A DNA stretch of 64,000 nt from Anaerosacchariphilus hominis (lineage in GTDB: Bacteria > Bacillota > Clostridia > Lachnospirales > Lachnospiraceae): assembly GCF_014290175.1 (NCBI RefSeq), contig NZ_JACOOR010000005.1, positions 214,669 through 278,668 of the forward strand. The letters run 5' to 3'. The notes under the pieces were generated by a model. The model was not told the DNA's origin and did no database searches. It saw only the letters and a program-made list of their open reading frames with translations. The translations under genes were made by a program, and so were the position numbers. Below, piece after piece: positions 1 to 64,000 of the stretch. Positions within the stretch are counted from its first letter, which is position 1, and each line of letters starts with the position of its first letter.

Positions 1-418
1 CAACGCCCTTATCTGCACAGTAGGACAGATACAGCATCTCAACGTGCATACGCTCGCCGATACGGTCGTAATCAACCTTCTTAGCTACCTCAAGCTTCGC
101 GTCGATATCCTCGTCCGCGCTGCAGATGGATACTGCGTATCTCGGCTTGCTTACAAAGGTCTTCTCATGACGGCAGAGAACGGTCTCGCCGCCCAGTGTG
201 TACTCAGCCTCGCCGGTACCAACCTTGATGGTCTTCATGGGCGGAGCAGTTGCCTCTGACAGAGTAGCCAGCGCTTCTTCGGACATATGCGGACACTTGC
301 TGAGTTCTACAGCGCCCTGAGCAACCTTCATAGCAAATGCCATACAGGTCGGGCTTCCGCACTCCTTACAGTTTGTCTTCGGTGTTAATTTAAAAATATC
401 CAAGCCTTTTAATGCCAT
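1..418 (-). CDS. acsC: Corrinoid iron-sulfur protein large subunit, partial
   Basis: This is the N-terminal 139 residues of the gamma subunit of the corrinoid iron-sulfur protein (CFeSP); the gene runs off the left edge. CFeSP carries the methyl group from methyl-THF methyltransferase to acetyl-CoA synthase in the cytoplasm. The N-terminal [4Fe-4S] motif is visible as C17, C20, C25 and C42, the known spacing of the cluster that reactivates Co(I). The ATG at 418 has a GGAGG-type site just upstream and lies 24 bases after acsD, so it is the last visible gene of the operon. The cobalamin-binding C-terminal part is outside the window. Confidence 0.95.
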   Translation of the reverse strand, partial: MALKGLDIFKLTPKTNCKECGSPTCMAFAMKVAQGAVELSKCPHMSEEALATLSEATAPPMKTIKVGTGEAEYTLGGETVLCRHEKTFVSKPRYAVSICSADEDIDAKLEVAKKVDYDRIGERMHVEMLYLSYCADKGV

Positions 419-442
419 GGTAAATTTCTCCTCCTTCCTCGA

Positions 443-1384
443 TTAAACCAGTGCTTTAATTAATTTTGAAATCGTTGCAACCGAGGTCGGATGTTTCAAA
501 ATTACTGCATTGGAGCCGGATGCCAGTACTGCTGCGGCTGTCTCAACTTCCATATCAATTCCACGCTCTTCCTGGGATCCCCACTCCGGCATATCTGCTT
601 CGGAAGCCATAGCCTCTTTTACATTCCATGCCTCGTCAGCTACCGGTGTCATAATCGGCATCTGAAGCTGTACATCACCCTGAGCCAGAGCTGCTGCCTT
701 TACACGATCCATGGTAGATACTACGTACTCAAAACCGTATCCGGCTGCTGCGGAACCTACGTTCATGACAACGTTAGCCTGATCTACGCCCAGCTGTCCG
801 ATCAGCACGTTCAGCTGTTTTGCAAGGTTGATATCTACGGCAGACTCTGCTCCGACCTTCTGGCCGTAAGCAAGACCAGCTGCTGCTGCAACTGCCTTGT
901 AGTTCTCTTCTCTTGCGGACAGGATCAGTACGTTCTTTCCCTGAAGCGCTTCTGCAACCTTGGAGAAAAGCTCTGCATCCTTCTCTACATTCTTACATCC
1001 CTCAATTACAAGAGGAGCTGTGATCGCGTCGCCAACCTCTTTCGCGATAGCTACGCAATCCTCAACGGAACGGTTCTCGCCATTCGGATCCGCTCCCTCA
1101 AAGCGGAGAACAACGAAATCTGCTCCAGGCATTTCTTCGGCTTTCTTTGCAATCTCTGCAAAAGTTGTAGCACCTGCATAGTAGTCCTTGATTCCTGCAA
1201 CTTCATTCTCCAGACCCATGTCTGTAATCAGAACTCCAATCTTCGGTGCATTCTCGATCGGCGCGTCGAATGTATAAAACGGCAGTACATTCTCTCCGCC
1301 AAGCTTCACTGCCTTATCTCCGGTTCCGATTTCTACGGTACGGATAGCAGCGTTGAATTTTCCTGATTTTCCAGTAAACGGCAT
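443..1384 (-). CDS. acsD: Corrinoid iron-sulfur protein small subunit
   Basis: This is the 313-residue beta subunit of CFeSP, which forms a TIM-barrel heterodimer with AcsC and helps bind the cobamide. The sequence starts MPFTGKSGKFNA and keeps the family pattern throughout, with the usual length. An AGGAGG-like site (about 1392-1399) precedes the ATG. It lies between acsB, with an 86-base gap that holds a strong inverted repeat, and acsC, with a 24-base gap. The spacer hairpin may set relative message levels, because CFeSP and AcsB need not be made in equal amounts; that is an inference. Confidence 0.95.
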   Translation of the reverse strand: MPFTGKSGKFNAAIRTVEIGTGDKAVKLGGENVLPFYTFDAPIENAPKIGVLITDMGLENEVAGIKDYYAGATTFAEIAKKAEEMPGADFVVLRFEGADPNGENRSVEDCVAIAKEVGDAITAPLVIEGCKNVEKDAELFSKVAEALQGKNVLILSAREENYKAVAAAAGLAYGQKVGAESAVDINLAKQLNVLIGQLGVDQANVVMNVGSAAAGYGFEYVVSTMDRVKAAALAQGDVQLQMPIMTPVADEAWNVKEAMASEADMPEWGSQEERGIDMEVETAAAVLASGSNAVILKHPTSVATISKLIKALV

Positions 1385-1419
1385 TTCTTAGTTACCTCCT
1401 TGTCCTTTACGTGGTTTTA

Positions 1420-1446
1420 ACGCATAGGGGCATAGCCCCTATGCGT
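1420..1446 (-). repeat. Perfect 12-bp stem-loop between acsB and acsD
   Basis: An inverted repeat with arms 1420-1431 and 1435-1446 pairs perfectly over 12 bp around a 3-base loop, in the acsB-acsD spacer. On the minus strand it is not followed by a run of T, so it does not look like a full intrinsic terminator. An mRNA-stabilising or processing hairpin within the operon is more likely. Confidence 0.75.
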
Positions 1447-1470
1447 AAACCAATTATCTTACATATTATA

Positions 1471-3600
1471 CTACATCATCGGGTCCATGCCAAGTGCCGG
1501 ATGTCCTTTTTCTGTAAGGAATGCCAGCAATGTTTCCGGATCCTCTGCGATAGTCTCGTCACCGATCATATCGGTAAAGTTGTCAATTCCGTAGAGCTCT
1601 TTTGCTGTCTCATTGAGACGCTCTGCTACGGACTCCTTCAGCTCCTTGGGCATCCATACGATACGCTCGATTCCGCCCTCAGCCTTCATAAACTTCTTGG
1701 AAGAGATGAAGTGCTTTCCATGTCCCATGAATCCAGGTGTCTGAACTCCACCACCGGTCATACTTGCCAGCTCGGAGAAGGTCATTCCCAGCGGAGTCAT
1801 ACCTGCGTACTCACGGTTGGTGATAACAACACCGTTGGAGAACGGCTCGATACCACAGATACACTCGAAGCATCCGCAGGAGGTCATCGGCTTCTCCATG
1901 ATGGAGTACAGGGAAACCTCTTCCAGAGCACCCTGGGAGTAAAGCTTAACCGCCTCATTGACATCCTCATACTCACCGATTCTCTCATCGATGGGCTTCT
2001 CTTTGGTGATAACCTGGCAGGGTCCCTGGGGATCCAGCTCGTTGGTAGCCTTTGCGTCCAGCCATGAAACGGCACCGCACAGACCCAGACGCTCCGGAGT
2101 AACCACGCATACGTGGGACGGGGAGAATGCCTGACACATGATACAGCTGTAGTATACGTCTACAGACTCGTCAGTCAGAGTAGCCAGACGGTCGTCACGC
2201 TTGTCAAACAGCGGGATAGCAGTCTCATGACGCATCTTGGTACACAGCTCCGGATCGGTGATAACCTTAACCTGACACTTATCTACAACTGCGTCAAACT
2301 CATTCTTAATTCTTGCGTACAGAACCTCACCGATGTGCTTTGCACGGAAGCCTGCGTCAAAAGCGTTCTTGCTTACACGGATACGGATCATATCACGCTG
2401 ACCGGTATGCATAACACCCTCGATGCAGTTCAGGTAGTTATGGAACTTACGCTCGAATACCGGCTCAAAGTCAGCCTGCATGCTCTTGCCGGCAACCTCT
2501 ACAACGTAGCCGATGCTGTGCTTGCTGCCTACCTCGAACTCGTCGAAGTCCGGTCCGATTACTTCGATCTTGTGGTCCTCAACCTCAGACGCATCCTTTG
2601 CCTCAACCAGCTCGAAGCAGTCCACACGGGAACCGTCGAACTCTACCTGCATATCGCCGCGGCGGATAATCTCGCCCTCGAATGCGGATGCGAAGGAAAC
2701 CGGGATATCGATCTTAGTAACCTTAATCTTAATATCTCTTGCCTCAATAGAAGTAGCGTTGAACTTGGATACGTCCTCCTGAACGATCAGGCTCTTCGGT
2801 ACACGGAAGATGTTCTCGGTCTCGTTGGTAACTACCGGGAAACCAAGAGCGATTGCGCCTGCACCGCAAGCTACGATAACATCATCCAGCGGCTTGAACG
2901 CATTTACGAACGCCGGTACACGGTCCATGGTGTACTTCATCAGCGCGCCTGCGTCGCCCGGTGTTACGTTACCGAAGATCAGAGCCGCACGAAGCGCTAC
3001 AGATACAACGTGGATTACTGCGGTTACGTCCTTGCCAAGCGGTACGATACGTACGGCGTTGCCCATGTTCAGGCCTGCCTCTACGCACTGATCGATAACG
3101 CCGCCTACCAAAGTAACCAGACAGCCCTGTGCCTGATAGCTCTTAACCAGCTCTACTGCTTCTTCTGTAGAAGGAGCGCTTCCCAGGATAACGGCTACGC
3201 CCGGGATATCGCCGGTTACAAGGGGTACACCCAGCTCACGGATGATAGCGTCTGCCAGATGTCCGTAGCAGGGCTCCTCGTACGGCTTTGCGCCGTTCAT
3301 GTACTTCAGTACCTCGATGAACTCTGCGCACAGAGCTGTTGCAACACCGCTCATGAATGCGTCGTTCAGTCTCTTCTCTCTGGTCATCAGAGTTTTTACA
3401 ACTCCCAGAGCTGCCTTCAGTTCTTTCAGGTTGGTAACCTTGCTTCCTGTTACGGCATAGTAGCAGGGAAGGCTGTATGCAGTGTCCGGGAAGGATACTG
3501 CCGCATCTTCTCCGTACTGTGCGATTGCGCCGTCGATAGCAGCCTCGGTCAGTCCGTAAACTGCGTCGTTGCCGCCGAATACTCTATCAAATAATGTCAC
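1471..3600 (-). CDS. acsB: CO dehydrogenase/acetyl-CoA synthase, acetyl-CoA synthase subunit
   Basis: This 709-residue enzyme condenses CO, a methyl group from CFeSP and CoA to acetyl-CoA on the nickel-iron A-cluster. The cluster ligands are visible: C486, C489, C498 and C508 for the [4Fe-4S] cubane, and C575-G-C577 for the distal nickel. All are offset by exactly 20 from the Moorella numbering (506, 509, 518, 528, 595, 597). The start is GTG at 3600 with GGAGG nine bases upstream. A cooC-type ATPase lies directly upstream in the operon, consistent with nickel loading of this subunit. Confidence 0.97.
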   Translation of the reverse strand: MTLFDRVFGGNDAVYGLTEAAIDGAIAQYGEDAAVSFPDTAYSLPCYYAVTGSKVTNLKELKAALGVVKTLMTREKRLNDAFMSGVATALCAEFIEVLKYMNGAKPYEEPCYGHLADAIIRELGVPLVTGDIPGVAVILGSAPSTEEAVELVKSYQAQGCLVTLVGGVIDQCVEAGLNMGNAVRIVPLGKDVTAVIHVVSVALRAALIFGNVTPGDAGALMKYTMDRVPAFVNAFKPLDDVIVACGAGAIALGFPVVTNETENIFRVPKSLIVQEDVSKFNATSIEARDIKIKVTKIDIPVSFASAFEGEIIRRGDMQVEFDGSRVDCFELVEAKDASEVEDHKIEVIGPDFDEFEVGSKHSIGYVVEVAGKSMQADFEPVFERKFHNYLNCIEGVMHTGQRDMIRIRVSKNAFDAGFRAKHIGEVLYARIKNEFDAVVDKCQVKVITDPELCTKMRHETAIPLFDKRDDRLATLTDESVDVYYSCIMCQAFSPSHVCVVTPERLGLCGAVSWLDAKATNELDPQGPCQVITKEKPIDERIGEYEDVNEAVKLYSQGALEEVSLYSIMEKPMTSCGCFECICGIEPFSNGVVITNREYAGMTPLGMTFSELASMTGGGVQTPGFMGHGKHFISSKKFMKAEGGIERIVWMPKELKESVAERLNETAKELYGIDNFTDMIGDETIAEDPETLLAFLTEKGHPALGMDPMM

Positions 3601-3619
3601 GGTATTTTACCTCCAAATT

Positions 3620-4387
3620 TTAATTCGATTGATCGAGGATTTCCTTAATCTTCCGGATCTCCTCCTTTGCGGACTCGCTTACATCGTAGGGGGATTTGCC
3701 CTGCCGGTCCGCATCTATCACTTCCGGGTTGTAATGAATAAATCCAAGTAAATCCTCTGCCGGGATCTTCGAGCGGATGAACTCCTCATCCTCTGTTCCG
3801 CGGACTTTGTTGGCTACTACACGAACGGTCTGAATTCCCAGGTCATGGGCCAGCCGTTTTACATTCTTATAGGTCTGAATGCTTCTCGCTCCGGGTTCGA
3901 TGACTACCACAAACTGCTCCATACCTTCGCAGGTACCTCGGCCCAGGTGCTCCAGGCCTGCTTCCATGTCCATGATAACCACGTCCTTGCTCCGAAGACT
4001 TAAGTAGCTTAAGATCCGCTTCAGCATCACATGCTCGGGGCAGACACAGCCGCCCCCTCCGGTCTCTACAGTGCCCAGTGTCAGGAGCTTGACTCCGTTG
4101 TAGGACTTGCTGTAGGTATCCGGGATATCATCCACCTTGGGATTCAGCGTGTACATGGCATTTCCGGGGCCTGCCCCTGTCCGTTCCTCGATAAGCTTTC
4201 TCATCTTGGAAATCGGAACAATCGAGTCCAGAACCTCCTCCGGAAAACCGAGCGCCAGACCTAAATTCGCGTCCGGATCCACATCGGCTGCCAGAACTGT
4301 ACATCCCTCCTCCGCATATAATCTTGCAAGGGTGGCTGCAAAGGTCGTCTTTCCGACTCCGCCCTTTCCGGTAATTGCAATTTTCAC
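3620..4387 (-). CDS. cooC: CooC-type nickel-insertion ATPase (copy next to acsB)
   Basis: This 255-residue MinD/ParA-type ATPase begins with the deviant Walker A motif GKGGVGKTT (residues 7-15) and carries the CxC pair C114-V-C116 that binds Ni or Zn in the CooC/AcsF family. It is expected to dimerise with ATP and help load nickel. Its place between cooS (42-base gap) and acsB (19-base gap) suggests that it serves the acetyl-CoA synthase (an AcsF role), while the second copy at 6360-7133 serves CooS. That split is inferred from position only. Confidence 0.9.
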   Translation of the reverse strand: MKIAITGKGGVGKTTFAATLARLYAEEGCTVLAADVDPDANLGLALGFPEEVLDSIVPISKMRKLIEERTGAGPGNAMYTLNPKVDDIPDTYSKSYNGVKLLTLGTVETGGGGCVCPEHVMLKRILSYLSLRSKDVVIMDMEAGLEHLGRGTCEGMEQFVVVIEPGARSIQTYKNVKRLAHDLGIQTVRVVANKVRGTEDEEFIRSKIPAEDLLGFIHYNPEVIDADRQGKSPYDVSESAKEEIRKIKEILDQSN

Positions 4388-4429
4388 GTTCTATTCCCTC
4401 CGGTTCTTTCTTTACTCTTTTTATCCGGA

Positions 4430-6322
4430 TTAGATTCCCAGTGCGGTTCTCTTCTCCTCGATACGGTCGATCATCTTGTCAACCAGCTTCTCGATATCTG
4501 TCTCAACCGTATAAGCTGCCTCAACCCAGTCACGAACGCCCTCGGTCAGCCACTGACCCATCTCGGAAGATCCGGCTACATACGGGTCAACGCCCAGGAA
4601 GGTATCGATACCGGTTGCTACTACGTAGTTACCGATGGAAACTGCCTTCTCAGACATCCACTCCGGAGCACAGCCTACAACCGGAAGCTGAGAAATATTC
4701 AGTCCGGAATCCTTGGACAGCTCTGCTACCAGAATCATCATACGGCTGATATCTACACAGGAGCCCATGTGAAGTACTGGCGGGATGTCTGCCAGCTCAC
4801 ATACTCTCTTCAGACCTGCGCCGCAGAGATCCTTAGCTGCCTTATCCATCAGACCAGCCTTTGCTGCTGCCTGTGCGGAACATCCGGATGCTACCACTAC
4901 GATATCGTTGGCAATCAGCTTCTTCATCAGCTCGATATGTGCGTAGTCCGGGCGAATCTTCGGGTTGTTACAGCCTACCATAGCGACTGCACCACGGATA
5001 ACACCGGAGGTGATACACTCGATAAGCGGCTTGGTGGTACCTGTTACGTCTACCTGAGAGTTGGTTACGCCATCCAGTGTCTTAACCAGAGCCTCAAAGG
5101 AGTATCCAACAGTTGCTTTCTGCTTCATATCCGGAATGTATACCAGATCCGGCTTACGGTTCTTGAAGTTCTCACATGCAGTCATAACGATCTGCTTAGC
5201 CTTCTCTGCAGCGGTTCCTACATCAAAGCGGATGTAATCGGAATCCGGCATCTGCGCGATGGGAGAAGTGGTGATGAACTTGGTATGGAAGCACTTGCTC
5301 AGGGGTCCGAGTGCCGGGAAGATACACTGAACGTCTACAACGATAGCCTCACATGCACCTGTCAGAACCACGTTCTCCTGCTGCAGGAAGTTACCTGCCA
5401 TGGGAACGCCGCGGCGCATAGCTACCTCGTTGGAGGTACAGCAGACGCCGGATACGGTGATTCCCTTCGCGCCCATGCTCTTTGCGTACGCGATCATCTC
5501 CGGATCGTCTGCGTACTCACAGACCATCTCAGAAAGTGACGGGTCATGTCCATGTACTACGATGTTTACATTGTCAGCGTTCATAACGCCCAGGTTTGCC
5601 TCGGTATCAAGGGGCTTCGGAGTTCCGAACAGTACGTCGGAGAACTCGGTTCCGCACATGGATCCGCCCCAGCCGTCAGCCAGACCTGCTCTTAAGGACT
5701 GACGAACCAGTGCCTCCGGAAGAGAAGAACATCCCATATGAGCCATATGTAAGGAGGTTGCTACCTCACGGTCAATGGCTCTCGGCTCGATCTCAGCGTC
5801 ATGCCACAGCTTCTGGGTATGCTCCGGAGCTCTCTTAAGCCATCTCTGTACACCGAAGGGCTTACCATACTCCATCAGAGCTGTCTCTGCCATCTCGTGA
5901 GCCAGATCGTAGATATCCTTACCCTCGGTCTCTACGCCCCACTCCTTTGCGATACGGATCAGCTTCTCCGGATCCTTAACCTTGTAAGCTCCGTCCGGCT
6001 TAGCTTCATACAGTGTGTGGCAGATCTCACGGCCATGGTCAGAGTGTGTAGCTGCTCCACCTGCTGTGAATTTCAGATAGTTACGGCCTACGATACCATG
6101 TACGTCACATCCGCAGATACCTCTCGGTGCCTTCGGCGTAATACGGCACGGTCCCATAGCACAGATTCGGCAGCAGACACCCTGCTCACCAAACTTACAG
6201 TGCGGTGTCTGGTTCTTCACACGAAGCTGCCAGGCATCAGCACCTACCTTTGCTCCTGTCTCCAGAAGTCTGGCTGTTGCGGCTTCCATTTCCTCCACCG
6301 TTGTCAACTTTAAATCTCCCAT
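4430..6322 (-). CDS. cooS: Anaerobic carbon-monoxide dehydrogenase catalytic subunit
   Basis: This 630-residue Ni-Fe enzyme reduces CO2 to CO for the acetyl-CoA synthase. The N-terminal cysteines C42, C50, C51, C54, C59 and C70 supply the D and B clusters. C-cluster regions are recognisable as HGHDPSLSEM, GVCCTSNE, GCNNP, VASGCSAQ and HMGSCVD. The open frame extends 20 codons further upstream, but the ATG at 6322 is preceded by AGGAGG at ideal spacing and gives MGDLKLTT, so that start is used. It is flanked by two cooC genes. It could equally be called acsA. Confidence 0.96.
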   Translation of the reverse strand: MGDLKLTTVEEMEAATARLLETGAKVGADAWQLRVKNQTPHCKFGEQGVCCRICAMGPCRITPKAPRGICGCDVHGIVGRNYLKFTAGGAATHSDHGREICHTLYEAKPDGAYKVKDPEKLIRIAKEWGVETEGKDIYDLAHEMAETALMEYGKPFGVQRWLKRAPEHTQKLWHDAEIEPRAIDREVATSLHMAHMGCSSLPEALVRQSLRAGLADGWGGSMCGTEFSDVLFGTPKPLDTEANLGVMNADNVNIVVHGHDPSLSEMVCEYADDPEMIAYAKSMGAKGITVSGVCCTSNEVAMRRGVPMAGNFLQQENVVLTGACEAIVVDVQCIFPALGPLSKCFHTKFITTSPIAQMPDSDYIRFDVGTAAEKAKQIVMTACENFKNRKPDLVYIPDMKQKATVGYSFEALVKTLDGVTNSQVDVTGTTKPLIECITSGVIRGAVAMVGCNNPKIRPDYAHIELMKKLIANDIVVVASGCSAQAAAKAGLMDKAAKDLCGAGLKRVCELADIPPVLHMGSCVDISRMMILVAELSKDSGLNISQLPVVGCAPEWMSEKAVSIGNYVVATGIDTFLGVDPYVAGSSEMGQWLTEGVRDWVEAAYTVETDIEKLVDKMIDRIEEKRTALGI

Positions 6323-6359
6323 TATAAACCTCCTACCTTTTTTTATTTTCATAAATTTA

Positions 6360-7133
6360 TTATGAAAGATCCAACTGGTCAATAATACTGTACAGCGCCT
6401 TGCGGACCGGAGAATCCTCCGGAAGCTTTACTGTGGGCACGCCGTCACAGTCATACTCAAACACCTGCTCGTCCTGAGGAACGACGCCCAGCAGATGAAG
6501 GCCCTGTTTTTCGATCTCTTCTTTCGTTCCCGCATTCAGCACTCCACCCGGAGCGCGATTGATAATCAGTCCTACGGACTTGGGCTTCAGTCCACATTCC
6601 GGAATCAGCTTCGCGATACGTCCTACCGCCTGCACGCCTCTGCGTGAGCAGTCGCTGACCAGAATAATGGTATCTACCGACGGAAGAATTCCGCGGCTGA
6701 TGTGCTCCATTCCCGCTTCATTGTCTACTACAAGGTACTTGTAGTTCTTCGCGTATCTGGCAATCTGGGAGGTCAGAAGTCCATTGACAAAGCAATAGCA
6801 TCCCTTTCCCTGTGTGTGACCCATCACCAGTAAATCATAATCATCCTGCTCGGAAAGCGCTTCTCCGAATTTGAGCTCCGCGTAATCCTGCTTGGACATT
6901 CCTTTCGGAATCGGGTTGGAACCCGCTGTCTCTGCCTTTGCAATCTCCTCACGAATCTCGCCCAAGGTCGGAGCAGCCTCCACGCCCAGCACCTCGTTCA
7001 GATTGGAATTGGCATCTGCATCTACAGCCAGAACAGGTCCCTGCTTCTTCTGGCACAGGTATTCAATTAAAAGTCCTGTAAGTGTAGTTTTCCCCACACC
7101 GCCTTTTCCGGCTACGGCAATTGTATGTGGCAT
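6360..7133 (-). CDS. cooC: CooC-type nickel-insertion ATPase (copy next to cooS)
   Basis: This 257-residue ATPase has Walker A GKGGVGKTT (residues 9-17) and the CxC motif C112-Y-C114, the same positions as in the characterised Carboxydothermus CooC1. It probably dimerises on ATP and inserts nickel into the CooS C-cluster. It lies 37 bases upstream of cooS and is clearly diverged from the copy at 3620-4387, so this is not a recent duplication. A GC-rich hairpin separates it from metF. Confidence 0.93.
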   Translation of the reverse strand: MPHTIAVAGKGGVGKTTLTGLLIEYLCQKKQGPVLAVDADANSNLNEVLGVEAAPTLGEIREEIAKAETAGSNPIPKGMSKQDYAELKFGEALSEQDDYDLLVMGHTQGKGCYCFVNGLLTSQIARYAKNYKYLVVDNEAGMEHISRGILPSVDTIILVSDCSRRGVQAVGRIAKLIPECGLKPKSVGLIINRAPGGVLNAGTKEEIEKQGLHLLGVVPQDEQVFEYDCDGVPTVKLPEDSPVRKALYSIIDQLDLS

Positions 7134-7159
7134 ATCTTTGTTCTCTCCTGCCTTTTACC

Positions 7160-7184
7160 GCGGGCAGGTTTGTGCCCCGCCCGC
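7160..7184 (-). repeat. GC-rich stem-loop between metF and cooC
   Basis: Arms at 7160-7168 and 7176-7184 form a 9-bp stem (one G-U pair in RNA) with a 7-base loop. No T-run follows on the minus strand. It sits in the 76-base metF-cooC spacer and may stabilise or attenuate the message. Confidence 0.6.
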
Positions 7185-7209
7185 AATTTTAATAGTCAAA
7201 TTTAAGTAA

Positions 7210-8145
7210 CTAGATTAAGGTCTTCAGACCTGCGCGGTCGATGATCTCGGATACATCTTTCCACTTGTTCAGAGCGTACAGATGGATACCGTTTACACCC
7301 AGAGAGCGATAGGTATCGATCTGCTTGATGGTGTACTCGATTCCTGCCTCGCGGAATCTCTTAATCTTATCATCATAGAACATATCGAACGGCTTGCCCT
7401 CAGCGTCCTTCGCTGCGAACGGGTTCGGGAACAGCCAGTTCTGGGAAATGATCTTGCACAGCTCGTGATCCATTACACAGCCGTTGCGGGACAGTGCCAT
7501 ATTGATGGTAGCTGCCTGATCCAGAATCGGCATAACTCCTACGTCTACCGGCATGGTAACACCAGCGGAGTAGATAGCGTCCAGCCAGTACTTGAACTGC
7601 TCCATATCCCAGCAAAGCTGAGTCATGATGTAGTCAGCGCCGTTGTCCTGCTTCTGCTTCAGAACCGAGATATCGGACTCCAGGCTTCTGCATGCGATGT
7701 GTCCCTCCGGGGAACCTGCTACAGCGATCTCGAACTTATCGCCGAACTCGTCACGGATAAACTTTACAAGGTCTGTAGCATACTGGAAATCACCACAGGT
7801 AGTAGTCTCGCCCAGCGGAATATCTCCACGGAGAGCCAGAACGTGATCTACGCCCTCGTTCAGGTACTGCTGCAGCTGATCCTTCATGCCTTCCTTGGTG
7901 TTCTTGATTACGGTAAAGTGGGTAACCGGTGTAGTGCCAGCGTTCTTAATCATCTGACATACCTCGCGGTTTGCTCCTACGTTTCCGCCGCCTGCGCCGT
8001 ATGTACAGGAAATGTAATCCGGCTGATACTTGCACAGATGCTCGATCGTGCCCGGAAGATTCTCCATACCCTTCTCAGTCTTCGGCGGGAAAACCTCGAA
8101 AGACAGCGCCATGCGCTCGTTCATGATGTCTGTTAACTTTGTCAT
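7210..8145 (-). CDS. metF: Methylenetetrahydrofolate reductase (MetF)
   Basis: This 311-residue TIM-barrel flavoprotein reduces methylene-THF to methyl-THF, the last methyl-branch step before transfer to CFeSP. Family features include the early SFEVFPPKT motif, SCTYGAGG, and LALRGD near the substrate site. A TTG-initiated extension to 8154 is possible, but the ATG at 8145 has GGAGG nine bases upstream and is preferred. In several acetogens metF follows metV, a zinc/Fe-S partner; here the upstream gene is cooT and no metV is present. The electron donor therefore cannot be read from the context. Confidence 0.95.
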   Translation of the reverse strand: MTKLTDIMNERMALSFEVFPPKTEKGMENLPGTIEHLCKYQPDYISCTYGAGGGNVGANREVCQMIKNAGTTPVTHFTVIKNTKEGMKDQLQQYLNEGVDHVLALRGDIPLGETTTCGDFQYATDLVKFIRDEFGDKFEIAVAGSPEGHIACRSLESDISVLKQKQDNGADYIMTQLCWDMEQFKYWLDAIYSAGVTMPVDVGVMPILDQAATINMALSRNGCVMDHELCKIISQNWLFPNPFAAKDAEGKPFDMFYDDKIKRFREAGIEYTIKQIDTYRSLGVNGIHLYALNKWKDVSEIIDRAGLKTLI

Positions 8146-8170
8146 TTCAACCAACCTCCATTATTTTGCT

Positions 8171-8218
8171 ATATCAACATTATTGATATCACTTTGATTG
8201 TCCGCCTGCCATACGGAC
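8171..8218 (-). repeat. Two short stem-loops between cooT and metF
   Basis: The 84-base spacer holds two inverted repeats: 8171-8177 with 8183-8189 (7-bp arms, 5-base loop) and 8200-8204 with 8214-8218 (5-bp arms). Neither ends in a T-run, so they are better seen as processing or stability elements than as terminators. Confidence 0.5.
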
Positions 8219-8229
8219 CGCTGCCCCTC

Positions 8230-8424
8230 TTACGCGGACGGGCAGTTTAACTTTACGACGGAACCGGTCAGGTCTACAAAGGAAATCGTTCCTTCTACCA
8301 CTACCTCCGCGCCCATAATATCTACCAGGCGCACCTGACTTCCTTCCACGTAAATCTTGCTGACATTCTTCAGCACAACCTCTTCTGTATCCTGCGTGTT
8401 CTTATATACAGTTGCCAAACACAT
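8230..8424 (-). CDS. cooT: CooT-family nickel-binding small protein
   Basis: This 64-residue protein starts MCLATVYKN and matches the CooT family in length and in the invariant Cys at position 2, which binds Ni(II) in the Rhodospirillum rubrum protein. The rest is a small beta-rich, Sm-like fold with hydrophobic strands. It sits between the His-rich protein and metF in the CO dehydrogenase operon, so a role in nickel delivery to CooS/AcsB is likely. The ATG has a clear AGGAGG site. Automated pipelines sometimes label this family as RNA-binding; the operon context argues for nickel. Confidence 0.85.
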   Translation of the reverse strand: MCLATVYKNTQDTEEVVLKNVSKIYVEGSQVRLVDIMGAEVVVEGTISFVDLTGSVVKLNCPSA

Positions 8425-8439
8425 AATGATGCCTCCTTA

Positions 8440-8781
8440 TTACTGCACTAAGGAAAGTGCCAGGCTCAGATACAGATTGCCCTTGTCAAAATTCTCAATG
8501 GCCTTTTCAATCTGTACAGCCACGTCTTCCTTTCCAACCTCGCGGAACTTCTTAGCCACATCTGCCAGCTCAGCCGCATGATGCTTATTATGATCTAACA
8601 TATAAGAAAGAAGCGCCTCCTGCTCACTGCCCGGCTTGTGATCGTGACCGCCGCAGCCGCAGCCACAGCCCTCATGGCTGTGATCGTGGGTATGCTCATG
8701 GCCGTGGTCATGGCAATGCTCATGATCGTGGTCATGCTCGTGTCCGTGACAATGTCCGTGTTCTCCGTCTACCATATGCAT
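8440..8781 (-). CDS. Histidine-rich putative nickel-storage/chaperone protein
   Basis: This 113-residue protein has two parts. Residues 1 to about 50 are a dense His/Asp/Glu tract (HxHDHDHEH repeats) ending in a Cys-Gly run (GCGCGCGGHDH). Residues about 53-113 form a predicted helical domain. It is the first gene of the Wood-Ljungdahl operon, starting at the ATG with AAGGAGG eight bases upstream. By composition and place it resembles CooJ, the His-rich nickel chaperone, but in R. rubrum CooJ the His tract is C-terminal, whereas here it is N-terminal. Metal binding is near certain; nickel as the physiological metal is an inference. Confidence 0.8.
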   Translation of the reverse strand: MHMVDGEHGHCHGHEHDHDHEHCHDHGHEHTHDHSHEGCGCGCGGHDHKPGSEQEALLSYMLDHNKHHAAELADVAKKFREVGKEDVAVQIEKAIENFDKGNLYLSLALSLVQ

Positions 8782-8843
8782 CGCATATTCCTCCTTTTAT
8801 TTAAAACTTAGAATTGTGTTAATTTCATGACAATCTTGCTTCA

Positions 8844-8872
8844 ATTATACCCCAGGAGGGGGATTTTATCAA
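8844..8872 (-). promoter_or_regulatory. Promoter of the Wood-Ljungdahl operon
   Basis: On the minus strand, TTGATA (8867-8872) and TATAAT (8844-8849) are separated by exactly 17 bases. The expected start site near 8837 gives a leader of about 56 bases before the His-rich gene. No riboswitch-like structure is visible in the leader. Confidence 0.85.
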
Positions 8873-8976
8873 GTCGGATTTCGTCGTTTTCTGGGCGCAG
8901 ATTGTTCTTAATCACGTACATTTTCCGTTTTTTCCATCCTTTTCCGCTTCCATCTTCGTCCCGGAAAACTGCCGTA

Positions 8977-9005
8977 TTGACTTTTCCTTCTTTTTTTTGT
9001 AATCT
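8977..9005 (+). promoter_or_regulatory. Promoter of aroE
   Basis: TTGACT (8977-8982), a 17-base T-rich spacer and TAATCT (9000-9005) form a plausible housekeeping promoter. The palindrome GTGTACAC (9014-9021) lies just after the expected start site and could be an operator. Confidence 0.65.
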
Positions 9006-9056
9006 TAGTAAAAGTGTACACGATAAACGCAATAACTTCAAGTAAAAGGTGTAAAA

Positions 9057-9932
9057 ATGAACAAAAATTTCGAAATAACCGGAACCACAAAACTTACCTG
9101 TCTTCTGGGAGATCCCGTTTCTCACAGTATCTCCCCTGCCATGCATAACGCTTCCTTCCAAAAGCTCGGTCTGGACTATGCTTATCTGGCTTTTGACGTG
9201 GATGAGGAACACTTTGAGCGGGCTGTGGACGGTCTCATTACTCTTGGTGCTTCAGGTTGGAACTGCACCATGCCTTTAAAGCGGCGTATGTATGAACGCG
9301 TGGATACTCTCTCCGACTCCGCCCTTTTGAGCGGCGCCGTCAATACAGTCGTAAACCGGGACGGACAGCTCTTCGGCGATAATACAGACGGCTATGGTTT
9401 CCTGCAGTCCATGCGGGACGCAGGATTTTCCTGTAAGGGAGCCCATGCAGTCATGCTGGGAAGCGGAGGCGCAGCGGCGGCTATCCTGGCCCAGGCGGCT
9501 CTGGACGGTACAGATACCATTGACATATTTTCCAGGAAAGGGGCTTCTTCCACCCGGCTCATAGCTGAAGAAACGGATCGAATCCGCGGAAAAAGCAACT
9601 GTCGGATCCGTCTCTTTGACCTGGCTGATACCCAAACACTCAAGTCCTGTTTAAACGATGCGCAGATTCTGATTCATACTTCTTCCGTGGGTATGGCTCC
9701 CCATACGGATGCCTCACTGATTCCTGACGCTTCCTTTTTCCACCCCGGACTGGTGGTGGGCGATGTGATTTACAATCCCCGGGAGACGCTGCTTCTGCGC
9801 CAGGCCCGAGAAGCAGGCTGCCATACCTTCAACGGCATGTACATGCTGCTCCATCAGGGGGCCAAGGCCTTTGAGCGCTGGACCGGACAGGAGATGCCCG
9901 TGGAATATATCCGGGATCTGTATTTCCGTTAG
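9057..9932 (+). CDS. aroE: Shikimate 5-dehydrogenase
   Basis: This 291-residue enzyme reduces 3-dehydroshikimate to shikimate in aromatic amino-acid synthesis. The N-terminal substrate domain shows GDPVSHSISPAMHN, the catalytic lysine motif NCTMPLKRRM and GDNTDGYGF. The Rossmann half starts at VMLGSGGAAAA. It is somewhat longer than many AroE proteins (about 270). It appears to be transcribed alone from its own promoter; aroB is at 33.4 kb. A weak AAAGGTG site precedes the ATG. Confidence 0.95.
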   Translation: MNKNFEITGTTKLTCLLGDPVSHSISPAMHNASFQKLGLDYAYLAFDVDEEHFERAVDGLITLGASGWNCTMPLKRRMYERVDTLSDSALLSGAVNTVVNRDGQLFGDNTDGYGFLQSMRDAGFSCKGAHAVMLGSGGAAAAILAQAALDGTDTIDIFSRKGASSTRLIAEETDRIRGKSNCRIRLFDLADTQTLKSCLNDAQILIHTSSVGMAPHTDASLIPDASFFHPGLVVGDVIYNPRETLLLRQAREAGCHTFNGMYMLLHQGAKAFERWTGQEMPVEYIRDLYFR

Positions 9933-9967
9933 GCACAGAATTCCCACTTCCGTTTCCAATAGTTCCA

Positions 9968-9976
9968 TGCTATAAT
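9968..9976 (+). promoter_or_regulatory. Extended -10 promoter before the class V aminotransferase gene
   Basis: TGCTATAAT (9968-9976) is a perfect extended -10 element. The matching -35 region (9948-9953) is poor. Transcription would begin near 9983, just before the hairpin at 9991-10042. Confidence 0.55.
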
Positions 9977-9990
9977 AGGATAACGTAACA

Positions 9991-10042
9991 GGTAAGAAGC
10001 TGTAGTTTTGCCGACAGCAAGCCCGCAGCTTTCTTTTTACCC
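9991..10042 (+). terminator. Structured leader / terminator-like hairpin
   Basis: The outer bases GGTAA (9991-9995) pair with TTACC (10038-10042), and AGCTG (9998-10002) pairs with CAGCT (10026-10030) around an inner TTGC/GCAA hairpin. A T-rich stretch (10031-10038) follows the inner stem. It could end aroE transcription, or, because a promoter lies just upstream, act as an attenuator or short RNA for the gene at 10128. I cannot assign it to a known riboswitch class. Confidence 0.45.
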
Positions 10043-10127
10043 GGAAAGCACTGGTGCGTTAATACACAAAAGTGTAAATTATTTTCAATAAGTTTAACAA
10101 AATCAATCAAATTGGAGATGAACAACC

Positions 10128-11312
10128 ATGATTTATCTTGACAACGGCGCCACCACCTTTCCAAAACCGGACTGTGTCTGGGACGCCGTAGACCATTTTA
10201 ACCGTACGGCAGCAGTAAATGCGGGCCGGGGTGCTTATCAGGCCGCCCGGAAGGCCACCGCCATGATCCGGGAAGTACGGGAGCAGCTTATCAGCCTCTG
10301 TGACGCCCGGGAGCAGGCTCAGGTCATCCTGACCCCTTCCGTCACCATCGCCCTGAACCAGATTATCCAGGGGCAGCCCTGGACTTCTGATTCCGTGGCC
10401 TATGTATCGCCCTATGAGCATAACGCGGTACTTCGTCCTCTGAAGCTTCTGGAGAAACGCATAGGCATCCGGATACTGGAACTTCCGCTGTCCGAAGATC
10501 TTTCCATTGACCTGGAAAGCACCAGCGAAATGTTCCGTCAGACACCTCCGGATTTTGTCAGTGTCTCCGCCGTCAGCAATGTGACCGGCTACATTCTTCC
10601 GGCCCGGGAGATCTTTCTCATGGCCAAGGAATACGGTGCGTTTACCCTGTTGGACGCAGCCCAGGCCATGGGACTTTTGAAGCTGCGCTTCTCTTATCTT
10701 CGGGCCGACGCGATCACCTTTGCCGGACACAAGACTCTCTACGCGCCCTTTGGCATCGGCGGCTTTCTTCTGAAAAACGGCGTGGATCTCACAGAGCTCC
10801 TGGCCGGCGGCAACGGCATGAAGTCTTTAAGCGAAGAAATGCCCCTCTATATGCCCGAGAAAATGGAATGCGGCAGCATGGATACGCCTGCCATCGCAGG
10901 CCTTCAGGCTTCTCTTCAGTGGCTGAAAACCGCCCGTCCGAAAAAAATCGAGGATGAGCTGATGACATACCTGCTTCCCAAGCTCCGGGAAATTTCGGGA
11001 CTGCATCTTTATTGCGCACCGGATCCCACCCTTCAGGCAGGCGTCGTTTCTCTGAATCTGGATGGCTTTCGCGCCAACGAAGTGGGCGCGATTCTCGACA
11101 AGGAATGGAATATCGCTGTCCGGGCCGGCCACCACTGTGCAGCCCGCATTCACAGGCATTTGAAGGATCAGGAGTTTGACGGCACCGTCCGGGTAAGTAT
11201 CAGTGCTTTTACCACCCGGGAGGATCTGGACACTCTGGTAAAAGGTCTAAAGAGTATTGACCGAGAAATGTTGAAGGGGATTTCTTCCAGTGTGCTGCGT
11301 GGAAACTGCTGA
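10128..11312 (+). CDS. Class V aminotransferase, cysteine-desulfurase-like
   Basis: This 394-residue PLP enzyme of the NifS/CsdB type starts MIYLDNGATTFPKP. The PLP lysine is K202 in FAGHKTLY, and the sulfur-accepting cysteine lies in RAGHHCAAR near residue 340. It should mobilise sulfur or selenium from cysteine or selenocysteine. No IscU, YedF or SelD gene is beside it, so the acceptor is unknown. It follows a 145-base structured leader and is followed after 136 bases by a flavin/Fe-S oxidoreductase. The ATG has TTGGAG upstream. Confidence 0.85.
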   Translation: MIYLDNGATTFPKPDCVWDAVDHFNRTAAVNAGRGAYQAARKATAMIREVREQLISLCDAREQAQVILTPSVTIALNQIIQGQPWTSDSVAYVSPYEHNAVLRPLKLLEKRIGIRILELPLSEDLSIDLESTSEMFRQTPPDFVSVSAVSNVTGYILPAREIFLMAKEYGAFTLLDAAQAMGLLKLRFSYLRADAITFAGHKTLYAPFGIGGFLLKNGVDLTELLAGGNGMKSLSEEMPLYMPEKMECGSMDTPAIAGLQASLQWLKTARPKKIEDELMTYLLPKLREISGLHLYCAPDPTLQAGVVSLNLDGFRANEVGAILDKEWNIAVRAGHHCAARIHRHLKDQEFDGTVRVSISAFTTREDLDTLVKGLKSIDREMLKGISSSVLRGNC

Positions 11313-11358
11313 CAATCCAGAATCTCACCACATACGATTTGACTGCTATGGAAATCAC

Positions 11359-11384
11359 TTCTGTCACCCAGGGCAGAGACAGAA
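11359..11384 (+). repeat. 7-bp inverted repeat in the 11313-11448 spacer
   Basis: TTCTGTC (11359-11365) and GACAGAA (11378-11384) can form a hairpin with a 12-base loop, without a T-run. A 15-codon ATG frame starts just upstream at 11348, but nothing supports translation. The rest of the spacer shows only the AAAGGA site of the next gene. Confidence 0.35.
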
Positions 11385-11448
11385 ATCCCCTATGAGGATA
11401 CCTATATGCGCAAAAAGCATGTGCAGATCAAAGAAAGGAACTTATACT

Positions 11449-13395
11449 ATGAGCTACGAAAAATTATTTGAAAAGGGCCGCATCGGAACCATGGTCCTGA
11501 AAAACCGCGGCGTCATGATGCCCATGGCGACTGATATGGCCGACAAGGACGGCATCGTAACCCCCCGACAGATCCGCTATTATCAGGAGCGTGCCAAAGG
11601 CGGCATTGCTATGATCATCAACGAGTACACCGGCGTGGACGATGTAGACAGTATTCCGTCCATCCACAACCTGCGTATCGCCCGGGATTATCATATTTCA
11701 GAGATGGAGAAGCTGACCGACGCGGTTCATCTCTACGGCTGCAAGATTGTGGCCCAGATTCACCATGGCGGCGCCACCTCCAATCCGAATTTCACCGGAC
11801 GCCAGAACCTGGCTCCCAGTGCCGTTCCCATTGCGGAGGGCCGCCCTGTTCCGAAGGAAATGACCCTGGAGGATATCAAACGCGTTGAGCAGAAATTCAT
11901 CGACGCGGCCGTCCGCTGTCAGAAGGCTGGCTATGACGCAGTGGAGCTTCACGGAGCCCACGGCTATCTGATCGCCCAGTTCTTCAGCAAATACTATAAC
12001 CGCAGAACCGACGAGTACGGGGGAAGCGTGGAAAACCGCTGCCGCTTCATCGCAGAAATCATCGCCGGTATCCGTGCAAAGCTCGGACCCCGTTTTCCGA
12101 TTCTGGTCCGCATGTGCGGCGATGAGATGACCCCGGTGGACGGATTCCTGACCCTGGAGGACGGCCTGGAGATTGCAAAGTATCTGGAAAGCTGCGGCAT
12201 TGATGCCATCAATATCAGCAACGGCAGCGCCCGGAACGGCGATGCCAACTGCGAACCCTTCTCCTATCAGCCCGGCTGGAAAAAGCATGTGGCAAAGGCT
12301 TATAAAGAAGCCCTTCATATTCCGGTTATCGCCACCAACACCATTAAGGATCCGGACTTTGCTGAGTCACTTCTGGAGGAAGGAATCTGTGATTTCGTAG
12401 GTCTGGGCCGTTCCCAGCTGGCGGATCCGGATTTCATGAACAAGGCAAAGACCGGACACTCGGATGAAATCCGCAAGTGTATCGGCTGTCTCTACTGCCG
12501 GGAACGCGTACTGGGCCAGGGGCTTCCGATTCGCTGTGCCATCAACGCCCGCACTGCCCGGGAGGATGTATTTTCCCATATCCGAAAAGACGGTACCGGT
12601 AAAACCGCTGTGGTGGTCGGCGGAGGCCCTGCAGGTATGGAAGCGGCGCGCGTATTGGCTCTGCGTCAGTTCCATGTGGTGTTATTTGAAAAAGAGACTC
12701 AGCTCGGCGGTACACTGAATGTGGCCGACAAGCCCGCCTTCAAGGATAAGCTGACCAGACTGGCTCGGACTATGGAGACCCAGATCCGTCACCTGGGCGT
12801 GGAGATTCGTCTGGGCACCGCCGCTACACCGGAGCTGGTAAGCGCTCTGAATCCGACAGGTGTCATCGTTGCCTGCGGCGCAGAGCCGGTCATTCCGCCT
12901 CTTCCGGGCATCCGGCAGAGTCATGTCTGCACAGCAGAGGATGTTCTCACCGGCAAAGCAGCCCCCAGCGGACAGGTAGCTGTCATCGGTTCCGGTCTGA
13001 CCGGTCTTGAAACTTCCGAGATGCTTTTAAGCCGCGGTCTCTCCGTCTCCATCATCGAGATGGCTGATCAGATGGGACCCGGCATCTTCGGTGCTATCCG
13101 AAATGACGAGCTCAGCCGTATCCTGCCCCACAACCCGGGTGTATACACCGGCCACAAACTGCTTTCCATCGAAGAAAAGACCGTAACACTGGAAAGGACG
13201 GAGGATCACAGCACCGTAGTTCTGCCTGCGGATTCCGTCGTTCTGGCTTTGGGCGTACGGCCCCGCTCCGCTCTGGCTGAAAGCTTCGAGAGCTGCTGTT
13301 CCCAGGTACATGTCGTCGGCGACGCGCGCAAGGGCGGCAGAATCGCCACAGCGGTACGGGAAGGTTTTGAGGCCGCTTATATTTTCGAGGCATAA
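11449..13395 (+). CDS. Old-yellow-enzyme family NADH:flavin oxidoreductase (2,4-dienoyl-CoA reductase type)
   Basis: This 648-residue, three-part enzyme has an FMN-binding TIM barrel (about 1-335, with HHGGA and ELHGAHGYL motifs), an Fe-S motif with C344, C347, C350 and C363, and an FAD/NAD module (about 380-640, VVVGGGPAGMEAARV). Family members reduce activated C=C bonds, for example in enoyl-CoAs or bile-acid intermediates. The substrate cannot be read here, and no bai genes are nearby. The frame extends to 11290 inside the upstream gene, but the ATG at 11449 with AAAGGA is preferred. It is followed by a strong terminator. Confidence 0.9.
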   Translation: MSYEKLFEKGRIGTMVLKNRGVMMPMATDMADKDGIVTPRQIRYYQERAKGGIAMIINEYTGVDDVDSIPSIHNLRIARDYHISEMEKLTDAVHLYGCKIVAQIHHGGATSNPNFTGRQNLAPSAVPIAEGRPVPKEMTLEDIKRVEQKFIDAAVRCQKAGYDAVELHGAHGYLIAQFFSKYYNRRTDEYGGSVENRCRFIAEIIAGIRAKLGPRFPILVRMCGDEMTPVDGFLTLEDGLEIAKYLESCGIDAINISNGSARNGDANCEPFSYQPGWKKHVAKAYKEALHIPVIATNTIKDPDFAESLLEEGICDFVGLGRSQLADPDFMNKAKTGHSDEIRKCIGCLYCRERVLGQGLPIRCAINARTAREDVFSHIRKDGTGKTAVVVGGGPAGMEAARVLALRQFHVVLFEKETQLGGTLNVADKPAFKDKLTRLARTMETQIRHLGVEIRLGTAATPELVSALNPTGVIVACGAEPVIPPLPGIRQSHVCTAEDVLTGKAAPSGQVAVIGSGLTGLETSEMLLSRGLSVSIIEMADQMGPGIFGAIRNDELSRILPHNPGVYTGHKLLSIEEKTVTLERTEDHSTVVLPADSVVLALGVRPRSALAESFESCCSQVHVVGDARKGGRIATAVREGFEAAYIFEA

Positions 13396-13430
13396 CACGA
13401 TTTTTCTCTTACCGGATTTTTTAGAACGTA

Positions 13431-13477
13431 AAAAAGAGCACAGGATTCGTTTGACAACGGATCCCTGTGCTCTTTTT
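13431..13477 (+). terminator. Intrinsic terminator after the OYE-type gene
   Basis: A long A/T-flanked stem, with arms about 13431-13446 and 13461-13477 (one bulge) and ending in TTTTT, lies 35 bases after the stop codon. Its A-run on the other side makes it potentially bidirectional. Confidence 0.85.
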
Positions 13478-13487
13478 ACTTCATCAT

Positions 13488-13528
13488 AAAAAATGAGATC
13501 AGACAATCTAGGTTCTGATCTCATTTTA
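13488..13528 (-). terminator. Intrinsic terminator of the cyclase-AhpD operon
   Basis: Perfect 14-bp arms at 13490-13503 and 13514-13527, with a T-run on the minus strand, lie 22 bases after the AhpD-like stop codon. It is paired back to back with the plus-strand terminator. Confidence 0.85.
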
Positions 13529-13550
13529 TCATTCTTATGTAATTTGATTT

Positions 13551-14156
13551 TTAATCCTCAAAATTACGGTTATGGCTGTAATGGCCCGGATTCGGAACCG
13601 GAGCGATGGTGCTTACCCAGCGGTTCGTGTAGTTGAAGAAGCCTGCTACAAAAGCTGCCTCCAGAATCTGATGATCGTCAAGACCCGCTTCGCGGAGCTT
13701 ATTCACCTGTTCCTGATCGATGTCGCGAGGATGTGCGGTTACATACCATGCATATTCGCAGAGTGCGTAGTCCTCTTTGGACAGTTCATCCTTGGCGGAA
13801 CGATAGTTGTAGGAAATCTTGTCTACCAGACGTGCGTTCTTCCACATACCGCGAAGATTATCGCCGTGGGTAGTCAGGCAGTAGCAGCAGCAGTTGTAAG
13901 AGGATACAACCACGCCAATCATCTCTTTTTGCGCGTCTGTCAGATAGCAGGTATCGTTGTACAGAGAATTCTTGAAGTTCAGAAATCCGATGTACTCCTT
14001 GGCATTCAGAGGAAGAATCTTGAACAGGTTGTTGATGAAGCCCCAGTTCTTCTCCATGACTTCTACGTTCTTATTGAAGACAGCGTACTCCTCGTCTGTC
14101 ATCTCCTCGCGATCCGGTTTCTGCAGTCTTGAAAGCTGCTCGTCAAATTCTAGCAT
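13551..14156 (-). CDS. AhpD-like / carboxymuconolactone decarboxylase family protein
   Basis: This 201-residue protein of the alkylhydroperoxidase-D fold has a redox motif CCCYC (residues 89-93, giving C90-x-x-C93) followed by H97, the proton-relay pattern of AhpD-type peroxidases. Neighbouring cysteines C89 and C91 are extra. It probably reduces peroxides or acts as a thiol-dependent redox enzyme, with unknown partners. It lies 18 bases downstream of a cyclase-family gene and shares its promoter. A GGAGGAA-type site precedes the ATG. Confidence 0.8.
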   Translation of the reverse strand: MLEFDEQLSRLQKPDREEMTDEEYAVFNKNVEVMEKNWGFINNLFKILPLNAKEYIGFLNFKNSLYNDTCYLTDAQKEMIGVVVSSYNCCCYCLTTHGDNLRGMWKNARLVDKISYNYRSAKDELSKEDYALCEYAWYVTAHPRDIDQEQVNKLREAGLDDHQILEAAFVAGFFNYTNRWVSTIAPVPNPGHYSHNRNFED

Positions 14157-14174
14157 AATAAAATTCCTCCTGAT

Positions 14175-14945
14175 TTAGTCTTCGGGACAGATTGCAAAAC
14201 ATCTTGCCGGGAAGCCGGTACCGTCTTTCAGCTTTGGGAATGCACATACGATCATGGCTCCCACGGCCGGTACCTGGTCAAGATTTCTCATAACCTCGAT
14301 CTGAATGCGGTCGGTCTCCAGGATGTACTGCTCACCCGGGTACGGATACGCGTCTTCTTTGGTGGTTACATAACTGGGATCTGTATCTGCGGGCTCATGC
14401 CCGATGGCGCCGATGTTACGCTCCTCTACCAGCCACTTGATGGCATCTACACTCCAGCCCGGGTAATGAGGATTGCCATTCTCATCTGGGTTGTCCAGGT
14501 TAGACTTCTTATACCAGTCGGAACGGAATGCCACGAATGCGCCTTCCGGAATCCTGCCGTTCTCGCTCTCCCACTTCTCCAGGTCTGCTACAGTCATGGT
14601 GAACTCGGCGTTCTCCGCGCACTCTTTGGACTTATCTACGACTACCAGAGGATATACCAACTCTTTTACGGTGATTTTGCTCATGTCACGACCGTCCCCC
14701 CAGAAATGAAGGGGTACATCTACATGGGTACCGTACTGGCTGGCTACGCTGTACTGGATACATCTCATGGGAGCCATCATGTCGTCCGGAGTTCCTTCTC
14801 TATAGTCGAACAGGAGCTTTCCCTCCAGCGGTTTGAAACCGTACCAGTGGGGAGTCTCCGGGCTCAGCTCATGTGTCAGATCTACCCATTTGTAACCTGT
14901 CCCTTTTACTTCTTTCACAAAATCCCATAATTTAAGGTTTGCCAT
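14175..14945 (-). CDS. Cyclase family protein (kynurenine-formamidase fold)
   Basis: This 256-residue metal-dependent hydrolase has the signature GTHVDVPLHF, with H74, D76 and H80 as metal ligands, and an early VDLTHELSPETPHW segment. Family members hydrolyse N-formylkynurenine, isatin or lactone/cyclic substrates; the substrate here is unknown. AAAGGAGG precedes the ATG. It is the first gene of a two-gene unit whose 110-base leader holds a terminator hairpin, so expression may be conditional. Confidence 0.8.
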   Translation of the reverse strand: MANLKLWDFVKEVKGTGYKWVDLTHELSPETPHWYGFKPLEGKLLFDYREGTPDDMMAPMRCIQYSVASQYGTHVDVPLHFWGDGRDMSKITVKELVYPLVVVDKSKECAENAEFTMTVADLEKWESENGRIPEGAFVAFRSDWYKKSNLDNPDENGNPHYPGWSVDAIKWLVEERNIGAIGHEPADTDPSYVTTKEDAYPYPGEQYILETDRIQIEVMRNLDQVPAVGAMIVCAFPKLKDGTGFPARCFAICPED

Positions 14946-14965
14946 ATTATTATCCTCCTTTAATT

Positions 14966-15019
14966 AAAAAAAGTCAATACAAGACCTGTTCACCTTGTCC
15001 TCTTTGGTCTCCATTGACT
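14966..15019 (-). terminator. Leader terminator/attenuator before the cyclase gene
   Basis: On the minus strand AGTCAAT (15013-15019) and AGACC (15006-15010) pair with GGTCT (14982-14986) and ATTGACT (14972-14978), and a 7-T run follows. It lies between the promoter at 15062-15090 and the ATG at 14945, so it must be read through to express the operon. That is the layout of an attenuator. Confidence 0.7.
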
Positions 15020-15037
15020 CTTATTTTTTCACTATGT

Positions 15038-15056
15038 AACTATGTTTTTTATAGTT
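15038..15056. promoter_or_regulatory. Operator-like dyad at the cyclase operon start site
   Basis: AACTAT (15038-15043) and ATAGTT (15051-15056) form a dyad that overlaps the expected start near 15055. A further AT-rich CTATG copy sits at 15032-15036. It could bind a repressor or form a 5' hairpin in the RNA. Confidence 0.5.
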
Positions 15057-15061
15057 GCTTT

Positions 15062-15090
15062 ACTATACCACAGGATTGTTTTTTTGTCAA
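15062..15090 (-). promoter_or_regulatory. Promoter of the cyclase-AhpD operon
   Basis: TTGACA (15085-15090), 17 bases, then TATAGT (15062-15067) on the minus strand: a near-perfect housekeeping promoter. It lies downstream of the GGGtGRT terminator, so the two units are separate. Confidence 0.85.
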
Positions 15091-15156
15091 TACCTTATTT
15101 TATATATAGGAATTATAGGTTTGACACTTTAATGTGACACGGTGTTTCCTATAGAC

Positions 15157-15203
15157 AAAAAAGAAAGCACCCACCAAAACTCTCCGGTGAGTGCCTTCTT
15201 ACT
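15157..15203 (-). terminator. Terminator of the GGGtGRT operon
   Basis: A long stem (about 15161-15174 with 15186-15200, G-U pairs allowed) is followed by TTTTTT on the minus strand, 26 bases after the GGGtGRT stop codon. Confidence 0.85.
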
Positions 15204-15228
15204 TTATCTGTCGTTATTCAGCTTTTAT

Positions 15229-16239
15229 TTAGAACTTGCCAGCGTCGGCTGCTTCCTGAACAGCTACTGCAACTGCAACAGTCATACCAACCATCGGGTT
15301 GTTACCAGCGCCGATGAGACCCATCATCTCTACGTGAGCCGGTACGGAGGAAGAACCTGCAAACTGAGCGTCAGAATGCATACGTCCCAGAGTATCGGTC
15401 ATACCGTAGGAAGCCGGTCCTGCTGCCATGTTGTCCGGATGAAGGGTACGTCCTGTACCGCCGCCGGATGCTACGGAGAAGTACTTCTTGCCTGCCTCCA
15501 GGCGCTCCTTCTTGTAAGTACCTGCTACCGGATGCTGGAAACGGGTCGGGTTGGTAGAGTTACCGGTGATGGATACGTCTACATTCTCCTTCCACATGAT
15601 AGCTACGCCTTCCGGAACGCTGTTTGCGCCATAGCAGTTAACCTTTGCGCGAAGTCCCTCGGAGTAAGCCTTGCGGAATACTTCCTTAACCTCGTTGGTG
15701 TACGGATCGTACTCAGTCTCAACGTATGTAAATCCATTGATTCTTGCGATAATCTGAGCAGCATCCTTTCCAAGACCGTTCAGGATAACACGCAGCGGCT
15801 TCTGACGAACCTTGTTTGCCTTCTCTGCAATACCGATAGCGCCCTCTGCTGCTGCAAAGGACTCATGGCCTGCCAGGAATGCGAAACACTCAGTCTCCTC
15901 TTCCAGAAGCATCTTGCCCAGGTTACCATGTCCCAGACCTACCTTACGTGTATCTGCTACAGAACCCGGAATACAGAAAGCCTGAAGGCCCTCTCCGATA
16001 GCTGCTGCAGCGTCTGCTGCCTTGCGGCAGTTTTTCTTGATTGCGATGGCTGCGCCTACGATGTATGCCCAGCAAGCGTTCTCAAAACAGATCGGCTGGA
16101 TGCCCTTGATCTGGTTGTATACGTCCAGGCCTGCATCCTTAGTGATCTTCTCAGCTTCCTCGATGGAAGCGATGCCATAGCTGTTCAGAACAGCGTTAAT
16201 CTTATCAATACGTCTTTCATATGATTCAAATAATGCCAT
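15229..16239 (-). CDS. GGGtGRT family protein
   Basis: This 336-residue protein of unknown function is named for its conserved motif, seen here as GGGTGRT at residues 259-265, followed by LHPDNMAAGPASYGM. Other notable stretches are GLGHGNLGKML (101-111), FLAGHESFAAAEGA (121-134) and NCYGANSVPEGVA (201-213). No signal peptide or membrane segment is seen, so it is cytoplasmic. It follows an iron-sulfur scaffold-like gene by 19 bases, the pairing I know for this family. That pairing suggests work on a metal cluster or a cysteine-linked intermediate, but no activity is established. Confidence 0.85.
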   Translation of the reverse strand: MALFESYERRIDKINAVLNSYGIASIEEAEKITKDAGLDVYNQIKGIQPICFENACWAYIVGAAIAIKKNCRKAADAAAAIGEGLQAFCIPGSVADTRKVGLGHGNLGKMLLEEETECFAFLAGHESFAAAEGAIGIAEKANKVRQKPLRVILNGLGKDAAQIIARINGFTYVETEYDPYTNEVKEVFRKAYSEGLRAKVNCYGANSVPEGVAIMWKENVDVSITGNSTNPTRFQHPVAGTYKKERLEAGKKYFSVASGGGTGRTLHPDNMAAGPASYGMTDTLGRMHSDAQFAGSSSVPAHVEMMGLIGAGNNPMVGMTVAVAVAVQEAADAGKF

Positions 16240-16258
16240 TTTTCATCTACCTCCTCGA

Positions 16259-16951
16259 TTACTCTTTACGCGGGTCAATGATCTTAACCGCATCTGCTAC
16301 ACGGCCATACTGACCTTTCGCCTTTTCCCATGCAGTGTTCGGGTCATCACCCTTCTTGATAAAGTCTGTCATCTTGCCAAGAGAAACGAACTGGTATCCG
16401 ATAATCTGGTCTTCTGCGTCCAGAGCGATGCCTGTTACATAGCCCTCTGCCATCTCCAGGTAACGGGGTCCCTTCTTCAAAGTACCGTACATGGTACCAA
16501 CCTGAGAACGAAGTCCCTTTCCAAGATCCTCCAGACCTGCGCCTACTGCAAGTCCATCCTCAGAGAATGCGGACTGGGAACGTCCGTATACGATCTGCAG
16601 GAACAGCTCACGCATAGCGGTATTGATAGCATCACATACAAGGTCTGTGTTCAGAGCCTCCAGTACAGTCAGGCCCGGCAGAATCTCGGACGCCATAGCT
16701 GCGGAATGGGTCATACCGGAACATCCGATAGTCTCCACCAGTGCCTCCTGGATCACGCCTTCCTTTACATTCAGGGTCAGCTTACATGCTCCCTGCTGCG
16801 GTGCACACCAGCCAATGCCGTGTGTAAAGCCGGAAATATCTTTAACTTCCTTCGCCTGTACCCATTTTGCTTCTTCCGGAATCGGAGCGGCGCCATGGTG
16901 TACGCCCTGTGCTACCGGACACATCATCTCGACTTCATGTGAATAAATCAT
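16259..16951 (-). CDS. Iron-sulfur cluster assembly scaffold-like protein (NifU-type)
   Basis: This 230-residue protein has a NifU/IscU-like N-terminal region and cysteines C11, C49, C56 and C77. The C77 segment GCSGMTHSAAMASE resembles the scaffold GCxxSxAS motif. The C-terminal third (YVTGIALDAEDQIIGYQF onwards) is not part of a standard IscU. The ATG at 16951 with AAAGGAG is chosen over an in-frame extension to 17008. No desulfurase is beside it. It is co-transcribed with the GGGtGRT gene, so the two may form a dedicated pair rather than the housekeeping SUF system. Confidence 0.8.
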   Translation of the reverse strand: MIYSHEVEMMCPVAQGVHHGAAPIPEEAKWVQAKEVKDISGFTHGIGWCAPQQGACKLTLNVKEGVIQEALVETIGCSGMTHSAAMASEILPGLTVLEALNTDLVCDAINTAMRELFLQIVYGRSQSAFSEDGLAVGAGLEDLGKGLRSQVGTMYGTLKKGPRYLEMAEGYVTGIALDAEDQIIGYQFVSLGKMTDFIKKGDDPNTAWEKAKGQYGRVADAVKIIDPRKE

Positions 16952-17097
16952 TTTAAAACTCCTTTCAGAATGGATTAATAGCGACCCGGGGTGGCTTAAG
17001 TCCCGCATTGTCGCATTTGGTTATATTTTCGCACATTCTGACGGATTCGTAAAGTCCTTTTTTCATAAAAAACACAGGAGCCATGAAAAATATTGCA

Positions 17098-17137
17098 AAC
17101 GGCCCGCCGGAGTTCTCCCGGCAGGCCGCTTTTCTTC
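17098..17137 (-). terminator. GC-rich terminator after the riboswitch-controlled oxidoreductase
   Basis: Arms about 17099-17110 and 17117-17129 form a GC-rich stem 44 bases beyond the FAD-enzyme stop codon. The T-run is weak on the minus strand (TTTG) and better on the plus strand. The rest of the 16952-17180 gap must hold the scaffold-gene promoter, but I find no convincing -35/-10 pair. Confidence 0.6.
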
Positions 17138-17180
17138 TGCAGTTCTTCCTTGTATCTGAATTTTCTGTAACTGAAGTTTC

Positions 17181-18590
17181 TCACTTCTCTTCTGCCAGCT
17201 TCCGTCCCATGAGCACGCCCATGACAGAAGCCATCATCAGACCTCTGGTCCATCCGCTGGAATCACCCAGGCAGTACAGGCCCTTGACGTTGGTCACAAA
17301 GTCCTCGGTCATCTTGATCCGGTTGCTGTAGAACTTAAGCTCCGGAGAGTACAGCAGGGTCTCATTGGCCGCAAAGCCCGGTACCACATGATCTACAGCC
17401 TGGATAAAATTGATAATATTGGTCATGGCACGATAGGGCATGGCCGCGGTAATGTCACCTGCCACCGCATCCGGCAGGGTAGGCCGCACGTTGGACTGGG
17501 ACAGTTCCTTCTGCCAGGTTCTTTTGCCGCTTAAGATATCTCCGTAGCGCTGCACCATAATCTTTCCGTCTCCCAGCATATTCGTCAGCTCGCCCACTTT
17601 CTGTGCGTAGGCGATGGGCTGGTTGAAGGGATAGGTAAAGTTATGGGAACAGAGAATCGCCAGGTTTGTGTTATTGGACTTCAGATCCTTGTAAGAATGT
17701 CCATTTACCACCGCCAGATCGTTGTCGTAGTTCTCCTGACTTACAAAGCCTCCCGGATTCTGGCAGAAAGTACGCACCTTATTCTTAAAAGGCAGGGGAT
17801 AGCCGATGAGTTTGGACTCATAGAGCACCTTATTCACATCCTCCATGATCTCATTACGGACCTCTACTCGCACGCCGATATCCACGGTACCCGGCTGATG
17901 GGCGATATCATGCTGCTCACAGAGCTTCTCCAGCCAGTCTGCGCCCTTGCGGCCGGTGGCCACGATGACGTGATCCGCGTAAATCACCTGCTGGTTCGTT
18001 CCCTTGCCGGAATCCTCGATGACTGCGCCCTTGCAAACCTCATCCTCCACGATGAGATCGCTGCAGTGGCTGTCAAAAAGGATCTCCACGCCGTGCTCCA
18101 ACAGATACTGCTCAATGCGGAAATAGATCTCCTGGGCCTTCTCGGTTCCCAGATGGCGAATGGGACAGTCCACCAGCTTCAGGCCCGCCTGGATGGCGCG
18201 CTTCCGGATATCCTTAACCTCTTTTTCATTGCCGACGCCCTCCACATGGGTATCCGCACCGAACTCCAGATAGATTTGATCCGCGTAATGAATGGTCTCC
18301 TGAGCCAGATCCTCACCGATGAGGGCAGGCAGATCGCCGCCCACCTCATAGCTTAAGGACAGCTTTCCATCAGAAAAAGCGCCTGCACCGGAAAATCCAG
18401 TCGTAATATTACAATAGGGCTTACAATTTACACACTTCTTCGTCTTTGCCTTGGGACAGGAACGCTTCTCCACCGACTTACCCTTCTCCACGATGGTGAT
18501 AGTCTTTTTACTTCCCTTTTTCAAAAGCTCCAGGGCGGTAAAGATACCCGCCGGTCCTGCTCCGATAATCAATACATCTCTTTTTGCCAT
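17181..18590 (-). CDS. NAD(P)/FAD-dependent oxidoreductase under purine-riboswitch control
   Basis: This 469-residue flavoprotein of unknown substrate starts MAKRDVLIIGAGPAG, a dinucleotide-binding Rossmann motif. A Cys cluster C45, C53, C56, C60 follows, suggesting an Fe-S or zinc site, then GAGAFSDGKLSLS (69-81), a signature shared with the 539-residue paralog at 48598-50217. The C-terminal part has a second FAD segment, YCLGDSSGWTRGLMMA. The ATG at 18590 with GGAGG is chosen. The gene is alone and preceded by its own promoter, a purine aptamer and a terminator, so guanine-type purines should repress it. A link to purine metabolism is implied but not known. Confidence 0.85.
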   Translation of the reverse strand: MAKRDVLIIGAGPAGIFTALELLKKGSKKTITIVEKGKSVEKRSCPKAKTKKCVNCKPYCNITTGFSGAGAFSDGKLSLSYEVGGDLPALIGEDLAQETIHYADQIYLEFGADTHVEGVGNEKEVKDIRKRAIQAGLKLVDCPIRHLGTEKAQEIYFRIEQYLLEHGVEILFDSHCSDLIVEDEVCKGAVIEDSGKGTNQQVIYADHVIVATGRKGADWLEKLCEQHDIAHQPGTVDIGVRVEVRNEIMEDVNKVLYESKLIGYPLPFKNKVRTFCQNPGGFVSQENYDNDLAVVNGHSYKDLKSNNTNLAILCSHNFTYPFNQPIAYAQKVGELTNMLGDGKIMVQRYGDILSGKRTWQKELSQSNVRPTLPDAVAGDITAAMPYRAMTNIINFIQAVDHVVPGFAANETLLYSPELKFYSNRIKMTEDFVTNVKGLYCLGDSSGWTRGLMMASVMGVLMGRKLAEEK

Positions 18591-18612
18591 GTAAATACCT
18601 CCTTTTACCCAC

Positions 18613-18657
18613 AAAAAAACTGCCCCAGCAGATGGTATACTTCTCCCTTGCGGGCAG
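18613..18657 (-). terminator. Expression-platform terminator of the purine riboswitch
   Basis: On the minus strand CTGCCC (18652-18657) pairs with GGGCAG (18620-18625), followed by seven T (18613-18619). The 3' strand and its T-run can instead pair over 8 bases with AAACTGCC in the aptamer P3 stem, giving a mutually exclusive fold. Confidence 0.85.
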
Positions 18658-18720
18658 CTTATAGTCAACTGTTACGGCAGTTTGTAGAAACATTCATCCA
18701 ATTATGAATTTATATAAGTC
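18657..18720 (-). ncRNA. Purine riboswitch aptamer (guanine class by C74)
   Basis: The minus-strand sequence folds as the purine aptamer. P1 is CTTATA with TATAAG. J1/2 contains TATAA. P2 is ATTCAT with ATGAAT, with loop GG. J2/3 is GTTTCTAC, identical to xpt. P3 is AACTG with CAGTT, with loop CCGTAA. J3/1 is GACTAT. The loop GG and CC can make the known loop-loop pairs. The specificity base in GACTAT is C, which indicates guanine or hypoxanthine rather than adenine; a 2'-deoxyguanosine variant cannot be excluded. Confidence 0.92.
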
Positions 18721-18732
18721 CGAACCTTTTCT

Positions 18733-18762
18733 ATTCTAACGGATCCTGCGTAGTCCTGTCAA
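18733..18762 (-). promoter_or_regulatory. Promoter of the riboswitch-controlled gene
   Basis: TTGACA (18757-18762), 18 bases, then TAGAAT (18733-18738) on the minus strand. The start site near 18726 places the aptamer at the very 5' end of the transcript. Confidence 0.8.
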
Positions 18763-18772
18763 GTGTTTTCCC

Positions 18773-18794
18773 AAAAAAGACAAATGTCTTTTTT
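18773..18794 (-). terminator. Terminator after the traX-like gene
   Basis: A perfect 10-bp stem (18773-18782 with 18785-18794) with a 2-base loop, A-run and T-run lies 11 bases past the stop codon at 18806. It insulates the topB operon from the riboswitch promoter. Confidence 0.8.
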
Positions 18795-18805
18795 GCAGAC
18801 ACTCT

Positions 18806-19552
18806 TTATAGAATCCACGGAAACAGGTACCGGCCAATGAGCCAGAACAGCAGCAGGTGGGCCGGATAGAACACATAGAAGAAATACCGGTTCTGCCGCC
18901 CCCTTTCTCCATTATAGAGAAATAAAATCAGGAAACCCGGTACTGCCCAGAGCTCCATCCTTGCTTCCAGAGCCAGGATCGCCAGAGATAAAAAAGCTGC
19001 CAACGGGCGGTTCTCCCGGAGCAGATACATGGTTCCCACCACCAGTACGCCGGCTGCTCCATAGTCGGTATGCAAAAGCTCCGCTGCCAGGGCCGCTGCC
19101 CCCAGGGCCGCCATACCCTTCCACTCCCGGCCCGGGTTCTTCTGAAAGACCAGAATCACCAGAAGCCCCAGAGCCAGGGTAAAGAACACATTCTGATGTT
19201 CCCACCAGGGCACCTGGTTCCGGAGGGCCAGATCAAAGGGCAGCTCTGAAAGAAGAGCAAAGAGCGCCAGCCTCTTCAGATAGGACTCCCCGCTCCGGGT
19301 ATGTACCGCTCCTTCCACCAGAAGAAAACAGAACACCGGAAAAGCCGAACGGCCCATGATTCTCAGGATCTGATCTGCCTTCCACCAGAAAGCCGGATCG
19401 GAGACCATGCCTGAGGCCGGAGAGTTCCCGTAGCCATTCAGCAAAAATACCTCCAGAAGGCTGGCTCCCACATGATCCAGCGTCATCACCAGAATGGCGA
19501 ACCATTTCAGGACACTGCCCGGTAGCCCTTTTGCCCGCGCCGCGTTCTTCAT
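18806..19552 (-). CDS. TraX-family membrane protein
   Basis: This 248-residue integral membrane protein has about seven hydrophobic segments and starts LKWFAILVMTLDHVG, the TraX family signature. TraX acetylates F-pilin in Escherichia coli, but chromosomal Firmicutes members have no pilin nearby and probably modify another substrate. It overlaps the preceding gene by 4 bases (ATGA), so it is translationally coupled to the left-handed beta-helix gene. It is the last gene of the rluA-like/topB unit. Confidence 0.85.
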   Translation of the reverse strand: MKNAARAKGLPGSVLKWFAILVMTLDHVGASLLEVFLLNGYGNSPASGMVSDPAFWWKADQILRIMGRSAFPVFCFLLVEGAVHTRSGESYLKRLALFALLSELPFDLALRNQVPWWEHQNVFFTLALGLLVILVFQKNPGREWKGMAALGAAALAAELLHTDYGAAGVLVVGTMYLLRENRPLAAFLSLAILALEARMELWAVPGFLILFLYNGERGRQNRYFFYVFYPAHLLLFWLIGRYLFPWIL

Positions 19553-20214
19553 CGCTTCTTCGCTACCTCACCCTGCTTTTTATAAATAGAATGGGCCGGA
19601 ACCACTCCCCGCACAGAGGACAGAGGATAAATATTTGTATGGGGACCGATGACCGTACCCGGATTCAGCACGGAACCGCAGCCCACCTCCACCTCGTCGC
19701 CCAGCATGGCGCCGAATTTCTTAATGCCGGTCTCAATATCTCCTTCCGGTGTGTGTACCTTTACCAGAAGCTTGTCGGATTTTACATTGGAGGTGATGGA
19801 ACCTGCTCCCATGTGAGCCTTATAACCCAGAATGGAATCGCCCACATAATTGTAATGGGGAACCTGTACTTTATTGAACAGGATCACGTTTTTCAGCTCA
19901 GTGGAGTTTCCTACCACGGCTCCCTCTCCCACCAGGGCGTTGCCACGGATAAAGGCGCAGTGACGTACCTCGGCATCCTTACCGATGATGCAGGGTCCTG
20001 TAATGGAAGCGGTGGGCGCCACCTTGGCGGAGCGGGCGATCCAGATATCTTCTCCCCGCTTCTCATACTCCTCCCCGCTTAAGGTCTCTCCCAGCTCCAG
20101 GATAAAGTCATGAATCTTCGGCAGAGCCTCCCAGGGATAGGTTACGCTCTCCAGCAGGGGCGCCGCCTGGGTCTCACTTAAGGTGTACAGTTCCTTTACT
20201 TCCCATGTCTTCAT
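19549..20214 (-). CDS. Left-handed beta-helix (hexapeptide-repeat) protein, GlmU-C-terminal-like
   Basis: This 221-residue protein consists of an N-terminal helical part (about 1-55) and hexapeptide repeats (about 65-205: IARSAKVAPTASITGPCIIG and following). It resembles the acyltransferase half of GlmU and sugar nucleotidyltransferase tails, but there is no nucleotidyltransferase domain. It may be an acetyltransferase or nucleotide-sugar-related protein; pipelines often call it UDP-N-acetylglucosamine pyrophosphorylase, which its missing domain does not support. It overlaps topB by 4 bases at its start and the traX-like gene by 4 bases at its end. Confidence 0.8.
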   Translation of the reverse strand: MKTWEVKELYTLSETQAAPLLESVTYPWEALPKIHDFILELGETLSGEEYEKRGEDIWIARSAKVAPTASITGPCIIGKDAEVRHCAFIRGNALVGEGAVVGNSTELKNVILFNKVQVPHYNYVGDSILGYKAHMGAGSITSNVKSDKLLVKVHTPEGDIETGIKKFGAMLGDEVEVGCGSVLNPGTVIGPHTNIYPLSSVRGVVPAHSIYKKQGEVAKKR

Positions 20215-22298
20215 TTCTGCTTCGTCTCCTTTTTCTCTGTTTTCTTATTTTTCTGTTTTTTTACTGCTTTTGATTCTTTCTCATTTTTCGGATTTTTATA
20301 AAACCGGGCCGCCGCGTCAAAGCAGGGTCTGAGAGCCCGCCGGTAATCCGCAGCCAGAACGGCCCGGGTCTTATCTGTAATATATTTTTCCAGCTTCTGC
20401 ATATAGTACTCTTCGGTGATGGCTCCTTCCGCCATCTGGGTCAGTCCCTTTTCCCAGCTGGCCGTCAGTTCCGGATTCAGAAGCCCGTAGACAGAGGCCC
20501 GCACCACATCGAAAATCATTTCCCCCAGCAAAGTAGGCGTAATGATCTGAGTTTTTTTGTTCAGGGCAATATATTGGTTATTCACCAGTTTTTTCAGGAT
20601 CTCCGCCCGGGTAGCGCTGGTTCCGATGCCGCTGCCCTTGATCTGAGCCCGCAGCTCCTCGTCCTCGATGAGCTGGCCCGCGTTCTCCATGGCCAGAATC
20701 ATGGAACCGGAATTATACCGTTTAGGCGGAGAAGTCTCTCCTTCTTTGATATGGAAGCCGGATACTTCCACCTGATCGCCTTTCTTCAGCGCCTTTAAAA
20801 GTTCCAGAAACTCCGCGTCCACCCGCACGTCCTCGGTCTCCTCATTGTCCTGGTCGCTCTTTTTCTTTGCCGCCTCGGAAGCTGCCTGGGGCAGCACCCG
20901 CAGATACCCTTCGTTCAGAAGCACCTTGAAGCCGGAGAAAAACCGTTCTCCCCGCACCTCGGTTACCAGCTGTACCTTCTGATACTCGGCTGCCGGATAA
21001 AAGATGGCCAGAAATCTCCTTGCAATGACCTCATAGATCTGCTCGGAAAGCGGGTTCAGACTCCGAAGGGCTCCTAACCCCTGACCGGTGGGCACGATGG
21101 CATAGTGATCGGTGATCTGCTTGTCACTCACATACCGGGTCTTTGCGATACCCTTCCAGGCTGTTCCGTTCAAAACCTCATTTGCATACTCTGACAGCTT
21201 TCCATAGGAACGCAGACCCCCGATGTTTTTATAGATCTCCTTGGCCACGGCGGTGGACAGGACCCGGGCGTCGGTTCTGGGGTAAGTGACCAGCTTTTTC
21301 TCGTACAGCTCCTGCACCACCCGCAGAGTCTCGTCGGGGCTTAATTTAAACCGCCTGGAACACTCATTCTGAAGCTCCGCCAGATTGAATAGCAGGGGCG
21401 GATTTTTTTTCTCCTTCTTGCGCTCCATGCCTGCCAGTATCGCCCGGATCGGCCTTTCTTCCGTCAGATAATGAATCAGTGCTTCCGCGTCCTCTTTTTT
21501 CTGATAGCCGTTCTCCTTATAGAGCTTCTGGGGCGCGCAGAATGGGGAACTGGATACGGCCCTCCATTCGCCCTCGAAGCTTCTTCCATGGAGTCCGAAG
21601 TCTCCCAATACCCGGTAAAAGGGTGTCTTCACAAAGTCACGGATCTCCCGCTCTCTTCTCACCACCATACCCAGCACGCAGGTCATAACACGACCCACAG
21701 AAATAACGGTATAACGGGTGTTCAGATAGTTTGATATCACGTCACCGTACTTGAGACTTAAAAGGCGGGAAAAGTTAATCCCCATCAGATAATCCTCTTT
21801 GGCCCGGAGATAGGCTGCGCTGGCCAGGTTGTCATACTCAGACAGGTCTTTGGCCTCCCGGATTCCCCGCAGGATCTCCTCCTCGGTCTGGGAATCAATC
21901 CAGACCCGGCGGCGCTCCTTGCCCTTCACGCCTGCCATCTGCTCCACCAGTCGATAGATGTATTCTCCCTCCCGTCCCGAGTCGGTACAGACGTAGACAG
22001 TATCCACATCCGGCCGGTTCAGAAGGCCGCTTACGATGGCGAACTGCTTTTTCACCGAGGGAATCACCTCGTACTTAAACTCCTTCGGCAAAAAGGGCAG
22101 AGTGGACAGGCTCCACTTTTTCAGTCTTTCGTCATAGACCTCCGGATAGCTCATGGTCACCAGATGTCCCACGCACCAGGTCACCACGCTGTCCTCCCCC
22201 TCCAGGTAGCCGTCCCGTCTGGCCGTCTGCAGTCCCAGGGCCTTGGCGAATTCCTGGGCCACGCTGGGTTTCTCTGCAATATATAATGATTTTCCCAT
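20211..22298 (-). CDS. topB: DNA topoisomerase III
   Basis: This 695-residue type IA topoisomerase has a Toprim domain at the N terminus (SLYIAEKPSVAQEFAKAL, then CTDSGREGEYIYR) and the catalytic tyrosine in VTYPRTDAR. It cleaves one strand and decatenates DNA. The C terminus lacks zinc fingers and ends in a lysine-rich tail (about the last 30 residues). The long open frame upstream of ATG 22298 overlaps the rluA-like gene and is ignored; GAGGAG precedes 22298. It is in an operon with a pseudouridine synthase and a beta-helix protein. Chromosomal versus element-borne topB cannot be told, but no transfer genes are near. Confidence 0.93.
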   Translation of the reverse strand: MGKSLYIAEKPSVAQEFAKALGLQTARRDGYLEGEDSVVTWCVGHLVTMSYPEVYDERLKKWSLSTLPFLPKEFKYEVIPSVKKQFAIVSGLLNRPDVDTVYVCTDSGREGEYIYRLVEQMAGVKGKERRRVWIDSQTEEEILRGIREAKDLSEYDNLASAAYLRAKEDYLMGINFSRLLSLKYGDVISNYLNTRYTVISVGRVMTCVLGMVVRREREIRDFVKTPFYRVLGDFGLHGRSFEGEWRAVSSSPFCAPQKLYKENGYQKKEDAEALIHYLTEERPIRAILAGMERKKEKKNPPLLFNLAELQNECSRRFKLSPDETLRVVQELYEKKLVTYPRTDARVLSTAVAKEIYKNIGGLRSYGKLSEYANEVLNGTAWKGIAKTRYVSDKQITDHYAIVPTGQGLGALRSLNPLSEQIYEVIARRFLAIFYPAAEYQKVQLVTEVRGERFFSGFKVLLNEGYLRVLPQAASEAAKKKSDQDNEETEDVRVDAEFLELLKALKKGDQVEVSGFHIKEGETSPPKRYNSGSMILAMENAGQLIEDEELRAQIKGSGIGTSATRAEILKKLVNNQYIALNKKTQIITPTLLGEMIFDVVRASVYGLLNPELTASWEKGLTQMAEGAITEEYYMQKLEKYITDKTRAVLAADYRRALRPCFDAAARFYKNPKNEKESKAVKKQKNKKTEKKETKQK

Positions 22299-22321
22299 AA
22301 CTCCTCGCTTTCTCAACGGCT

Positions 22322-23236
22322 CTATTTTACCATAGCTTCCACAAGTCTGGCAATGTCTTTCGGCAGGGGTGCATCCACCCGGATGACTTCCCCGGTGAAG
22401 GGCTGACGGAAGGTCAGGGCTGCCGCGTGCAGGGCGGTTCTGCCGATTCCGGACTCCTCCCCGCCTGTTCCGTACAGAGGATCCCCCGCCAGAGGGCAGC
22501 CTTTTTCTTTCAGATGGACCCGGATCTGATGAGTGCGGCCTGTCTCCAGCCACAGTTCCACCAGGGCCCGGTTTTCTCCCTTTTCCCGCACCCGGTAATG
22601 GGTTTCGGCCGATTTTCCATCCGGAACCGCTATCATGCGGGTCTTATCCTCCGGATCCGGGGCCAGGGGAACACGAATCTCCCCACTCTCCGACTCCGGG
22701 ATCCCTTCCGTCACTGCCAGATAGATTTTCTTTAAGGTTCCCTGTTCCCTCTGGGCCGTCAACCTGCCTGCAGCCATCCGATTTTTGGCTGCCAGCACCA
22801 CGCCGGAGGTGTCCTTATCCAGGCGTCCCACAATGCGGATAACGCCTTTCTCACCTTTTTCCCCCAGATAGTACATCAGTCGACTGGCCAGGGTGTCCGC
22901 CTCAAAGGTTCTCCTGCCCGCCGGGTGAGTCTGGATCCCCGCCGGCTTATTCACGACGATTACATCGGCGTCCTCATACAGCACCTCCAGGGGCTCCCGG
23001 CTGGCTGAAAGCTGAGCGGAGCTTTTGTTCCCGTTCTCCGTCCGCACCTCCACCAGCTGGCCTTTTTTTAACCGGGCTGTCACCTTTTTCTGTTCCCCGT
23101 CCACGCAGATTCCGCCCGGCAGAAACTTTGCCCGACTGATTTCCTTCTGGGTCAATCCCATGGCTGCCCGCAGGAAATGCTGCAAGGTACTATCTTCGTA
23201 TTCTTCTGTCACATACCGGCTGATTTTTTTCTGCAT
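22322..23236 (-). CDS. RluA-family pseudouridine synthase
   Basis: This 304-residue enzyme isomerises uridine in rRNA or tRNA. The N-terminal S4-like region (ISRAKFLPGGICVDG) precedes the catalytic domain with GRLDKDTSGVVL, whose aspartate is catalytic. The exact RNA target cannot be told; a second family member is at 31973-32908. It is first in the topB unit and divergent from tmcAL. Confidence 0.9.
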   Translation of the reverse strand: MQKKISRYVTEEYEDSTLQHFLRAAMGLTQKEISRAKFLPGGICVDGEQKKVTARLKKGQLVEVRTENGNKSSAQLSASREPLEVLYEDADVIVVNKPAGIQTHPAGRRTFEADTLASRLMYYLGEKGEKGVIRIVGRLDKDTSGVVLAAKNRMAAGRLTAQREQGTLKKIYLAVTEGIPESESGEIRVPLAPDPEDKTRMIAVPDGKSAETHYRVREKGENRALVELWLETGRTHQIRVHLKEKGCPLAGDPLYGTGGEESGIGRTALHAAALTFRQPFTGEVIRVDAPLPKDIARLVEAMVK

Positions 23237-23291
23237 CTGTGTTCTCCTGATCTCTTTCTGCCGCTCCCGTCCTCCGGAGCCCTCCGCGCTT

Positions 23292-23320
23292 TTGACAGTC
23301 CCTGCCCCCTGTGATACACT
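23292..23320 (+). promoter_or_regulatory. Promoter of tmcAL
   Basis: TTGACA (23292-23297), 17 bases, then TACACT (23315-23320). GGGAG (23336-23340) is the ribosome binding site. Confidence 0.75.
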
Positions 23321-23346
23321 GAATAAAACGATACAGGGAGATTTTT

Positions 23347-24666
23347 ATGAAAACAGTGGGAATCATCGCGGAATACAATCCTTTTCACAAAGGGCATGCC
23401 TATCAGCTCCGGAAAGCCCGGGAGCTCTCCGAAGCCGACTATGCGGTCATCATCCTGAGCGGCGACTTCGTCCAACGGGGCTATCCGGCCCTGGTGGACA
23501 AATACGTCCGGGCGGAAATGGCGCTCCGTTCCGGCGCGGATCTCGTTCTGGAGCTTCCGGTTCCCTACGCCACAGGCAGCGCCGAGACCTTCGCCAGGGG
23601 CGCCGTCTCCGTTCTGGAAGAGCTGGGCTGTGTGGACACCCTCTGCTTCGGAAGCGAAGTCGGAGATCTGTCCCCGCTTATGGACTACGCCCGGCTCTTT
23701 GAGGAGGAACCGCCTCTCTACCGGGAGCTTCTCCAGTCCTTCTTAAAGCAGGGCATAAGTTTTCCTGCTGCCAGAAGCCGGGCCGCCGAAGAGTACCGGA
23801 ATACCTTTGAACGGATTCTCCCCTGCTCCGCCGCAGACGCGGACTGCAGACGGGAGCCTTCCCTTCTGGATTCTCCCAACAATATTCTGGGCGTGGAATA
23901 CTGCCGGGCGCTCCTGCACCGGAACAGCTCCATCCGGCCGCTGACCCTTCGCCGGGAATCCGCCGGTTATCATGATCTCAATCTGGATGCTTCCATGGCC
24001 TCGGCCTCGGCCATCCGCTATGCCATCATCCAGGGCCTTTCCGGCTTTCCGGATGCCGACTGCCGCAAGGAGGCAGCACCGCTTCCTGCCTCTATCTGCT
24101 CCCAGCTGCCTGAGGACTCGGCCGCTCTTCTGGAGCAGGTTCTCCGTGAGGCCGGACCGGTCAGTCTCTCCGACTTTTCCGCCCAGCTTTCCTATCGGCT
24201 TCTCTCCCTGTCCCGGGAAGAGCTGGCTGCCATCCAGGACGTGGGGCAGGAACTGGCTGCCCGCATTTACAAAAACCGGTTTGTCTTTACCGATGCGGAG
24301 GCTTTCGCAGATCTCATCAAAACCCGCCAGATCACCCACACCCGGGTCACCCGGGCCCTGTGCCATGTTCTCCTGGGTCTCACCCAGGCAGATCTGAACA
24401 GCCGTAAAGCCGCCGGCTATCCCGTGTATCTGCGGCCCCTGGGCTTCCGGAAAAGCGCTGCCCCCCTGCTCTCGGCCATCAAAGAGAAAAGCGCCTCGCC
24501 GCTTCTTGTCAAAGCGGCAGACGCCTCTTCTGTCTTATCCCCGGAACAGTCCGCCCTGTTTGAACAGGATCTGTTTGCCGCGCATCTCTATGAATCCGTA
24601 AAGGCCAGCCGCAGAAAGCAGCCCCTGGTTCACGAATATACCCGTTCGCCGGTTATTCTGCCTTAA
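23347..24666 (+). CDS. tmcAL: tRNA(Met) cytidine acetate ligase
   Basis: This 439-residue enzyme (YlbM type) activates acetate with ATP and forms N4-acetylcytidine at the wobble base of elongator tRNA-Met. The nucleotidyltransferase motif GIIAEYNPFHKGHAYQL with HxGH (residues 15-18) is clear, as are SGDFVQRG and NNILGVEY. In an acetogen, free acetate should not limit it. Its 3' end overlaps the convergent HAD gene by 14 bases. Confidence 0.92.
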   Translation: MKTVGIIAEYNPFHKGHAYQLRKARELSEADYAVIILSGDFVQRGYPALVDKYVRAEMALRSGADLVLELPVPYATGSAETFARGAVSVLEELGCVDTLCFGSEVGDLSPLMDYARLFEEEPPLYRELLQSFLKQGISFPAARSRAAEEYRNTFERILPCSAADADCRREPSLLDSPNNILGVEYCRALLHRNSSIRPLTLRRESAGYHDLNLDASMASASAIRYAIIQGLSGFPDADCRKEAAPLPASICSQLPEDSAALLEQVLREAGPVSLSDFSAQLSYRLLSLSREELAAIQDVGQELAARIYKNRFVFTDAEAFADLIKTRQITHTRVTRALCHVLLGLTQADLNSRKAAGYPVYLRPLGFRKSAAPLLSAIKEKSASPLLVKAADASSVLSPEQSALFEQDLFAAHLYESVKASRRKQPLVHEYTRSPVILP

Positions 24667-25306
24667 CCGCGTCAAAATCCGCGAAGGAAAGGATATCCTC
24701 CACTTTCTCCACCTGATAGGTGGACTCGATTCCTTCGGGACGGAGACAGCCCCAGAGCACCAGCGCCTGGTCTACCCCCGCACTGCGGGCGCATTCCATA
24801 TCATAACAGGTATCCCCGAAATACAGAACCTCTTCCCTCGCCGCTCCCGTCTTTTCCAGATAAGCCAGCATGGGATCCGGAGCCGGTTTTCCCTTCTCGG
24901 TATCGCTGGAGGTAATGACGGTCTCAAAATAGTTCCGCATACCGTTCCTGGTAAAATGCGCGTCATATTCCTCCTGCAGCTTGGAAGTAATCACGCCCAG
25001 ATGAATCCCCTTCTTCTGAAGTTCTGCTATCACCTCGCGGATGCCCTGAAACAAGGGCATACCCAGCTTTTCCGCATAGACGTCGTAATGCCTGATCCAC
25101 TCCTGGGTGGCAGCCATGGGATCTGAAAAGCCCAGCTTTTCCATGGTGGCTACACCCGGAATCCCAAAGGAGAATACCAGATCCTCCAGCGGAATCACTT
25201 CGCCACGCAGATCCTTTAGGGTCTCCTGCAGGGACTGCATGTTTACCGGCGCCGAGTCGATCAGCGTTCCGTCAATATCAAAAACCAGATGTGTATACTT
25301 CTTCAT
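24653..25306 (-). CDS. HAD-superfamily hydrolase (phosphoglycolate-phosphatase-like)
   Basis: This 217-residue phosphatase has motif I DIDGTLIDS (D10 and D12), motif II VITSK, motif III lysine in EKGKPAPDP, and motif IV FGDTCYDMECA. Substrates could be phosphoglycolate, pyrophosphate or sugar phosphates; the sequence does not decide. It is ten bases downstream of the DUF711 gene, so it is probably in that operon, and it converges with tmcAL. Confidence 0.88.
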   Translation of the reverse strand: MKKYTHLVFDIDGTLIDSAPVNMQSLQETLKDLRGEVIPLEDLVFSFGIPGVATMEKLGFSDPMAATQEWIRHYDVYAEKLGMPLFQGIREVIAELQKKGIHLGVITSKLQEEYDAHFTRNGMRNYFETVITSSDTEKGKPAPDPMLAYLEKTGAAREEVLYFGDTCYDMECARSAGVDQALVLWGCLRPEGIESTYQVEKVEDILSFADFDAVKAE

Positions 25307-25316
25307 TGGTTCCTCC

Positions 25317-26681
25317 CTAATTTTTAAACGAATGAATCGGGGCCGGAATTCTGCCCCGGCGGCTCACAAAGGCCTCACAGGAGAACTGGTTCACCGGCAT
25401 AATCGGCGCATAGCCCAGAAGGCCGCCGAACTCTACAGTCTCACCCACACCTTTTCCGATGACCGGAATCAGCCGGACAGCTGTGGTCTTCTGATTGATC
25501 ATTCCGATGGCCATCTCATCCGCAATGATGCCGGAAATGGTGCTGGCTTTGGTGTCACCCGGAATGGCGATCATATCCAGACCTACGGAGCAGACACAGG
25601 TCATGGCTTCCAGCTTCTCGATGGTTAGGGCGCCTGCCTTTACTGCGTCGATCATGCCCTGATCCTCGCTGACCGGGATGAAGGCTCCGCTTAAGCCGCC
25701 CACATAGGAAGACGCCATGACGCCGCCTTTCTTTACCTGATCATTTAAGAGGGCGAGGGCTGCCGTGGTACCCGGCGCTCCGGCGCGCTCCAATCCAATC
25801 TCCTCCAGAATCTCCGCCACACTGTCGCCGATGGCCGGCGTGGGAGCCAGAGAAAGATCAATGATGCCAAAGGGAATCCCCAGCCGTCTGGAAGCTTCCT
25901 GAGCCACCAGCTGGCCCACACGGGTCACCTTGAAGGCAGTCTTCTTGATGGTTTCGCAAAGCACCTCGAAGCTCTCGCCCCGCACCTTGCTCAAGGCATG
26001 CTTTACCACGCCCGGTCCGCTGACGCCCACGTTGATGATGGCATCTGCCTCGGTGACGCCGTGAAAAGCGCCCGCCATGAAAGGATTGTCATCGGGAGCG
26101 TTACAGAATACCACCAGCTTGGCGCAGCCCAGGGAATCCTGCTCTTTGGTGTACTCGGCGGTCTTTACCACCATTTCTCCCATAAGACGCACTGCGTCCA
26201 TATTCAGGCCGGTTTTGGTGGAGCCCACGTTGATGGAGCTGCAGACCCGCTCGGTCTTTGCCAGGGCCTCGGGAATGGAGCGAATCAGATTCTCCTCCCC
26301 TTTGGTCATGCCCTTGGACACCAGTGCGGAATAGCCGCCGATGAAGTTCACGCCCACTTCCTTGGCTGCCCGATCCAGAGTCTCCGCCAGGGTCACATAG
26401 TCCTCCGGCTTCTTGCAGGCCGCCTCGCCGACGATGGCGATGGGAGTCACGGAAATACGCTTGTTTACAATGGGGATTCCGTAGTCGCACTCGATCTCTT
26501 TTCCGGTCTTCACCAGATCTTTGGCTACGGTGGTGATTTTATCGTAAATCTTCTGATTCAGACGCTCCAGATCGGAATCAATACAGTCCATCAGGCTGAT
26601 ACCCAGCGTGATGGTTCGCACATCCAGATTGTCCTGCTCAATCATCTGATTGGTTTCTTTTACCTCGTATAAGTTTATCAT
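25317..26681 (-). CDS. PFL-family protein, UPF0210 (DUF711)
   Basis: This 454-residue conserved protein of unknown function is related in fold to glycyl-radical enzymes, although no glycyl-radical loop is seen. Recognisable segments are [13 protein letters not shown] at the N terminus, [29 protein letters not shown] and [15 protein letters not shown]. It is always paired with a small ACT protein, as here, 18 bases upstream, which suggests amino-acid or small-ligand control. The ATG at 26681 with AAAGGAG is chosen over 26696. Confidence 0.9.
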
Positions 26682-26699
26682 GACTGCTCCTTTCACCTG

Positions 26700-26969
26700 T
26701 CAGATCCGGTGCATTTTATCAAAAATTTCTTCCTGCTGGCATTTGATCACCACGCCAATGGTTCCACCCAGCCCGTCCAGTTCCCGGACCAGCTTTTCAA
26801 AGGACTCCGCCTTTTCGGTATCCACGATCATCATCATGTTGAAATAGCCCTGTACGATGGTCTGGGAGATATCCAGAATATTCACGTTATTTTCTGCCAG
26901 GTAAGTACATACCTTTGCGATAATGCCTACAGTATCCTTTCCTACTACAGTGATAATGCTTCTTTTCAT
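26700..26969 (-). CDS. ACT-domain protein, UPF0237
   Basis: This 89-residue single ACT domain (ITVVGKDTVGIIAKVCTYLAE and following) resembles the regulatory half of GcvR-type proteins. It is expected to bind a small ligand and dimerise, and it is presumed to regulate or partner with the DUF711 protein encoded immediately downstream. AGGAGG precedes the ATG. Confidence 0.92.
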   Translation of the reverse strand: MKRSIITVVGKDTVGIIAKVCTYLAENNVNILDISQTIVQGYFNMMMIVDTEKAESFEKLVRELDGLGGTIGVVIKCQQEEIFDKMHRI

Positions 26970-27008
26970 AACATCCTCCTTGTGAACGTAATATAATAAA
27001 AATATGAT

Positions 27009-27031
27009 AAAATGAGAGCGGCTCTCACTTT
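27009..27031 (-). terminator. Terminator of the polA operon
   Basis: A stem TGAGAG/CTCTCA (27013-27018 and 27022-27027) with a TTTT run on the minus strand lies 29 bases past the stop codon of the metallo-hydrolase gene. The rest of the gap to the ACT gene is AT-rich and probably holds its promoter, which I cannot place exactly. Confidence 0.7.
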
Positions 27032-27056
27032 TTCCACAATCTGACCCGCCTGGATT

Positions 27057-27854
27057 TCAGACTGCCACGCAGGCGGAACGTTCCTCTCTGCTGGCCACGC
27101 TTAAGGGCAGCTCCTCCGCCCGATAGGGACTTTCTCCCAGCAAAAGCTCCAGCTTAACCGTCTCATAGGCCAGCTCCGCGTAATTGTTCTCTTTGCTGAG
27201 ATGTCCTAAAAAAATCCCCTTCATATTCTCATGCAGCACCTGACACAGAAGCTTTCCGGCCGTCTCATTGGAAAGATGGCCCCGGTCTCCGGAGATTCTC
27301 TGCTTCAGGTAGTAAGGATAGGCTCCCACCTCCAGCATGTGAATATCATGGTTTGCTTCAAGCAATAATACATCAAGATCCTGCAAATGGTCAATAGTGT
27401 AATCCGTATAAACTCCCAAATCTGTGGCCACCGCCATCTTTTTTCCGCCGCATTCCACCCGGTAGGCCACCGGCTCCGCCGCATCGTGGGAGATGGTAAA
27501 AGGGGCTATCTCCAGATCTCCTATCTGAAAATTCTCATCTGCATGAATCTCATGAAAAAGCCCTTCCTCGATCTTTCCCAGGTTCGTCATGGCCTTTACA
27601 GCCGCCGTGGTACCCGGCGTGGCGTAAATGGGAAAGCCGTATTTCCGGGCAAGTACGCCCAGTCCTTTGATATGATCGGAATGTTCATGGGTCAACAGGA
27701 TACCGTCGATGTCCTGCCCGGACAGCTCCAGACTGTTCAGTCCTGCCTCCACCCGTTTTCCGCTGATTCCCGCATCAATCAGAATATGATGCTGTTCGGA
27801 ACCTATGTAAATACAGTTTCCGCTGCTTCCGCTGGCAATACTGCACATTCTCAT
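27057..27854 (-). CDS. Metallo-beta-lactamase fold hydrolase (WalJ/YycJ-like)
   Basis: This 265-residue hydrolase begins MRMCSIASGSSGNCIYIG and has the metal motif THEHSDH (HxHxDH). Family members are nucleases or phosphodiesterases linked to the WalKR system in Bacillus, where it is called YycJ; no walK/walR gene is here. Its ATG overlaps the coaE stop (ATGA), so the two are coupled. It is the last gene of the polA unit. Confidence 0.88.
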   Translation of the reverse strand: MRMCSIASGSSGNCIYIGSEQHHILIDAGISGKRVEAGLNSLELSGQDIDGILLTHEHSDHIKGLGVLARKYGFPIYATPGTTAAVKAMTNLGKIEEGLFHEIHADENFQIGDLEIAPFTISHDAAEPVAYRVECGGKKMAVATDLGVYTDYTIDHLQDLDVLLLEANHDIHMLEVGAYPYYLKQRISGDRGHLSNETAGKLLCQVLHENMKGIFLGHLSKENNYAELAYETVKLELLLGESPYRAEELPLSVASREERSACVAV

Positions 27855-28459
27855 CTGTCTGTTTCTCCTTTCTCCTCCAGGAGTCTGTCTATCTGCCCGT
27901 AAACCTCTTCCTTGGTGCCGTTATTCTCAATGACCCGGGCGCAGTGCTTCCGGTATTCCTCATCGGGCTTCTGGTTGGCGAAGATAGCGTCGATCTTCTC
28001 ATCCGAATAGCCGCGGGTCTCCTTTAAACGGGCCCGGCGTACTTCTTTTTCTGCGGCGATGTACCAGAACTCGCTACAGATCTCCTCGTAATGATCCTCG
28101 ATCAGAAGAGCAGCCTCCACCACAAAGAGGCGGCAGTTTCCCTTTGTCCGCTCCTCTTCGATGGCTTCCCGGATCCACTGCTTCACCGCCGGGTGCATAA
28201 GCCCGCTCTGCCATGCCAGTTCCTTTTCGTCTGAAAATACGATCTTCGCCACTGCAGCCCGGTCCAGGGTTCCGTCCTCCCGGATCACCCCTTCGCCGAA
28301 GTGCTCCCGGATCCTGCAGAAGCACTCTGTCCCGGGCTCCATCAGAAGATGGCCTACCTCGTCTGCCTCCACGACGCGCACTCCCGGCTTTTCTGCCAGA
28401 TACTTCAGCACAGCGCTCTTTCCTGCACCCACTCCGCCTGTTATTCCGATTACTTTCAC
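27851..28459 (-). CDS. coaE: Dephospho-CoA kinase
   Basis: This 202-residue kinase phosphorylates dephospho-CoA, the last step of CoA synthesis. It has P-loop GGVGAGKS and the lid/substrate pattern AALLIEDHYEE. I choose a GTG start at 28459, giving MKVIGITGG like other CoaE proteins, because AAAGGAAG lies eight bases upstream; an ATG at 28483 would add eight residues but has a poor site. It lies between polA and the metallo-hydrolase gene. Confidence 0.9.
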   Translation of the reverse strand: MKVIGITGGVGAGKSAVLKYLAEKPGVRVVEADEVGHLLMEPGTECFCRIREHFGEGVIREDGTLDRAAVAKIVFSDEKELAWQSGLMHPAVKQWIREAIEEERTKGNCRLFVVEAALLIEDHYEEICSEFWYIAAEKEVRRARLKETRGYSDEKIDAIFANQKPDEEYRKHCARVIENNGTKEEVYGQIDRLLEEKGETDR

Positions 28460-28510
28460 CCCGGCTGCTTCCTTTCCTCTCATCTTTCTGGTTATTGTCC
28501 TGCTTTTATC

Positions 28511-31198
28511 CTAATGGGCCTCGTACCAGTTTTTTCCCTGCTTCATATCAATCTCCAATGGCACGGACAGCTCCGCCGCGCCGCACATTTCCTCGGCCAG
28601 AATCGTTTTCACCCGTGTAAGCTCATTTTCCCGTGCCTCGATCAAAAGCTCATCGTGTACCTGCAGCAGCAGTCTGGATGCCAGTCCTTCCTCCCGCAGC
28701 CGCCGGTCCACTCGAATCATGGCGATTTTAATAATATCCGCCGCGGTTCCCTGGATGGGCGCGTTCATGGCCACACGCTCTCCGAAAGAACGCTGCATGA
28801 AATTCGAGGACTTCAGCTCCGGCATGGGACGTCTCCGGCCAAACATGGTCTTCGCGTACCCTTCCGTCTTTGCCTCCTCCACGCACCGATCCAGGAACTC
28901 CTTGATCTTCGGATAAGTCTCAAAGTACTTCTGAATATACTCCTGAGCTTCTTTCCGGGTGATACTCAGATCCTGGGAAAGTCCGAAGGAACTGATACCG
29001 TATACAATACCAAAGTTCACGGCCTTGGCGTTCCGCCTCTGCAGATCCGTCACCTGATCAAAGGGAATATGAAATACCTGGGACGCTGTCAGTCTGTGAA
29101 TATCCTGTGCCTCCCGATAGGCCTTGATCAGATTCTCATCTCCGGACATGTGGGCCAGAACCCGAAGCTCAATCTGGGAATAATCCGCATCCACCAGCAC
29201 GCAACCCTCCGCCGGGATAAAGACCTTCCGGATTCGTCTGCCCAGCTCCACGCGAATGGGAATGTTCTGGAGATTCGGCTCCGTACTGCTTAAGCGTCCC
29301 GTGGCCGTGATAGTCTGCTGGAAGGTGGTATGAATCCTCTGATCTGCTCCGATGTAGCCCGCCAGGCCGTCTGCATAGGTGGACTTCAGCTTGGTTAACT
29401 GTCGGTACTCCAGGATATCTGCCACGATTTTGTGTTCCGGCGCCAGCTTCTCCAGCACTTCCGCTGAAGTGGAGTATCCGGTCTTGGTCTTCTTGCCGCC
29501 CTTCATGCCCATCTTTTCAAATAAAATCACTCCCAGCTGCTTGGGAGAGTTGATATTGAAGGTCTCGCCTGCCTCTTCGTAGATCTGCTTCTCCAGCTCT
29601 CCGATCCGCACAGCCAGCTCGTCTCCGTAACTCTTCAGGGCTTCTGCGTCCACCCGGACACCTTCCCGTTCCATACCGGCCAGGGTAAAGACCAGCGGCA
29701 TCTCCATATCCCGGTACAGCCTCTCCATACCTGTCTCCTGAAGCTTCTCCTCCAATACCGGTGCCGCCTGATACAGCACATAGGAAGCATAGCCCGCATA
29801 AATCCTATATGCCTCCGGATTTTCATCCTTCACCTTCGTAAGCTTGTCCTTACCAAACAACTCGGTTCTGGACGGAATGGTTAGCGCCAGGTATTCCTTT
29901 GCCAGCTCCTCGGTTCCGTAGCTGTCCTTCAGGGGATTCAGAAGATAGGCCGTGATCTCTTCGTCCGAAAAGGCATTCTGATGCTCCAAACCTGCCAATC
30001 TCTGTATCTCTTTCTGTCCTTCCCCGTCCATTCGGCTCTCCAGATACTTGAGTGTCTCCTTCAGGCCCAGACAGCTGATATGCTGTGCCTCTGCCAGCAC
30101 CCGGACCAGTCTGCCCAGCAGCCAGTTCTCTGTCACAAAGCCCTCCACCGGGATGATAAAGGTCCGCTCCTGGCCCAGGGTCAGGGACAGGGACAGAAGC
30201 TCCTCACCCTCTCTCTGGAGAGCAAAGGCCAGGCGCTCCGTCTGTTCCGCCCTGGACAGCAGGTTCTCCGCCTCGCCCAGGTCCTCCACCAGACGGAAGG
30301 ACTTCTCGATCTTTTCATTGGCCGGGGCTTCCACAGAAAACCGGGACAGCATATTTTTGAACTCCAGACGCTTCAGGAAGCTGTAGGCCTCCGGCGTGTA
30401 GATATCGCCCAGCTTCGCTTTTTCCCAGTCGTAATCATAGTCGCAGTCGATATCAATGGTAGCCAGCTTCTTGCTCATCTCGGCCATATCGTAATGGGTT
30501 TTCAGAGCCTCCTTTGCCCGGTTGGGTTTAATCTCCTCCACATGCCTGTAGGCATTCTCGATGCTTCCGAACTGGACGATGAGGTTCGTGGCGGTCTTCT
30601 CTCCGATCCCCGGCACGCCGGGAATATTGTCCGCCGTATCCCCCATCAGAGCCTTCAGCTCGATGATCTGAAGGGGCGTCACCTGATACCGATCGATGAC
30701 GTCCTGAGTGTGGTAGTTCTCTGTCTCCGTCACACCGCCCTTGCTCTTCGGAATCCGGATCCGGATATGCTCAGTGGCAAGCTGCAAAAGATCCCGATCA
30801 CCGGACAGCACCGTCACCTCCAGCCCTCTGGCCTCGCTGCGCTTCGCCACGGTACCCAGCAGATCGTCCGCCTCCAGTCCCGCCTTTTCCATGGTCTCGA
30901 TGCCCATGGCATGGAGCACGTCCTTCAGCACCGGCACCTGCTCATGGAGCTCCGCCGGCATGGGCTTTCTGGTCCCCTTGTAAGCGTCGTACATTTTATG
31001 CCGAAAAGTAGGTGCCTTCACATCAAAAGCCACCGTCAGATAGTCCGGCTTTTCTTCGTCCAGCACCTTAAATAATGTATTCAGGAATCCATAGATGGCA
31101 TTGGTATGCAGCCCCTCGGAATTCGTCAGATCTGTTACTCCGTAAAATGCCCGGTTGATGATGCTGTGACCATCCACCAGAAGTATCTTTTCCCTCAT
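28511..31198 (-). CDS. polA: DNA polymerase I
   Basis: This 895-residue polymerase has an N-terminal 5'-3' exonuclease (ILLVDGHSIINRAF, GIGEKTATNLI), a central 3'-5' exonuclease-like domain without the usual acidic exo motifs, and a polymerase domain with motifs DADYSQIELR, RRNAKAVNFGIVYG and VHDELLIEA. It fills gaps in repair and Okazaki processing, probably without proofreading. The ATG at 31198 overlaps the stop of the zinc-finger gene as ATGA, which decides against 31207. Confidence 0.96.
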   Translation of the reverse strand: MREKILLVDGHSIINRAFYGVTDLTNSEGLHTNAIYGFLNTLFKVLDEEKPDYLTVAFDVKAPTFRHKMYDAYKGTRKPMPAELHEQVPVLKDVLHAMGIETMEKAGLEADDLLGTVAKRSEARGLEVTVLSGDRDLLQLATEHIRIRIPKSKGGVTETENYHTQDVIDRYQVTPLQIIELKALMGDTADNIPGVPGIGEKTATNLIVQFGSIENAYRHVEEIKPNRAKEALKTHYDMAEMSKKLATIDIDCDYDYDWEKAKLGDIYTPEAYSFLKRLEFKNMLSRFSVEAPANEKIEKSFRLVEDLGEAENLLSRAEQTERLAFALQREGEELLSLSLTLGQERTFIIPVEGFVTENWLLGRLVRVLAEAQHISCLGLKETLKYLESRMDGEGQKEIQRLAGLEHQNAFSDEEITAYLLNPLKDSYGTEELAKEYLALTIPSRTELFGKDKLTKVKDENPEAYRIYAGYASYVLYQAAPVLEEKLQETGMERLYRDMEMPLVFTLAGMEREGVRVDAEALKSYGDELAVRIGELEKQIYEEAGETFNINSPKQLGVILFEKMGMKGGKKTKTGYSTSAEVLEKLAPEHKIVADILEYRQLTKLKSTYADGLAGYIGADQRIHTTFQQTITATGRLSSTEPNLQNIPIRVELGRRIRKVFIPAEGCVLVDADYSQIELRVLAHMSGDENLIKAYREAQDIHRLTASQVFHIPFDQVTDLQRRNAKAVNFGIVYGISSFGLSQDLSITRKEAQEYIQKYFETYPKIKEFLDRCVEEAKTEGYAKTMFGRRRPMPELKSSNFMQRSFGERVAMNAPIQGTAADIIKIAMIRVDRRLREEGLASRLLLQVHDELLIEARENELTRVKTILAEEMCGAAELSVPLEIDMKQGKNWYEAH

Positions 31199-31524
31199 AT
31201 TTTCCATATCTCCATCACTATAATCGCCACCAGGGCTGCCATGGCCAGGGCCTGGGTCACCACATAATAGACGTTAAACAACAATCTTCCCCGAACCCGC
31301 TGCTCTGATGCGTGCAGCGCCTCCTGCAGAAGATTGTGCATATCCTGTCCTTCATTCTCGCCGTCCAGCTGAGACAGGCCCGCATACAGGGTATAATAAA
31401 TCTCCAACTCCTCATAGCAGCTCTTACAGCTGTACACATGCTCCAGAAACGGCCCCAGCTGCCGGTCCGTCAGTTCGTCATTGATATATGGCATAATCAT
31501 CTGCTCGACTTCCTTGCAGGTCAT
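31195..31524 (-). CDS. Zinc-finger (HC2) anti-sigma-like membrane protein
   Basis: This 109-residue protein has an N-terminal HC2-type zinc site (C3, H29, C33, C36 pattern in MTCKEVEQ and HVYSCKSCYEE) and a single C-terminal membrane segment (about 85-106). Such proteins usually hold an ECF sigma factor, but none is encoded here. It is translationally coupled to polA instead. The ATG at 31524 with AAAGGAG is chosen. The domain assignment is fairly firm; the role is open. Confidence 0.75.
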   Translation of the reverse strand: MTCKEVEQMIMPYINDELTDRQLGPFLEHVYSCKSCYEELEIYYTLYAGLSQLDGENEGQDMHNLLQEALHASEQRVRGRLLFNVYYVVTQALAMAALVAIIVMEIWKI

Positions 31525-31549
31525 AGGCCCTCTCCTTTCCAAAAACAAA

Positions 31550-31582
31550 AGCCGCGGACAGCTCTGTTTCACTTCCGCGGCT
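31550..31582 (-). terminator. Leader hairpin with T-run before the anti-sigma/polA operon
   Basis: AGCCGCGG (31575-31582 on the minus strand) pairs with CCGCGGCT (31550-31557) and is followed by TTTTGTTTTT. It starts about 8 bases after the predicted start site (about 31590). It could be a weak attenuator or a 5'-stabilising hairpin. Confidence 0.55.
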
Positions 31583-31596
31583 CACAGACTAGGGTT

Positions 31597-31626
31597 ATTA
31601 TAGCACATGGGGGGAGGGTTGTACAA
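31597..31626 (-). promoter_or_regulatory. Promoter of the anti-sigma/polA/coaE operon
   Basis: TTGTAC (31621-31626), 18 bases, then TATAAT (31597-31602) with a TG extended -10 on the minus strand. Confidence 0.75.
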
Positions 31627-31662
31627 GGTTACTTCTTTATCAAGTCAGAATCCTGTGAAATA

Positions 31663-31697
31663 AAACATCACCCATGAAATTCCCATGGGTGATGTTT
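31663..31697 (-). terminator. Terminator of tRNA-Leu
   Basis: A perfect 14-bp stem (31663-31676 with 31684-31697) around 7 bases lies 26 bases beyond the tRNA 3' end, with TTTTATTT after it on the minus strand. Confidence 0.85.
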
Positions 31698-31723
31698 CTT
31701 AAAGGCTCTTGAAAGTATTTTAA

Positions 31724-31806
31724 TGCCGGCGGCGGGACTTGAACCCGCACGCGGTTACCCGCAACAGATTTTGAGTCTGCATCGTCTGCCATTCCGACAC
31801 GCCGGC
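31724..31806 (-). tRNA. tRNA-Leu (anticodon CAA)
   Basis: This 83-base tRNA has acceptor GCCGGCG/CGCCGGC, anticodon stem GCAGA/TCTGT with loop CTCAAAA (anticodon CAA, reading UUG), a long variable arm GCGGGTAACCGC, and T arm GCGGG-TTCAAGT-CCCGC. The long variable arm is right for Leu. The 3' CCA is not encoded. Confidence 0.95.
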
Positions 31807-31837
31807 TTGTGTTGCTGTGAACTCCAGCAACTTACTT

Positions 31838-31866
31838 ATTTTATCATAGCCATCCTTAAATAGCAA
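31838..31866 (-). promoter_or_regulatory. Promoter of tRNA-Leu
   Basis: TTGCTA (31861-31866), 17 bases, then TAAAAT (31838-31843) on the minus strand, about 25 bases before the mature 5' end. The rest of the gap to rluD (31867-31972) holds only a weak hairpin at 31946-31969 without a T-run. Confidence 0.65.
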
Positions 31867-31972
31867 GGAGAATTTTTCGATTCTCACACGATTCTCACCC
31901 GCAGGCAGTTGGCTTCCCTTTTCCATATCTGGCTTTTCCTGCCTGCTCCGCTTCCATGGCTCTGCGGAGGTC

Positions 31973-32908
31973 TTATCTCCCGCTCTGCTTCCGCAGCTTC
32001 TGAAGCAGTTCCTCGAAATATGCGGGCAGCGGTGCCTCGAACTCCACGTACTCGCCGGTGGTGGGATGCTGAAAGCCCAGAACCATGGCGTGGAGGGTCT
32101 GGCCTTCCAGATGGAAGGGCGACTTGGTGCGGCCATAGACCTCATCGCCAAGCAAAGGATGGCCCAGGCTGGCCATGTGGACGCGGATCTGGTGGGTCCG
32201 GCCTGTCTCCAGCCGGCACTCGATATAGGTATAGGAACCGAAGCGTTCCAGCACCCGGTAATGGGTCACAGCCCGTCTGCCACCCTGGCGGACGATGGCC
32301 ATCTTTTTCCGATCCTGTGGATGGCGTCCCAAAGGCGCGTCTACAGTGCCCTCGTCCTCTTTGAGATTGCCGCAGACGATGGCCCGATACCTCCGGGTAA
32401 TGGTGTGCTCCTTCAGCTGCTCTGCCAGAGCATTGTGGGCTTTATCGTTTTTGCAGACCACCAGCACGCCGGTGGTGTCCTTGTCGATCCGGTGTACGAT
32501 GCCCGGGCGCAGCACGCCGTTGATGCCGGAAAGACCGTCTCGGCAGTGATACATCAGAGCATTCACCAGTGTGCCGCTGTAATGGCCTGCCGCAGGATGA
32601 ACCACCATATCTTTTGGCTTATTCACCAAAATCACGTCCGCATCCTCATAGAGGATATCCAACGGAATATCCTCCGGCAGAATCTCCGGCTCCTCCGCCT
32701 CGGGAACGGTCACCTCAATCTGCTCTCCGGCCAGAGTTTTTGTTCCGTTCTTCACAGGCTTTCCCTTCTGAAGCACAAAGCCCTCTCCGATAAGCTTCTG
32801 CAGATAGGATCTGGTCAGATCCGGCAGCTTTTCCGACAGATAACGGTCGATCCGCTGTCCTGCCTCGGAAGGCTCCACCTGAAACGACAGCTTATTTTCC
32901 TCACTCAT
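31973..32908 (-). CDS. rluD: RluD-type 23S rRNA pseudouridine synthase
   Basis: This 311-residue enzyme has an N-terminal S4 domain (GQRIDRYLSEKLPDLTRSYL) and catalytic motif HRIDKDTTGVLVV; the aspartate in RIDKDT is catalytic. It probably modifies helix 69 of 23S rRNA, judged by its place after lspA, a common Firmicutes arrangement. Its start overlaps lspA by 8 bases. It is last in the hlyD-like/yggS/sepF operon. Confidence 0.88.
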   Translation of the reverse strand: MSEENKLSFQVEPSEAGQRIDRYLSEKLPDLTRSYLQKLIGEGFVLQKGKPVKNGTKTLAGEQIEVTVPEAEEPEILPEDIPLDILYEDADVILVNKPKDMVVHPAAGHYSGTLVNALMYHCRDGLSGINGVLRPGIVHRIDKDTTGVLVVCKNDKAHNALAEQLKEHTITRRYRAIVCGNLKEDEGTVDAPLGRHPQDRKKMAIVRQGGRRAVTHYRVLERFGSYTYIECRLETGRTHQIRVHMASLGHPLLGDEVYGRTKSPFHLEGQTLHAMVLGFQHPTTGEYVEFEAPLPAYFEELLQKLRKQSGR

Positions 32909-33413
32909 GCGGTTTCCTCAGGCTCAGAAAGCCAAGCTCGTCCTCTTTGTATACAAACAGAATCGCCGCGGCCAGAAGTACCGCTCCCACGGTCACGTAG
33001 CAGTCTGCCACGTTAAAAATAGGAAAATCAATCAGCTTGAAATACAGGAAGTCCACCACATAGGAATGCTGCATTCGGTCGATGAGATTCCCCACGGCGC
33101 CTGCGCTCAGCAGTACGCCCACCAAACGCAGCAGGCGGAACCGCCCGGTCACAGGCATCCGATTGTAATAAAAGGCCAGCACCACCAGCACCAACGCGGT
33201 GCAGAGCAGGAAGATCCCTTTCTGTCCCTGAAGGATCCCGAAGGCCGCGCCCCGATTTTCCAGATAATGCAGTTCAAATACGCCGTCCAGGATGGGAACA
33301 GCCGCCTGTCCCATCAGATGCCGGACCGCCAGCAGCTTGGTCCACTGGTCAAGCGCTACCAGCAACACTGTCCCAATGAGACCTGTCAGATTATATTTTA
33401 CACGCTTTGTCAT
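32901..33413 (-). CDS. lspA: Lipoprotein signal peptidase II
   Basis: This 170-residue membrane aspartyl protease cleaves prolipoproteins. It has four membrane segments and the two catalytic aspartate motifs GNLIDRM and FNVADCYV. The ATG at 33413 overlaps the aroB stop (ATGA) and has AGGGGA upstream, so it is chosen over the longer frame. It overlaps rluD by 8 bases. Confidence 0.95.
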   Translation of the reverse strand: MTKRVKYNLTGLIGTVLLVALDQWTKLLAVRHLMGQAAVPILDGVFELHYLENRGAAFGILQGQKGIFLLCTALVLVVLAFYYNRMPVTGRFRLLRLVGVLLSAGAVGNLIDRMQHSYVVDFLYFKLIDFPIFNVADCYVTVGAVLLAAAILFVYKEDELGFLSLRKPHE

Positions 33414-34516
33414 TCTTTTTCCCCTAATATCCACTGAATTGCGTCCAGAAGCTCCTCGTCGGTCACAGTCCGATCCACGTAGGCGTCTCCCGTCCGGCGA
33501 AGCAGGATAAACTTGATACTGCCCGCGTCCATCTTCTTATCGGACTTGGTGGTCTTAAGAACCGCCTGCGCATCCAGTCCTGTGGTTCCCGTGGGAAGCC
33601 CGTAGATCCGTAATCCCTCACAGATACGCTCCAGTTCTTCCTTTGTAATCATTCCCCGGCGCATGGAGAGATAAGCTGCTGCCGCGGAACCGATGGCTAC
33701 GCACTCCCCATGCAGAAACTCAAAGTTCTTCAGCTTCTCCACCGCGTGACCAATGGTATGACCAAAGTTCAGAAGAGCCCGGTCACCCTGCTCTGTGGGA
33801 TCCTCCTCCACCACGGCCCGTTTCACCTTGCAGCTTTCCTCTATCATGGTCAGCAGAGCATCCATATCCAGGCCGCAGACAGCCTTTTTTTCATCCAGAA
33901 GCCACTGGAAATAGCCCTCATTCTTAATCAGGCCATGCTTCAGGATCTCTGCCATACCGGAAGCAAACTGACGCTCCGGCAGAGTCTTCAGCACCGAGAG
34001 ATTCATATACACCAGGCGGGGCATATGGAAAGCTCCCACCATATTTTTGTAGCTGTCGAAATCCACACCGGTCTTTCCGCCGATGCTGCTGTCCACCTGG
34101 GAAAGCAGGGTAGTAGGAATCTGGATAAAACCGATGCCCCGAAGATAGGTGGCCGCCGTAAAGCCGGTCAGATCCCCGACCACACCGCCGCCCAGAGCTG
34201 CCAGCAGATCCTTCCGGTCAAAATGCTCCAGAATCAGATGCTCATAGACACCTCGGACTGTATCCAGGGTCTTGTGCGCCTCTCCCGCGGGAATGGTGTA
34301 CACCGTTACCCTTCTGCATACCTTCTCCAGTTCTTTTTTCACCTGATCCGCGTACAGCGGGCCCACCTGGCTGTCTGTCACGATACAGATCTTTCTGCCC
34401 TCCACCTGTAACGCGCAAACCTGCTCTGCCAGCTCCTCAAAGCTCTGCTCAAGCACGATGGAATAACAAAATGCTCCGTCCTTCCGAACCGGAAGAACTC
34501 TGCCCTTTTCACTCAT
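33410..34516 (-). CDS. aroB: 3-dehydroquinate synthase
   Basis: This 368-residue NAD/metal enzyme makes 3-dehydroquinate from DAHP. Motifs GGGVVGDLTGFTAATYLRG, QIPTTLLSQVDSSIGGKTG and the metal histidines in NFGHTIGHAVEK are clear. Its place between ylmH and lspA, inside a cell-division operon and away from aroE, is unusual for a shikimate gene. GAGGAG precedes the ATG. Confidence 0.95.
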   Translation of the reverse strand: MSEKGRVLPVRKDGAFCYSIVLEQSFEELAEQVCALQVEGRKICIVTDSQVGPLYADQVKKELEKVCRRVTVYTIPAGEAHKTLDTVRGVYEHLILEHFDRKDLLAALGGGVVGDLTGFTAATYLRGIGFIQIPTTLLSQVDSSIGGKTGVDFDSYKNMVGAFHMPRLVYMNLSVLKTLPERQFASGMAEILKHGLIKNEGYFQWLLDEKKAVCGLDMDALLTMIEESCKVKRAVVEEDPTEQGDRALLNFGHTIGHAVEKLKNFEFLHGECVAIGSAAAAYLSMRRGMITKEELERICEGLRIYGLPTGTTGLDAQAVLKTTKSDKKMDAGSIKFILLRRTGDAYVDRTVTDEELLDAIQWILGEKE

Positions 34517-34544
34517 AGTCTGCTCCTCTTTTCCGTCTGTTCTC

Positions 34545-35300
34545 TCAGATATACCGCTGCAGTATCACGTACTCCCGGCCCTTTCTGGACTGTCCGCCGC
34601 CTCCGGCGTAGCGGAACCTTCCCATGCCCCGCACGGATACCAGATCACCCTCCTTTGGTTCATAGCCATTGGAAGTCACCAGTCTGCCGTTCACGAATAC
34701 CTTACCACCCTCGATGAGACCGGTCAGGCTGCTCCGGGAAGCCCCGAAAGCCAGCGCCAGAAGCCGATCCAGCCGCACCGACGCCACGGTTCCCGTGATT
34801 TCCTTATACTCCGGCTCATAATCAAAGTCTCTGGCCTCCACCCGCTCCACAGTCACGCTGGTATGACGGATCCGGGTCAGATTCTCACAGATAAAGTCCG
34901 CCATCCGCTCCAGGCAGAACAGATAGGTCGCTTCTTTCCCCACCAGAATATCTCCCAGGCAGGAGCGTTCCATGCCCAGATTCAGGATGGAGCCCAGATA
35001 ATCCCGGTGACTCAGATCCTCTGCAAACTTCCTCTGCAGGGGCGCTATCTTAAGACACACGATGGGATAGTCTGCACAAAATACAGGAGCCTCAGGTCGA
35101 AAAACCGCTATCTGACGCTCCGCCAACTCATATCCGCCCCAGCCCTCCACCTGTACATAGGAGAGCTTCTGACCGATACTCTGCAATATATTCCGTTCGT
35201 TCAGATTCAGAAAATCTGAAAATGTCATAATCTCCCTCTGGTAAGCCATCCTGGCCAGATCCAGAAAATGCTTCTCCAGCTGCTGCTCTTCTTTCGTCAT
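34545..35300 (-). CDS. YlmH-type S4-domain RNA-binding protein
   Basis: This 251-residue protein has an N-terminal helical domain and a C-terminal S4 domain (LDRLLALAFGASRSSLTGLI). YlmH recycles split ribosomes and sits in the division cluster of many Firmicutes. The ATG at 35300 lies four bases after the sepF stop, giving MTKEEQQLEKHF; a TTG 36 bases earlier would overlap sepF and is less likely. Confidence 0.88.
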   Translation of the reverse strand: MTKEEQQLEKHFLDLARMAYQREIMTFSDFLNLNERNILQSIGQKLSYVQVEGWGGYELAERQIAVFRPEAPVFCADYPIVCLKIAPLQRKFAEDLSHRDYLGSILNLGMERSCLGDILVGKEATYLFCLERMADFICENLTRIRHTSVTVERVEARDFDYEPEYKEITGTVASVRLDRLLALAFGASRSSLTGLIEGGKVFVNGRLVTSNGYEPKEGDLVSVRGMGRFRYAGGGGQSRKGREYVILQRYI

Positions 35301-35304
35301 ACCC

Positions 35305-35820
35305 TTAGAACTTGCTGTATACGGAGGGAATGTCAATGGATCCGCTTAAGATATCCTGCAGATCCCCCGAGATATCCACGCTCTTGGGCGTAGCCAGGAA
35401 AATATAACCGGACACCTTCTGCAGATTTCCTCCGATGGCAAAACAGGAACCGGAAGTAAAGTCAATAATTCGCTGGGCTACTTCCACATCCAGTCCCTCA
35501 AAATTCAGGACCACTGTACGATTGCTGAGCAAAGTCTCTCCGATCTCTCTGGAATCGTCAAAGCCTGTGGGTTTAATGACGCAGACCTCCATCCCGCCTC
35601 CGGATCTTCTCTGGGGCTTCCGAATAGGCGTCACCTTCTGGGAGCCGGACTTGGGTTCCTCATCCTCGTAATCGTCCTCATCCTCTTTCTTCCGTTTAAA
35701 CAGGCCCTTTTTCGGCTTGTCCTCATAATCATCATCGAAATCATCATAGTCGTCATAGTCGTCGTAGTCATCATCGCCTCCGAGCTTCATGACATCCAGA
35801 AATTTATCGATTACACTCAT
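35305..35820 (-). CDS. sepF: Cell division protein SepF
   Basis: This 171-residue protein binds the FtsZ ring to the membrane. It has an N-terminal amphipathic helix (MSVIDKFLDVMKL), an acidic linker rich in DDY repeats (about 15-40), and the C-terminal SepF domain (about 78-165: VCVIKPTGFDDSREIGETLL, RIIDFTSGSCFAIGG). The gene has no FtsA nearby. It lies in the classic yggS-sepF-ylmH order. Confidence 0.94.
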   Translation of the reverse strand: MSVIDKFLDVMKLGGDDDYDDYDDYDDFDDDYEDKPKKGLFKRKKEDEDDYEDEEPKSGSQKVTPIRKPQRRSGGGMEVCVIKPTGFDDSREIGETLLSNRTVVLNFEGLDVEVAQRIIDFTSGSCFAIGGNLQKVSGYIFLATPKSVDISGDLQDILSGSIDIPSVYSKF

Positions 35821-35846
35821 GATTCAGTCTCCATTCTCTTCTTTCA

Positions 35847-36545
35847 TTAAGCTTGCTTGCTATAATCTCTTTCGCCAAAGATACCCGTTCCCACGCGTAC
35901 CATGGTAGCGCCCTCCTCGATGGCGACCTCATAGTCTCCGGTCATACCCATGGACAGGACATTCATAGATACATTATCAATGTTTTTCTTTTTTATGTCA
36001 ACAGATAATTTCTTTAAACTGGAAAAATGAACCCGATTCTCCTCCGGATCCTCCACATAGGGCGCAATGGTCATCAGACCCCTGACGGAAATGCCCGGAA
36101 GCTGGGCGATCTGGCGTACCAGTTCTTCGGTTTCCTCCGGCTTTACTCCGAACTTGCTCTCCTCGCCGGCCACATTGACCTCGATGAGAACAGGCACGTT
36201 CACGCCCTTCTTCCCAGCCTCCTCGCTGATGGTCTGAGCCAGACGCAGGGAATCCACCGAATGGATCAGGCAGACCTTATCCACCACATATTTTACTTTA
36301 TTTCTCTGGAGATGGCCGATAAGATGCCAGCGGATATCCTTGGGCAGCTGCTCGTACTTGTCGCAGAGCTCCTGCACCTTATTCTCGCCAAAATCCCGCG
36401 TGCCGCCCGGAAGCAGCTCCTCTATCATGGAAACAGGCTTGGTTTTGCTGACCGCAATCAGAGTCACCTCATCCCGCTGTCTGCCTGCGCGCTCACAGGC
36501 TGCCTTCACCCGCTCTTCTACCTGTTTCAGATTCTCCACTACCAT
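35847..36545 (-). CDS. YggS-family PLP homeostasis protein
   Basis: This 232-residue single-domain PLP-binding barrel has the lysine in LIAVSKTKP (about K35) and the segment HLIGHLQRNK. It buffers pyridoxal phosphate and affects amino-acid metabolism. It lies between the hlyD-like gene and sepF, as in many Firmicutes. Confidence 0.93.
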   Translation of the reverse strand: MVVENLKQVEERVKAACERAGRQRDEVTLIAVSKTKPVSMIEELLPGGTRDFGENKVQELCDKYEQLPKDIRWHLIGHLQRNKVKYVVDKVCLIHSVDSLRLAQTISEEAGKKGVNVPVLIEVNVAGEESKFGVKPEETEELVRQIAQLPGISVRGLMTIAPYVEDPEENRVHFSSLKKLSVDIKKKNIDNVSMNVLSMGMTGDYEVAIEEGATMVRVGTGIFGERDYSKQA

Positions 36546-36562
36546 TTCTGTCTTCCTCCTGT

Positions 36563-38032
36563 CTAGTATACTACCTGGTCTTCCTCCACCGTATCCGCGT
36601 TCAATACGATCTGATCATATACGGAAAGACCGTAACTGGTTCCTTCACTGACAATGCAGTATTCCTCGTTTTCATAAAGGACCTGAATCTGCCGGAACAC
36701 CGTATAGCCTTTATTGATATTGTAGACGCCCTGAAGCTTTTCCGTCTGTCCTACCTGGTAGAACTCACCGGAATCACTCTTGATCAGCAGATCGCCGCTC
36801 TGAAGCTTTTTCTTTGAAGTACTGAAATCCTCTTCCTCCGGATCCACATAGGCGTACTGATCATCCTTATAGTAAATGGTGGGACTTACGAACTCCACCG
36901 TACTGCTGCCGTCCTCCAGGGTGGTCTGCTTCATGAAGCCCGTTCTGTCCTCCGACTGGGTCAGATAATTCACGTCAATCACATAGAATTCCTTCTCGGT
37001 CACAGCGCTTTTGGGAATCTTCAGGCCCTCCGTCTCGCTGCGAAGCACCTCAAAATCCAGATACCTCTGCCCTGCGTAGCGGACCATGGAATTGATAAAG
37101 GAAAGTACGCCGTAGGCCTGTCCATCCCGGTACTCCACAGTTACCGACGGCCACACTGAAGCGTCATCCTTATCAAACTGAATCTCTATGTAAGTCTTTC
37201 CCTGGGTGACGGTTCCATCCTCCGCTGTCCGTTGATTGGCCTCCATCTTGCCCAGGATATAGCTTTCCATCTCCTCGTCCAGAGGAAATATCAGCTGCCA
37301 CTCCTCGCTGGTCACCAGCTTGTACACCGGATCGCCGCTGCTTACCAGGGACTCCGCCCTCAGATCCTGACGGCTGTAATTCTCCCTGTCGAACCAGGAG
37401 GCGTCGAGGCCGTCCACTGTGGCAGTCTCAAAGCCGTCCACATAGTATTCCACCACTCCTGCCGTGGCCGCATTGTAGCGGGTAAACAGGGCATTTCCGG
37501 TCTCGGTGGCCGAATCCAGCTGTTCGATCAGATTCTGGTTCACCAGATCCAGAATGACCGTATTCACATCCGATTGAAACTCATATACTTTCTGAAATTC
37601 CATATCCGAGGCATTGCTCAGATAGGAACTGATTTCCGATCTGATTTCATTATAATCATTCTCACCCAGGTTCAGCTCCCCGGAATTCTCCTGAAGCAGA
37701 CTGGACATCTCTCCGTTTTCATCGATGGTGTAAACGGTGGAAAGCACGGAGACCTTCTCTCCCTCCGCCGCGTAATAATTCACATATCCGGCTTTGTCCG
37801 CATCGTAGACCTGCTCGGTCCGAAGGGCGATCCCCGTGTAATGGTGATCAGTGGCCAGATTTCCCTTTATCACTTCATAGCCTGAGATATGTTCTGAGGT
37901 AAAATACATATAAACACAGACTATTAGATAAATGGCGATAAACCCAAAAAATACAACGCCGATATTCATGCCATTTCCTATCGGGCGCCGGTATTTGATA
38001 ATCTTTTTATTCTTTTTTCGCGAACCCGACAA
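36563..38032 (-). CDS. HlyD-like membrane-anchored protein of the sepF operon
   Basis: This 489-residue protein has a basic N terminus (SGSRKKNKKIIKYRR), one membrane segment (about 24-44) and a long extracellular region with lipoyl/HlyD-like beta segments at its start (VIKGNLATDHHYTGIALRTE) and end. No ABC transporter or TolC partner is near. By context it may act in division or the cell envelope. The start is TTG at 38032 with GGAGGAG nine bases upstream. Confidence 0.75.
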   Translation of the reverse strand: MSGSRKKNKKIIKYRRPIGNGMNIGVVFFGFIAIYLIVCVYMYFTSEHISGYEVIKGNLATDHHYTGIALRTEQVYDADKAGYVNYYAAEGEKVSVLSTVYTIDENGEMSSLLQENSGELNLGENDYNEIRSEISSYLSNASDMEFQKVYEFQSDVNTVILDLVNQNLIEQLDSATETGNALFTRYNAATAGVVEYYVDGFETATVDGLDASWFDRENYSRQDLRAESLVSSGDPVYKLVTSEEWQLIFPLDEEMESYILGKMEANQRTAEDGTVTQGKTYIEIQFDKDDASVWPSVTVEYRDGQAYGVLSFINSMVRYAGQRYLDFEVLRSETEGLKIPKSAVTEKEFYVIDVNYLTQSEDRTGFMKQTTLEDGSSTVEFVSPTIYYKDDQYAYVDPEEEDFSTSKKKLQSGDLLIKSDSGEFYQVGQTEKLQGVYNINKGYTVFRQIQVLYENEEYCIVSEGTSYGLSVYDQIVLNADTVEEDQVVY

Positions 38033-38059
38033 TGGCTTCCACTCCTCCAGTTAAAACTT

Positions 38060-38085
38060 GAGGACATCCCTTACGGGATATCCTC
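38060..38085 (-). terminator. Probable terminator of the P-loop protein gene
   Basis: An 11-bp stem (38060-38070 with 38075-38085, G-U allowed) with a 4-base loop is followed by AAGTTTT on the minus strand, 22 bases past the stop codon at 38108. Confidence 0.6.
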
Positions 38086-38107
38086 TTATGTACATGTTCT
38101 ATACATT

Positions 38108-38527
38108 TTAGCAGGAAATGATGACCTGCTCCTTTGCAAAGTCCGGAAGATCCTTCTCTTCCACTGAAATGCTTACACAGAACCCAATCTTGAACTGCTC
38201 GCTGATCTGATTCAGCTGTGTCAGGGCATCTGTCAAATCCTGTCCTTCCAGATGCGCAATCTTTAAAAAGCTGTCCAGATACATCTGCTCCAAATCATAA
38301 TCCTGTGAAATGATTCCGCAGATAAATCCGATAAACTCATCACAGTTCTTTAACGGATAATCCGTTACATTGATAAGGCGAACTTTGTTGTCCAGCTCAT
38401 GCATGTGCTTTGCGCTCTTATCAAGATATACGATATTTCCTGACGCTGTTTTGATCTGACTGTTAACTCTGTCCAGTAAATGTTTTGTCTTTCCGTCTCC
38501 CTTGCTTCCTACAATTAACTGTACCAT
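38108..38527 (-). CDS. Small P-loop protein of unknown function
   Basis: This 139-residue protein has a Walker A-like motif GSKGDGKTKHLL (about residues 6-17), then IVYLDKSAKHMHEL, which resembles the strand after a P-loop helix, and a helical C-terminal half. No Walker B or sensor motif is obvious, so it may bind but not hydrolyse nucleotide. The ATG at 38527 with AAGGAGG is used. It has its own promoter with an overlapping dyad and stands alone between mgsA and the hlyD-like operon. Confidence 0.7.
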   Translation of the reverse strand: MVQLIVGSKGDGKTKHLLDRVNSQIKTASGNIVYLDKSAKHMHELDNKVRLINVTDYPLKNCDEFIGFICGIISQDYDLEQMYLDSFLKIAHLEGQDLTDALTQLNQISEQFKIGFCVSISVEEKDLPDFAKEQVIISC

Positions 38528-38579
38528 GGTCACGTCCTCCTTGGGTTCCTGTATTTTATTTTCTAAATCGCTGCTGTCC

Positions 38580-38623
38580 TTTGCAGATAAGAACATTATA
38601 GTGCATATCTGCAAAAAAGACAA
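38580..38623 (-). promoter_or_regulatory. Promoter with overlapping operator-like dyad
   Basis: TTGTCT (38618-38623), 17 bases, then TATAAT (38595-38600) on the minus strand. A perfect inverted repeat TTTGCAGATA (38580-38589) / TATCTGCAAA (38606-38615) brackets the -10 and start site. Confidence 0.75.
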
Positions 38624-38659
38624 CTCTTATTTCGGTTTTCTTATACTAATTATACAATA

Positions 38660-39055
38660 TCAATTATATAATTCCCGCCACTCCATATCGCCGCGCTCCA
38701 TGGCCTTTACCAGAAGCTCCGCCGTGGCCAGATTGGTCGCCAGGGGAATATTGTACATATCACAGAGCTTTACCACGTTATTCACGTCGGGCTCATGCAC
38801 CTTGGGATTCAGGGGATCCCGCAGGAAGATCACCATGTCCATCTGATTGTGCTCAATCTGCGCCGCAAGCTGCTGTTCTCCACCCAGATGTCCCGCCAGA
38901 TAACGGTGTACATTCAGATTTGTAACCTCCGCTATCAGTCTTCCCGTCGTACCGGTTGCATACAGATTATGTTTGCACAATATTCCTCTGTACGCAATAC
39001 AAAAATTCTGCATCAGTTTTTTCTTTGCATCATGTGCAATCAATCCAATGTTCAT
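38660..39055 (-). CDS. mgsA: Methylglyoxal synthase
   Basis: This 131-residue enzyme converts dihydroxyacetone phosphate to methylglyoxal and phosphate. Motifs IGLIAHDAKK, GTTGRLI, GGEQQLAAQI and FLRDPL contain the catalytic aspartate and phosphate contacts. It is the last gene of the mreB-rodA run, 15 bases after rodA. No terminator is obvious before the next promoter. Confidence 0.95.
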   Translation of the reverse strand: MNIGLIAHDAKKKLMQNFCIAYRGILCKHNLYATGTTGRLIAEVTNLNVHRYLAGHLGGEQQLAAQIEHNQMDMVIFLRDPLNPKVHEPDVNNVVKLCDMYNIPLATNLATAELLVKAMERGDMEWRELYN

Positions 39056-39070
39056 GTGAACACCCCCAAG

Positions 39071-40177
39071 TTAGTATTTTTTCGGCTGCAGGCCCACATT
39101 CAGCACAAAGCCTATGGCCATGAACAACGTCACCAGGGACGTGAGTCCATAACTGACAAAAGGAAGCGGTATTCCCGTATTCGGCATAATGCCTGTGGCC
39201 ACGCAGATATTAACAAAACTCTGGAATCCGATATAGCCTGCCACCCCACAGCAGATCAGAGTTCCCGAGAAATCTCTGGCCCGTCTGCCTATCCAGATAC
39301 ATTCTAACACAATTAAGGCCAATAGTAAAATAATTGTTGCGCAGCCGATAAAGCCCAGTTCCTCGCCGGCCACCGCGAAGATAAAGTCTGTCTGGGGCTC
39401 CGCGATGAAGCTTCCGTTCTTTACGGATGAGACCAGGTTATTGTTCAGGCCCTTTCCCACCAGCTGGCCGGATCCGATGGCCATGATGGAATTCTGCTGC
39501 TGATAGGCATTGTCCGCATACTGGGTGGGGTTCAGCCAGGCCATGATACGCAGCCATGCATAGTGATCGAGAATTTTCTGATCCGGCTGCATGATCAGGC
39601 TGATGAAAATCACCGCCGCCGGGATACCCACAGCCAGCGCACCGCCTATGAGCTTATAGCTCAAACCCGAGACAAAAAGCAGAATTACGAAGGTCATACA
39701 AATAGAAATGGTGGTGGACAGATCCGGCTGACTTTTGATCAGCGCCGCCGGGATGACAAAGAACGCCGCCATCATTCCCAGAACCTTCCAGGTGTTCAGG
39801 TTCTCCTTGTACTTCTCCAGAAGCTTCGCAAAAAACAGAATCAGCAGAAGCTTGGACAGCTCCGATGGCTGAAACCGGAAGCCTCCGATCTTCAGCCACC
39901 GGACCGCTCCGTTGGCATCGTCACCCAGAGGCGTCTTCACCAGCAGGAGCAGCACCAGGTTAAAGGCGTATATCAGCCAGTAAAATTTCAATACCCAGAT
40001 ATAATCAATCAATGAGATTACCAGCATCACTGCCGTCCCCAGAAACAGTCCCAGTATCTGCTGGCCCTGTACAGACTTCTCCGCGCTTCCGATGACCAGA
40101 ATTCCAATGATCGTAATCGCGTACACATAACACACCAGTCTGAATCTGTAATCCCTCAATCGATATTGTTTCAACAT
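39071..40177 (-). CDS. rodA: Rod-shape-determining SEDS protein RodA
   Basis: This 368-residue SEDS-family peptidoglycan glycosyltransferase has about ten membrane segments and the C-terminal signature GIPLPFVSYGLTSL. It works with the class B PBP encoded upstream in the elongasome. The ATG at 40177 with GAGG is chosen over an upstream TTG. Confidence 0.93.
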   Translation of the reverse strand: MLKQYRLRDYRFRLVCYVYAITIIGILVIGSAEKSVQGQQILGLFLGTAVMLVISLIDYIWVLKFYWLIYAFNLVLLLLVKTPLGDDANGAVRWLKIGGFRFQPSELSKLLLILFFAKLLEKYKENLNTWKVLGMMAAFFVIPAALIKSQPDLSTTISICMTFVILLFVSGLSYKLIGGALAVGIPAAVIFISLIMQPDQKILDHYAWLRIMAWLNPTQYADNAYQQQNSIMAIGSGQLVGKGLNNNLVSSVKNGSFIAEPQTDFIFAVAGEELGFIGCATIILLLALIVLECIWIGRRARDFSGTLICCGVAGYIGFQSFVNICVATGIMPNTGIPLPFVSYGLTSLVTLFMAIGFVLNVGLQPKKY

Positions 40178-40199
40178 AGTTTTCCTCAATCTGCCAGGT

Positions 40200-40481
40200 C
40201 TATCTCAGCTGATCCTTATGCTTCAGATCCTTGATGGGGATATTTGCGCACAAGGCCGGCACATGGCCGTTCTGGCCGTCGGATTCGGTCTGGGTAATCT
40301 GGATATCCAGATTCTCGCAGTCGATCTCCATATACTTTGAGATAACCTTTATAATGTCATTCTTAATCAGTTCCATTACTTCAGGGGAACAATTTGCCCG
40401 GTCGGAAATCAGCAAAAGCTTCAGACGATCCTTCGCCACATCTCCCGAGCTCTTTTTCCGGAAAAAATCCATTAACGCCAT
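40200..40481 (-). CDS. minE: Cell division topological factor MinE
   Basis: This 93-residue protein has the N-terminal membrane-binding and anti-MinCD segment and the C-terminal topological domain. It drives MinCD oscillation and keeps division at midcell. It lies 18 bases after minD. Confidence 0.93.
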   Translation of the reverse strand: MALMDFFRKKSSGDVAKDRLKLLLISDRANCSPEVMELIKNDIIKVISKYMEIDCENLDIQITQTESDGQNGHVPALCANIPIKDLKHKDQLR

Positions 40482-40499
40482 CTTCTTCTCCCCCTTCGT

Positions 40500-41285
40500 T
40501 TATTTGAACAGCTTTGAAAGCTTCGCGAAAAATCCGTTGTTCACATCCAGGTTCATCAGCGGCACCTCTTCGCCCATGATTCTCTTACAGATATTCATGT
40601 AAGCTGTTCCTGCTAAAGAAGAATCTCCTGCCAGCGGCTCGCCCTGGTTCGTGGCGATAACGATATGTTCGTCATCCGGCACGGCGCCGATGAGATCGAT
40701 AGCCAGAATGTCGATGACGTCCTCGATGGACATCATATCGCCCCGTTTTACCATATCCATACGCAGACGGTTTACAATCAGGTTGATCTTATGGATATCA
40801 TTGGCCTCCAGAAGTCCGATAATACGATCCGCGTCACGAATGGCGGATACCTCCGGCGTAGTGACGATGAGAGCCCGATCCGCTGCCGCAATGGCGTTCT
40901 TGAATCCCTGCTCGATGCCTGCGGGGCAGTCCAGCAGTATGTAATCAAACTCCGGCTTCAGCTCATCGATGAGCTTCACCATCTGTTCCGGTGTCACAGC
41001 TGTCTTATCTCTGGTCTGAGCCGAAGGAAGAAGGCTCAGGTTCGGATAACGCTTGTCCTTGATCAGGGCCTGCTTCATTCTGCAGTTTCCTTCTACCACA
41101 TCTACCAGATTGTATACAATCCGGTTCTCCAGCCCCATAACCACATCCAGATTCCGCAGTCCGATATCTGTGTCGATCATTACCACGCTCTTACCCAGCT
41201 TGGCAAGTCCTGTTCCTATATTCGCTGTGGAAGTGGTCTTTCCCACACCGCCTTTTCCGGATGTAATTACGATTACTTCACTCAT
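40500..41285 (-). CDS. minD: Septum-site-determining ATPase MinD
   Basis: This 261-residue ATPase has a deviant Walker A (TSGKGGVGKTT), a Walker B region (YILLDCPAGIEQG), and a C-terminal amphipathic helix (NNGFFAKLSKLFK) for membrane binding. The ATG at 41285 with GGAGG is chosen. A 15-bp tandem repeat lies in the spacer before it. Confidence 0.95.
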   Translation of the reverse strand: MSEVIVITSGKGGVGKTTSTANIGTGLAKLGKSVVMIDTDIGLRNLDVVMGLENRIVYNLVDVVEGNCRMKQALIKDKRYPNLSLLPSAQTRDKTAVTPEQMVKLIDELKPEFDYILLDCPAGIEQGFKNAIAAADRALIVTTPEVSAIRDADRIIGLLEANDIHKINLIVNRLRMDMVKRGDMMSIEDVIDILAIDLIGAVPDDEHIVIATNQGEPLAGDSSLAGTAYMNICKRIMGEEVPLMNLDVNNGFFAKLSKLFK

Positions 41286-41305
41286 ACCTTTTTCCTCCAA
41301 CTTTT

Positions 41306-41335
41306 ATTTATTATAAATGTATTTATTATAAATGT
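41306..41335 (-). repeat. Tandem 15-bp repeat in the minC-minD spacer
   Basis: Two identical 15-base units (41306-41320 and 41321-41335) are followed by a partial third. Each holds TATAAT on the minus strand, so it may also be an internal promoter, but no good -35 is seen. Confidence 0.7.
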
Positions 41336-41355
41336 ATTTTATCAGAAATTCCTGC

Positions 41356-42048
41356 TTACACGTTAATATCGTTCAGCACATCCTTGGTAATGGGCTCGAT
41401 ATAAATATTCCCATTTTCCACAAAGGCAATCTTCGGCGTCTCGTCCGCTTTTTTCTTCCGTCGGGCCGCGCCGTCGGAACTGCGGGCAATCACATCCCCG
41501 ATGCGGATCTGCATGGGAGCCATGGACAGGGCCGCCACAAAAGCGGATTCATTACCCGCAGCGCCCACAAAGACATTGCCCTTCAGGGCTCCCAGGACGA
41601 TGATATTCCCCTTGGATACCACCCGGGCTCCCGGATTCACATCTCCGAGAATGATGATGCTGGTCTCAGATTCCAGGACCTGGCCGGAACGCAGGGTTCC
41701 TTTATAGAAGCGTCCATCCTGTAAATTCGCCAGATCATGCTGCTCCACCGGACGACGACTCTCCACAGCTGCTTTCATAGCCTGCTCCTCTGCCGTATTC
41801 TCTTCTACCACGCAGACGATCTGAATTCTGCAGCTTTCTCCGATAATCTTCAGAAGTTCAGCCTCTTCCTCAGCGGAAAGCTTTCTTCCCTGGAAACTCA
41901 GGGCCATCTGAGCGTCTCCGAAAAACTTGTCTGAGGAACGGAACTTCTCCGCCACCTCATTCTTTATGGTATCCCAATCGGGCTGATCATCCAGAAGGAC
42001 TACAAGCCCGTACCGGTTACTTTTTATGATAACTGACTGGTTTGACAT
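41356..42048 (-). CDS. minC: Septum site-determining protein MinC
   Basis: This 230-residue FtsZ inhibitor has a variable N-terminal domain (about 1-100) and a C-terminal beta-helix (about 115-215, FYKGTLRSGQVLESETSIII and following). The ATG at 42048 with AGGAG eight bases upstream is chosen over a GTG at 42057. Confidence 0.92.
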   Translation of the reverse strand: MSNQSVIIKSNRYGLVVLLDDQPDWDTIKNEVAEKFRSSDKFFGDAQMALSFQGRKLSAEEEAELLKIIGESCRIQIVCVVEENTAEEQAMKAAVESRRPVEQHDLANLQDGRFYKGTLRSGQVLESETSIIILGDVNPGARVVSKGNIIVLGALKGNVFVGAAGNESAFVAALSMAPMQIRIGDVIARSSDGAARRKKKADETPKIAFVENGNIYIEPITKDVLNDINV

Positions 42049-42059
42049 CACTTTCACTC

Positions 42060-44960
42060 CTAATCACCTATAGTCTGTCCGCTGGAGCCACTGGCGGTTC
42101 CGCTTAAGATCTCCTCCTCATCGGTGAGTTTGAAATAATATTTGAATACATCAGAAGCCGCCTCCGCACAGTTGGCGGAAGTATATCCGTTGGCGATACG
42201 CACCGCAACGGCGATCTCCGGCTGCTCATAGGGTGCAAAGCCCACAAAAAGCGCATGGTTCGGATGGCTCTTACTCTGCTGGGCCGTACCGGTCTTTCCA
42301 GCCACGTTCAGCCCCAGATCACTTAAAACTTTCAGAGAGCTGGTATTCTCCGCCACCAGACGCATGCCCTGATGGACTGCGTCCCAGCTGCTGTTTGCGA
42401 TCTCCACCTGGTTATGAAGCTTCGGCTGGTACTCCTCTATCAGAGTCCCATCTGTCTCTGTCAGCTTATCCAGAAGCGTCAGATCATAACAGGATCCCCG
42501 GTTTGCCAGGGTCGCCACATAACGGACGATATGGGACAGAGAGTAACTGTTGGTACCCTGTCCGATGGAGGAACGGACTGCGTCCTCATCGGAAATCCGG
42601 GGCTCGTACTCGGAAAGTTCCAGTCCGGACTTGTCTCCCAGGCCAAACATCCGAGCGTACTTCTCCAGAATGGACAGACCCTTTTCCACATTGTAGCCTC
42701 CGGCGCTGCGTCCGCCTGCCAGCCGGTAACCCACCTCATAGAAGAAGCAGTTACAGGAATCCCGGATAGCCGTAACGACAGTTTCATTGCCGTGATGTCC
42801 CCCGTACTGGTTAAAGATCCAGCAGGTGGGCGATGGCGTAATCTCCGTAAACTGTCCGGAAGCATAAATTACGGTGGACGGTGTAATGGCCCCCTCTTCC
42901 AGTCCCGCAATCGCCGTAATAGGCTTAAATGTGGAACCGGGCGCCAAATTCTCCTGGGTCACACGGTTAACAAAGGGTGAAGACAGATCTTTCTGCAAGC
43001 TGTTATAGTAATTGGAATCCATCACATTGGTCAGACGGTTATTATCATAGCTGGGATAGGTCACACTGGCCAGGGTATCTCCCGTATCTGCGTCCACAAT
43101 GATGATACCGCCACTGCAGGGCTCCAGTGCCAGCTGAGCCGGCGTAATCTCCAGTTTCTGAATCTTGTCAATCATGAAGCTGTAAGAGCTTAACGCGCCG
43201 GAATTCAGCCTCGAAATCGTATCCTCATCATATTCTAACACATTCTGATCATATAATAAAAGACAAATTTCTCTTCCGGACATCTGATCGTCCAGCAGCA
43301 TGTACTTGTACAGCATCTTGCCGAACTCCATATCCTCCATCAGCGCCGATTGGATGTAATCCAGCACCGACTGATAGATCTCCTGGGAATCCAGGTAGGG
43401 ATTATCCCCGGATATCTTTGTCACATCGATCCAGTTCTGGGAAATGGCATACTGCAGATACTCCCGGAGGCTGATGGTTTCGTCATTGGTCCACGCGATA
43501 TAGGTGGCGTCCGAGGTATCCACCTCGCTCTTCATCAGAACCTGATTGTCTCCCATGAGCACATTGGCTACAATATAGCTCATGTAGTTTTTCATCTCCC
43601 GGGAGAGGTTCTGATAGGCTGTGGCACTGTCGGAATTCAGCTGGGCCATGATAGCGGCCACCGCCTGCTCCCGCTTTGTCTGAAACCGCTGACTGACGCT
43701 CTTTTCCAGTTCCGTGGCGTCGTCCGCGCCAAAATGGGTGATATCGATGATGTGATTGTCGATGAGCGCGTAATATACATCGTAAATCGGTATCATGATC
43801 TTGGCGGCGCTGGGATTGGGCCCCGGGTTGTATTCCTTGGTATTCTGAATCTTGGAGATCAGAATGCCCGCCAGTTTCTGCTCCAGAATATTGTAGCAGG
43901 CGATCTGAAGATTCTTGTCGATGGTCAGGTAGACATCGTTGCCGGGAACCGGCTCCTTCTGCTCGGCCACCTCGATAATCCGGCCCACGCTGTCCACATA
44001 CATCTTCTCATAGCCCTTGGTTCCCTGAAGCTCCGTCTCCATATACTGCTCGATTCCGGCCTTTCCCACGATATCGTTCAGTTCGTAGTCCTCATTTTTC
44101 TCCTGCAGGCTCTCCAGCTCATCCTGGGAAGCCTTACCGATATAACCGATGATGGAAGAAAAGTATACACTGTCCGGGTACACTCTCCGGCTGCTCTCAG
44201 CCACTTCCGCACCCTGCAGACTGTCCTGATTCTCCAGAACGGCTGCCACGGTCTCCTCGGACACATCCGTCGCCACGGTGGTGGCCACATAGCGCTTGTA
44301 GCTGTTGGCGTCCATACCATAGCGGATGGTGGCGATCTGAAGCTTCTGCTCCGGTGTATAACCGTCCACAGCGATTCCGTACTTGGTCTTCTCCGCCTCC
44401 GTATAGGAATCGGGGATGTTGTACTTCTTCGCTTCGCACAGATACTTCATCAGCTCATTGGCGGAAGCCAGCTCCTGACTGGGCGTCAGTTCGCTTGTTT
44501 TATTCTTCCCATAAATATCCGCTTTTAATCGCAGAAGGGCTCTTCCTTCCAGGGTGTAGGCGTAATTTCCGTTTTCATAGACAATGCCCAGATCGTTCAC
44601 CACGCTGTCGCCATTGTTCTCCACCAGCTGAATCAGCCGGTAGATGGTCTCGTTTAGCCGGGCGTTCTTGGTGCTCTTATTGGCATAGCTTCCGTTATCC
44701 TGGATGGTTACAGAATAAGACAGCTCGCTGTAGGCCAGGACCTCGCCGTTTCGATCGTAAATCTTTCCTCTGGTACTGGACAGGGATACATCCCGCTCTG
44801 TCTTCAGAGAAAAGGACTCCAGGTAGTCGGACCCCTTTACAATCTGCAGATAAAACACCCGCTGCAGTAAAATTCCGAACAATACAAGAAAGCCGACACT
44901 GAGAATGAAGGTCCGTGACTTTATCAAATTCCACAAGGTATCTCTGAACTCTCTGAACAA
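42060..44960 (-). CDS. Class B penicillin-binding protein 2 with large insertion
   Basis: This 966-residue elongasome transpeptidase has an N-terminal membrane anchor (about 18-38), a pedestal domain (about 55-330) and a transpeptidase domain. The catalytic motifs are S676-T-F-K679, SCN in RDSCNCFFYEVG, and KTG in AGKTGTAQQ. Usual PBP2 length is 600-750. Here about 245 extra residues (about 365-612) lie between DVYLTIDKNLQIA and GGIIIVDADTGDTLASV, inside the transpeptidase domain. It lies between mreD and minC. Confidence 0.93.
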   Translation of the reverse strand: MFREFRDTLWNLIKSRTFILSVGFLVLFGILLQRVFYLQIVKGSDYLESFSLKTERDVSLSSTRGKIYDRNGEVLAYSELSYSVTIQDNGSYANKSTKNARLNETIYRLIQLVENNGDSVVNDLGIVYENGNYAYTLEGRALLRLKADIYGKNKTSELTPSQELASANELMKYLCEAKKYNIPDSYTEAEKTKYGIAVDGYTPEQKLQIATIRYGMDANSYKRYVATTVATDVSEETVAAVLENQDSLQGAEVAESSRRVYPDSVYFSSIIGYIGKASQDELESLQEKNEDYELNDIVGKAGIEQYMETELQGTKGYEKMYVDSVGRIIEVAEQKEPVPGNDVYLTIDKNLQIACYNILEQKLAGILISKIQNTKEYNPGPNPSAAKIMIPIYDVYYALIDNHIIDITHFGADDATELEKSVSQRFQTKREQAVAAIMAQLNSDSATAYQNLSREMKNYMSYIVANVLMGDNQVLMKSEVDTSDATYIAWTNDETISLREYLQYAISQNWIDVTKISGDNPYLDSQEIYQSVLDYIQSALMEDMEFGKMLYKYMLLDDQMSGREICLLLYDQNVLEYDEDTISRLNSGALSSYSFMIDKIQKLEITPAQLALEPCSGGIIIVDADTGDTLASVTYPSYDNNRLTNVMDSNYYNSLQKDLSSPFVNRVTQENLAPGSTFKPITAIAGLEEGAITPSTVIYASGQFTEITPSPTCWIFNQYGGHHGNETVVTAIRDSCNCFFYEVGYRLAGGRSAGGYNVEKGLSILEKYARMFGLGDKSGLELSEYEPRISDEDAVRSSIGQGTNSYSLSHIVRYVATLANRGSCYDLTLLDKLTETDGTLIEEYQPKLHNQVEIANSSWDAVHQGMRLVAENTSSLKVLSDLGLNVAGKTGTAQQSKSHPNHALFVGFAPYEQPEIAVAVRIANGYTSANCAEAASDVFKYYFKLTDEEEILSGTASGSSGQTIGD

Positions 44961-44962
44961 AC

Positions 44963-45532
44963 CTAAAGCTCCTCCGTCTGTTTATCTGTCTCCGCCGGGC
45001 CGGCCGTATAGGCCGAATAATCTGTGGCCGCAGTGTCCTCATCCAGACGATCCAGAAACCGGTTCAGCCTCTGAATCAGCCGGTATAAAAGCAGGGTCAG
45101 CACCACCGTATAAATCAGCTCCGGCAGAATAATATGCAGGAAATAATAGGCGAAATCAAATCTGCTGCGCATCAGGAACATAAAAAAATAAACGCTGAGT
45201 CCGTATACCAGCTCCGACAGCGCGATCCATGTCATGGGCAGCTTGATGTCGTCGTCATAAAACATCATGTGAAACAGTCCGCTTCCGTATCCCAGGAACA
45301 GATACAGCAGAGTGTAAAAGCCGAACAGCTTTCCGAAAAACACATCCGTCAGAAGGCCGGAAAAGAATCCCACGGCCATACCCTCCTTCTCTCCCCGCAT
45401 AAAACCCATGGAAGAGGTCAGGATCACCAGAAGATTCGGTGAAATGCCGCCCAGCGCCAGGGTCTGAAACACCGTACACTGCAGCAGAAATGTTATGATT
45501 ATCAAAACTGCCATGACTGCTTTCCGCTTCAT
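44963..45532 (-). CDS. mreD: Rod-shape-determining protein MreD
   Basis: This 189-residue integral membrane protein has about five to six segments and a soluble, acidic tail (last 30 residues). It bridges MreC and the synthesis enzymes. It follows mreC by 4 bases and precedes the PBP gene by 2. Confidence 0.9.
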   Translation of the reverse strand: MKRKAVMAVLIIITFLLQCTVFQTLALGGISPNLLVILTSSMGFMRGEKEGMAVGFFSGLLTDVFFGKLFGFYTLLYLFLGYGSGLFHMMFYDDDIKLPMTWIALSELVYGLSVYFFMFLMRSRFDFAYYFLHIILPELIYTVVLTLLLYRLIQRLNRFLDRLDEDTAATDYSAYTAGPAETDKQTEEL

Positions 45533-45536
45533 CTTC

Positions 45537-46403
45537 CTACTCTTCCTCCTGCTCTGCGCCGTTCTGCTTCAGATCCGTGATTACCAGAACCGAATGCAGA
45601 TGCTCAAAATCCACCGCCGGAGTCAAGGTGCCTGACCGGGTCAGGTTATTGGCATCCAGCGACAGCTCGTTGATATAACCGATCAGCAGACCGGAATGAT
45701 ACTTTTCGCTCACATGGGAGGTCACCACCGTATCGCCGATGGACGCCCGTCCTTCCGTGTCCTGCAGCTGATAGAGCTGGATCATGCCCTGATCAATAAG
45801 CTGCAGATCGCCCTTCACAAAGCACAAATCTGATGTGGACAGAACCTGGGCGCTCACATTACTCATATCGTCGATGATGGAGCGAACCTGGGCCCAGTTG
45901 CTGCCCGCTTTGGTGACAATTCCTACCAGGCCGCTGCCTGCGATGACGTTCATATCCACATCCACGCCATCGGCTGTTCCCTTGTCAATGACAAAGGTAT
46001 TAAACCAGTTGCCCGCGTCGCTGGCGATAATATTCGCCGCCACCTTATTATACTCTCCATAGGTCTGATCCAGGGCGTAGAGCTCCTCCAGCTCCTGCAG
46101 TCGATACTGATTCTGCATCAGACGGCTGTTCTCCAGGGTCAGTTCATCCACCTGAGCCTGCAGCTCCTGGTTTTTCGCCTGGGTCTCAGCCAGATCGTCC
46201 AGGGTGTCCTTCTTGCTCCGCGCCCAGCCGCCTACCTGATTGATTCCCTTCTCAAACGGTACAAATACATATCCGCAGATCCTGCTTAAGGTCTTTCCTG
46301 CGAAGCCTGTGCTGTAGGAAGCGAACATGGTTCCGATACACAGAAGGACCAGCGCCGCAAATATGTACTTGGAAGGTACTGAAAATCGATTTCTTTTCTT
46401 CAT
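45537..46403 (-). CDS. mreC: Rod-shape-determining protein MreC
   Basis: This 288-residue protein has an N-terminal membrane anchor (about 10-30), a coiled coil (about 65-105, LAETQAKNQELQAQVDELTLE) and two beta barrels (VAANIIASDAGNWFNTFVIDKG). It organises the elongasome outside the membrane. It lies 12 bases after mreB. Confidence 0.94.
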   Translation of the reverse strand: MKKRNRFSVPSKYIFAALVLLCIGTMFASYSTGFAGKTLSRICGYVFVPFEKGINQVGGWARSKKDTLDDLAETQAKNQELQAQVDELTLENSRLMQNQYRLQELEELYALDQTYGEYNKVAANIIASDAGNWFNTFVIDKGTADGVDVDMNVIAGSGLVGIVTKAGSNWAQVRSIIDDMSNVSAQVLSTSDLCFVKGDLQLIDQGMIQLYQLQDTEGRASIGDTVVTSHVSEKYHSGLLIGYINELSLDANNLTRSGTLTPAVDFEHLHSVLVITDLKQNGAEQEEE

Positions 46404-46415
46404 ATTTCACCCGGA

Positions 46416-47423
46416 TTAATTATAAGCCTGCTCTTTTGTTGCAAATGTAAGACTCCGGAACTCCTTTTCCTTGATCACGCGGGCCAGACCTCTCGCTACG
46501 CACTCCTCCGGTCTTTCCACCTGATTGACCCGGATATTGGTGGCCTTGGCAATCAGGTCGTCCAGTCCGGTCAGGTTCGCCACTCCGCCGGTGAGGAAGA
46601 TACCGTTGCGGATGATATCCACACCCAGCTCGGGCGGCGTGCGCTCCAGAATCATTTTAATGGCGTCCACGATGGACTTCAGCTGCTCGGAAATGGCGTT
46701 TGCCACGAAGTCCGCGGTGATCTCCAGCATGGCCGGAAGTCCCAGTGCCATATTTCTTCCGCAGATCTCTCTGCTGTCTGTGGTATTGCCCGGCTGGTAG
46801 CCCAGCTCATTCTTCAGAATCTCAGCGGTCTTATTGCCGATAAAATAGCCGTACTCCCGGCGGATGGCATTGGCAATGGCTTCGTCGATCTTATTGCCGC
46901 CCACCTTAATAAGCTTGCTCGTGACCGTTCCGCCCAGAGACAGAATGGAGATCTCCGTGGTGTCCGCTCCCACGTCCACCAGCATGACGCCCTGCGCCTG
47001 GGTTACATCCAGTCCCAGTCCCAGTCCTGCCGCCACAGGCTTATCGATGAGCGCCACATTCTTGGACTTCAGCCCGGTGCCCTGAATCAGGGTGGTAAAT
47101 ACCCGATCCTGTACGTCTGTGGGAAGGGCGATGACAAATTCCGCTCCCTTCAGGTTTCCTTTTGTATGGCTCTCCAGAAAGGCCCGCAGGAACTCCTGCA
47201 TATAGGTAATGCTGGCCACGGTTCCAAAGGACATGGGATAAAATACGTCGATATTGGCCGGAGCCTTCTCGTGCATGTCGAAAGCCTCGTCTCCGTAGGC
47301 GATCATCCCCTTCTTTTCTTCGATAGCCACCATATTCTTTTCGCTGTAAATGGTGTCGCTCTCCTTGCTGTAAATCTTAATACTGCTCGTTCCAAAGTCA
47401 CAACCAAAACTCTGTGCAGACAT
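46416..47423 (-). CDS. mreB: Rod-shape-determining actin homolog MreB
   Basis: This 335-residue actin-like ATPase has phosphate 1 CDFGTSSIKIY, phosphate 2 LVDVGADTTEISIL, and the adenosine motif FLTGGVANLTGLDDL. It forms membrane filaments that guide cell-wall synthesis. It follows radC by 29 bases, so the promoter may lie at or before radC. Confidence 0.95.
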   Translation of the reverse strand: MSAQSFGCDFGTSSIKIYSKESDTIYSEKNMVAIEEKKGMIAYGDEAFDMHEKAPANIDVFYPMSFGTVASITYMQEFLRAFLESHTKGNLKGAEFVIALPTDVQDRVFTTLIQGTGLKSKNVALIDKPVAAGLGLGLDVTQAQGVMLVDVGADTTEISILSLGGTVTSKLIKVGGNKIDEAIANAIRREYGYFIGNKTAEILKNELGYQPGNTTDSREICGRNMALGLPAMLEITADFVANAISEQLKSIVDAIKMILERTPPELGVDIIRNGIFLTGGVANLTGLDDLIAKATNIRVNQVERPEECVARGLARVIKEKEFRSLTFATKEQAYN

Positions 47424-47452
47424 CTTGCTTCCTCTCTTTCTTCTGTTCCTTT

Positions 47453-48154
47453 TTATGTTCTCTCTGTTAGTATTCCCCGCTCCCGCAGAGAAGTATAACA
47501 GCAGTCTCCGATAATTACGTGATCCAAAAGCCGGATTCCCAGCAGTTCTCCCGCCCGGTAAATTTTCCGGGTCATCTGGATATCCTCGGCACTGGGCGTG
47601 GGATCTCCGCTGGGATGATTGTGTACCAGTACCAGGTTCACTGCATGAACCTTCAGAGCCTCCAGGAAAATCTCCCGGGCGGAAACCGGAGCTGCGTTCA
47701 CAGTTCCCCGGAACAGTTCTTTTTCCGCCAGAACCCGGTTCCCGGTATTTAAAAACAATGCCATCAGATGCTCCTGCTCCTCATGCCGCAGCTCTTCCAT
47801 AAAGTAATCGGCGATGGTGGCCGGTGAATCCAGACAGAGCCGTTCCCCGGCAGAGGCCTTTGCCATCCGGGCGGCCAGCTCTCCCAGACATTTCAGTTGG
47901 ACTGCCTTCACCTTTCCCACGCCCCGGAGCTCCCGGAGCTTCTCCAGGGGAATCCTGCGAAGCCCCGGCAGGCCCTCGTAGCCCGGCAGGCTTAAGATCC
48001 GCTCCGCCAGGCGGCAGGCCGACTCTCCGTAGGTACCTGTCCGGATCATGACCGCCAGAAGCTCCGTATCCGTCAGCTTCTCGGGGCCTCCCGCCAGGCA
48101 TTTCTCATAAGGGCGTCCCTCTTCATACAGATCCTTCATAGTCGTCTCGCTCAT
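47453..48154 (-). CDS. radC: RadC-family JAB-domain protein
   Basis: This 233-residue protein has an N-terminal helix-hairpin-helix (LRELRGVGKVKAVQL) and a JAMM metal site VHNHPSGDPTPSAED. The old repair name is doubtful; its activity is unknown. A radC-mreB order is common in Firmicutes. Confidence 0.93.
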   Translation of the reverse strand: MSETTMKDLYEEGRPYEKCLAGGPEKLTDTELLAVMIRTGTYGESACRLAERILSLPGYEGLPGLRRIPLEKLRELRGVGKVKAVQLKCLGELAARMAKASAGERLCLDSPATIADYFMEELRHEEQEHLMALFLNTGNRVLAEKELFRGTVNAAPVSAREIFLEALKVHAVNLVLVHNHPSGDPTPSAEDIQMTRKIYRAGELLGIRLLDHVIIGDCCYTSLRERGILTERT

Positions 48155-48225
48155 ATACCCTCCCGCGCTCTCCAGGCAGCTTCAGGCTTTCGTCCGACAA
48201 CTCTCTTCCAAATAACAGTATCTGT

Positions 48226-48477
48226 TTATAACTTCCGATAAATGATAATCGCCAGTACCACGCCGATAATGCTGGCTATGGATATCTGAATCTGCAGGCC
48301 GAAAGTCAGAACCAATAGTCCCAGATCCAGGACTATGGGACTCTCCAGGCCGAAGCTCTGGCCGTAGTTCAGCCAGCTAAGCCCCGACACATTCGCCGTC
48401 AGCATTCCGATAAAGCCGCCCAGCACGATGCCGGAAAGAAGCATCACCAGCAGTACCCAGCCGTTTTTTGATCTCAT
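48226..48477 (-). CDS. DUF4321 membrane protein
   Basis: This 83-residue protein has two clear hydrophobic segments (about 8-28 and 50-80), the first glycine-rich (GIVLGGFIGML). It is a small Firmicutes family of unknown function found near radC/mreB. The ATG at 48477 with GGAGGG is chosen. A TGCTATGAT extended -10 (48547-48555, minus strand) probably drives it. Confidence 0.8.
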   Translation of the reverse strand: MRSKNGWVLLVMLLSGIVLGGFIGMLTANVSGLSWLNYGQSFGLESPIVLDLGLLVLTFGLQIQISIASIIGVVLAIIIYRKL

Positions 48478-48597
48478 AACACCCTCCGTCTTTTGTGATC
48501 CCGGCTGGGCAGAATCCACCCGTTTCCGGTTTACATATCACACTTTATCATAGCACAAAGGCTTCTGCTTGTATACCAGAAAAATCCTAAAGTTCTC

Positions 48598-50217
48598 TTA
48601 AGATATCTCCTGATTTCTACAATATCTTCCTGCAATCGCCTCGGCGGTTTTCACGCCGTCCATGGCGGCCGAGGTGATGCCTCCCGCGTATCCCGCGCCC
48701 TCGCCGCAGGGGTAGAGCCCCCGGATGGCGCTCTCCTGGTCCTCTCCCCTTATGATCCGTACCGGAGACGAGGTCCGGCTCTCCACGCCGGAAAGCACCG
48801 CGTCCGCCCGGGCAAAGCCGGGAATCAGATGCTCGCAGCCCGTGATACCCTCTTCCAGGGCTGCGGAAAGCTCCTCCGGGAATATTCCCCGCACATCACC
48901 GAACTCCCAGGCTCCTTTGATACAGGGCTCCACTTCTCCCAGGCCCGTGCTCATACAGTTCTGCCGGAAGTCTCCCAGAAGCTGTACCGGCACCTTTCCT
49001 CCTGCTGTCTGAAAGGCCGCCCGCTCCAGCCTTCTCTGGAACTCCACACCGGCCAGCAGGCCATCGCTCCCGAAGTCCTCGGGCCGTACGGTCACGATCA
49101 TGGCGCTGTTGGCGTTACGGCCATCCCGCGCCTGGTAGCTCATGCCGTTGACCGCCAGGCCTCCTTTCTCGGAAGAGGCATTAACCACATAGCCGCCGGG
49201 GCACATGCAGAAGGAGTAGACGCCTCGGTCTCCGCTTACCTTCCGGGTCACCTTGTAGGCTGCCGTGGGGAGCCCTGCGGGATACTCTTCTCCGTACTGG
49301 CTCCGGTTTATCATTTCCTGGGGATGCTCGATCCGCACGCCCACCGCAAAAGCCTTCCGTTCCATGGGAATATCCTTTTTTCCCAACATAGCAAAGGTAT
49401 CCCGGGCGCTGTGGCCGATGGCCAGCACCACCACTTCTGTCTCCAGATACGATGCCTCCGGCTCTGCTCCATCTGTTCTTTTTATATGCACGCCCCGCAC
49501 CTGGCCGTCCCGGATATCCAGATCCGTAAGCTGCGTACAGAAACGCACCTGGCCGCCCAGTCTTTCGATCTCACACCGGATATGCTCCACCACACCGATG
49601 AGCACGTCCGTACCCAGATGGGGCTTGTTCCAGTAAAGAATCTCTTCCGGCGCTCCCGCTTCCACGAAAGTCTGAAGCACCAGACGGCCTCTGCCCGCCG
49701 GATCCTTCACCAGGGTATTCAGCTTTCCGTCGGAAAAGGTGCCCGCTCCGCCCTCGCCGAACTGCACGTTGGAGTCGGACTGTAAGGAGCCGCCATTCCA
49801 GAATCGATCCACGGTCTCTTTCCGCTTTCTCGCGGTTTCTCCCCGCTCCAGAAGGATGGGCCGGTATCCCGCCCGGGCCAGCATCAGGCCGCAGAACAGG
49901 CCTGCCGGGCCCGTTCCCACGATCACCGGACGATGCTCCAGCCTCTCGCTGCCCGGCTCCGGGAACTGATACCGTTTCTTTTCTGTCCTTGTCACATTCC
50001 GGTTATGAAGCTTCTTTAACAGCTTTTCCTCCCCTTTGACCTTCACATCCACCGTATACACATAGGAAATAGGCTTTTTCCGGGCGTCGATGGACTTTTT
50101 CTGAATGGTCAGGCGCTCTATCTTTTCCGAAGGAAGCTTAAGCTCCCGGGCCGCCGCCTGCAAAAGGGCCTGATCGTCGTGATCCACCGGAAGCTTGATC
50201 TGACTGATTCGTATCAT
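48598..50217 (-). CDS. FAD-dependent oxidoreductase of unknown substrate (COG2509-like)
   Basis: This 539-residue flavoprotein has an N-terminal region (1-85, IRISQIKLPVDHDDQALL), then the FAD motif VIVGTGPAGLFCGLMLA and the family signature GEGGAGTFSDGKLNTL. The C-terminal FAD segment is LYPCGEGAGYAGGITSAAMDG. It is a longer paralog of the riboswitch-controlled enzyme at 17181-18590, but it lacks that protein's Cys cluster. Its ATG overlaps the upstream HI0933-type gene (ATGA). Confidence 0.85.
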   Translation of the reverse strand: MIRISQIKLPVDHDDQALLQAAARELKLPSEKIERLTIQKKSIDARKKPISYVYTVDVKVKGEEKLLKKLHNRNVTRTEKKRYQFPEPGSERLEHRPVIVGTGPAGLFCGLMLARAGYRPILLERGETARKRKETVDRFWNGGSLQSDSNVQFGEGGAGTFSDGKLNTLVKDPAGRGRLVLQTFVEAGAPEEILYWNKPHLGTDVLIGVVEHIRCEIERLGGQVRFCTQLTDLDIRDGQVRGVHIKRTDGAEPEASYLETEVVVLAIGHSARDTFAMLGKKDIPMERKAFAVGVRIEHPQEMINRSQYGEEYPAGLPTAAYKVTRKVSGDRGVYSFCMCPGGYVVNASSEKGGLAVNGMSYQARDGRNANSAMIVTVRPEDFGSDGLLAGVEFQRRLERAAFQTAGGKVPVQLLGDFRQNCMSTGLGEVEPCIKGAWEFGDVRGIFPEELSAALEEGITGCEHLIPGFARADAVLSGVESRTSSPVRIIRGEDQESAIRGLYPCGEGAGYAGGITSAAMDGVKTAEAIAGRYCRNQEIS

Positions 50218-51455
50218 ACTGCTTTCTCCTCTCCGGAGGCTGCGGCGCTCACTCCCGCCAGCCATCCGCTGCTCCAGGCCCACTGAAGGTTATAGCCGCC
50301 GCAGGCTCCGTCCACGTCCAGCACCTCCCCTGCAAAATAAAGTCCCGGAATTATTCGGGATTCCATGGTCTCAGGCCGTACCTCCTTCAGCTCCACGCCG
50401 CCGGAGCAGACCTGGGCCTGGGTAAAGTCCCCGGATCCCGTAATCTCTGTTTCAAAAGCCAGGATAGTTTCCAGAATTTTCCCAATTTCTCTTTCTGTCC
50501 AGTCTCCCGCTCTTTTTTTACTCTTTCCCAGGCCGCTGCGCTCCAGGATACAGGAACCCATCTTGGCCGGAAACAGGCCCGTCAGGAACTGTTCACCTGT
50601 CTTATACCCGTTTTTTTCGACGCGATCCCTTAAAAATGTCAGAAACTGCTCTTCGTCAAAAAGAGGCAGCAGGTTCAGCACTGCCCGCACCTGTTTTCCT
50701 TCCTCCAGGGCCCGCACTGCGTAGCGGCTCACCTGAAACACCGGAATCCCGGAAATGCCGTTTCTGGTAAACTGCACTTCTCCCTGATCCGAAACCAGAA
50801 GCTCTTCCCCCACAAAAATATCCACCTTTGCATCCATCCGCACACCTGCCAGTTTTTCGTAGAATTTCTCCCTGCACCGCAGCTGTACCAGGGCCGGCAG
50901 GGGCTTTGCCACCTGATGGCCCAGTTCTTTTGCAAACTGATACCCGCTTCCATCGGATCCTGTCTCCGGGGCTGCCTTGGAGCCCGTCGTCAGGATCACC
51001 GCGTCTGCAGGATAACTCCAGCCTTCGGTTTTCACCTGAAAGCCCTCTTCTGTCCGAAGGATCTCCAAAGCCTCTGTATTCAGGGCCATCTTCACGCCCA
51101 GCCGCTCTGCCTCCAGGCGCAGAACCTCCGCCACGGAAGCTGCCTGGTCGCTGTAGGGATAGAGATAGCCGTTCCGGCTTCTGGTAAAGATGCCCCATTC
51201 CGTAAAAAGGCGCAGAGTATCGTACATGCCGACCTGTTCCAGCACCCGGGCCACGAAAGACGGATCCGAGCTCCGGTAATGCTCCAGGCTCTGATCCCGG
51301 TTGGTCAGATTGCAGCGGCCGTTTCCGGTCACAAGAATTTTCTTTCCCACCTGCTTATTTTTCTCCAGAAGCGTCACTTTCCCGCCGCTTTTTGCCGCGG
51401 CGATGGCCGCCATCATTCCGGAGGCCCCGCCTCCCACGATCAGAATCCGTTTCAC
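50214..51455 (-). CDS. HI0933-family FAD-binding protein
   Basis: This 413-residue flavoprotein (often called aminoacetone oxidase family) has FAD motif ILIVGGGASGMMAAIAAA, NGRCNLTNRD and the C-terminal FAGEVLDVDGACGGYNLQWAW. The physiological substrate is unknown. The start is GTG at 51455 with AAGGAG eight bases upstream. An AT-rich dyad (51468-51487) precedes the site. It is coupled to the next FAD gene. Confidence 0.88.
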   Translation of the reverse strand: MKRILIVGGGASGMMAAIAAAKSGGKVTLLEKNKQVGKKILVTGNGRCNLTNRDQSLEHYRSSDPSFVARVLEQVGMYDTLRLFTEWGIFTRSRNGYLYPYSDQAASVAEVLRLEAERLGVKMALNTEALEILRTEEGFQVKTEGWSYPADAVILTTGSKAAPETGSDGSGYQFAKELGHQVAKPLPALVQLRCREKFYEKLAGVRMDAKVDIFVGEELLVSDQGEVQFTRNGISGIPVFQVSRYAVRALEEGKQVRAVLNLLPLFDEEQFLTFLRDRVEKNGYKTGEQFLTGLFPAKMGSCILERSGLGKSKKRAGDWTEREIGKILETILAFETEITGSGDFTQAQVCSGGVELKEVRPETMESRIIPGLYFAGEVLDVDGACGGYNLQWAWSSGWLAGVSAAASGEEKAV

Positions 51456-51467
51456 GCCTGTCTCTCC

Positions 51468-51487
51468 TTATAACTCTGTTGTTATAA
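51468..51487 (-). promoter_or_regulatory. AT-rich dyad before the HI0933-type gene
   Basis: TTATAAC (51468-51474) and GTTATAA (51481-51487) form 7-bp arms around 6 bases, adjacent to the ribosome binding site. It could be an operator or an RNA hairpin. Confidence 0.4.
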
Positions 51488-51507
51488 TTATTTGCGATTA
51501 CTATTTT

Positions 51508-52791
51508 CTATAACTGTACCAGTCCCGCATCTGCCATTTTCTGCAGGGACATGAGAATCCCCAGCTTCGCATGGGGCCAGGTCAGACCTCCCTGGAAGTA
51601 TACCGCGTAGGGGGGCTTAATGGGGCCGTCTGCGGAAAGCTCGATAGAGGAGCCCTGCACAAAGGCTCCCGCAGCCATGATTACATCGCTGTCATAGCCC
51701 GGCATGGCCCAGGGCTCCGGGGTCACATAGCTGTCCACCGGCGCGGCCGCCTGAATACCCTGACAGAAGGCAATGACGCCTTCGGCCTTTCCGAAGGTCA
51801 CGGCCTGAATGATATCGTGACGGCTCTCGGTGCTGTTCGGAACCACTGCGAAGCCCAGCTTCTCATAGATGTTTGCCGCGAAGATGGCGCCCTTTAAAGC
51901 CGCAGCCGTCACTGTGGGAGCCAGGAAAAAGCCCTGATAAAAGCTGGTCATAACGCCCAGGGACGCGCCCACCTCTTTTCCCAGTCCGGGAGAAGTCAGA
52001 CGATAAGCCGCGTTTTCCACATACTCTTCTTTTCCCACGATATAGCCGCCGATGGGTGCCAGTCCGCCGCCCGGATTCTTGATAAGGGAACCCACGCAGA
52101 GATCCGCTCCCACGTCCGTAGGTTCTATGGGCTCCACAAACTCGCCGTAACAGTTATCCACCATGCAGATCACGTCCGGTTTTCTCTCTTTGATAAAGGC
52201 AATCAGTTCGCCGATCCGCTTCACCGACAGGGTGGGCCGGGTCTGATAGCCCTTGGACCTCTGAATGGTCACCAGCTTTGTGCGCTCATTCAGGGCCGCC
52301 TCGATGGCCGGATAGTCAAAGCTTCCGTCCTCCTTCAGATCCACCTGACGGTAAGTGACCCCGTACTCGGCCAGAGAGCCTTTGGAGGGCCGGATACCGA
52401 TGACCTCCTCCAGAGTATCGTAGGGCTTTCCCACCGGGGAAAGCAGTTCGTCGCCGGGGCGCAGGTTTCCGGACAGAGCCACCGCCAGGGCATGGGTGCC
52501 ACAGGCGATCTGGGGGCGTACCAGGGCAGACTCCGCGTGGAACACCTCCGCGTAGACCTCCTCCAGTTTGTCTCTTCCCAGATCATTATAGCCGTAGCCG
52601 CTGGTGGCCGCAAAGCAGGCAGCCTCCACCCGGCTCTTCTGCATGGCTCCCACCACCTTCAGCTGATTGTATTCCGCCGTCTCGTCGATGGCCTCAAAGC
52701 GGCTCTTCAGCCCCTTTTCGATCTCCTGTCCAAACGCGTATACCGCAGGACTGATGCCCAGTCCCTCGTACATTTTTTCTGTCTCATTCAT
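51508..52791 (-). CDS. Methionine gamma-lyase family PLP protein
   Basis: This 427-residue PLP enzyme is of the family also annotated as aluminium-resistance protein. The fold type I pattern is visible, with the PLP lysine in CVGSLIKNPGGGLAPIGGYIVG and an aspartate/asparagine region CMVDNCYGEF. It may cleave sulfur amino acids, but the family is poorly characterised. It overlaps miaA by 8 bases. Confidence 0.87.
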   Translation of the reverse strand: MNETEKMYEGLGISPAVYAFGQEIEKGLKSRFEAIDETAEYNQLKVVGAMQKSRVEAACFAATSGYGYNDLGRDKLEEVYAEVFHAESALVRPQIACGTHALAVALSGNLRPGDELLSPVGKPYDTLEEVIGIRPSKGSLAEYGVTYRQVDLKEDGSFDYPAIEAALNERTKLVTIQRSKGYQTRPTLSVKRIGELIAFIKERKPDVICMVDNCYGEFVEPIEPTDVGADLCVGSLIKNPGGGLAPIGGYIVGKEEYVENAAYRLTSPGLGKEVGASLGVMTSFYQGFFLAPTVTAAALKGAIFAANIYEKLGFAVVPNSTESRHDIIQAVTFGKAEGVIAFCQGIQAAAPVDSYVTPEPWAMPGYDSDVIMAAGAFVQGSSIELSADGPIKPPYAVYFQGGLTWPHAKLGILMSLQKMADAGLVQL

Positions 52792-53737
52792 GATATGTTA
52801 TCCCTTTCTCTCTCAGTATCTCCAGCATAAATGCCAGTATGTTTTCATCCTTATAGGAAAAATCCTGCTTGAGAACCCAGATCACGTTCCGTTCCCGCCG
52901 GAACCAGGTCAGCTGTCTCTTGGCGAAATGTCTCGTATCCCGCTTCAGGATCCGCACAGCCTCCTCCAAAGACTGTTCCCCGTCCAGATAATCCAGAATT
53001 TCCTTGTAACCCAGTCCCTGCATGGAGACCATGCCTCTGCGGCAGCCCTCTTTTTGCAGGGCTTCCACCTCGGCCACCAGGCCCTCCTTCATCATCTCGT
53101 CCACCCGGGCGTCGATGCGCCCGTAGAGCCGTTCCCGTTCATCGTTCAGGACAAAATAGGCGAAGCGATAGGGGGATTCTTTCTCCCGCTGCTTCTCATT
53201 ATGGGCGGAAATCCGCTGTCCGGTCTGTTCGTAGTACTCCAGCGCCCGGATCACCCGCTTCACATTATGAGCGTGAATCTCCTCCGCAGCCTTTGGGTCC
53301 ACCGCCGCCAGGCGCTTATGGAACCGCTCCGGCCCCTCTTCGTTTGCCAGGGCCTCCAGCCTTTCCCGAAGCTCAGTCCCTTCTTCATTCTCCGTAAAAT
53401 CGATATCATAAAGCAGGGCCTGGATATAAAAGCCGGTTCCTCCGGTCACAATGGGAATCCGCCCCCGTCTCCAGATCTCTTTCATGGCCGCTTTCGCCAG
53501 TTCCTGAAAGCGAACCACGTTAAAATCCTCCTCTGGATCCAACACATCAATAAGGTGATGGGGGATTCCTCCCATCTCTTCTTTTTTTATCTTCGCAGAT
53601 CCGATATCCATCCTCCGGTATACCTGCATGGAATCAGCGGAAATAATTTCTCCGTTCACGGCTTTCGCAAGCTCGATGGAAAGCTTCGTCTTTCCCACAG
53701 CCGTGGGACCTGTCAATATGATCAATGGCTGTTTCAC
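52784..53737 (-). CDS. miaA: tRNA dimethylallyltransferase
   Basis: This 317-residue enzyme adds a dimethylallyl group to A37 of tRNAs that read UNN codons. It has P-loop LTGPTAVGKTKLS, DSMQVYRRMDIGSAK and the RRERNVIWV C-terminal region. The start is GTG at 53737 with AGGAGGAG; the longer frame to 53803 has no good site. It is the first gene of a run with the methionine-gamma-lyase-like gene. Confidence 0.94.
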   Translation of the reverse strand: MKQPLIILTGPTAVGKTKLSIELAKAVNGEIISADSMQVYRRMDIGSAKIKKEEMGGIPHHLIDVLDPEEDFNVVRFQELAKAAMKEIWRRGRIPIVTGGTGFYIQALLYDIDFTENEEGTELRERLEALANEEGPERFHKRLAAVDPKAAEEIHAHNVKRVIRALEYYEQTGQRISAHNEKQREKESPYRFAYFVLNDERERLYGRIDARVDEMMKEGLVAEVEALQKEGCRRGMVSMQGLGYKEILDYLDGEQSLEEAVRILKRDTRHFAKRQLTWFRRERNVIWVLKQDFSYKDENILAFMLEILREKGITYHE

Positions 53738-53774
53738 CGGGTCTCCTCCTGTCCTGTTTTGCTGAATCTTTCTT

Positions 53775-53803
53775 ATTTTAATATCAATCCCTCTCTTTTT
53801 CAA
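53775..53803 (-). promoter_or_regulatory. Promoter of miaA
   Basis: TTGAAA (53798-53803), 17 bases, then TAAAAT (53775-53780) on the minus strand. Its -35 abuts the palindrome at 53806-53823. Confidence 0.7.
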
Positions 53804-53805
53804 CC

Positions 53806-53823
53806 GAAACTTTCCAAAGTTTC
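53806..53823. promoter_or_regulatory. Perfect 8+2+8 palindrome between divergent promoters
   Basis: GAAACTTT (53806-53813) and AAAGTTTC (53816-53823) around CC. It lies between the miaA -35 and the -35 of the Gfo/Idh gene, where one repressor could control both. Confidence 0.55.
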
Positions 53824-53833
53824 CCCGGCGCTC

Positions 53834-53862
53834 TTGACTCCCGCCCGGCTTTCCTCTATGCT
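53834..53862 (+). promoter_or_regulatory. Promoter of the Gfo/Idh gene
   Basis: TTGACT (53834-53839), 17 bases, then TATGCT (53857-53862); AAAGGAG (53877-53883) is the ribosome binding site. Confidence 0.7.
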
Positions 53863-53895
53863 GTACTTAAATTCGGAAAGGAGTGTCACACCATC

Positions 53896-54858
53896 ATGCA
53901 GAATCTTCGTATCGGTATTTTGAGTACCGCATCCATCGTTCCCCGTTTCATAAACGCCTCCCGTCAGGTGGAGGACTGCACCGTCACGGCCATCGCCTCC
54001 CGGAACCCGGAAAAGGCGCGGGAAAAAGCGGCCCTCTGGCAGATTCCGGGCGTTTTTTCTTCCTATGAGGAGCTTCTGGCCTCTCCGGACATCGACGCGG
54101 TGTATATCGCCCTGATCAACAGCGCCCACTACGCCTTTGCCCGCCGGGCTCTGGAGCAGGGAAAGCACGTGCTCTGCGAGAAGCCTCTGGCCCTTGACCC
54201 TGCCGAGATCCGGGAACTCTTCTCCCTGGCCCGGGAGAAAGGCCTCTTCCTCATGGAAATGCAGAAATGCGTCTTTCTTCCCGTGATTCAGCAGTTGAAA
54301 GAACGCATCCGCTCCGGCGAATTCGGGACCATTACCATGGCTGATTTTTCCAATTCCTTTGACGCCGGTTACAACAGCTGGATGTTCGACGCCTCCAAGG
54401 GCGGCGGTCCCCTCTTTTCCCACGCCATCTACAGTCTGCAGCTGATGCAGTATCTCTTTGATTCCTTCGTGGTGGAGCAGACAGGCCTCTGCACCCGCAG
54501 CGTTTCCGCTGTGGAAAATCAGTTTTCAGCCGTGATGCTCCTGGAGAACGGCATTCTGTTCACCAATAAAACCAGCACCGCTTCCGACACCATCCATACC
54601 GGTTATCTCTACGGAGAGCGGGGTTATATCGAACTTCCGGATTACTGGAAAGCCCGGAAAGCCATTCTCCATTTTAAAGATCGGGAACCGGAGGTTCTGG
54701 AGATTCCATGCGACTATGAGCTTCAGTATGAAACCCGGCATGCGGTCTCCTGCATCCGTCAGGGACTGACGGAAAGCCCGGTCATGACTGAGGAAATGTC
54801 TGCCCGGGCCGCGGACACCCTTCTTCAGCTCCACAGACAATGGAACGGCGGGAATTGA
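53896..54858 (+). CDS. Gfo/Idh/MocA-family oxidoreductase
   Basis: This 320-residue NAD(P)-dependent dehydrogenase has an N-terminal Rossmann fold (IGILSTASIVPRFINA) and the family motif EKPLAL. It probably oxidises a sugar or sugar-like alcohol; no transport or sugar genes are near, so the substrate is open. It is transcribed alone, divergent from miaA, and ends at a terminator. Confidence 0.88.
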   Translation: MQNLRIGILSTASIVPRFINASRQVEDCTVTAIASRNPEKAREKAALWQIPGVFSSYEELLASPDIDAVYIALINSAHYAFARRALEQGKHVLCEKPLALDPAEIRELFSLAREKGLFLMEMQKCVFLPVIQQLKERIRSGEFGTITMADFSNSFDAGYNSWMFDASKGGGPLFSHAIYSLQLMQYLFDSFVVEQTGLCTRSVSAVENQFSAVMLLENGILFTNKTSTASDTIHTGYLYGERGYIELPDYWKARKAILHFKDREPEVLEIPCDYELQYETRHAVSCIRQGLTESPVMTEEMSARAADTLLQLHRQWNGGN

Positions 54859-54876
54859 CTCCCCGCCGTTCTTTTT
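54843..54876 (+). terminator. Terminator of the Gfo/Idh gene (possibly bidirectional)
   Basis: A GC-rich stem (54843-54852 with 54861-54871) is followed by TTTTT. It overlaps the last codons of the gene and lies 19 bases from the convergent deoC stop. Confidence 0.85.
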
Positions 54877-54894
54877 AACCCCGCTTTTGGGTTC

Positions 54895-55593
54895 CTATTT
54901 TCCGCTTCGCTCCGCGTCGAACTCTTCCAGAATCTTCAGCATGCTGCTGGTTCCGATGCGCTCCGCTCCGGCGTCCAGCATGGCCTTACAGTCGGCCCAG
55001 GAACGGATGCCGCCCGCGGCCTTCACCTTTACTTCTTCTCCCACGGTCTGCTTCATCAGACGGACCGCCTCCACGGTGGCTCCCGAGGTACCGAAACCGG
55101 TGCTGGTCTTTACGAAATCCGGTTTTACCTCCCGGGCGATTTCGGCGATGCGGACGATCTCCTCCTCTGTCAGATAGCAGATCTCGAAAATCACTTTACT
55201 AATCACCTGATGCTCCCGGCAGACCTTTACGATGCTCTCCATCTCCCTGCGGATGTAATCGTAATTGCCGTTCTTCACCTCGCCCAGATTCACCACGTAG
55301 TCAATCTCGTCCGCGCCTTTTCGGATGGCGTCCTCCGTCTCGAACACCTTGGTCTCAATGGTGGTCTGTCCCAGCGGGAAAGAAATGGCCGCGCCCACAT
55401 GGATGTCCGTGTCCTTCAAAAGCTCGTGGCAGAGGGCCACCGGCGCCGAATTGATGGCTACCATGGCACAGTGTACGAATTTTGCCTCCTCACAGAGCTT
55501 CTCAAACATTCCCCGATCCGCGAACGCCTTCAGGTTCGTATGGTCAAATACTCTGCACAGTTCCTCTCTTGTGATGGTATCTCCTTGATACAT
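54895..55593 (-). CDS. deoC: Deoxyribose-phosphate aldolase
   Basis: This 232-residue class I aldolase splits deoxyribose 5-phosphate into acetaldehyde and glyceraldehyde 3-phosphate. The Schiff-base lysine is in [24 protein letters not shown] precedes the ATG. It is the last gene of the pyk-mutS-mutL run, without other nucleoside genes. Confidence 0.95.
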
Positions 55594-55654
55594 TTATCTT
55601 CTCCTCCTTTTTATAAAATCCACTTTGATACTAATTCTGCAAATATTGCTTCCG

Positions 55655-55849
55655 TTACATCTGATGTCTTACGATCCGGTATTCGTCTCCGTACTGGAAA
55701 TAGGGGCATCCATGGAAGCTTCCCTGGATGAAAAGACGCATCTCATCCTCGTCCAGATCCATTTCACAGACATAGTAGCCGTAATCGTCGTCATAGACAT
55801 AATTTCCGCATACCTCACAGTTAGTCATTTTCTGTTTCTTTTTTGTCAT
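55655..55849 (-). CDS. DUF6472 small protein
   Basis: This 64-residue protein is rich in Asp/Tyr with C11-x2-C14 and later cysteines C28 and C48, suggesting a metal site. Its start overlaps the glycosyltransferase stop (ATGA). The family has no known function. Confidence 0.75.
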   Translation of the reverse strand: MTKKKQKMTNCEVCGNYVYDDDYGYYVCEMDLDEDEMRLFIQGSFHGCPYFQYGDEYRIVRHQM

Positions 55850-57255
55850 CCTCTCATCTCCTCACCGGGCGGCGCCAGAAGCTTCTGCATGTTCCGCTTC
55901 ATCTTTTCCGACAGCCGGGCATACTGAATCAGATCTTCCTCCTCGAAGCCCGCGAACCGTGCCTCGTCGTAGTCCCGCTGAACAGTGGCTAGCTCGCGCA
56001 AAACCAGCCCGGCCTCGGGCTGGAAGGTGACGCGCACCCGTTTTTCCTGGAGCTTCTGCGGAATTTCATCCTTTTCCGCGCCCTTCTCTTTCTTCTGGCG
56101 CACAGGCTTCGGAACCGGAATATCTTCCAGCTTAACCAGACCACGCAGTACCAGCTTCTGAAGCTGCATGGTCAGGGCTCTTTTGGACACGTCCGCAAAG
56201 TCCGCCAGTTCCTTCTTATTCACGATCTGGCCCAGGTGGCTCAGGCACAGGAGCAGATAGGCCTCCTCCGGCTTCAGGTCATTCTTCAGGGCGGCCACTT
56301 CCAGATAGCGCTGCATCAGCTTCCGCTCCCGGTAGAGATCTGAAAGCATACCTTCCCCTGCCAGGGCCGCCGCACTGACTCCGGCCCGCTCATCACCCAG
56401 CTTCTTCGTACCAGGCAGGAGCGGAATGCCCACCAGGCCGTCGCTGGCCGCATCCACCAGGAACCGGTAAACCTGCAGCCGGTTTTTCTCGTATTCTTCC
56501 TCGTCCAGCACATGTTTGTAAAAATTATGATAATACTCAAAGACGCTGAGCTTCATCTGAATGGTTTTGGAGAGACTGGTTCCCTGACTGGTCACCAGCG
56601 ACCCCTTCCGTTTCACATAGTAGTAAATGGGTGCATGCAGGGCTGTGATGCGCTCCGTGAAACGGATATATTCCAGGTTGAACATGAAGTCCTCGCACCA
56701 GCTGATTTCCGCGTTCATGCGCAGTGTATGTGCCTCGATGATGGAGCGGCGATACAGCTTGTTCCAGAGTACACCATAATAGTAATCTGCCGGGTTCTCC
56801 ATCATATGAGCCGCGAATTCCTCCCGGCTCATGACGCCCTCTTCCTCAATGTCGCCTTTCCGGGACACACGCTCGCCGACCACCCGGTAAAAATCCGCGA
56901 TGACCAGATCACAGCCGTTCTCTTCCGCCGCCCTCACCAGAAGCTTGGTGGAGTCCGGCGTCATCCAGTCGTCACTGTCCAGAAACTGGATATAGGTTCC
57001 CTGCGCCTCGGACAATGCCTGGTTCCGGGCTGCTGAGACGCCTGCGTTTTCCTTGTGAAAGACGCGCACACGGGAATCAGAGACTGCATAGGCATCGCAC
57101 AGGGCACCGGAACCGTCTTTGCTGCCGTCGTCGACGAGCAGCAGTTCAAAATCCGTATATTCCTGTCCCAGCACGCTGTCCACGCAGCGGGCCAGAAAGC
57201 TTTCTGCATTGTATACCGGAATGATAATGGATACGGTCGGGTTCTTTTTATTCAC
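55846..57255 (-). CDS. Family 2 glycosyltransferase with C-terminal winged-helix domain
   Basis: This 469-residue protein has a GT-A domain at 1 to about 230 (VSIIIPVYNAESFLARCVDS, DXD-like D93-S-D95-D96) and a middle helical part. Residues about 312-375 (KNDLKPEEAYLLLCLSHLGQ, KKELADFADVSKRALTMQLQ) read as a MarR-type winged helix, then a charged linker and helices about 412-460. A glycosyltransferase fused to a DNA-binding-like fold is unusual. It lies after mutL by 12 bases. Confidence 0.85.
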   Translation of the reverse strand: MNKKNPTVSIIIPVYNAESFLARCVDSVLGQEYTDFELLLVDDGSKDGSGALCDAYAVSDSRVRVFHKENAGVSAARNQALSEAQGTYIQFLDSDDWMTPDSTKLLVRAAEENGCDLVIADFYRVVGERVSRKGDIEEEGVMSREEFAAHMMENPADYYYGVLWNKLYRRSIIEAHTLRMNAEISWCEDFMFNLEYIRFTERITALHAPIYYYVKRKGSLVTSQGTSLSKTIQMKLSVFEYYHNFYKHVLDEEEYEKNRLQVYRFLVDAASDGLVGIPLLPGTKKLGDERAGVSAAALAGEGMLSDLYRERKLMQRYLEVAALKNDLKPEEAYLLLCLSHLGQIVNKKELADFADVSKRALTMQLQKLVLRGLVKLEDIPVPKPVRQKKEKGAEKDEIPQKLQEKRVRVTFQPEAGLVLRELATVQRDYDEARFAGFEEEDLIQYARLSEKMKRNMQKLLAPPGEEMRG

Positions 57256-57267
57256 GATACCACCCTC

Positions 57268-59319
57268 CTACACAATTCGCTTGAATTTTTTCTCGATCTC
57301 CTGCTTCGTCATGGAGATAATCGTGGGCCGTCCATGGGGACAGTTATAGGGATTCTCCAGAGTCAGCAGCTCTTTGATAAGTTCCCGGGCCTCCGCTGTG
57401 GAAAGCCGCTGGTTGCCCTTAACCGCAGCCTTGCAGGACATGGAAGCGATCTTATCCAGAATCATCTCACTATTCTTACCGCTCACATATTCCAGATCGT
57501 CCAGAAGCTCCAGAAACAGATCCTTTTCCGCCAGGCCGTACAGGTTCGCCGGTACGGCGCTGATGGCATACTCTTTTCCACCGAAAGGTTCGATCTCAAA
57601 GCCGAGCTCTGAAAAATAATCCCGATATTCCGCAAGCTTCGCCTCTTCCTGCATATTCAAACTCAGGATCAGGGGCGGACTCACCATCTGAGAGGTAATT
57701 TCTTTGTCGGCCAGTGTTTTCACCGTCCGTTCATAGAGTACCTTTTCATGGGCCGCATGCTGGTCAATCATATAAAACTTATCTTCAAACTGCACCAGCC
57801 AGTAGGTTTCAAAAAGCTGGCCGATGATAATAATGTCGGACTTTGTCTCCGGGTTCAGGAGACGGTGGTCGAAAAGTGTCAGCTGCTCGGGCGTTTCCTC
57901 CGGCGCAGCTTCCTCTTTTTTCTGAGATTCGGCTGTTTTTTCCTCCGTCCGGTACACGCCGGTTTCCCGCAGAACCTCTGTTTCCGGTTTCTCCTCCGGC
58001 TTTTGCTCTGGCTCCAGCATTTTCAGCTCTTCGTTGCTGAAAATGGACTCGGACTTTACATGCTCCTGCTTCGCTTTTTTCTCCTCAAACTCCGCGTTTA
58101 CCCGCTGCTTCATCCGGGCCATAAAATACTCCAGGTTCCGCTCCCGGGGCGTGGATGGCGCTGCGGGCGCAGGTGTCGGCGCAGGCGGCTCAGTGGACGC
58201 AGATGTCGGCGCAGCGGCTTTCTCAGGCTCCGCTTTTCCCGGTTCCGAAAGGCTCTCCCGCCGGGGACTACCCGGGTTCTCACCATGAGCCTGCTTCGGC
58301 TCCTCCGTAAGCTTCACCTCCGGAATCAGCTCCCGGTCCATAAGGCCGCCCTTCACTGTCTCCCGCACAAAACGGTACAGCTCTTCCTGATTGGAGAACC
58401 TCAGCTCCATCTTAGTGGGATGCACATTCACATCCAGAAGCTTCCCATCGATGGTGAAATGCAAAGCCGTAAAAGGATACTTATGCTGCATCATGAAGGT
58501 CCGGTATCCCTCCTCGATGCCCCGGGCAATCACATTACTCTTAATGTATCTTCCGTTTATAAAATAATTTTCATAAGCCCGGTTTCCCCGGGAAATCACC
58601 GGTTTTCCGATAAAGCCCGTGATTCGCACCGGCCCCTGGGCCGCGTCGATTTCTGAAAGGTTAGCCGCGATCTCTCGGCCGTAGATGTGATAAATCACAT
58701 CCTTCAGATTGTGATTCCCGGAGGTATGCAGACGGGTCTGTCCGTTATTGACAAACTGGAAGGAAATATCCGGATGAGACAGGGCCAGCCGTTCCATCAG
58801 CTCGCTGATATAACCCGCCTCGGTCATGGGGGACTTCAAAAACTTCCGTCTGGCCGGTGTATTGTAAAAGAGGCTCCTCACCAGGAAGGTGGTGCCGTCC
58901 GGCGCAGCCATATCCTCCAGCTTCTTCTCCACACCGCCTTCGATGACGTAGCGCACGCCCGCGTCGGCGTCCCTGGTCTTTGTAATCAGCTCCACCATGG
59001 CGATGGAGGCGATGCTGGAAAGAGCCTCACCCCGGAATCCCAGAGATGAGACGTGAAACAGATCCTCCACTGCCTGGATTTTACTGGTGGAATGGCGCAA
59101 AAAGGCAACCGACACCTGGCTGCGGTCGATTCCGCTTCCATTGTCAGTCACCCGGATAAAAGAGATACCGCCGTCACGGATCTCCACCGTGACCGCCGTA
59201 GCTCCCGCGTCTATGGAATTCTCCACCAGCTCCTTGACCACGGAAGAAGGCCGCTCGATGACCTCTCCCGCCGCGATCTGGTCGATTGTCTTCTGATCCA
59301 GTACCTGAATATTCGCCAT
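57268..59319 (-). CDS. mutL: DNA mismatch repair protein MutL
   Basis: This 683-residue protein has a GHKL ATPase N terminus (QIAAGEVIERPSSVVKELVE, NSIDAGAT), a long Pro/Glu-rich linker (about 340-500) and a C-terminal endonuclease motif DQHAAHEKVLYE. It nicks the daughter strand in bacteria without MutH. It is 4 bases after mutS. Confidence 0.96.
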   Translation of the reverse strand: MANIQVLDQKTIDQIAAGEVIERPSSVVKELVENSIDAGATAVTVEIRDGGISFIRVTDNGSGIDRSQVSVAFLRHSTSKIQAVEDLFHVSSLGFRGEALSSIASIAMVELITKTRDADAGVRYVIEGGVEKKLEDMAAPDGTTFLVRSLFYNTPARRKFLKSPMTEAGYISELMERLALSHPDISFQFVNNGQTRLHTSGNHNLKDVIYHIYGREIAANLSEIDAAQGPVRITGFIGKPVISRGNRAYENYFINGRYIKSNVIARGIEEGYRTFMMQHKYPFTALHFTIDGKLLDVNVHPTKMELRFSNQEELYRFVRETVKGGLMDRELIPEVKLTEEPKQAHGENPGSPRRESLSEPGKAEPEKAAAPTSASTEPPAPTPAPAAPSTPRERNLEYFMARMKQRVNAEFEEKKAKQEHVKSESIFSNEELKMLEPEQKPEEKPETEVLRETGVYRTEEKTAESQKKEEAAPEETPEQLTLFDHRLLNPETKSDIIIIGQLFETYWLVQFEDKFYMIDQHAAHEKVLYERTVKTLADKEITSQMVSPPLILSLNMQEEAKLAEYRDYFSELGFEIEPFGGKEYAISAVPANLYGLAEKDLFLELLDDLEYVSGKNSEMILDKIASMSCKAAVKGNQRLSTAEARELIKELLTLENPYNCPHGRPTIISMTKQEIEKKFKRIV

Positions 59320-59323
59320 CTGC

Positions 59324-61930
59324 TCACCACCTGTTCCTGATCTTGTTCTGCAGCCGGTAGATGGTGTTCAGCGCATCCAGCGGCGTCATATTGCCCAGAT
59401 CCATATCCCGGATTTCCGTGATAATATCGTCGTCCTTCACCGTATCAAAAAGGGAGATCTGCTCCGCCTCCATATCCGGCTCCGCAGCCACAGCCCGGGG
59501 CTTCAAGGAAATATCCGCGGCGCTCAGCTCCTCCACCAGCTCCTTGGCCCGGCTGATGACCGGATCGGGAACCCCGGCCAGCTTGGCCACCTGGATACCG
59601 TAGCTTTTGTCCGCGCCGCCCCGGATGATTTTCCGCAGAAACACGATATCGTCGCCCTTTTCCTTCACGGCGATACAGTAATTATTTACCCCGGCCAGAG
59701 AGCCTTCCAGCTCGGTCAGCTCGTGATAATGGGTGGCAAACAGGGTCTTGGCCCCGAGAATCTTCGGATTACTGATGTACTCAATGACCGCCCAGGCAAT
59801 AGCCAGTCCGTCAAAAGTACTGGTTCCCCGTCCGATCTCGTCCAGAATCAGAAGGCTTTTGGAGGTGGCATTCCGGAGAATATTCGCCACCTCGGTCATT
59901 TCCACCATAAAGGTACTCTGCCCGGAGGCCAGATCATCCGATGCGCCCACACGGGTAAAGATCCGATCCACGATGCCGATCCTGGCGCTGTCCGCCGGGA
60001 CGAAGCTTCCCACCTGGGCCATGAGCACAATGAGGGCTGTCTGGCGCATATAGGTGGATTTTCCGGCCATATTGGGACCTGTAATAATGGAAATCCGGTT
60101 AGAACCATTATCCAGATAAGTATCGTTCGGGATGAACATATCATTGTCCGTCATCTGCTCCACCACCGGATGACGTCCGCCCCGGATATCGATGACGCCC
60201 TTCTCATTCATCACCGGACGCACGAAGCGGTTCCGCTCCGCCACAAAGGCCAGGGAGGTAAATACATCCACCATGGCCACTGCTTTGGCCGTCCGCTGAA
60301 TCCGCAACACCTGGGAGGCGATCTGCTCCCGGATCTCGCAGAAGAGGGCATATTCCAGGGCCGTCAGCTTCTCCTCAGCCCCCAAAATGGTATCCTCCAG
60401 TTCCTTCAGCTCCGGAGTAATATAACGTTCTGCATTGGTCAGGGTCTGCTTACGCATCCAGGTATCCGGCACCAGATCCTTGTAGGAGTTCGTCACCTCC
60501 AGATAGTAACCGAATACTTTATTATACTTGATTTTCAGATTCTTAATCCCTGTTTTTTCCCGTTCTTCCGCTTCCAGCTTTGCCAGCCAGCTCTTGCCTT
60601 CGGTTTTAGCTTTCCGGTAGCGGTCCACATCCTCGTGATAACCATCCCGGATTATATCCCCATCCCGGATGGAAATGGGCGGATCCTCCTGAATAGACTT
60701 CTCGATCAGCGCCTGCATATCCTCCAGCACATCCATTTCCTCCCGAAGCTCACTGAGCAGCGGGGAAGAAAACTCCTCCAACAGGGTATGGATATGAGGC
60801 AGCATTTCCAGAGAGGTCCGAAAGGCAATAAGATCCCGGGGATTGGCCGTCTGATAGCTGATACGTCCGATGAGACGCTCCAGATCATAGATGGGATTCA
60901 GGTATTCCCGCAGTTCTTCCCTTGTAATAACGTGATCGTTCAGCTCCGCGATGGCCTCGTGCCGCTTCTCGATCTCCGCCCGATCGATGAGGGGCTGTTC
61001 CACCATATTCCGCAGGGCCCGAGCTCCCATGGCCGTCCGGGTCTTGTCCAGCACCCACAGCAGGGAACCCCGTTTCAGCTTCTCCCGCAGGGTCTCGGTC
61101 AGCTCCAGATTTCTCCTGCTGGAACTGTCGATGATCATATATTTGCCGATGGTATAGGTCTGCAGATGGGTCATATGAGTCAGGGGCTGCTTCTGGGTCT
61201 CATAGAGATACTTCAAAAGAGCGCCTGCCGCGATCATCCCGCAGTTTAAGTCCGTAAGGCCCAGCCCCTGGAGGCTGGCCACCTGAAAGTGCTCCAGTAA
61301 AGTCTTCCGGCACAGCTCGTCGTCAAAATACCAGGATTCCAGCGGATAGACAGCGATATTCAGCCGAAATTTCAGATCCTCCAAATCCACTCCGCTCATG
61401 GAAAAGGCCTCGTTGCAGATGATTTCCGCCGGGGCGAATTTATTGATCTCATCCAGAAGCTTTCGCTCGGAATCCACCTCAGTCACCAGGTAATCTCCGG
61501 TGGTGATATCCGCTGTGGAGATCCCATAGTGATCCGACAGGCATACGATACACATGAGATAGTTATTTCGGGTCTCATCCGCGGTACTCAGATTCGTACC
61601 AGGCGTCACGATCCGCACCACTTCCCTGGCCACCAGACCCTTGGCCTCCTTTGGATCCTCCACCTGCTCACAGATGGCCACCTTGTAGCCTCTGGAAACC
61701 AGCCGGTTTAAATATCCCTCTACAGCATGATAAGGAACGCCACACATGGGTGCGCGTTCCTCTAATCCACAGCTCTTTCCCGTCAGGGTCAGTTCCAGTT
61801 CCCGGGACGCCACCTTGGCGTCCTCAAAGAACATTTCATAAAAATCGCCGAGGCGATAAAATAAAATACAGTCCTTGTACTCCTCTTTTGTCTTCAGGTA
61901 CTGCTGCATCATGGGTGTCATTTCCGCCAT
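59324..61930 (-). CDS. mutS: DNA mismatch repair protein MutS
   Basis: This 868-residue mismatch sensor has an N-terminal mismatch-binding motif (KEEYKDCILFYRLGDFYEMF, with the conserved FYE), Walker A GPNMAGKSTYMRQ and Walker B LLILDEIGRGTST. The ATG at 61930 with GGAGG is chosen over 61993. It follows pyk by 28 bases. Confidence 0.97.
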   Translation of the reverse strand: MAEMTPMMQQYLKTKEEYKDCILFYRLGDFYEMFFEDAKVASRELELTLTGKSCGLEERAPMCGVPYHAVEGYLNRLVSRGYKVAICEQVEDPKEAKGLVAREVVRIVTPGTNLSTADETRNNYLMCIVCLSDHYGISTADITTGDYLVTEVDSERKLLDEINKFAPAEIICNEAFSMSGVDLEDLKFRLNIAVYPLESWYFDDELCRKTLLEHFQVASLQGLGLTDLNCGMIAAGALLKYLYETQKQPLTHMTHLQTYTIGKYMIIDSSSRRNLELTETLREKLKRGSLLWVLDKTRTAMGARALRNMVEQPLIDRAEIEKRHEAIAELNDHVITREELREYLNPIYDLERLIGRISYQTANPRDLIAFRTSLEMLPHIHTLLEEFSSPLLSELREEMDVLEDMQALIEKSIQEDPPISIRDGDIIRDGYHEDVDRYRKAKTEGKSWLAKLEAEEREKTGIKNLKIKYNKVFGYYLEVTNSYKDLVPDTWMRKQTLTNAERYITPELKELEDTILGAEEKLTALEYALFCEIREQIASQVLRIQRTAKAVAMVDVFTSLAFVAERNRFVRPVMNEKGVIDIRGGRHPVVEQMTDNDMFIPNDTYLDNGSNRISIITGPNMAGKSTYMRQTALIVLMAQVGSFVPADSARIGIVDRIFTRVGASDDLASGQSTFMVEMTEVANILRNATSKSLLILDEIGRGTSTFDGLAIAWAVIEYISNPKILGAKTLFATHYHELTELEGSLAGVNNYCIAVKEKGDDIVFLRKIIRGGADKSYGIQVAKLAGVPDPVISRAKELVEELSAADISLKPRAVAAEPDMEAEQISLFDTVKDDDIITEIRDMDLGNMTPLDALNTIYRLQNKIRNRW

Positions 61931-61958
61931 GAATCTTCCTCCCGGTGTCTTTTCCGTC

Positions 61959-63713
61959 CTAGCTGTTGCTGGAAACGGTTCCATTCTCCGCATCCACCTC
62001 TACCACAGCTCCATTCTTCAGTATTTCCGTCGCGTTGGCCGCATTGACGATAACCGGAATCTCCAGAGTCAGGCCTACAATGGCCGCATGGGAATTGCTT
62101 CCGCCCTGCTCCGCGATAACAGCCTTGGCACTCTTCAGCTCCGGCAGCATCTCATTGGTGGTCTCCGGTACCACAACGATATCGCCGGCCACGAAATTCT
62201 TTTTCAGTTCTTCCATATCCTTTGCCACGCAGATGGGCCCGCAGACCTTCTTTTTGGTATAGCCCTTTCCCTCGACCAGAATCTTGCCTGCCACCTGTAC
62301 CTTGATAAGGTTCGTGGTTCCGGTCACACCAAGAGGCACGCCGGCGGTCAGCACGGTCAGATCTCCACGGAATACCAGGCCTGCATCCTCCGCGGCAGTT
62401 ACCGCACTGTTGAACAGAGCGTCCGCATTCTCCTCCTTCGGGAGAAGCAGCGGCTGTACGCCCCAGTACAGGTTCAGCTGTCTGCATACATAATCATCCA
62501 TACAGCAGCCGATGATCATACAGCCCGGATGATGCTTCGCTATCATACCTACGGTACGACCGGATTTGGTGACAGTGATAATCGCCGCCGCATGCAGGTC
62601 TACCGCCGTGGTACAGGTCGCATGGGAGACCGCGTTGGTAATATCCGTACGATCCTCGATGCTCCGGCGTTTGAATCGTTCGTCGTAATCGATATCTGCC
62701 TCGGTACGCAGAGCGATCTTTACCATAGTCTTCAGAGCCTCCACCGGATACTGGCCGGAAGCGGTCTCGCCGGACAGCATGATGGCGCTGGTCCCCTGGT
62801 AGATGGCATTGGCCACGTCGGAGGTCTCCGCACGGGTAGGTCGCGGATTCTTCATCATGGAATCCAGCATCTGGGTAGCGGTAATAATCGGCTTGCCCGT
62901 CTCAAAGGCCTTGCGGATCAGCTTTTTCTGGATGCTGGGCACCTCTTCCAAAGGAATCTCCACGCCCATGTCGCCCCGGGCAATCATAACGCCGTCTGCC
63001 ACACGCAGAATCTCGTCCACATTTTTGATACCCTGATCATTCTCTACTTTAGCAATAATCTTGATATAATCACAGTGATTCTCCTCCAGAATCCGGCGAA
63101 TCTCCAGAATATCGTCCGCGGTTCTGGTAAAGGAAGCCGCAATATAATCAAAGCCCTCCTGCACTGCGAACTCAATATCGTCTTTGTCCTTCTTGCTGAT
63201 AAACGGCATCTTCAGCTCCACGCCCGGAACGTTGATACCCTTTTTATTGGAAATGATTCCGCCATTCTCCACGCTGCAGATAATCTCTTTTTCCGTTACC
63301 TTTACCACCTTCAGGCCGATCAGACCGTCGTCGATCAGGATGGAATCACCCGGCTGTACGTCCTTTACCAGATTCTTATAGGTAATGGAGACCTTACCCT
63401 CATTGCCCATCACATCCTCGGTGGTCAGCACAAAAGTCTGTCCCTTTTTCAGTTCTACCTTGCCTTTTTCAAACTCGCCGGTCCGGATCTCCGGGCCCTT
63501 TGTATCCAGAAGCAGCGCAACAGGCAGTCCCAGTTCTTCCCGGACCTTCTTTACCCGTTCCAGCTTTCCTCTCTGCTCCTCATGGGTTCCATGGGAGAAA
63601 TTCAGTCTTGCTACATTCATACCTGCCAGCATCAGTTCCCGAATCACTTCTTCGGATTCGGAGGCAGGTCCCAGAGTACAGATAATTTTCGTTTTTCTCA
63701 TCGCCATAGTCAT
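61959..63713 (-). CDS. pyk: Pyruvate kinase
   Basis: This 584-residue enzyme makes pyruvate and ATP from phosphoenolpyruvate. The core (about 1-475) has MRKTKIICTLGPAS, MVARGDMGVEIPLE and MLSGETASGQYPVEA. The C-terminal extra domain (about 480-584), with GGSNSHAAIVGLTLE, is like the PEP-utilising mobile domain, as in Bacillus-type long enzymes. It starts the mutSL transcript. Confidence 0.96.
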   Translation of the reverse strand: MTMAMRKTKIICTLGPASESEEVIRELMLAGMNVARLNFSHGTHEEQRGKLERVKKVREELGLPVALLLDTKGPEIRTGEFEKGKVELKKGQTFVLTTEDVMGNEGKVSITYKNLVKDVQPGDSILIDDGLIGLKVVKVTEKEIICSVENGGIISNKKGINVPGVELKMPFISKKDKDDIEFAVQEGFDYIAASFTRTADDILEIRRILEENHCDYIKIIAKVENDQGIKNVDEILRVADGVMIARGDMGVEIPLEEVPSIQKKLIRKAFETGKPIITATQMLDSMMKNPRPTRAETSDVANAIYQGTSAIMLSGETASGQYPVEALKTMVKIALRTEADIDYDERFKRRSIEDRTDITNAVSHATCTTAVDLHAAAIITVTKSGRTVGMIAKHHPGCMIIGCCMDDYVCRQLNLYWGVQPLLLPKEENADALFNSAVTAAEDAGLVFRGDLTVLTAGVPLGVTGTTNLIKVQVAGKILVEGKGYTKKKVCGPICVAKDMEELKKNFVAGDIVVVPETTNEMLPELKSAKAVIAEQGGSNSHAAIVGLTLEIPVIVNAANATEILKNGAVVEVDAENGTVSSNS

Positions 63714-63761
63714 CTTCTTTTCACTCCTGTTTTTTCTCTATCTTTTCCATTTTACCCGCCC

Positions 63762-63791
63762 ATTATAACACCGGGAAAGAAGAGCCGTCAA
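63762..63791 (-). promoter_or_regulatory. Promoter of pyk-mutS-mutL
   Basis: TTGACG (63786-63791), 18 bases, then TATAAT (63762-63767) on the minus strand. AGGAG follows before the ATG. Confidence 0.85.
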
Positions 63792-63833
63792 GGAAAGGGC
63801 CTGTAAAAATTTCCTCTTGCAGTTGTAAAATTT

Positions 63834-64000
63834 CTATCTAAATCTTTCTGAAAAGGGGAAATCGGCTAATGCCGATTTCCCCCAGATGAATGCCAGATCT
63901 CTTTTATATAGTTCCACAATGCGGTCTATCTCGCGAATGCCACGCATGTTTGCATATGTAAGGACTCCATACTTCATGATTGGGTTAAACCCGTGTTTTC
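63834..64000 (-). pseudogene. Transposase remnant (IS1182-like N-terminal region)
   Basis: An open minus-strand frame entering from the right edge reads HGFNPIMKYGVLTYANM, RGIREIDRIVELYKRD and LAFIW. This matches the N-terminal domain of IS1182-type transposases (YAYMRGI, SSRKIEE, IxFMW pattern). After LAFIW the similarity stops and the frame ends at TAG (63834-63836). It therefore looks truncated; the rest lies outside the window. Confidence 0.55.
63855..63882 (-). terminator. Hairpin at the end of the transposase remnant
   Basis: A perfect 12-bp stem (63855-63866 with 63871-63882) and TAAT loop, with TTTT after it on the minus strand. It may be an intrinsic terminator shielding pyk, or the inverted end of a small element. 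Confidence 0.65.

What the first reader, a model, noticed from the sequence alone, without database searches (positions are those of the whole stretch)
18613..18762. Purine riboswitch in front of an uncharacterised FAD oxidoreductase
The 5' leader folds into all core parts of the purine aptamer (J2/3 GTTTCTAC, J3/1 GACTAT, loop GG and CC) with the guanine-type cytosine. A terminator follows whose 3' strand can also pair with P3. The gene it controls (17181-18590) has no known link to purines, so the riboswitch ties this flavoprotein family to guanine, hypoxanthine or deoxyguanosine supply. The aptamer class is established knowledge; the biological link is inference.
Basis: partly seen in the sequence, partly recalled or inferred. 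Interest (0 to 1): 0.75.

Follow-up and report, generated by a model that had tools for sequence, protein, structure and literature searches.

The report
Guanine-type riboswitch switching on flavoprotein gene
A gut bacterium's uncharacterised FAD enzyme gene starts with a real purine-sensing RNA switch that probably turns the gene on when guanine-like bases are plentiful, and the same pairing recurs across related bacteria, which links this enzyme family to purine use.

Summary
Rfam RF00167 matches 18642-18737 (-) at 46.8 bits (gathering 37), behind a TTGACA-18-TAGAAT promoter-like site and before a U-tract hairpin. The pocket is the ordinary guanine type (C74, U51).

The association recurs. 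In 299 genomes drawn from the family of a close relative, 18 of 82 purine riboswitches sit in front of this FAD protein, second only to guanine deaminase (29 of 82). They lie in three deeply split subfamilies; presence or absence needs at least 15 changes on an 88-row tree. Of the 80 closest homologue loci, 5 without the switch have xpt or purA within 4 kb.

In 20 of 22 FAD leaders the terminator's 5' arm lies inside the aptamer, the layout of an ON switch; 25 of 29 high-scoring class-level controls look OFF. The window leader also has a weaker OFF-type hairpin, so it is not decisive alone.

Most likely guanine or hypoxanthine induces a probably Fe-S-bearing flavoenzyme used in purine metabolism. 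The reaction is unknown. The paper searches made listed nothing on this gene link.

The parts
18733..18762 (-). sigma-70-type promoter-like site TTGACA-18-TAGAAT
   Evidence: 11 of 12 consensus matches; consensus match only, start site not measured
18642..18737 (-). RF00167 purine aptamer match, full model
   Evidence: 46.8 bits, gathering 37; 79.2 bits with own model R1 (window is one of its 43 source sequences)
18658..18718 (-). aptamer core P1-P2-P3: P1 18718-18713 with 18663-18658; P2 18709-18704 with 18697-18692; J2/3 18691-18684; specificity base C74 at 18664
   Evidence: sequence
18617..18683 (-). terminator hairpin whose 5' arm (AAACUGCC, 18683-18676) is the P3 5' strand plus part of loop L3; its 3' arm runs into the U-tract; excludes the aptamer (ON layout)
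   Evidence: -23.5 kcal/mol; pairing kept by double changes in relatives
18613..18619 (-). U-tract of seven T
   Evidence: sequence
18619..18658 (-). weaker alternative hairpin CUGCCC/GGGCAG starting at the end of P1 (OFF layout); strongest downstream-only hairpin of the 22 FAD leaders (next L130, -14.1; the rest no stronger than -5.1)
   Evidence: -13.6; -15.6 kcal/mol
17181..18590 (-). controlled gene: 469-aa FAD-dependent oxidoreductase, PF21688 FAD-depend_C, with four invariant Cys (44, 52, 55, 59)
17097..17131 (-). terminator-like hairpin after the gene, so the unit is probably monocistronic
   Evidence: 7 such sites found in the 5.3-kb region, 4.1 expected by chance

Best explanation
It is a guanine-I type purine riboswitch that acts as a transcriptional ON switch for a stand-alone FAD oxidoreductase gene. 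As RNA polymerase leaves the promoter, the aptamer folds first. Without ligand, the later strand GGGCAGUUU pairs with the P3 5' strand and L3 (AAACUGCC), pulls the aptamer apart and forms a terminator. With guanine or hypoxanthine bound, P1 and P3 hold, that hairpin cannot form and the gene is transcribed. The enzyme is therefore made when free purine bases are plentiful and takes part in using or breaking them down. Shown by computation: aptamer, promoter-like site, alternative hairpins, recurrence with the gene, neighbouring purine genes. Inferred: ligand, ON direction in the cell, enzyme role.
For: RF00167 above gathering. 18 of 82 RF00167 hits in 299 genomes precede this FAD gene; 178 of 299 genomes hold the gene at E <= 1e-30. 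Those are three subfamilies (71-92%, 50-56% and 39-43% identity to the window protein in the printed list), and at least 15 gains or losses are needed on an 88-row tree, 9 forced by starred branches, so the link was renewed or kept many times. ON layout in 20 of 22 FAD leaders against 1 of 29 class-level controls. Terminator pairing with P3/L3 is kept by double changes; window against L084 changes C-G to A-U and G-C to A-U at two positions. Growing-transcript folding: all 17 aptamer pairs are in the minimum-energy fold at 73-93 nt, none from 97 nt; -28.6 against -23.1 kcal/mol with the aptamer enforced at 113-117 nt. The other main targets in the same family are guanine deaminase, purine permeases, BMP lipoproteins and XdhA (representatives named). 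Beside riboswitch-less relatives: xpt in L048, L077, L079; purA in L042, L047; xpt next to the FAD gene in G055 and G224, and one gene away in G188, whose FAD gene has the switch.
Against: The window leader can also form a -13.6 to -15.6 kcal/mol hairpin behind a folded aptamer, which would give an OFF switch; L130 looks OFF and L091 has no T-run by rule. Only 18 of 178 genomes with the gene carry the switch, and among the 80 closest homologue loci only 4, so the enzyme works without it in most of the species seen. Of the 18 genomes with a switched FAD gene 4 have the guanine deaminase, the same share as in the whole set (66 of 299), and only 5 of 21 have diaminopropionate ammonia-lyase above cut-off (a sixth, G002, has a piece of one), so no fixed purine-degradation pathway goes with it. 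The BMP-type ABC transporter beside L047, L062 and L077 has no proven substrate: its nearest NCBIfam names are putative B6 transporters, below cut-off. No ligand binding, expression or enzyme assay exists here.
Confidence: 0.68

Rival explanations
1. OFF switch: with ligand bound, the aptamer is held and the downstream hairpin CUGCCC/GGGCAG (18658-18619) terminates transcription, while the P3-pairing hairpin acts as antiterminator. The gene would then be a purine-supply gene repressed by guanine.
For: The hairpin exists in the window at -13.6 to -15.6 kcal/mol and is compatible with a folded aptamer; guanine riboswitches commonly reduce expression (PMC9295807, results parts 1-2 of 3 read) and 25 of 29 controls here look OFF.
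Against: The close relatives L081, L084 and L135 lack it (downstream-only best 0, 0 and -5.1 kcal/mol) and keep the P3-pairing hairpin at -31.4 to -32.0. The P3-pairing hairpin itself runs into the U-tract and so looks like a terminator, not an antiterminator.
Confidence: 0.2
2. The purine signal is only a proxy. The enzyme does something unrelated to purine bases (for example general redox or flavin balance, since flavins derive from GTP) and the switch was captured as a nutrient sensor.
For: The gene is common (178 of 299 genomes) and mostly not riboswitch-controlled; no fixed purine pathway goes with it; most FAD genes among the 80 homologue loci have no purine neighbour (74 of 80 by the reference set).
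Against: xpt and purA recur next to it in relatives without the switch; the other main purine-switch targets in the same family are purine genes.
Confidence: 0.25
3. The aptamer has shifted ligand (xanthine, 8-oxoguanine or 2'-deoxyguanosine) as in the described variant classes.
For: Variants with unusual genes have been found to have new ligands (PMC9295807); position 73 departs from A in 4 of 21 FAD rows.
Against: The window keeps U51, C74 and A73 and has no J2/3 or J3/1 insertions, unlike xanthine-II and guanine-II as described in PMC9295807.
Confidence: 0.1

Closest known systems
Guanine-I riboswitch (RF00167, B. subtilis xpt type)
   Same: Three-stem junction, J2/3 GUUUCUAC, J3/1 GACUAU with C74, loop-loop GG/CC
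   Different: Controls a flavoprotein of unknown function; terminator layout predicts ON instead of the usual OFF
Adenine pbuE riboswitch (comparison recalled, not run)
   Same: Aptamer and terminator exclude each other, so ligand turns the gene on
   Different: C74, guanine type, instead of U74
Guanine-II and xanthine-II riboswitches (PMC9295807)
   Same: Purine scaffold, predicted ON polarity, targets in purine salvage or degradation
   Different: Those carry junction insertions (and U51G in xanthine-II); absent here
VP0956 of Vibrio parahaemolyticus, PDB 3nlc (uncharacterised)
   Same: The only PDB sequence match (E 1.3e-27) and the best fold match (TM 0.71)
   Different: Only 23% identical over the structural alignment; function unknown too

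Membership tests
Guanine-I riboswitch aptamer (RF00167) | Match above the family gathering score | tested here: met
   46.8 bits against 37
Guanine-I riboswitch aptamer (RF00167) | P1, P2, P3 supported by covariation among relatives | tested here: met
   93.0% of cells paired, 17 of 18 pairs with double changes, 0 of 500 shuffles; the window's own first P3 pair is A-G
Guanine-I riboswitch aptamer (RF00167) | Pocket bases U51 and C74, no junction insertions | tested here: met
   criteria from PMC9295807 sections read
Guanine-I riboswitch aptamer (RF00167) | L2-L3 loop contact bases GG/CC | tested here: met
Guanine-I riboswitch aptamer (RF00167) | Binds guanine or hypoxanthine | not testable with these tools
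   needs in-line probing
Transcriptional ON riboswitch | Terminator 5' arm overlaps the aptamer | tested here: met
   window -23.5 against -15.6 kcal/mol for a downstream-only hairpin; 20 of 22 FAD leaders ON, 25 of 29 controls OFF
Transcriptional ON riboswitch | No terminator left when the aptamer is folded | tested here: inconclusive
   window keeps a -13.6 kcal/mol hairpin; 19 of the 21 other FAD leaders have nothing stronger than -5.1, L130 has -14.1, L091 has no T-run
Transcriptional ON riboswitch | Ligand increases read-through | not testable with these tools
   needs transcription assay
PF21688 FAD-depend_C proteins | Domain above the curated cut-off | tested here: met
   48.1 bits against 27
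NCBIfam named flavoenzymes (32 families matched) | Score above any equivalog or subfamily cut-off | tested here: not met
   none of the 25 listed comes near its cut-off; 7 of 32 not shown
Reductive uric acid pathway gene set | Pathway marker ygeX (TIGR01747) in the same genome | tested here: not met
   5 of 21 genomes above cut-off

The most novel reading that the evidence does not exclude
A flavin- and probably Fe-S-dependent enzyme, present in most genomes sampled from this family of gut bacteria, performs an undescribed anaerobic redox step on a purine base or purine-derived compound. Many lineages put it under a guanine-triggered ON riboswitch, in some genomes as the only purine riboswitch found.
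Probability: 0.35. Interest if true: 0.78.

Novelty: new member of a known kind. Interest (0 to 1): 0.6.

Why it matters
Riboswitches are among the best clues to the function of unknown genes. A flavoprotein family without any assigned reaction, found in 178 of 299 genomes sampled from one bacterial family, is tied to purine bases by two lines: recurrent riboswitches and recurrent neighbouring purine genes. The predicted polarity says the enzyme is for using purines, so the substrate search narrows to purine bases and their products. Gut anaerobes' handling of purines bears on host uric acid.

Tried and rejected
A false-positive aptamer was rejected. A cryptic aptamer in front of riboswitch-less FAD genes was looked for and not found: of 60 loci (taken from the 160 genomes whose FAD gene has no switch; about 600 bp upstream, less where the contig ends), the single hit (L235) belongs to the following xpt gene. 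A role tied to the reductive urate pathway or to guanine deaminase was considered and is not supported as a general rule. An operon with the downstream NifU-like and GGGtGRT genes is unlikely because of the hairpin at 17131-17097, though L003 and L004 keep the same order without a riboswitch. My first polarity count was inflated by branched structures; the second used a boundary 2-3 nt too far downstream and so hid the window's own OFF-type hairpin. Both are superseded; only the shuffle control is still cited. One search corrected, where minus-strand loci had not been turned round.

Limits of the counts. The gene after a riboswitch is the longest same-strand ORF of 100 aa or more starting within 600 nt (else 900 nt) of the aptamer start. 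Genome searches score only part of the first-look candidates (150 per genome, 12), so hits can be missed. The class-level controls are the 30 loci returned, which are the best-scoring hits; 1 of 30 (L186) was not parsed and was dropped. The T-run rule leaves out 1 of 22 FAD and 4 of 29 guanine-deaminase leaders. The printed place lists are cut off by the tool, so adjacency counts from them are lower bounds. The tree warns of long branches that meet. A weak amidohydrolase match near L013 (26% identity) was not counted as a purine gene.

Full report
What is there. On the minus strand a promoter-like site (18762-18733) is followed by an RF00167 purine aptamer at 18642-18737 (46.8 bits, gathering 37), a hairpin with a seven-T tract (18683-18613), and the gene 17181-18590. 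The gene encodes a 469-aa FAD protein with PF21688 above cut-off. It comes near no listed NCBIfam cut-off (25 of 32 families shown), and its only PDB sequence match is the uncharacterised VP0956, 3nlc, also the best fold match. Four cysteines (44, 52, 55, 59) are invariant across two subfamilies that are 38-40% identical (27 sequences), which suggests an Fe-S cluster; that is inference. The AlphaFold model is only moderate (mean pLDDT 75.3, below 50 around the cysteines), so no site was read from it.

How special is the association. The 80 closest homologue loci in public genomes contain the riboswitch in 4 (L001, L002, L005, L039; own model R1). Six of these homologues' genomes were searched for RF00167: 4 have exactly one hit, and by position it is the FAD leader; 2 (those of L003 and L004) have none. 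A survey of 299 genomes drawn from the family of G001, the genome of L001 (Lachnoclostridium sp. An138; the tool does not name the family, Lachnospiraceae is my inference), gave 82 RF00167 hits in 65 genomes. I read the gene after each hit (regions, analysis, L161 added): guanine-deaminase-like 29, this FAD protein 18, AzgA-like purine permease (PF00860) 8, BMP lipoprotein 7, XdhA-like 5, MATE 3, xanthine permease pbuX-like 2, xpt 2, other 6, contig end 2. Names rest on representatives scanned (xpt); 'AzgA-like' is recalled; the deaminase scores 373.8 bits against a cut-off of 375.4, so it is named by resemblance. The FAD gene itself is in 178 of the 299. With an assumed 2,800 genes per genome, chance would put about 0.02 of the 82 switches in front of it; 18 are.

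Evolution. Rows with the switch are scattered over three subfamilies. On an 88-row tree (22 with the switch; 66 without, a chosen part of those known) at least 15 changes are needed, 9 of them forced by starred branches, fewer than for shuffled labels (mean about 20). It is a quick tree with long branches that meet; it cannot separate gains from losses. Sixty riboswitch-less upstream regions show no weakened aptamer of their own.

Independent purine context. In 5 of 80 homologue loci xpt or purA lies within 4 kb: xpt in L048, L077, L079, purA in L042 and L047. BMP-type ABC transporter genes lie beside the FAD gene in L047, L062 and L077 (6 of 80 loci in all). Their substrate is not known: NCBIfam's nearest names are putative B6 transporters, below cut-off; a nucleoside role is inference from the BMP lipoproteins that purine riboswitches control (7 of 82). 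In the 299-genome set xpt is adjacent in G055 and in G224, where xpt's own riboswitch lies between the genes, and one gene away in G188. Printed lists are cut off, so these are minimum counts. In the other direction, 74 of the 80 loci show none of the reference purine genes and the FAD gene has no widely conserved neighbour.

Polarity. I compared the best unbranched hairpin ending at the U-tract when its 5' arm may lie in the aptamer with the best one starting after J3/1. FAD leaders: ON 20, OFF 1 (L130), no T-run 1 (L091) of 22. Guanine deaminase: ON 19, OFF 3, unclear 3, no T-run 4 of 29. XdhA: ON 4, OFF 1 of 5. MATE: ON 3 of 3. xpt: ON 2 of 2. pbuX-like: ON 1, no T-run 1 of 2. Purine permease: ON 4, OFF 2, unclear 2 of 8. 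BMP lipoprotein: ON 2, OFF 4, unclear 1 of 7. High-scoring class-level controls (by eye from the translations: guaB, purE, guaA, xpt and permease leaders): OFF 25, unclear 3, ON 1 of 29. So the method separates the two kinds, and the FAD leaders are mostly ON. Pairing of the P3 5' strand and L3 with the terminator 3' arm is kept through double changes. Folding of the growing window transcript puts the complete aptamer in the minimum-energy fold between 73 and 93 nt and none of it after 97 nt. Against this, the window has its own downstream hairpin of -13.6 to -15.6 kcal/mol which a folded aptamer would allow; L081, L084 and L135, its nearest rows with the switch, do not. I therefore put ON at about 0.75 for the window.

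Function. The other targets of purine switches in this bacterial family are largely uptake, deamination and oxidation of purines, which fits induction by purines. But 4 of the 18 genomes with a switched FAD gene also have the guanine deaminase, no more than the 66 of 299 overall, and 5 of 21 have the urate-pathway marker ygeX above cut-off. The enzyme is therefore not a fixed part of those routes. The reductive urate pathway papers (PMC12507026, passages only; PMC12990295, part 1 of 2) mention no such protein in what I read; the second notes that the physiological electron donor of the first enzyme is still unknown, which is a lead only.

Literature. PMC9295807 (abstract and opening; results parts 1 and 2 of 3; concluding remarks) gives the pocket criteria, says that guanine riboswitches commonly reduce expression when guanine is plentiful, and describes ON-type variants; a term search of its main text for FAD, flavo and oxidoreductase found none. 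Passages only were seen of PMC11477304 and PMC3519856. Searches for purine or guanine riboswitches with FAD-dependent proteins, guanine deaminase or flavoproteins, and for COG2509, listed no paper whose title or abstract start describes this link; one search listed 10 of 264 papers, most listed papers were not opened, and the library holds open-licence papers only. The assignment of this protein to COG2509 and the comparison with the adenine pbuE switch are recalled, from no call.

Noticed in passing
L097, L098, L106, L113, L118, L119 and others (guanine deaminase leaders): Position 73 of J3/1 is T or C in 12 of 29 guanine-deaminase leaders, against non-A in 4 of 21 FAD leaders; possibly a pocket variant.
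   Followed up: no
family-level set: In the sampled genomes guanine deaminase is the commonest target of purine riboswitches (29 of 82), and mostly in the ON layout (19 of 29).
   Followed up: partly
window 15229-17008 (-): NifU-like gene (weak match, below cut-off) plus GGGtGRT gene directly after the FAD gene; the same order in L003 and L004. A near-consensus promoter-like site and a strong hairpin lie after them at 15062-15200.
   Followed up: no
L007:5556-5719: TwoAYGGAY RNA (RF01731) right after the FAD gene in a goat-gut relative.
   Followed up: no
L161 (G070): The FAD gene behind this riboswitch has one in-frame TGA.
   Followed up: no
window 11290-13395 (+): Old-yellow-enzyme/Fe-S flavoenzyme resembling BaiCD and bilirubin reductase, below their cut-offs.
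   Followed up: no
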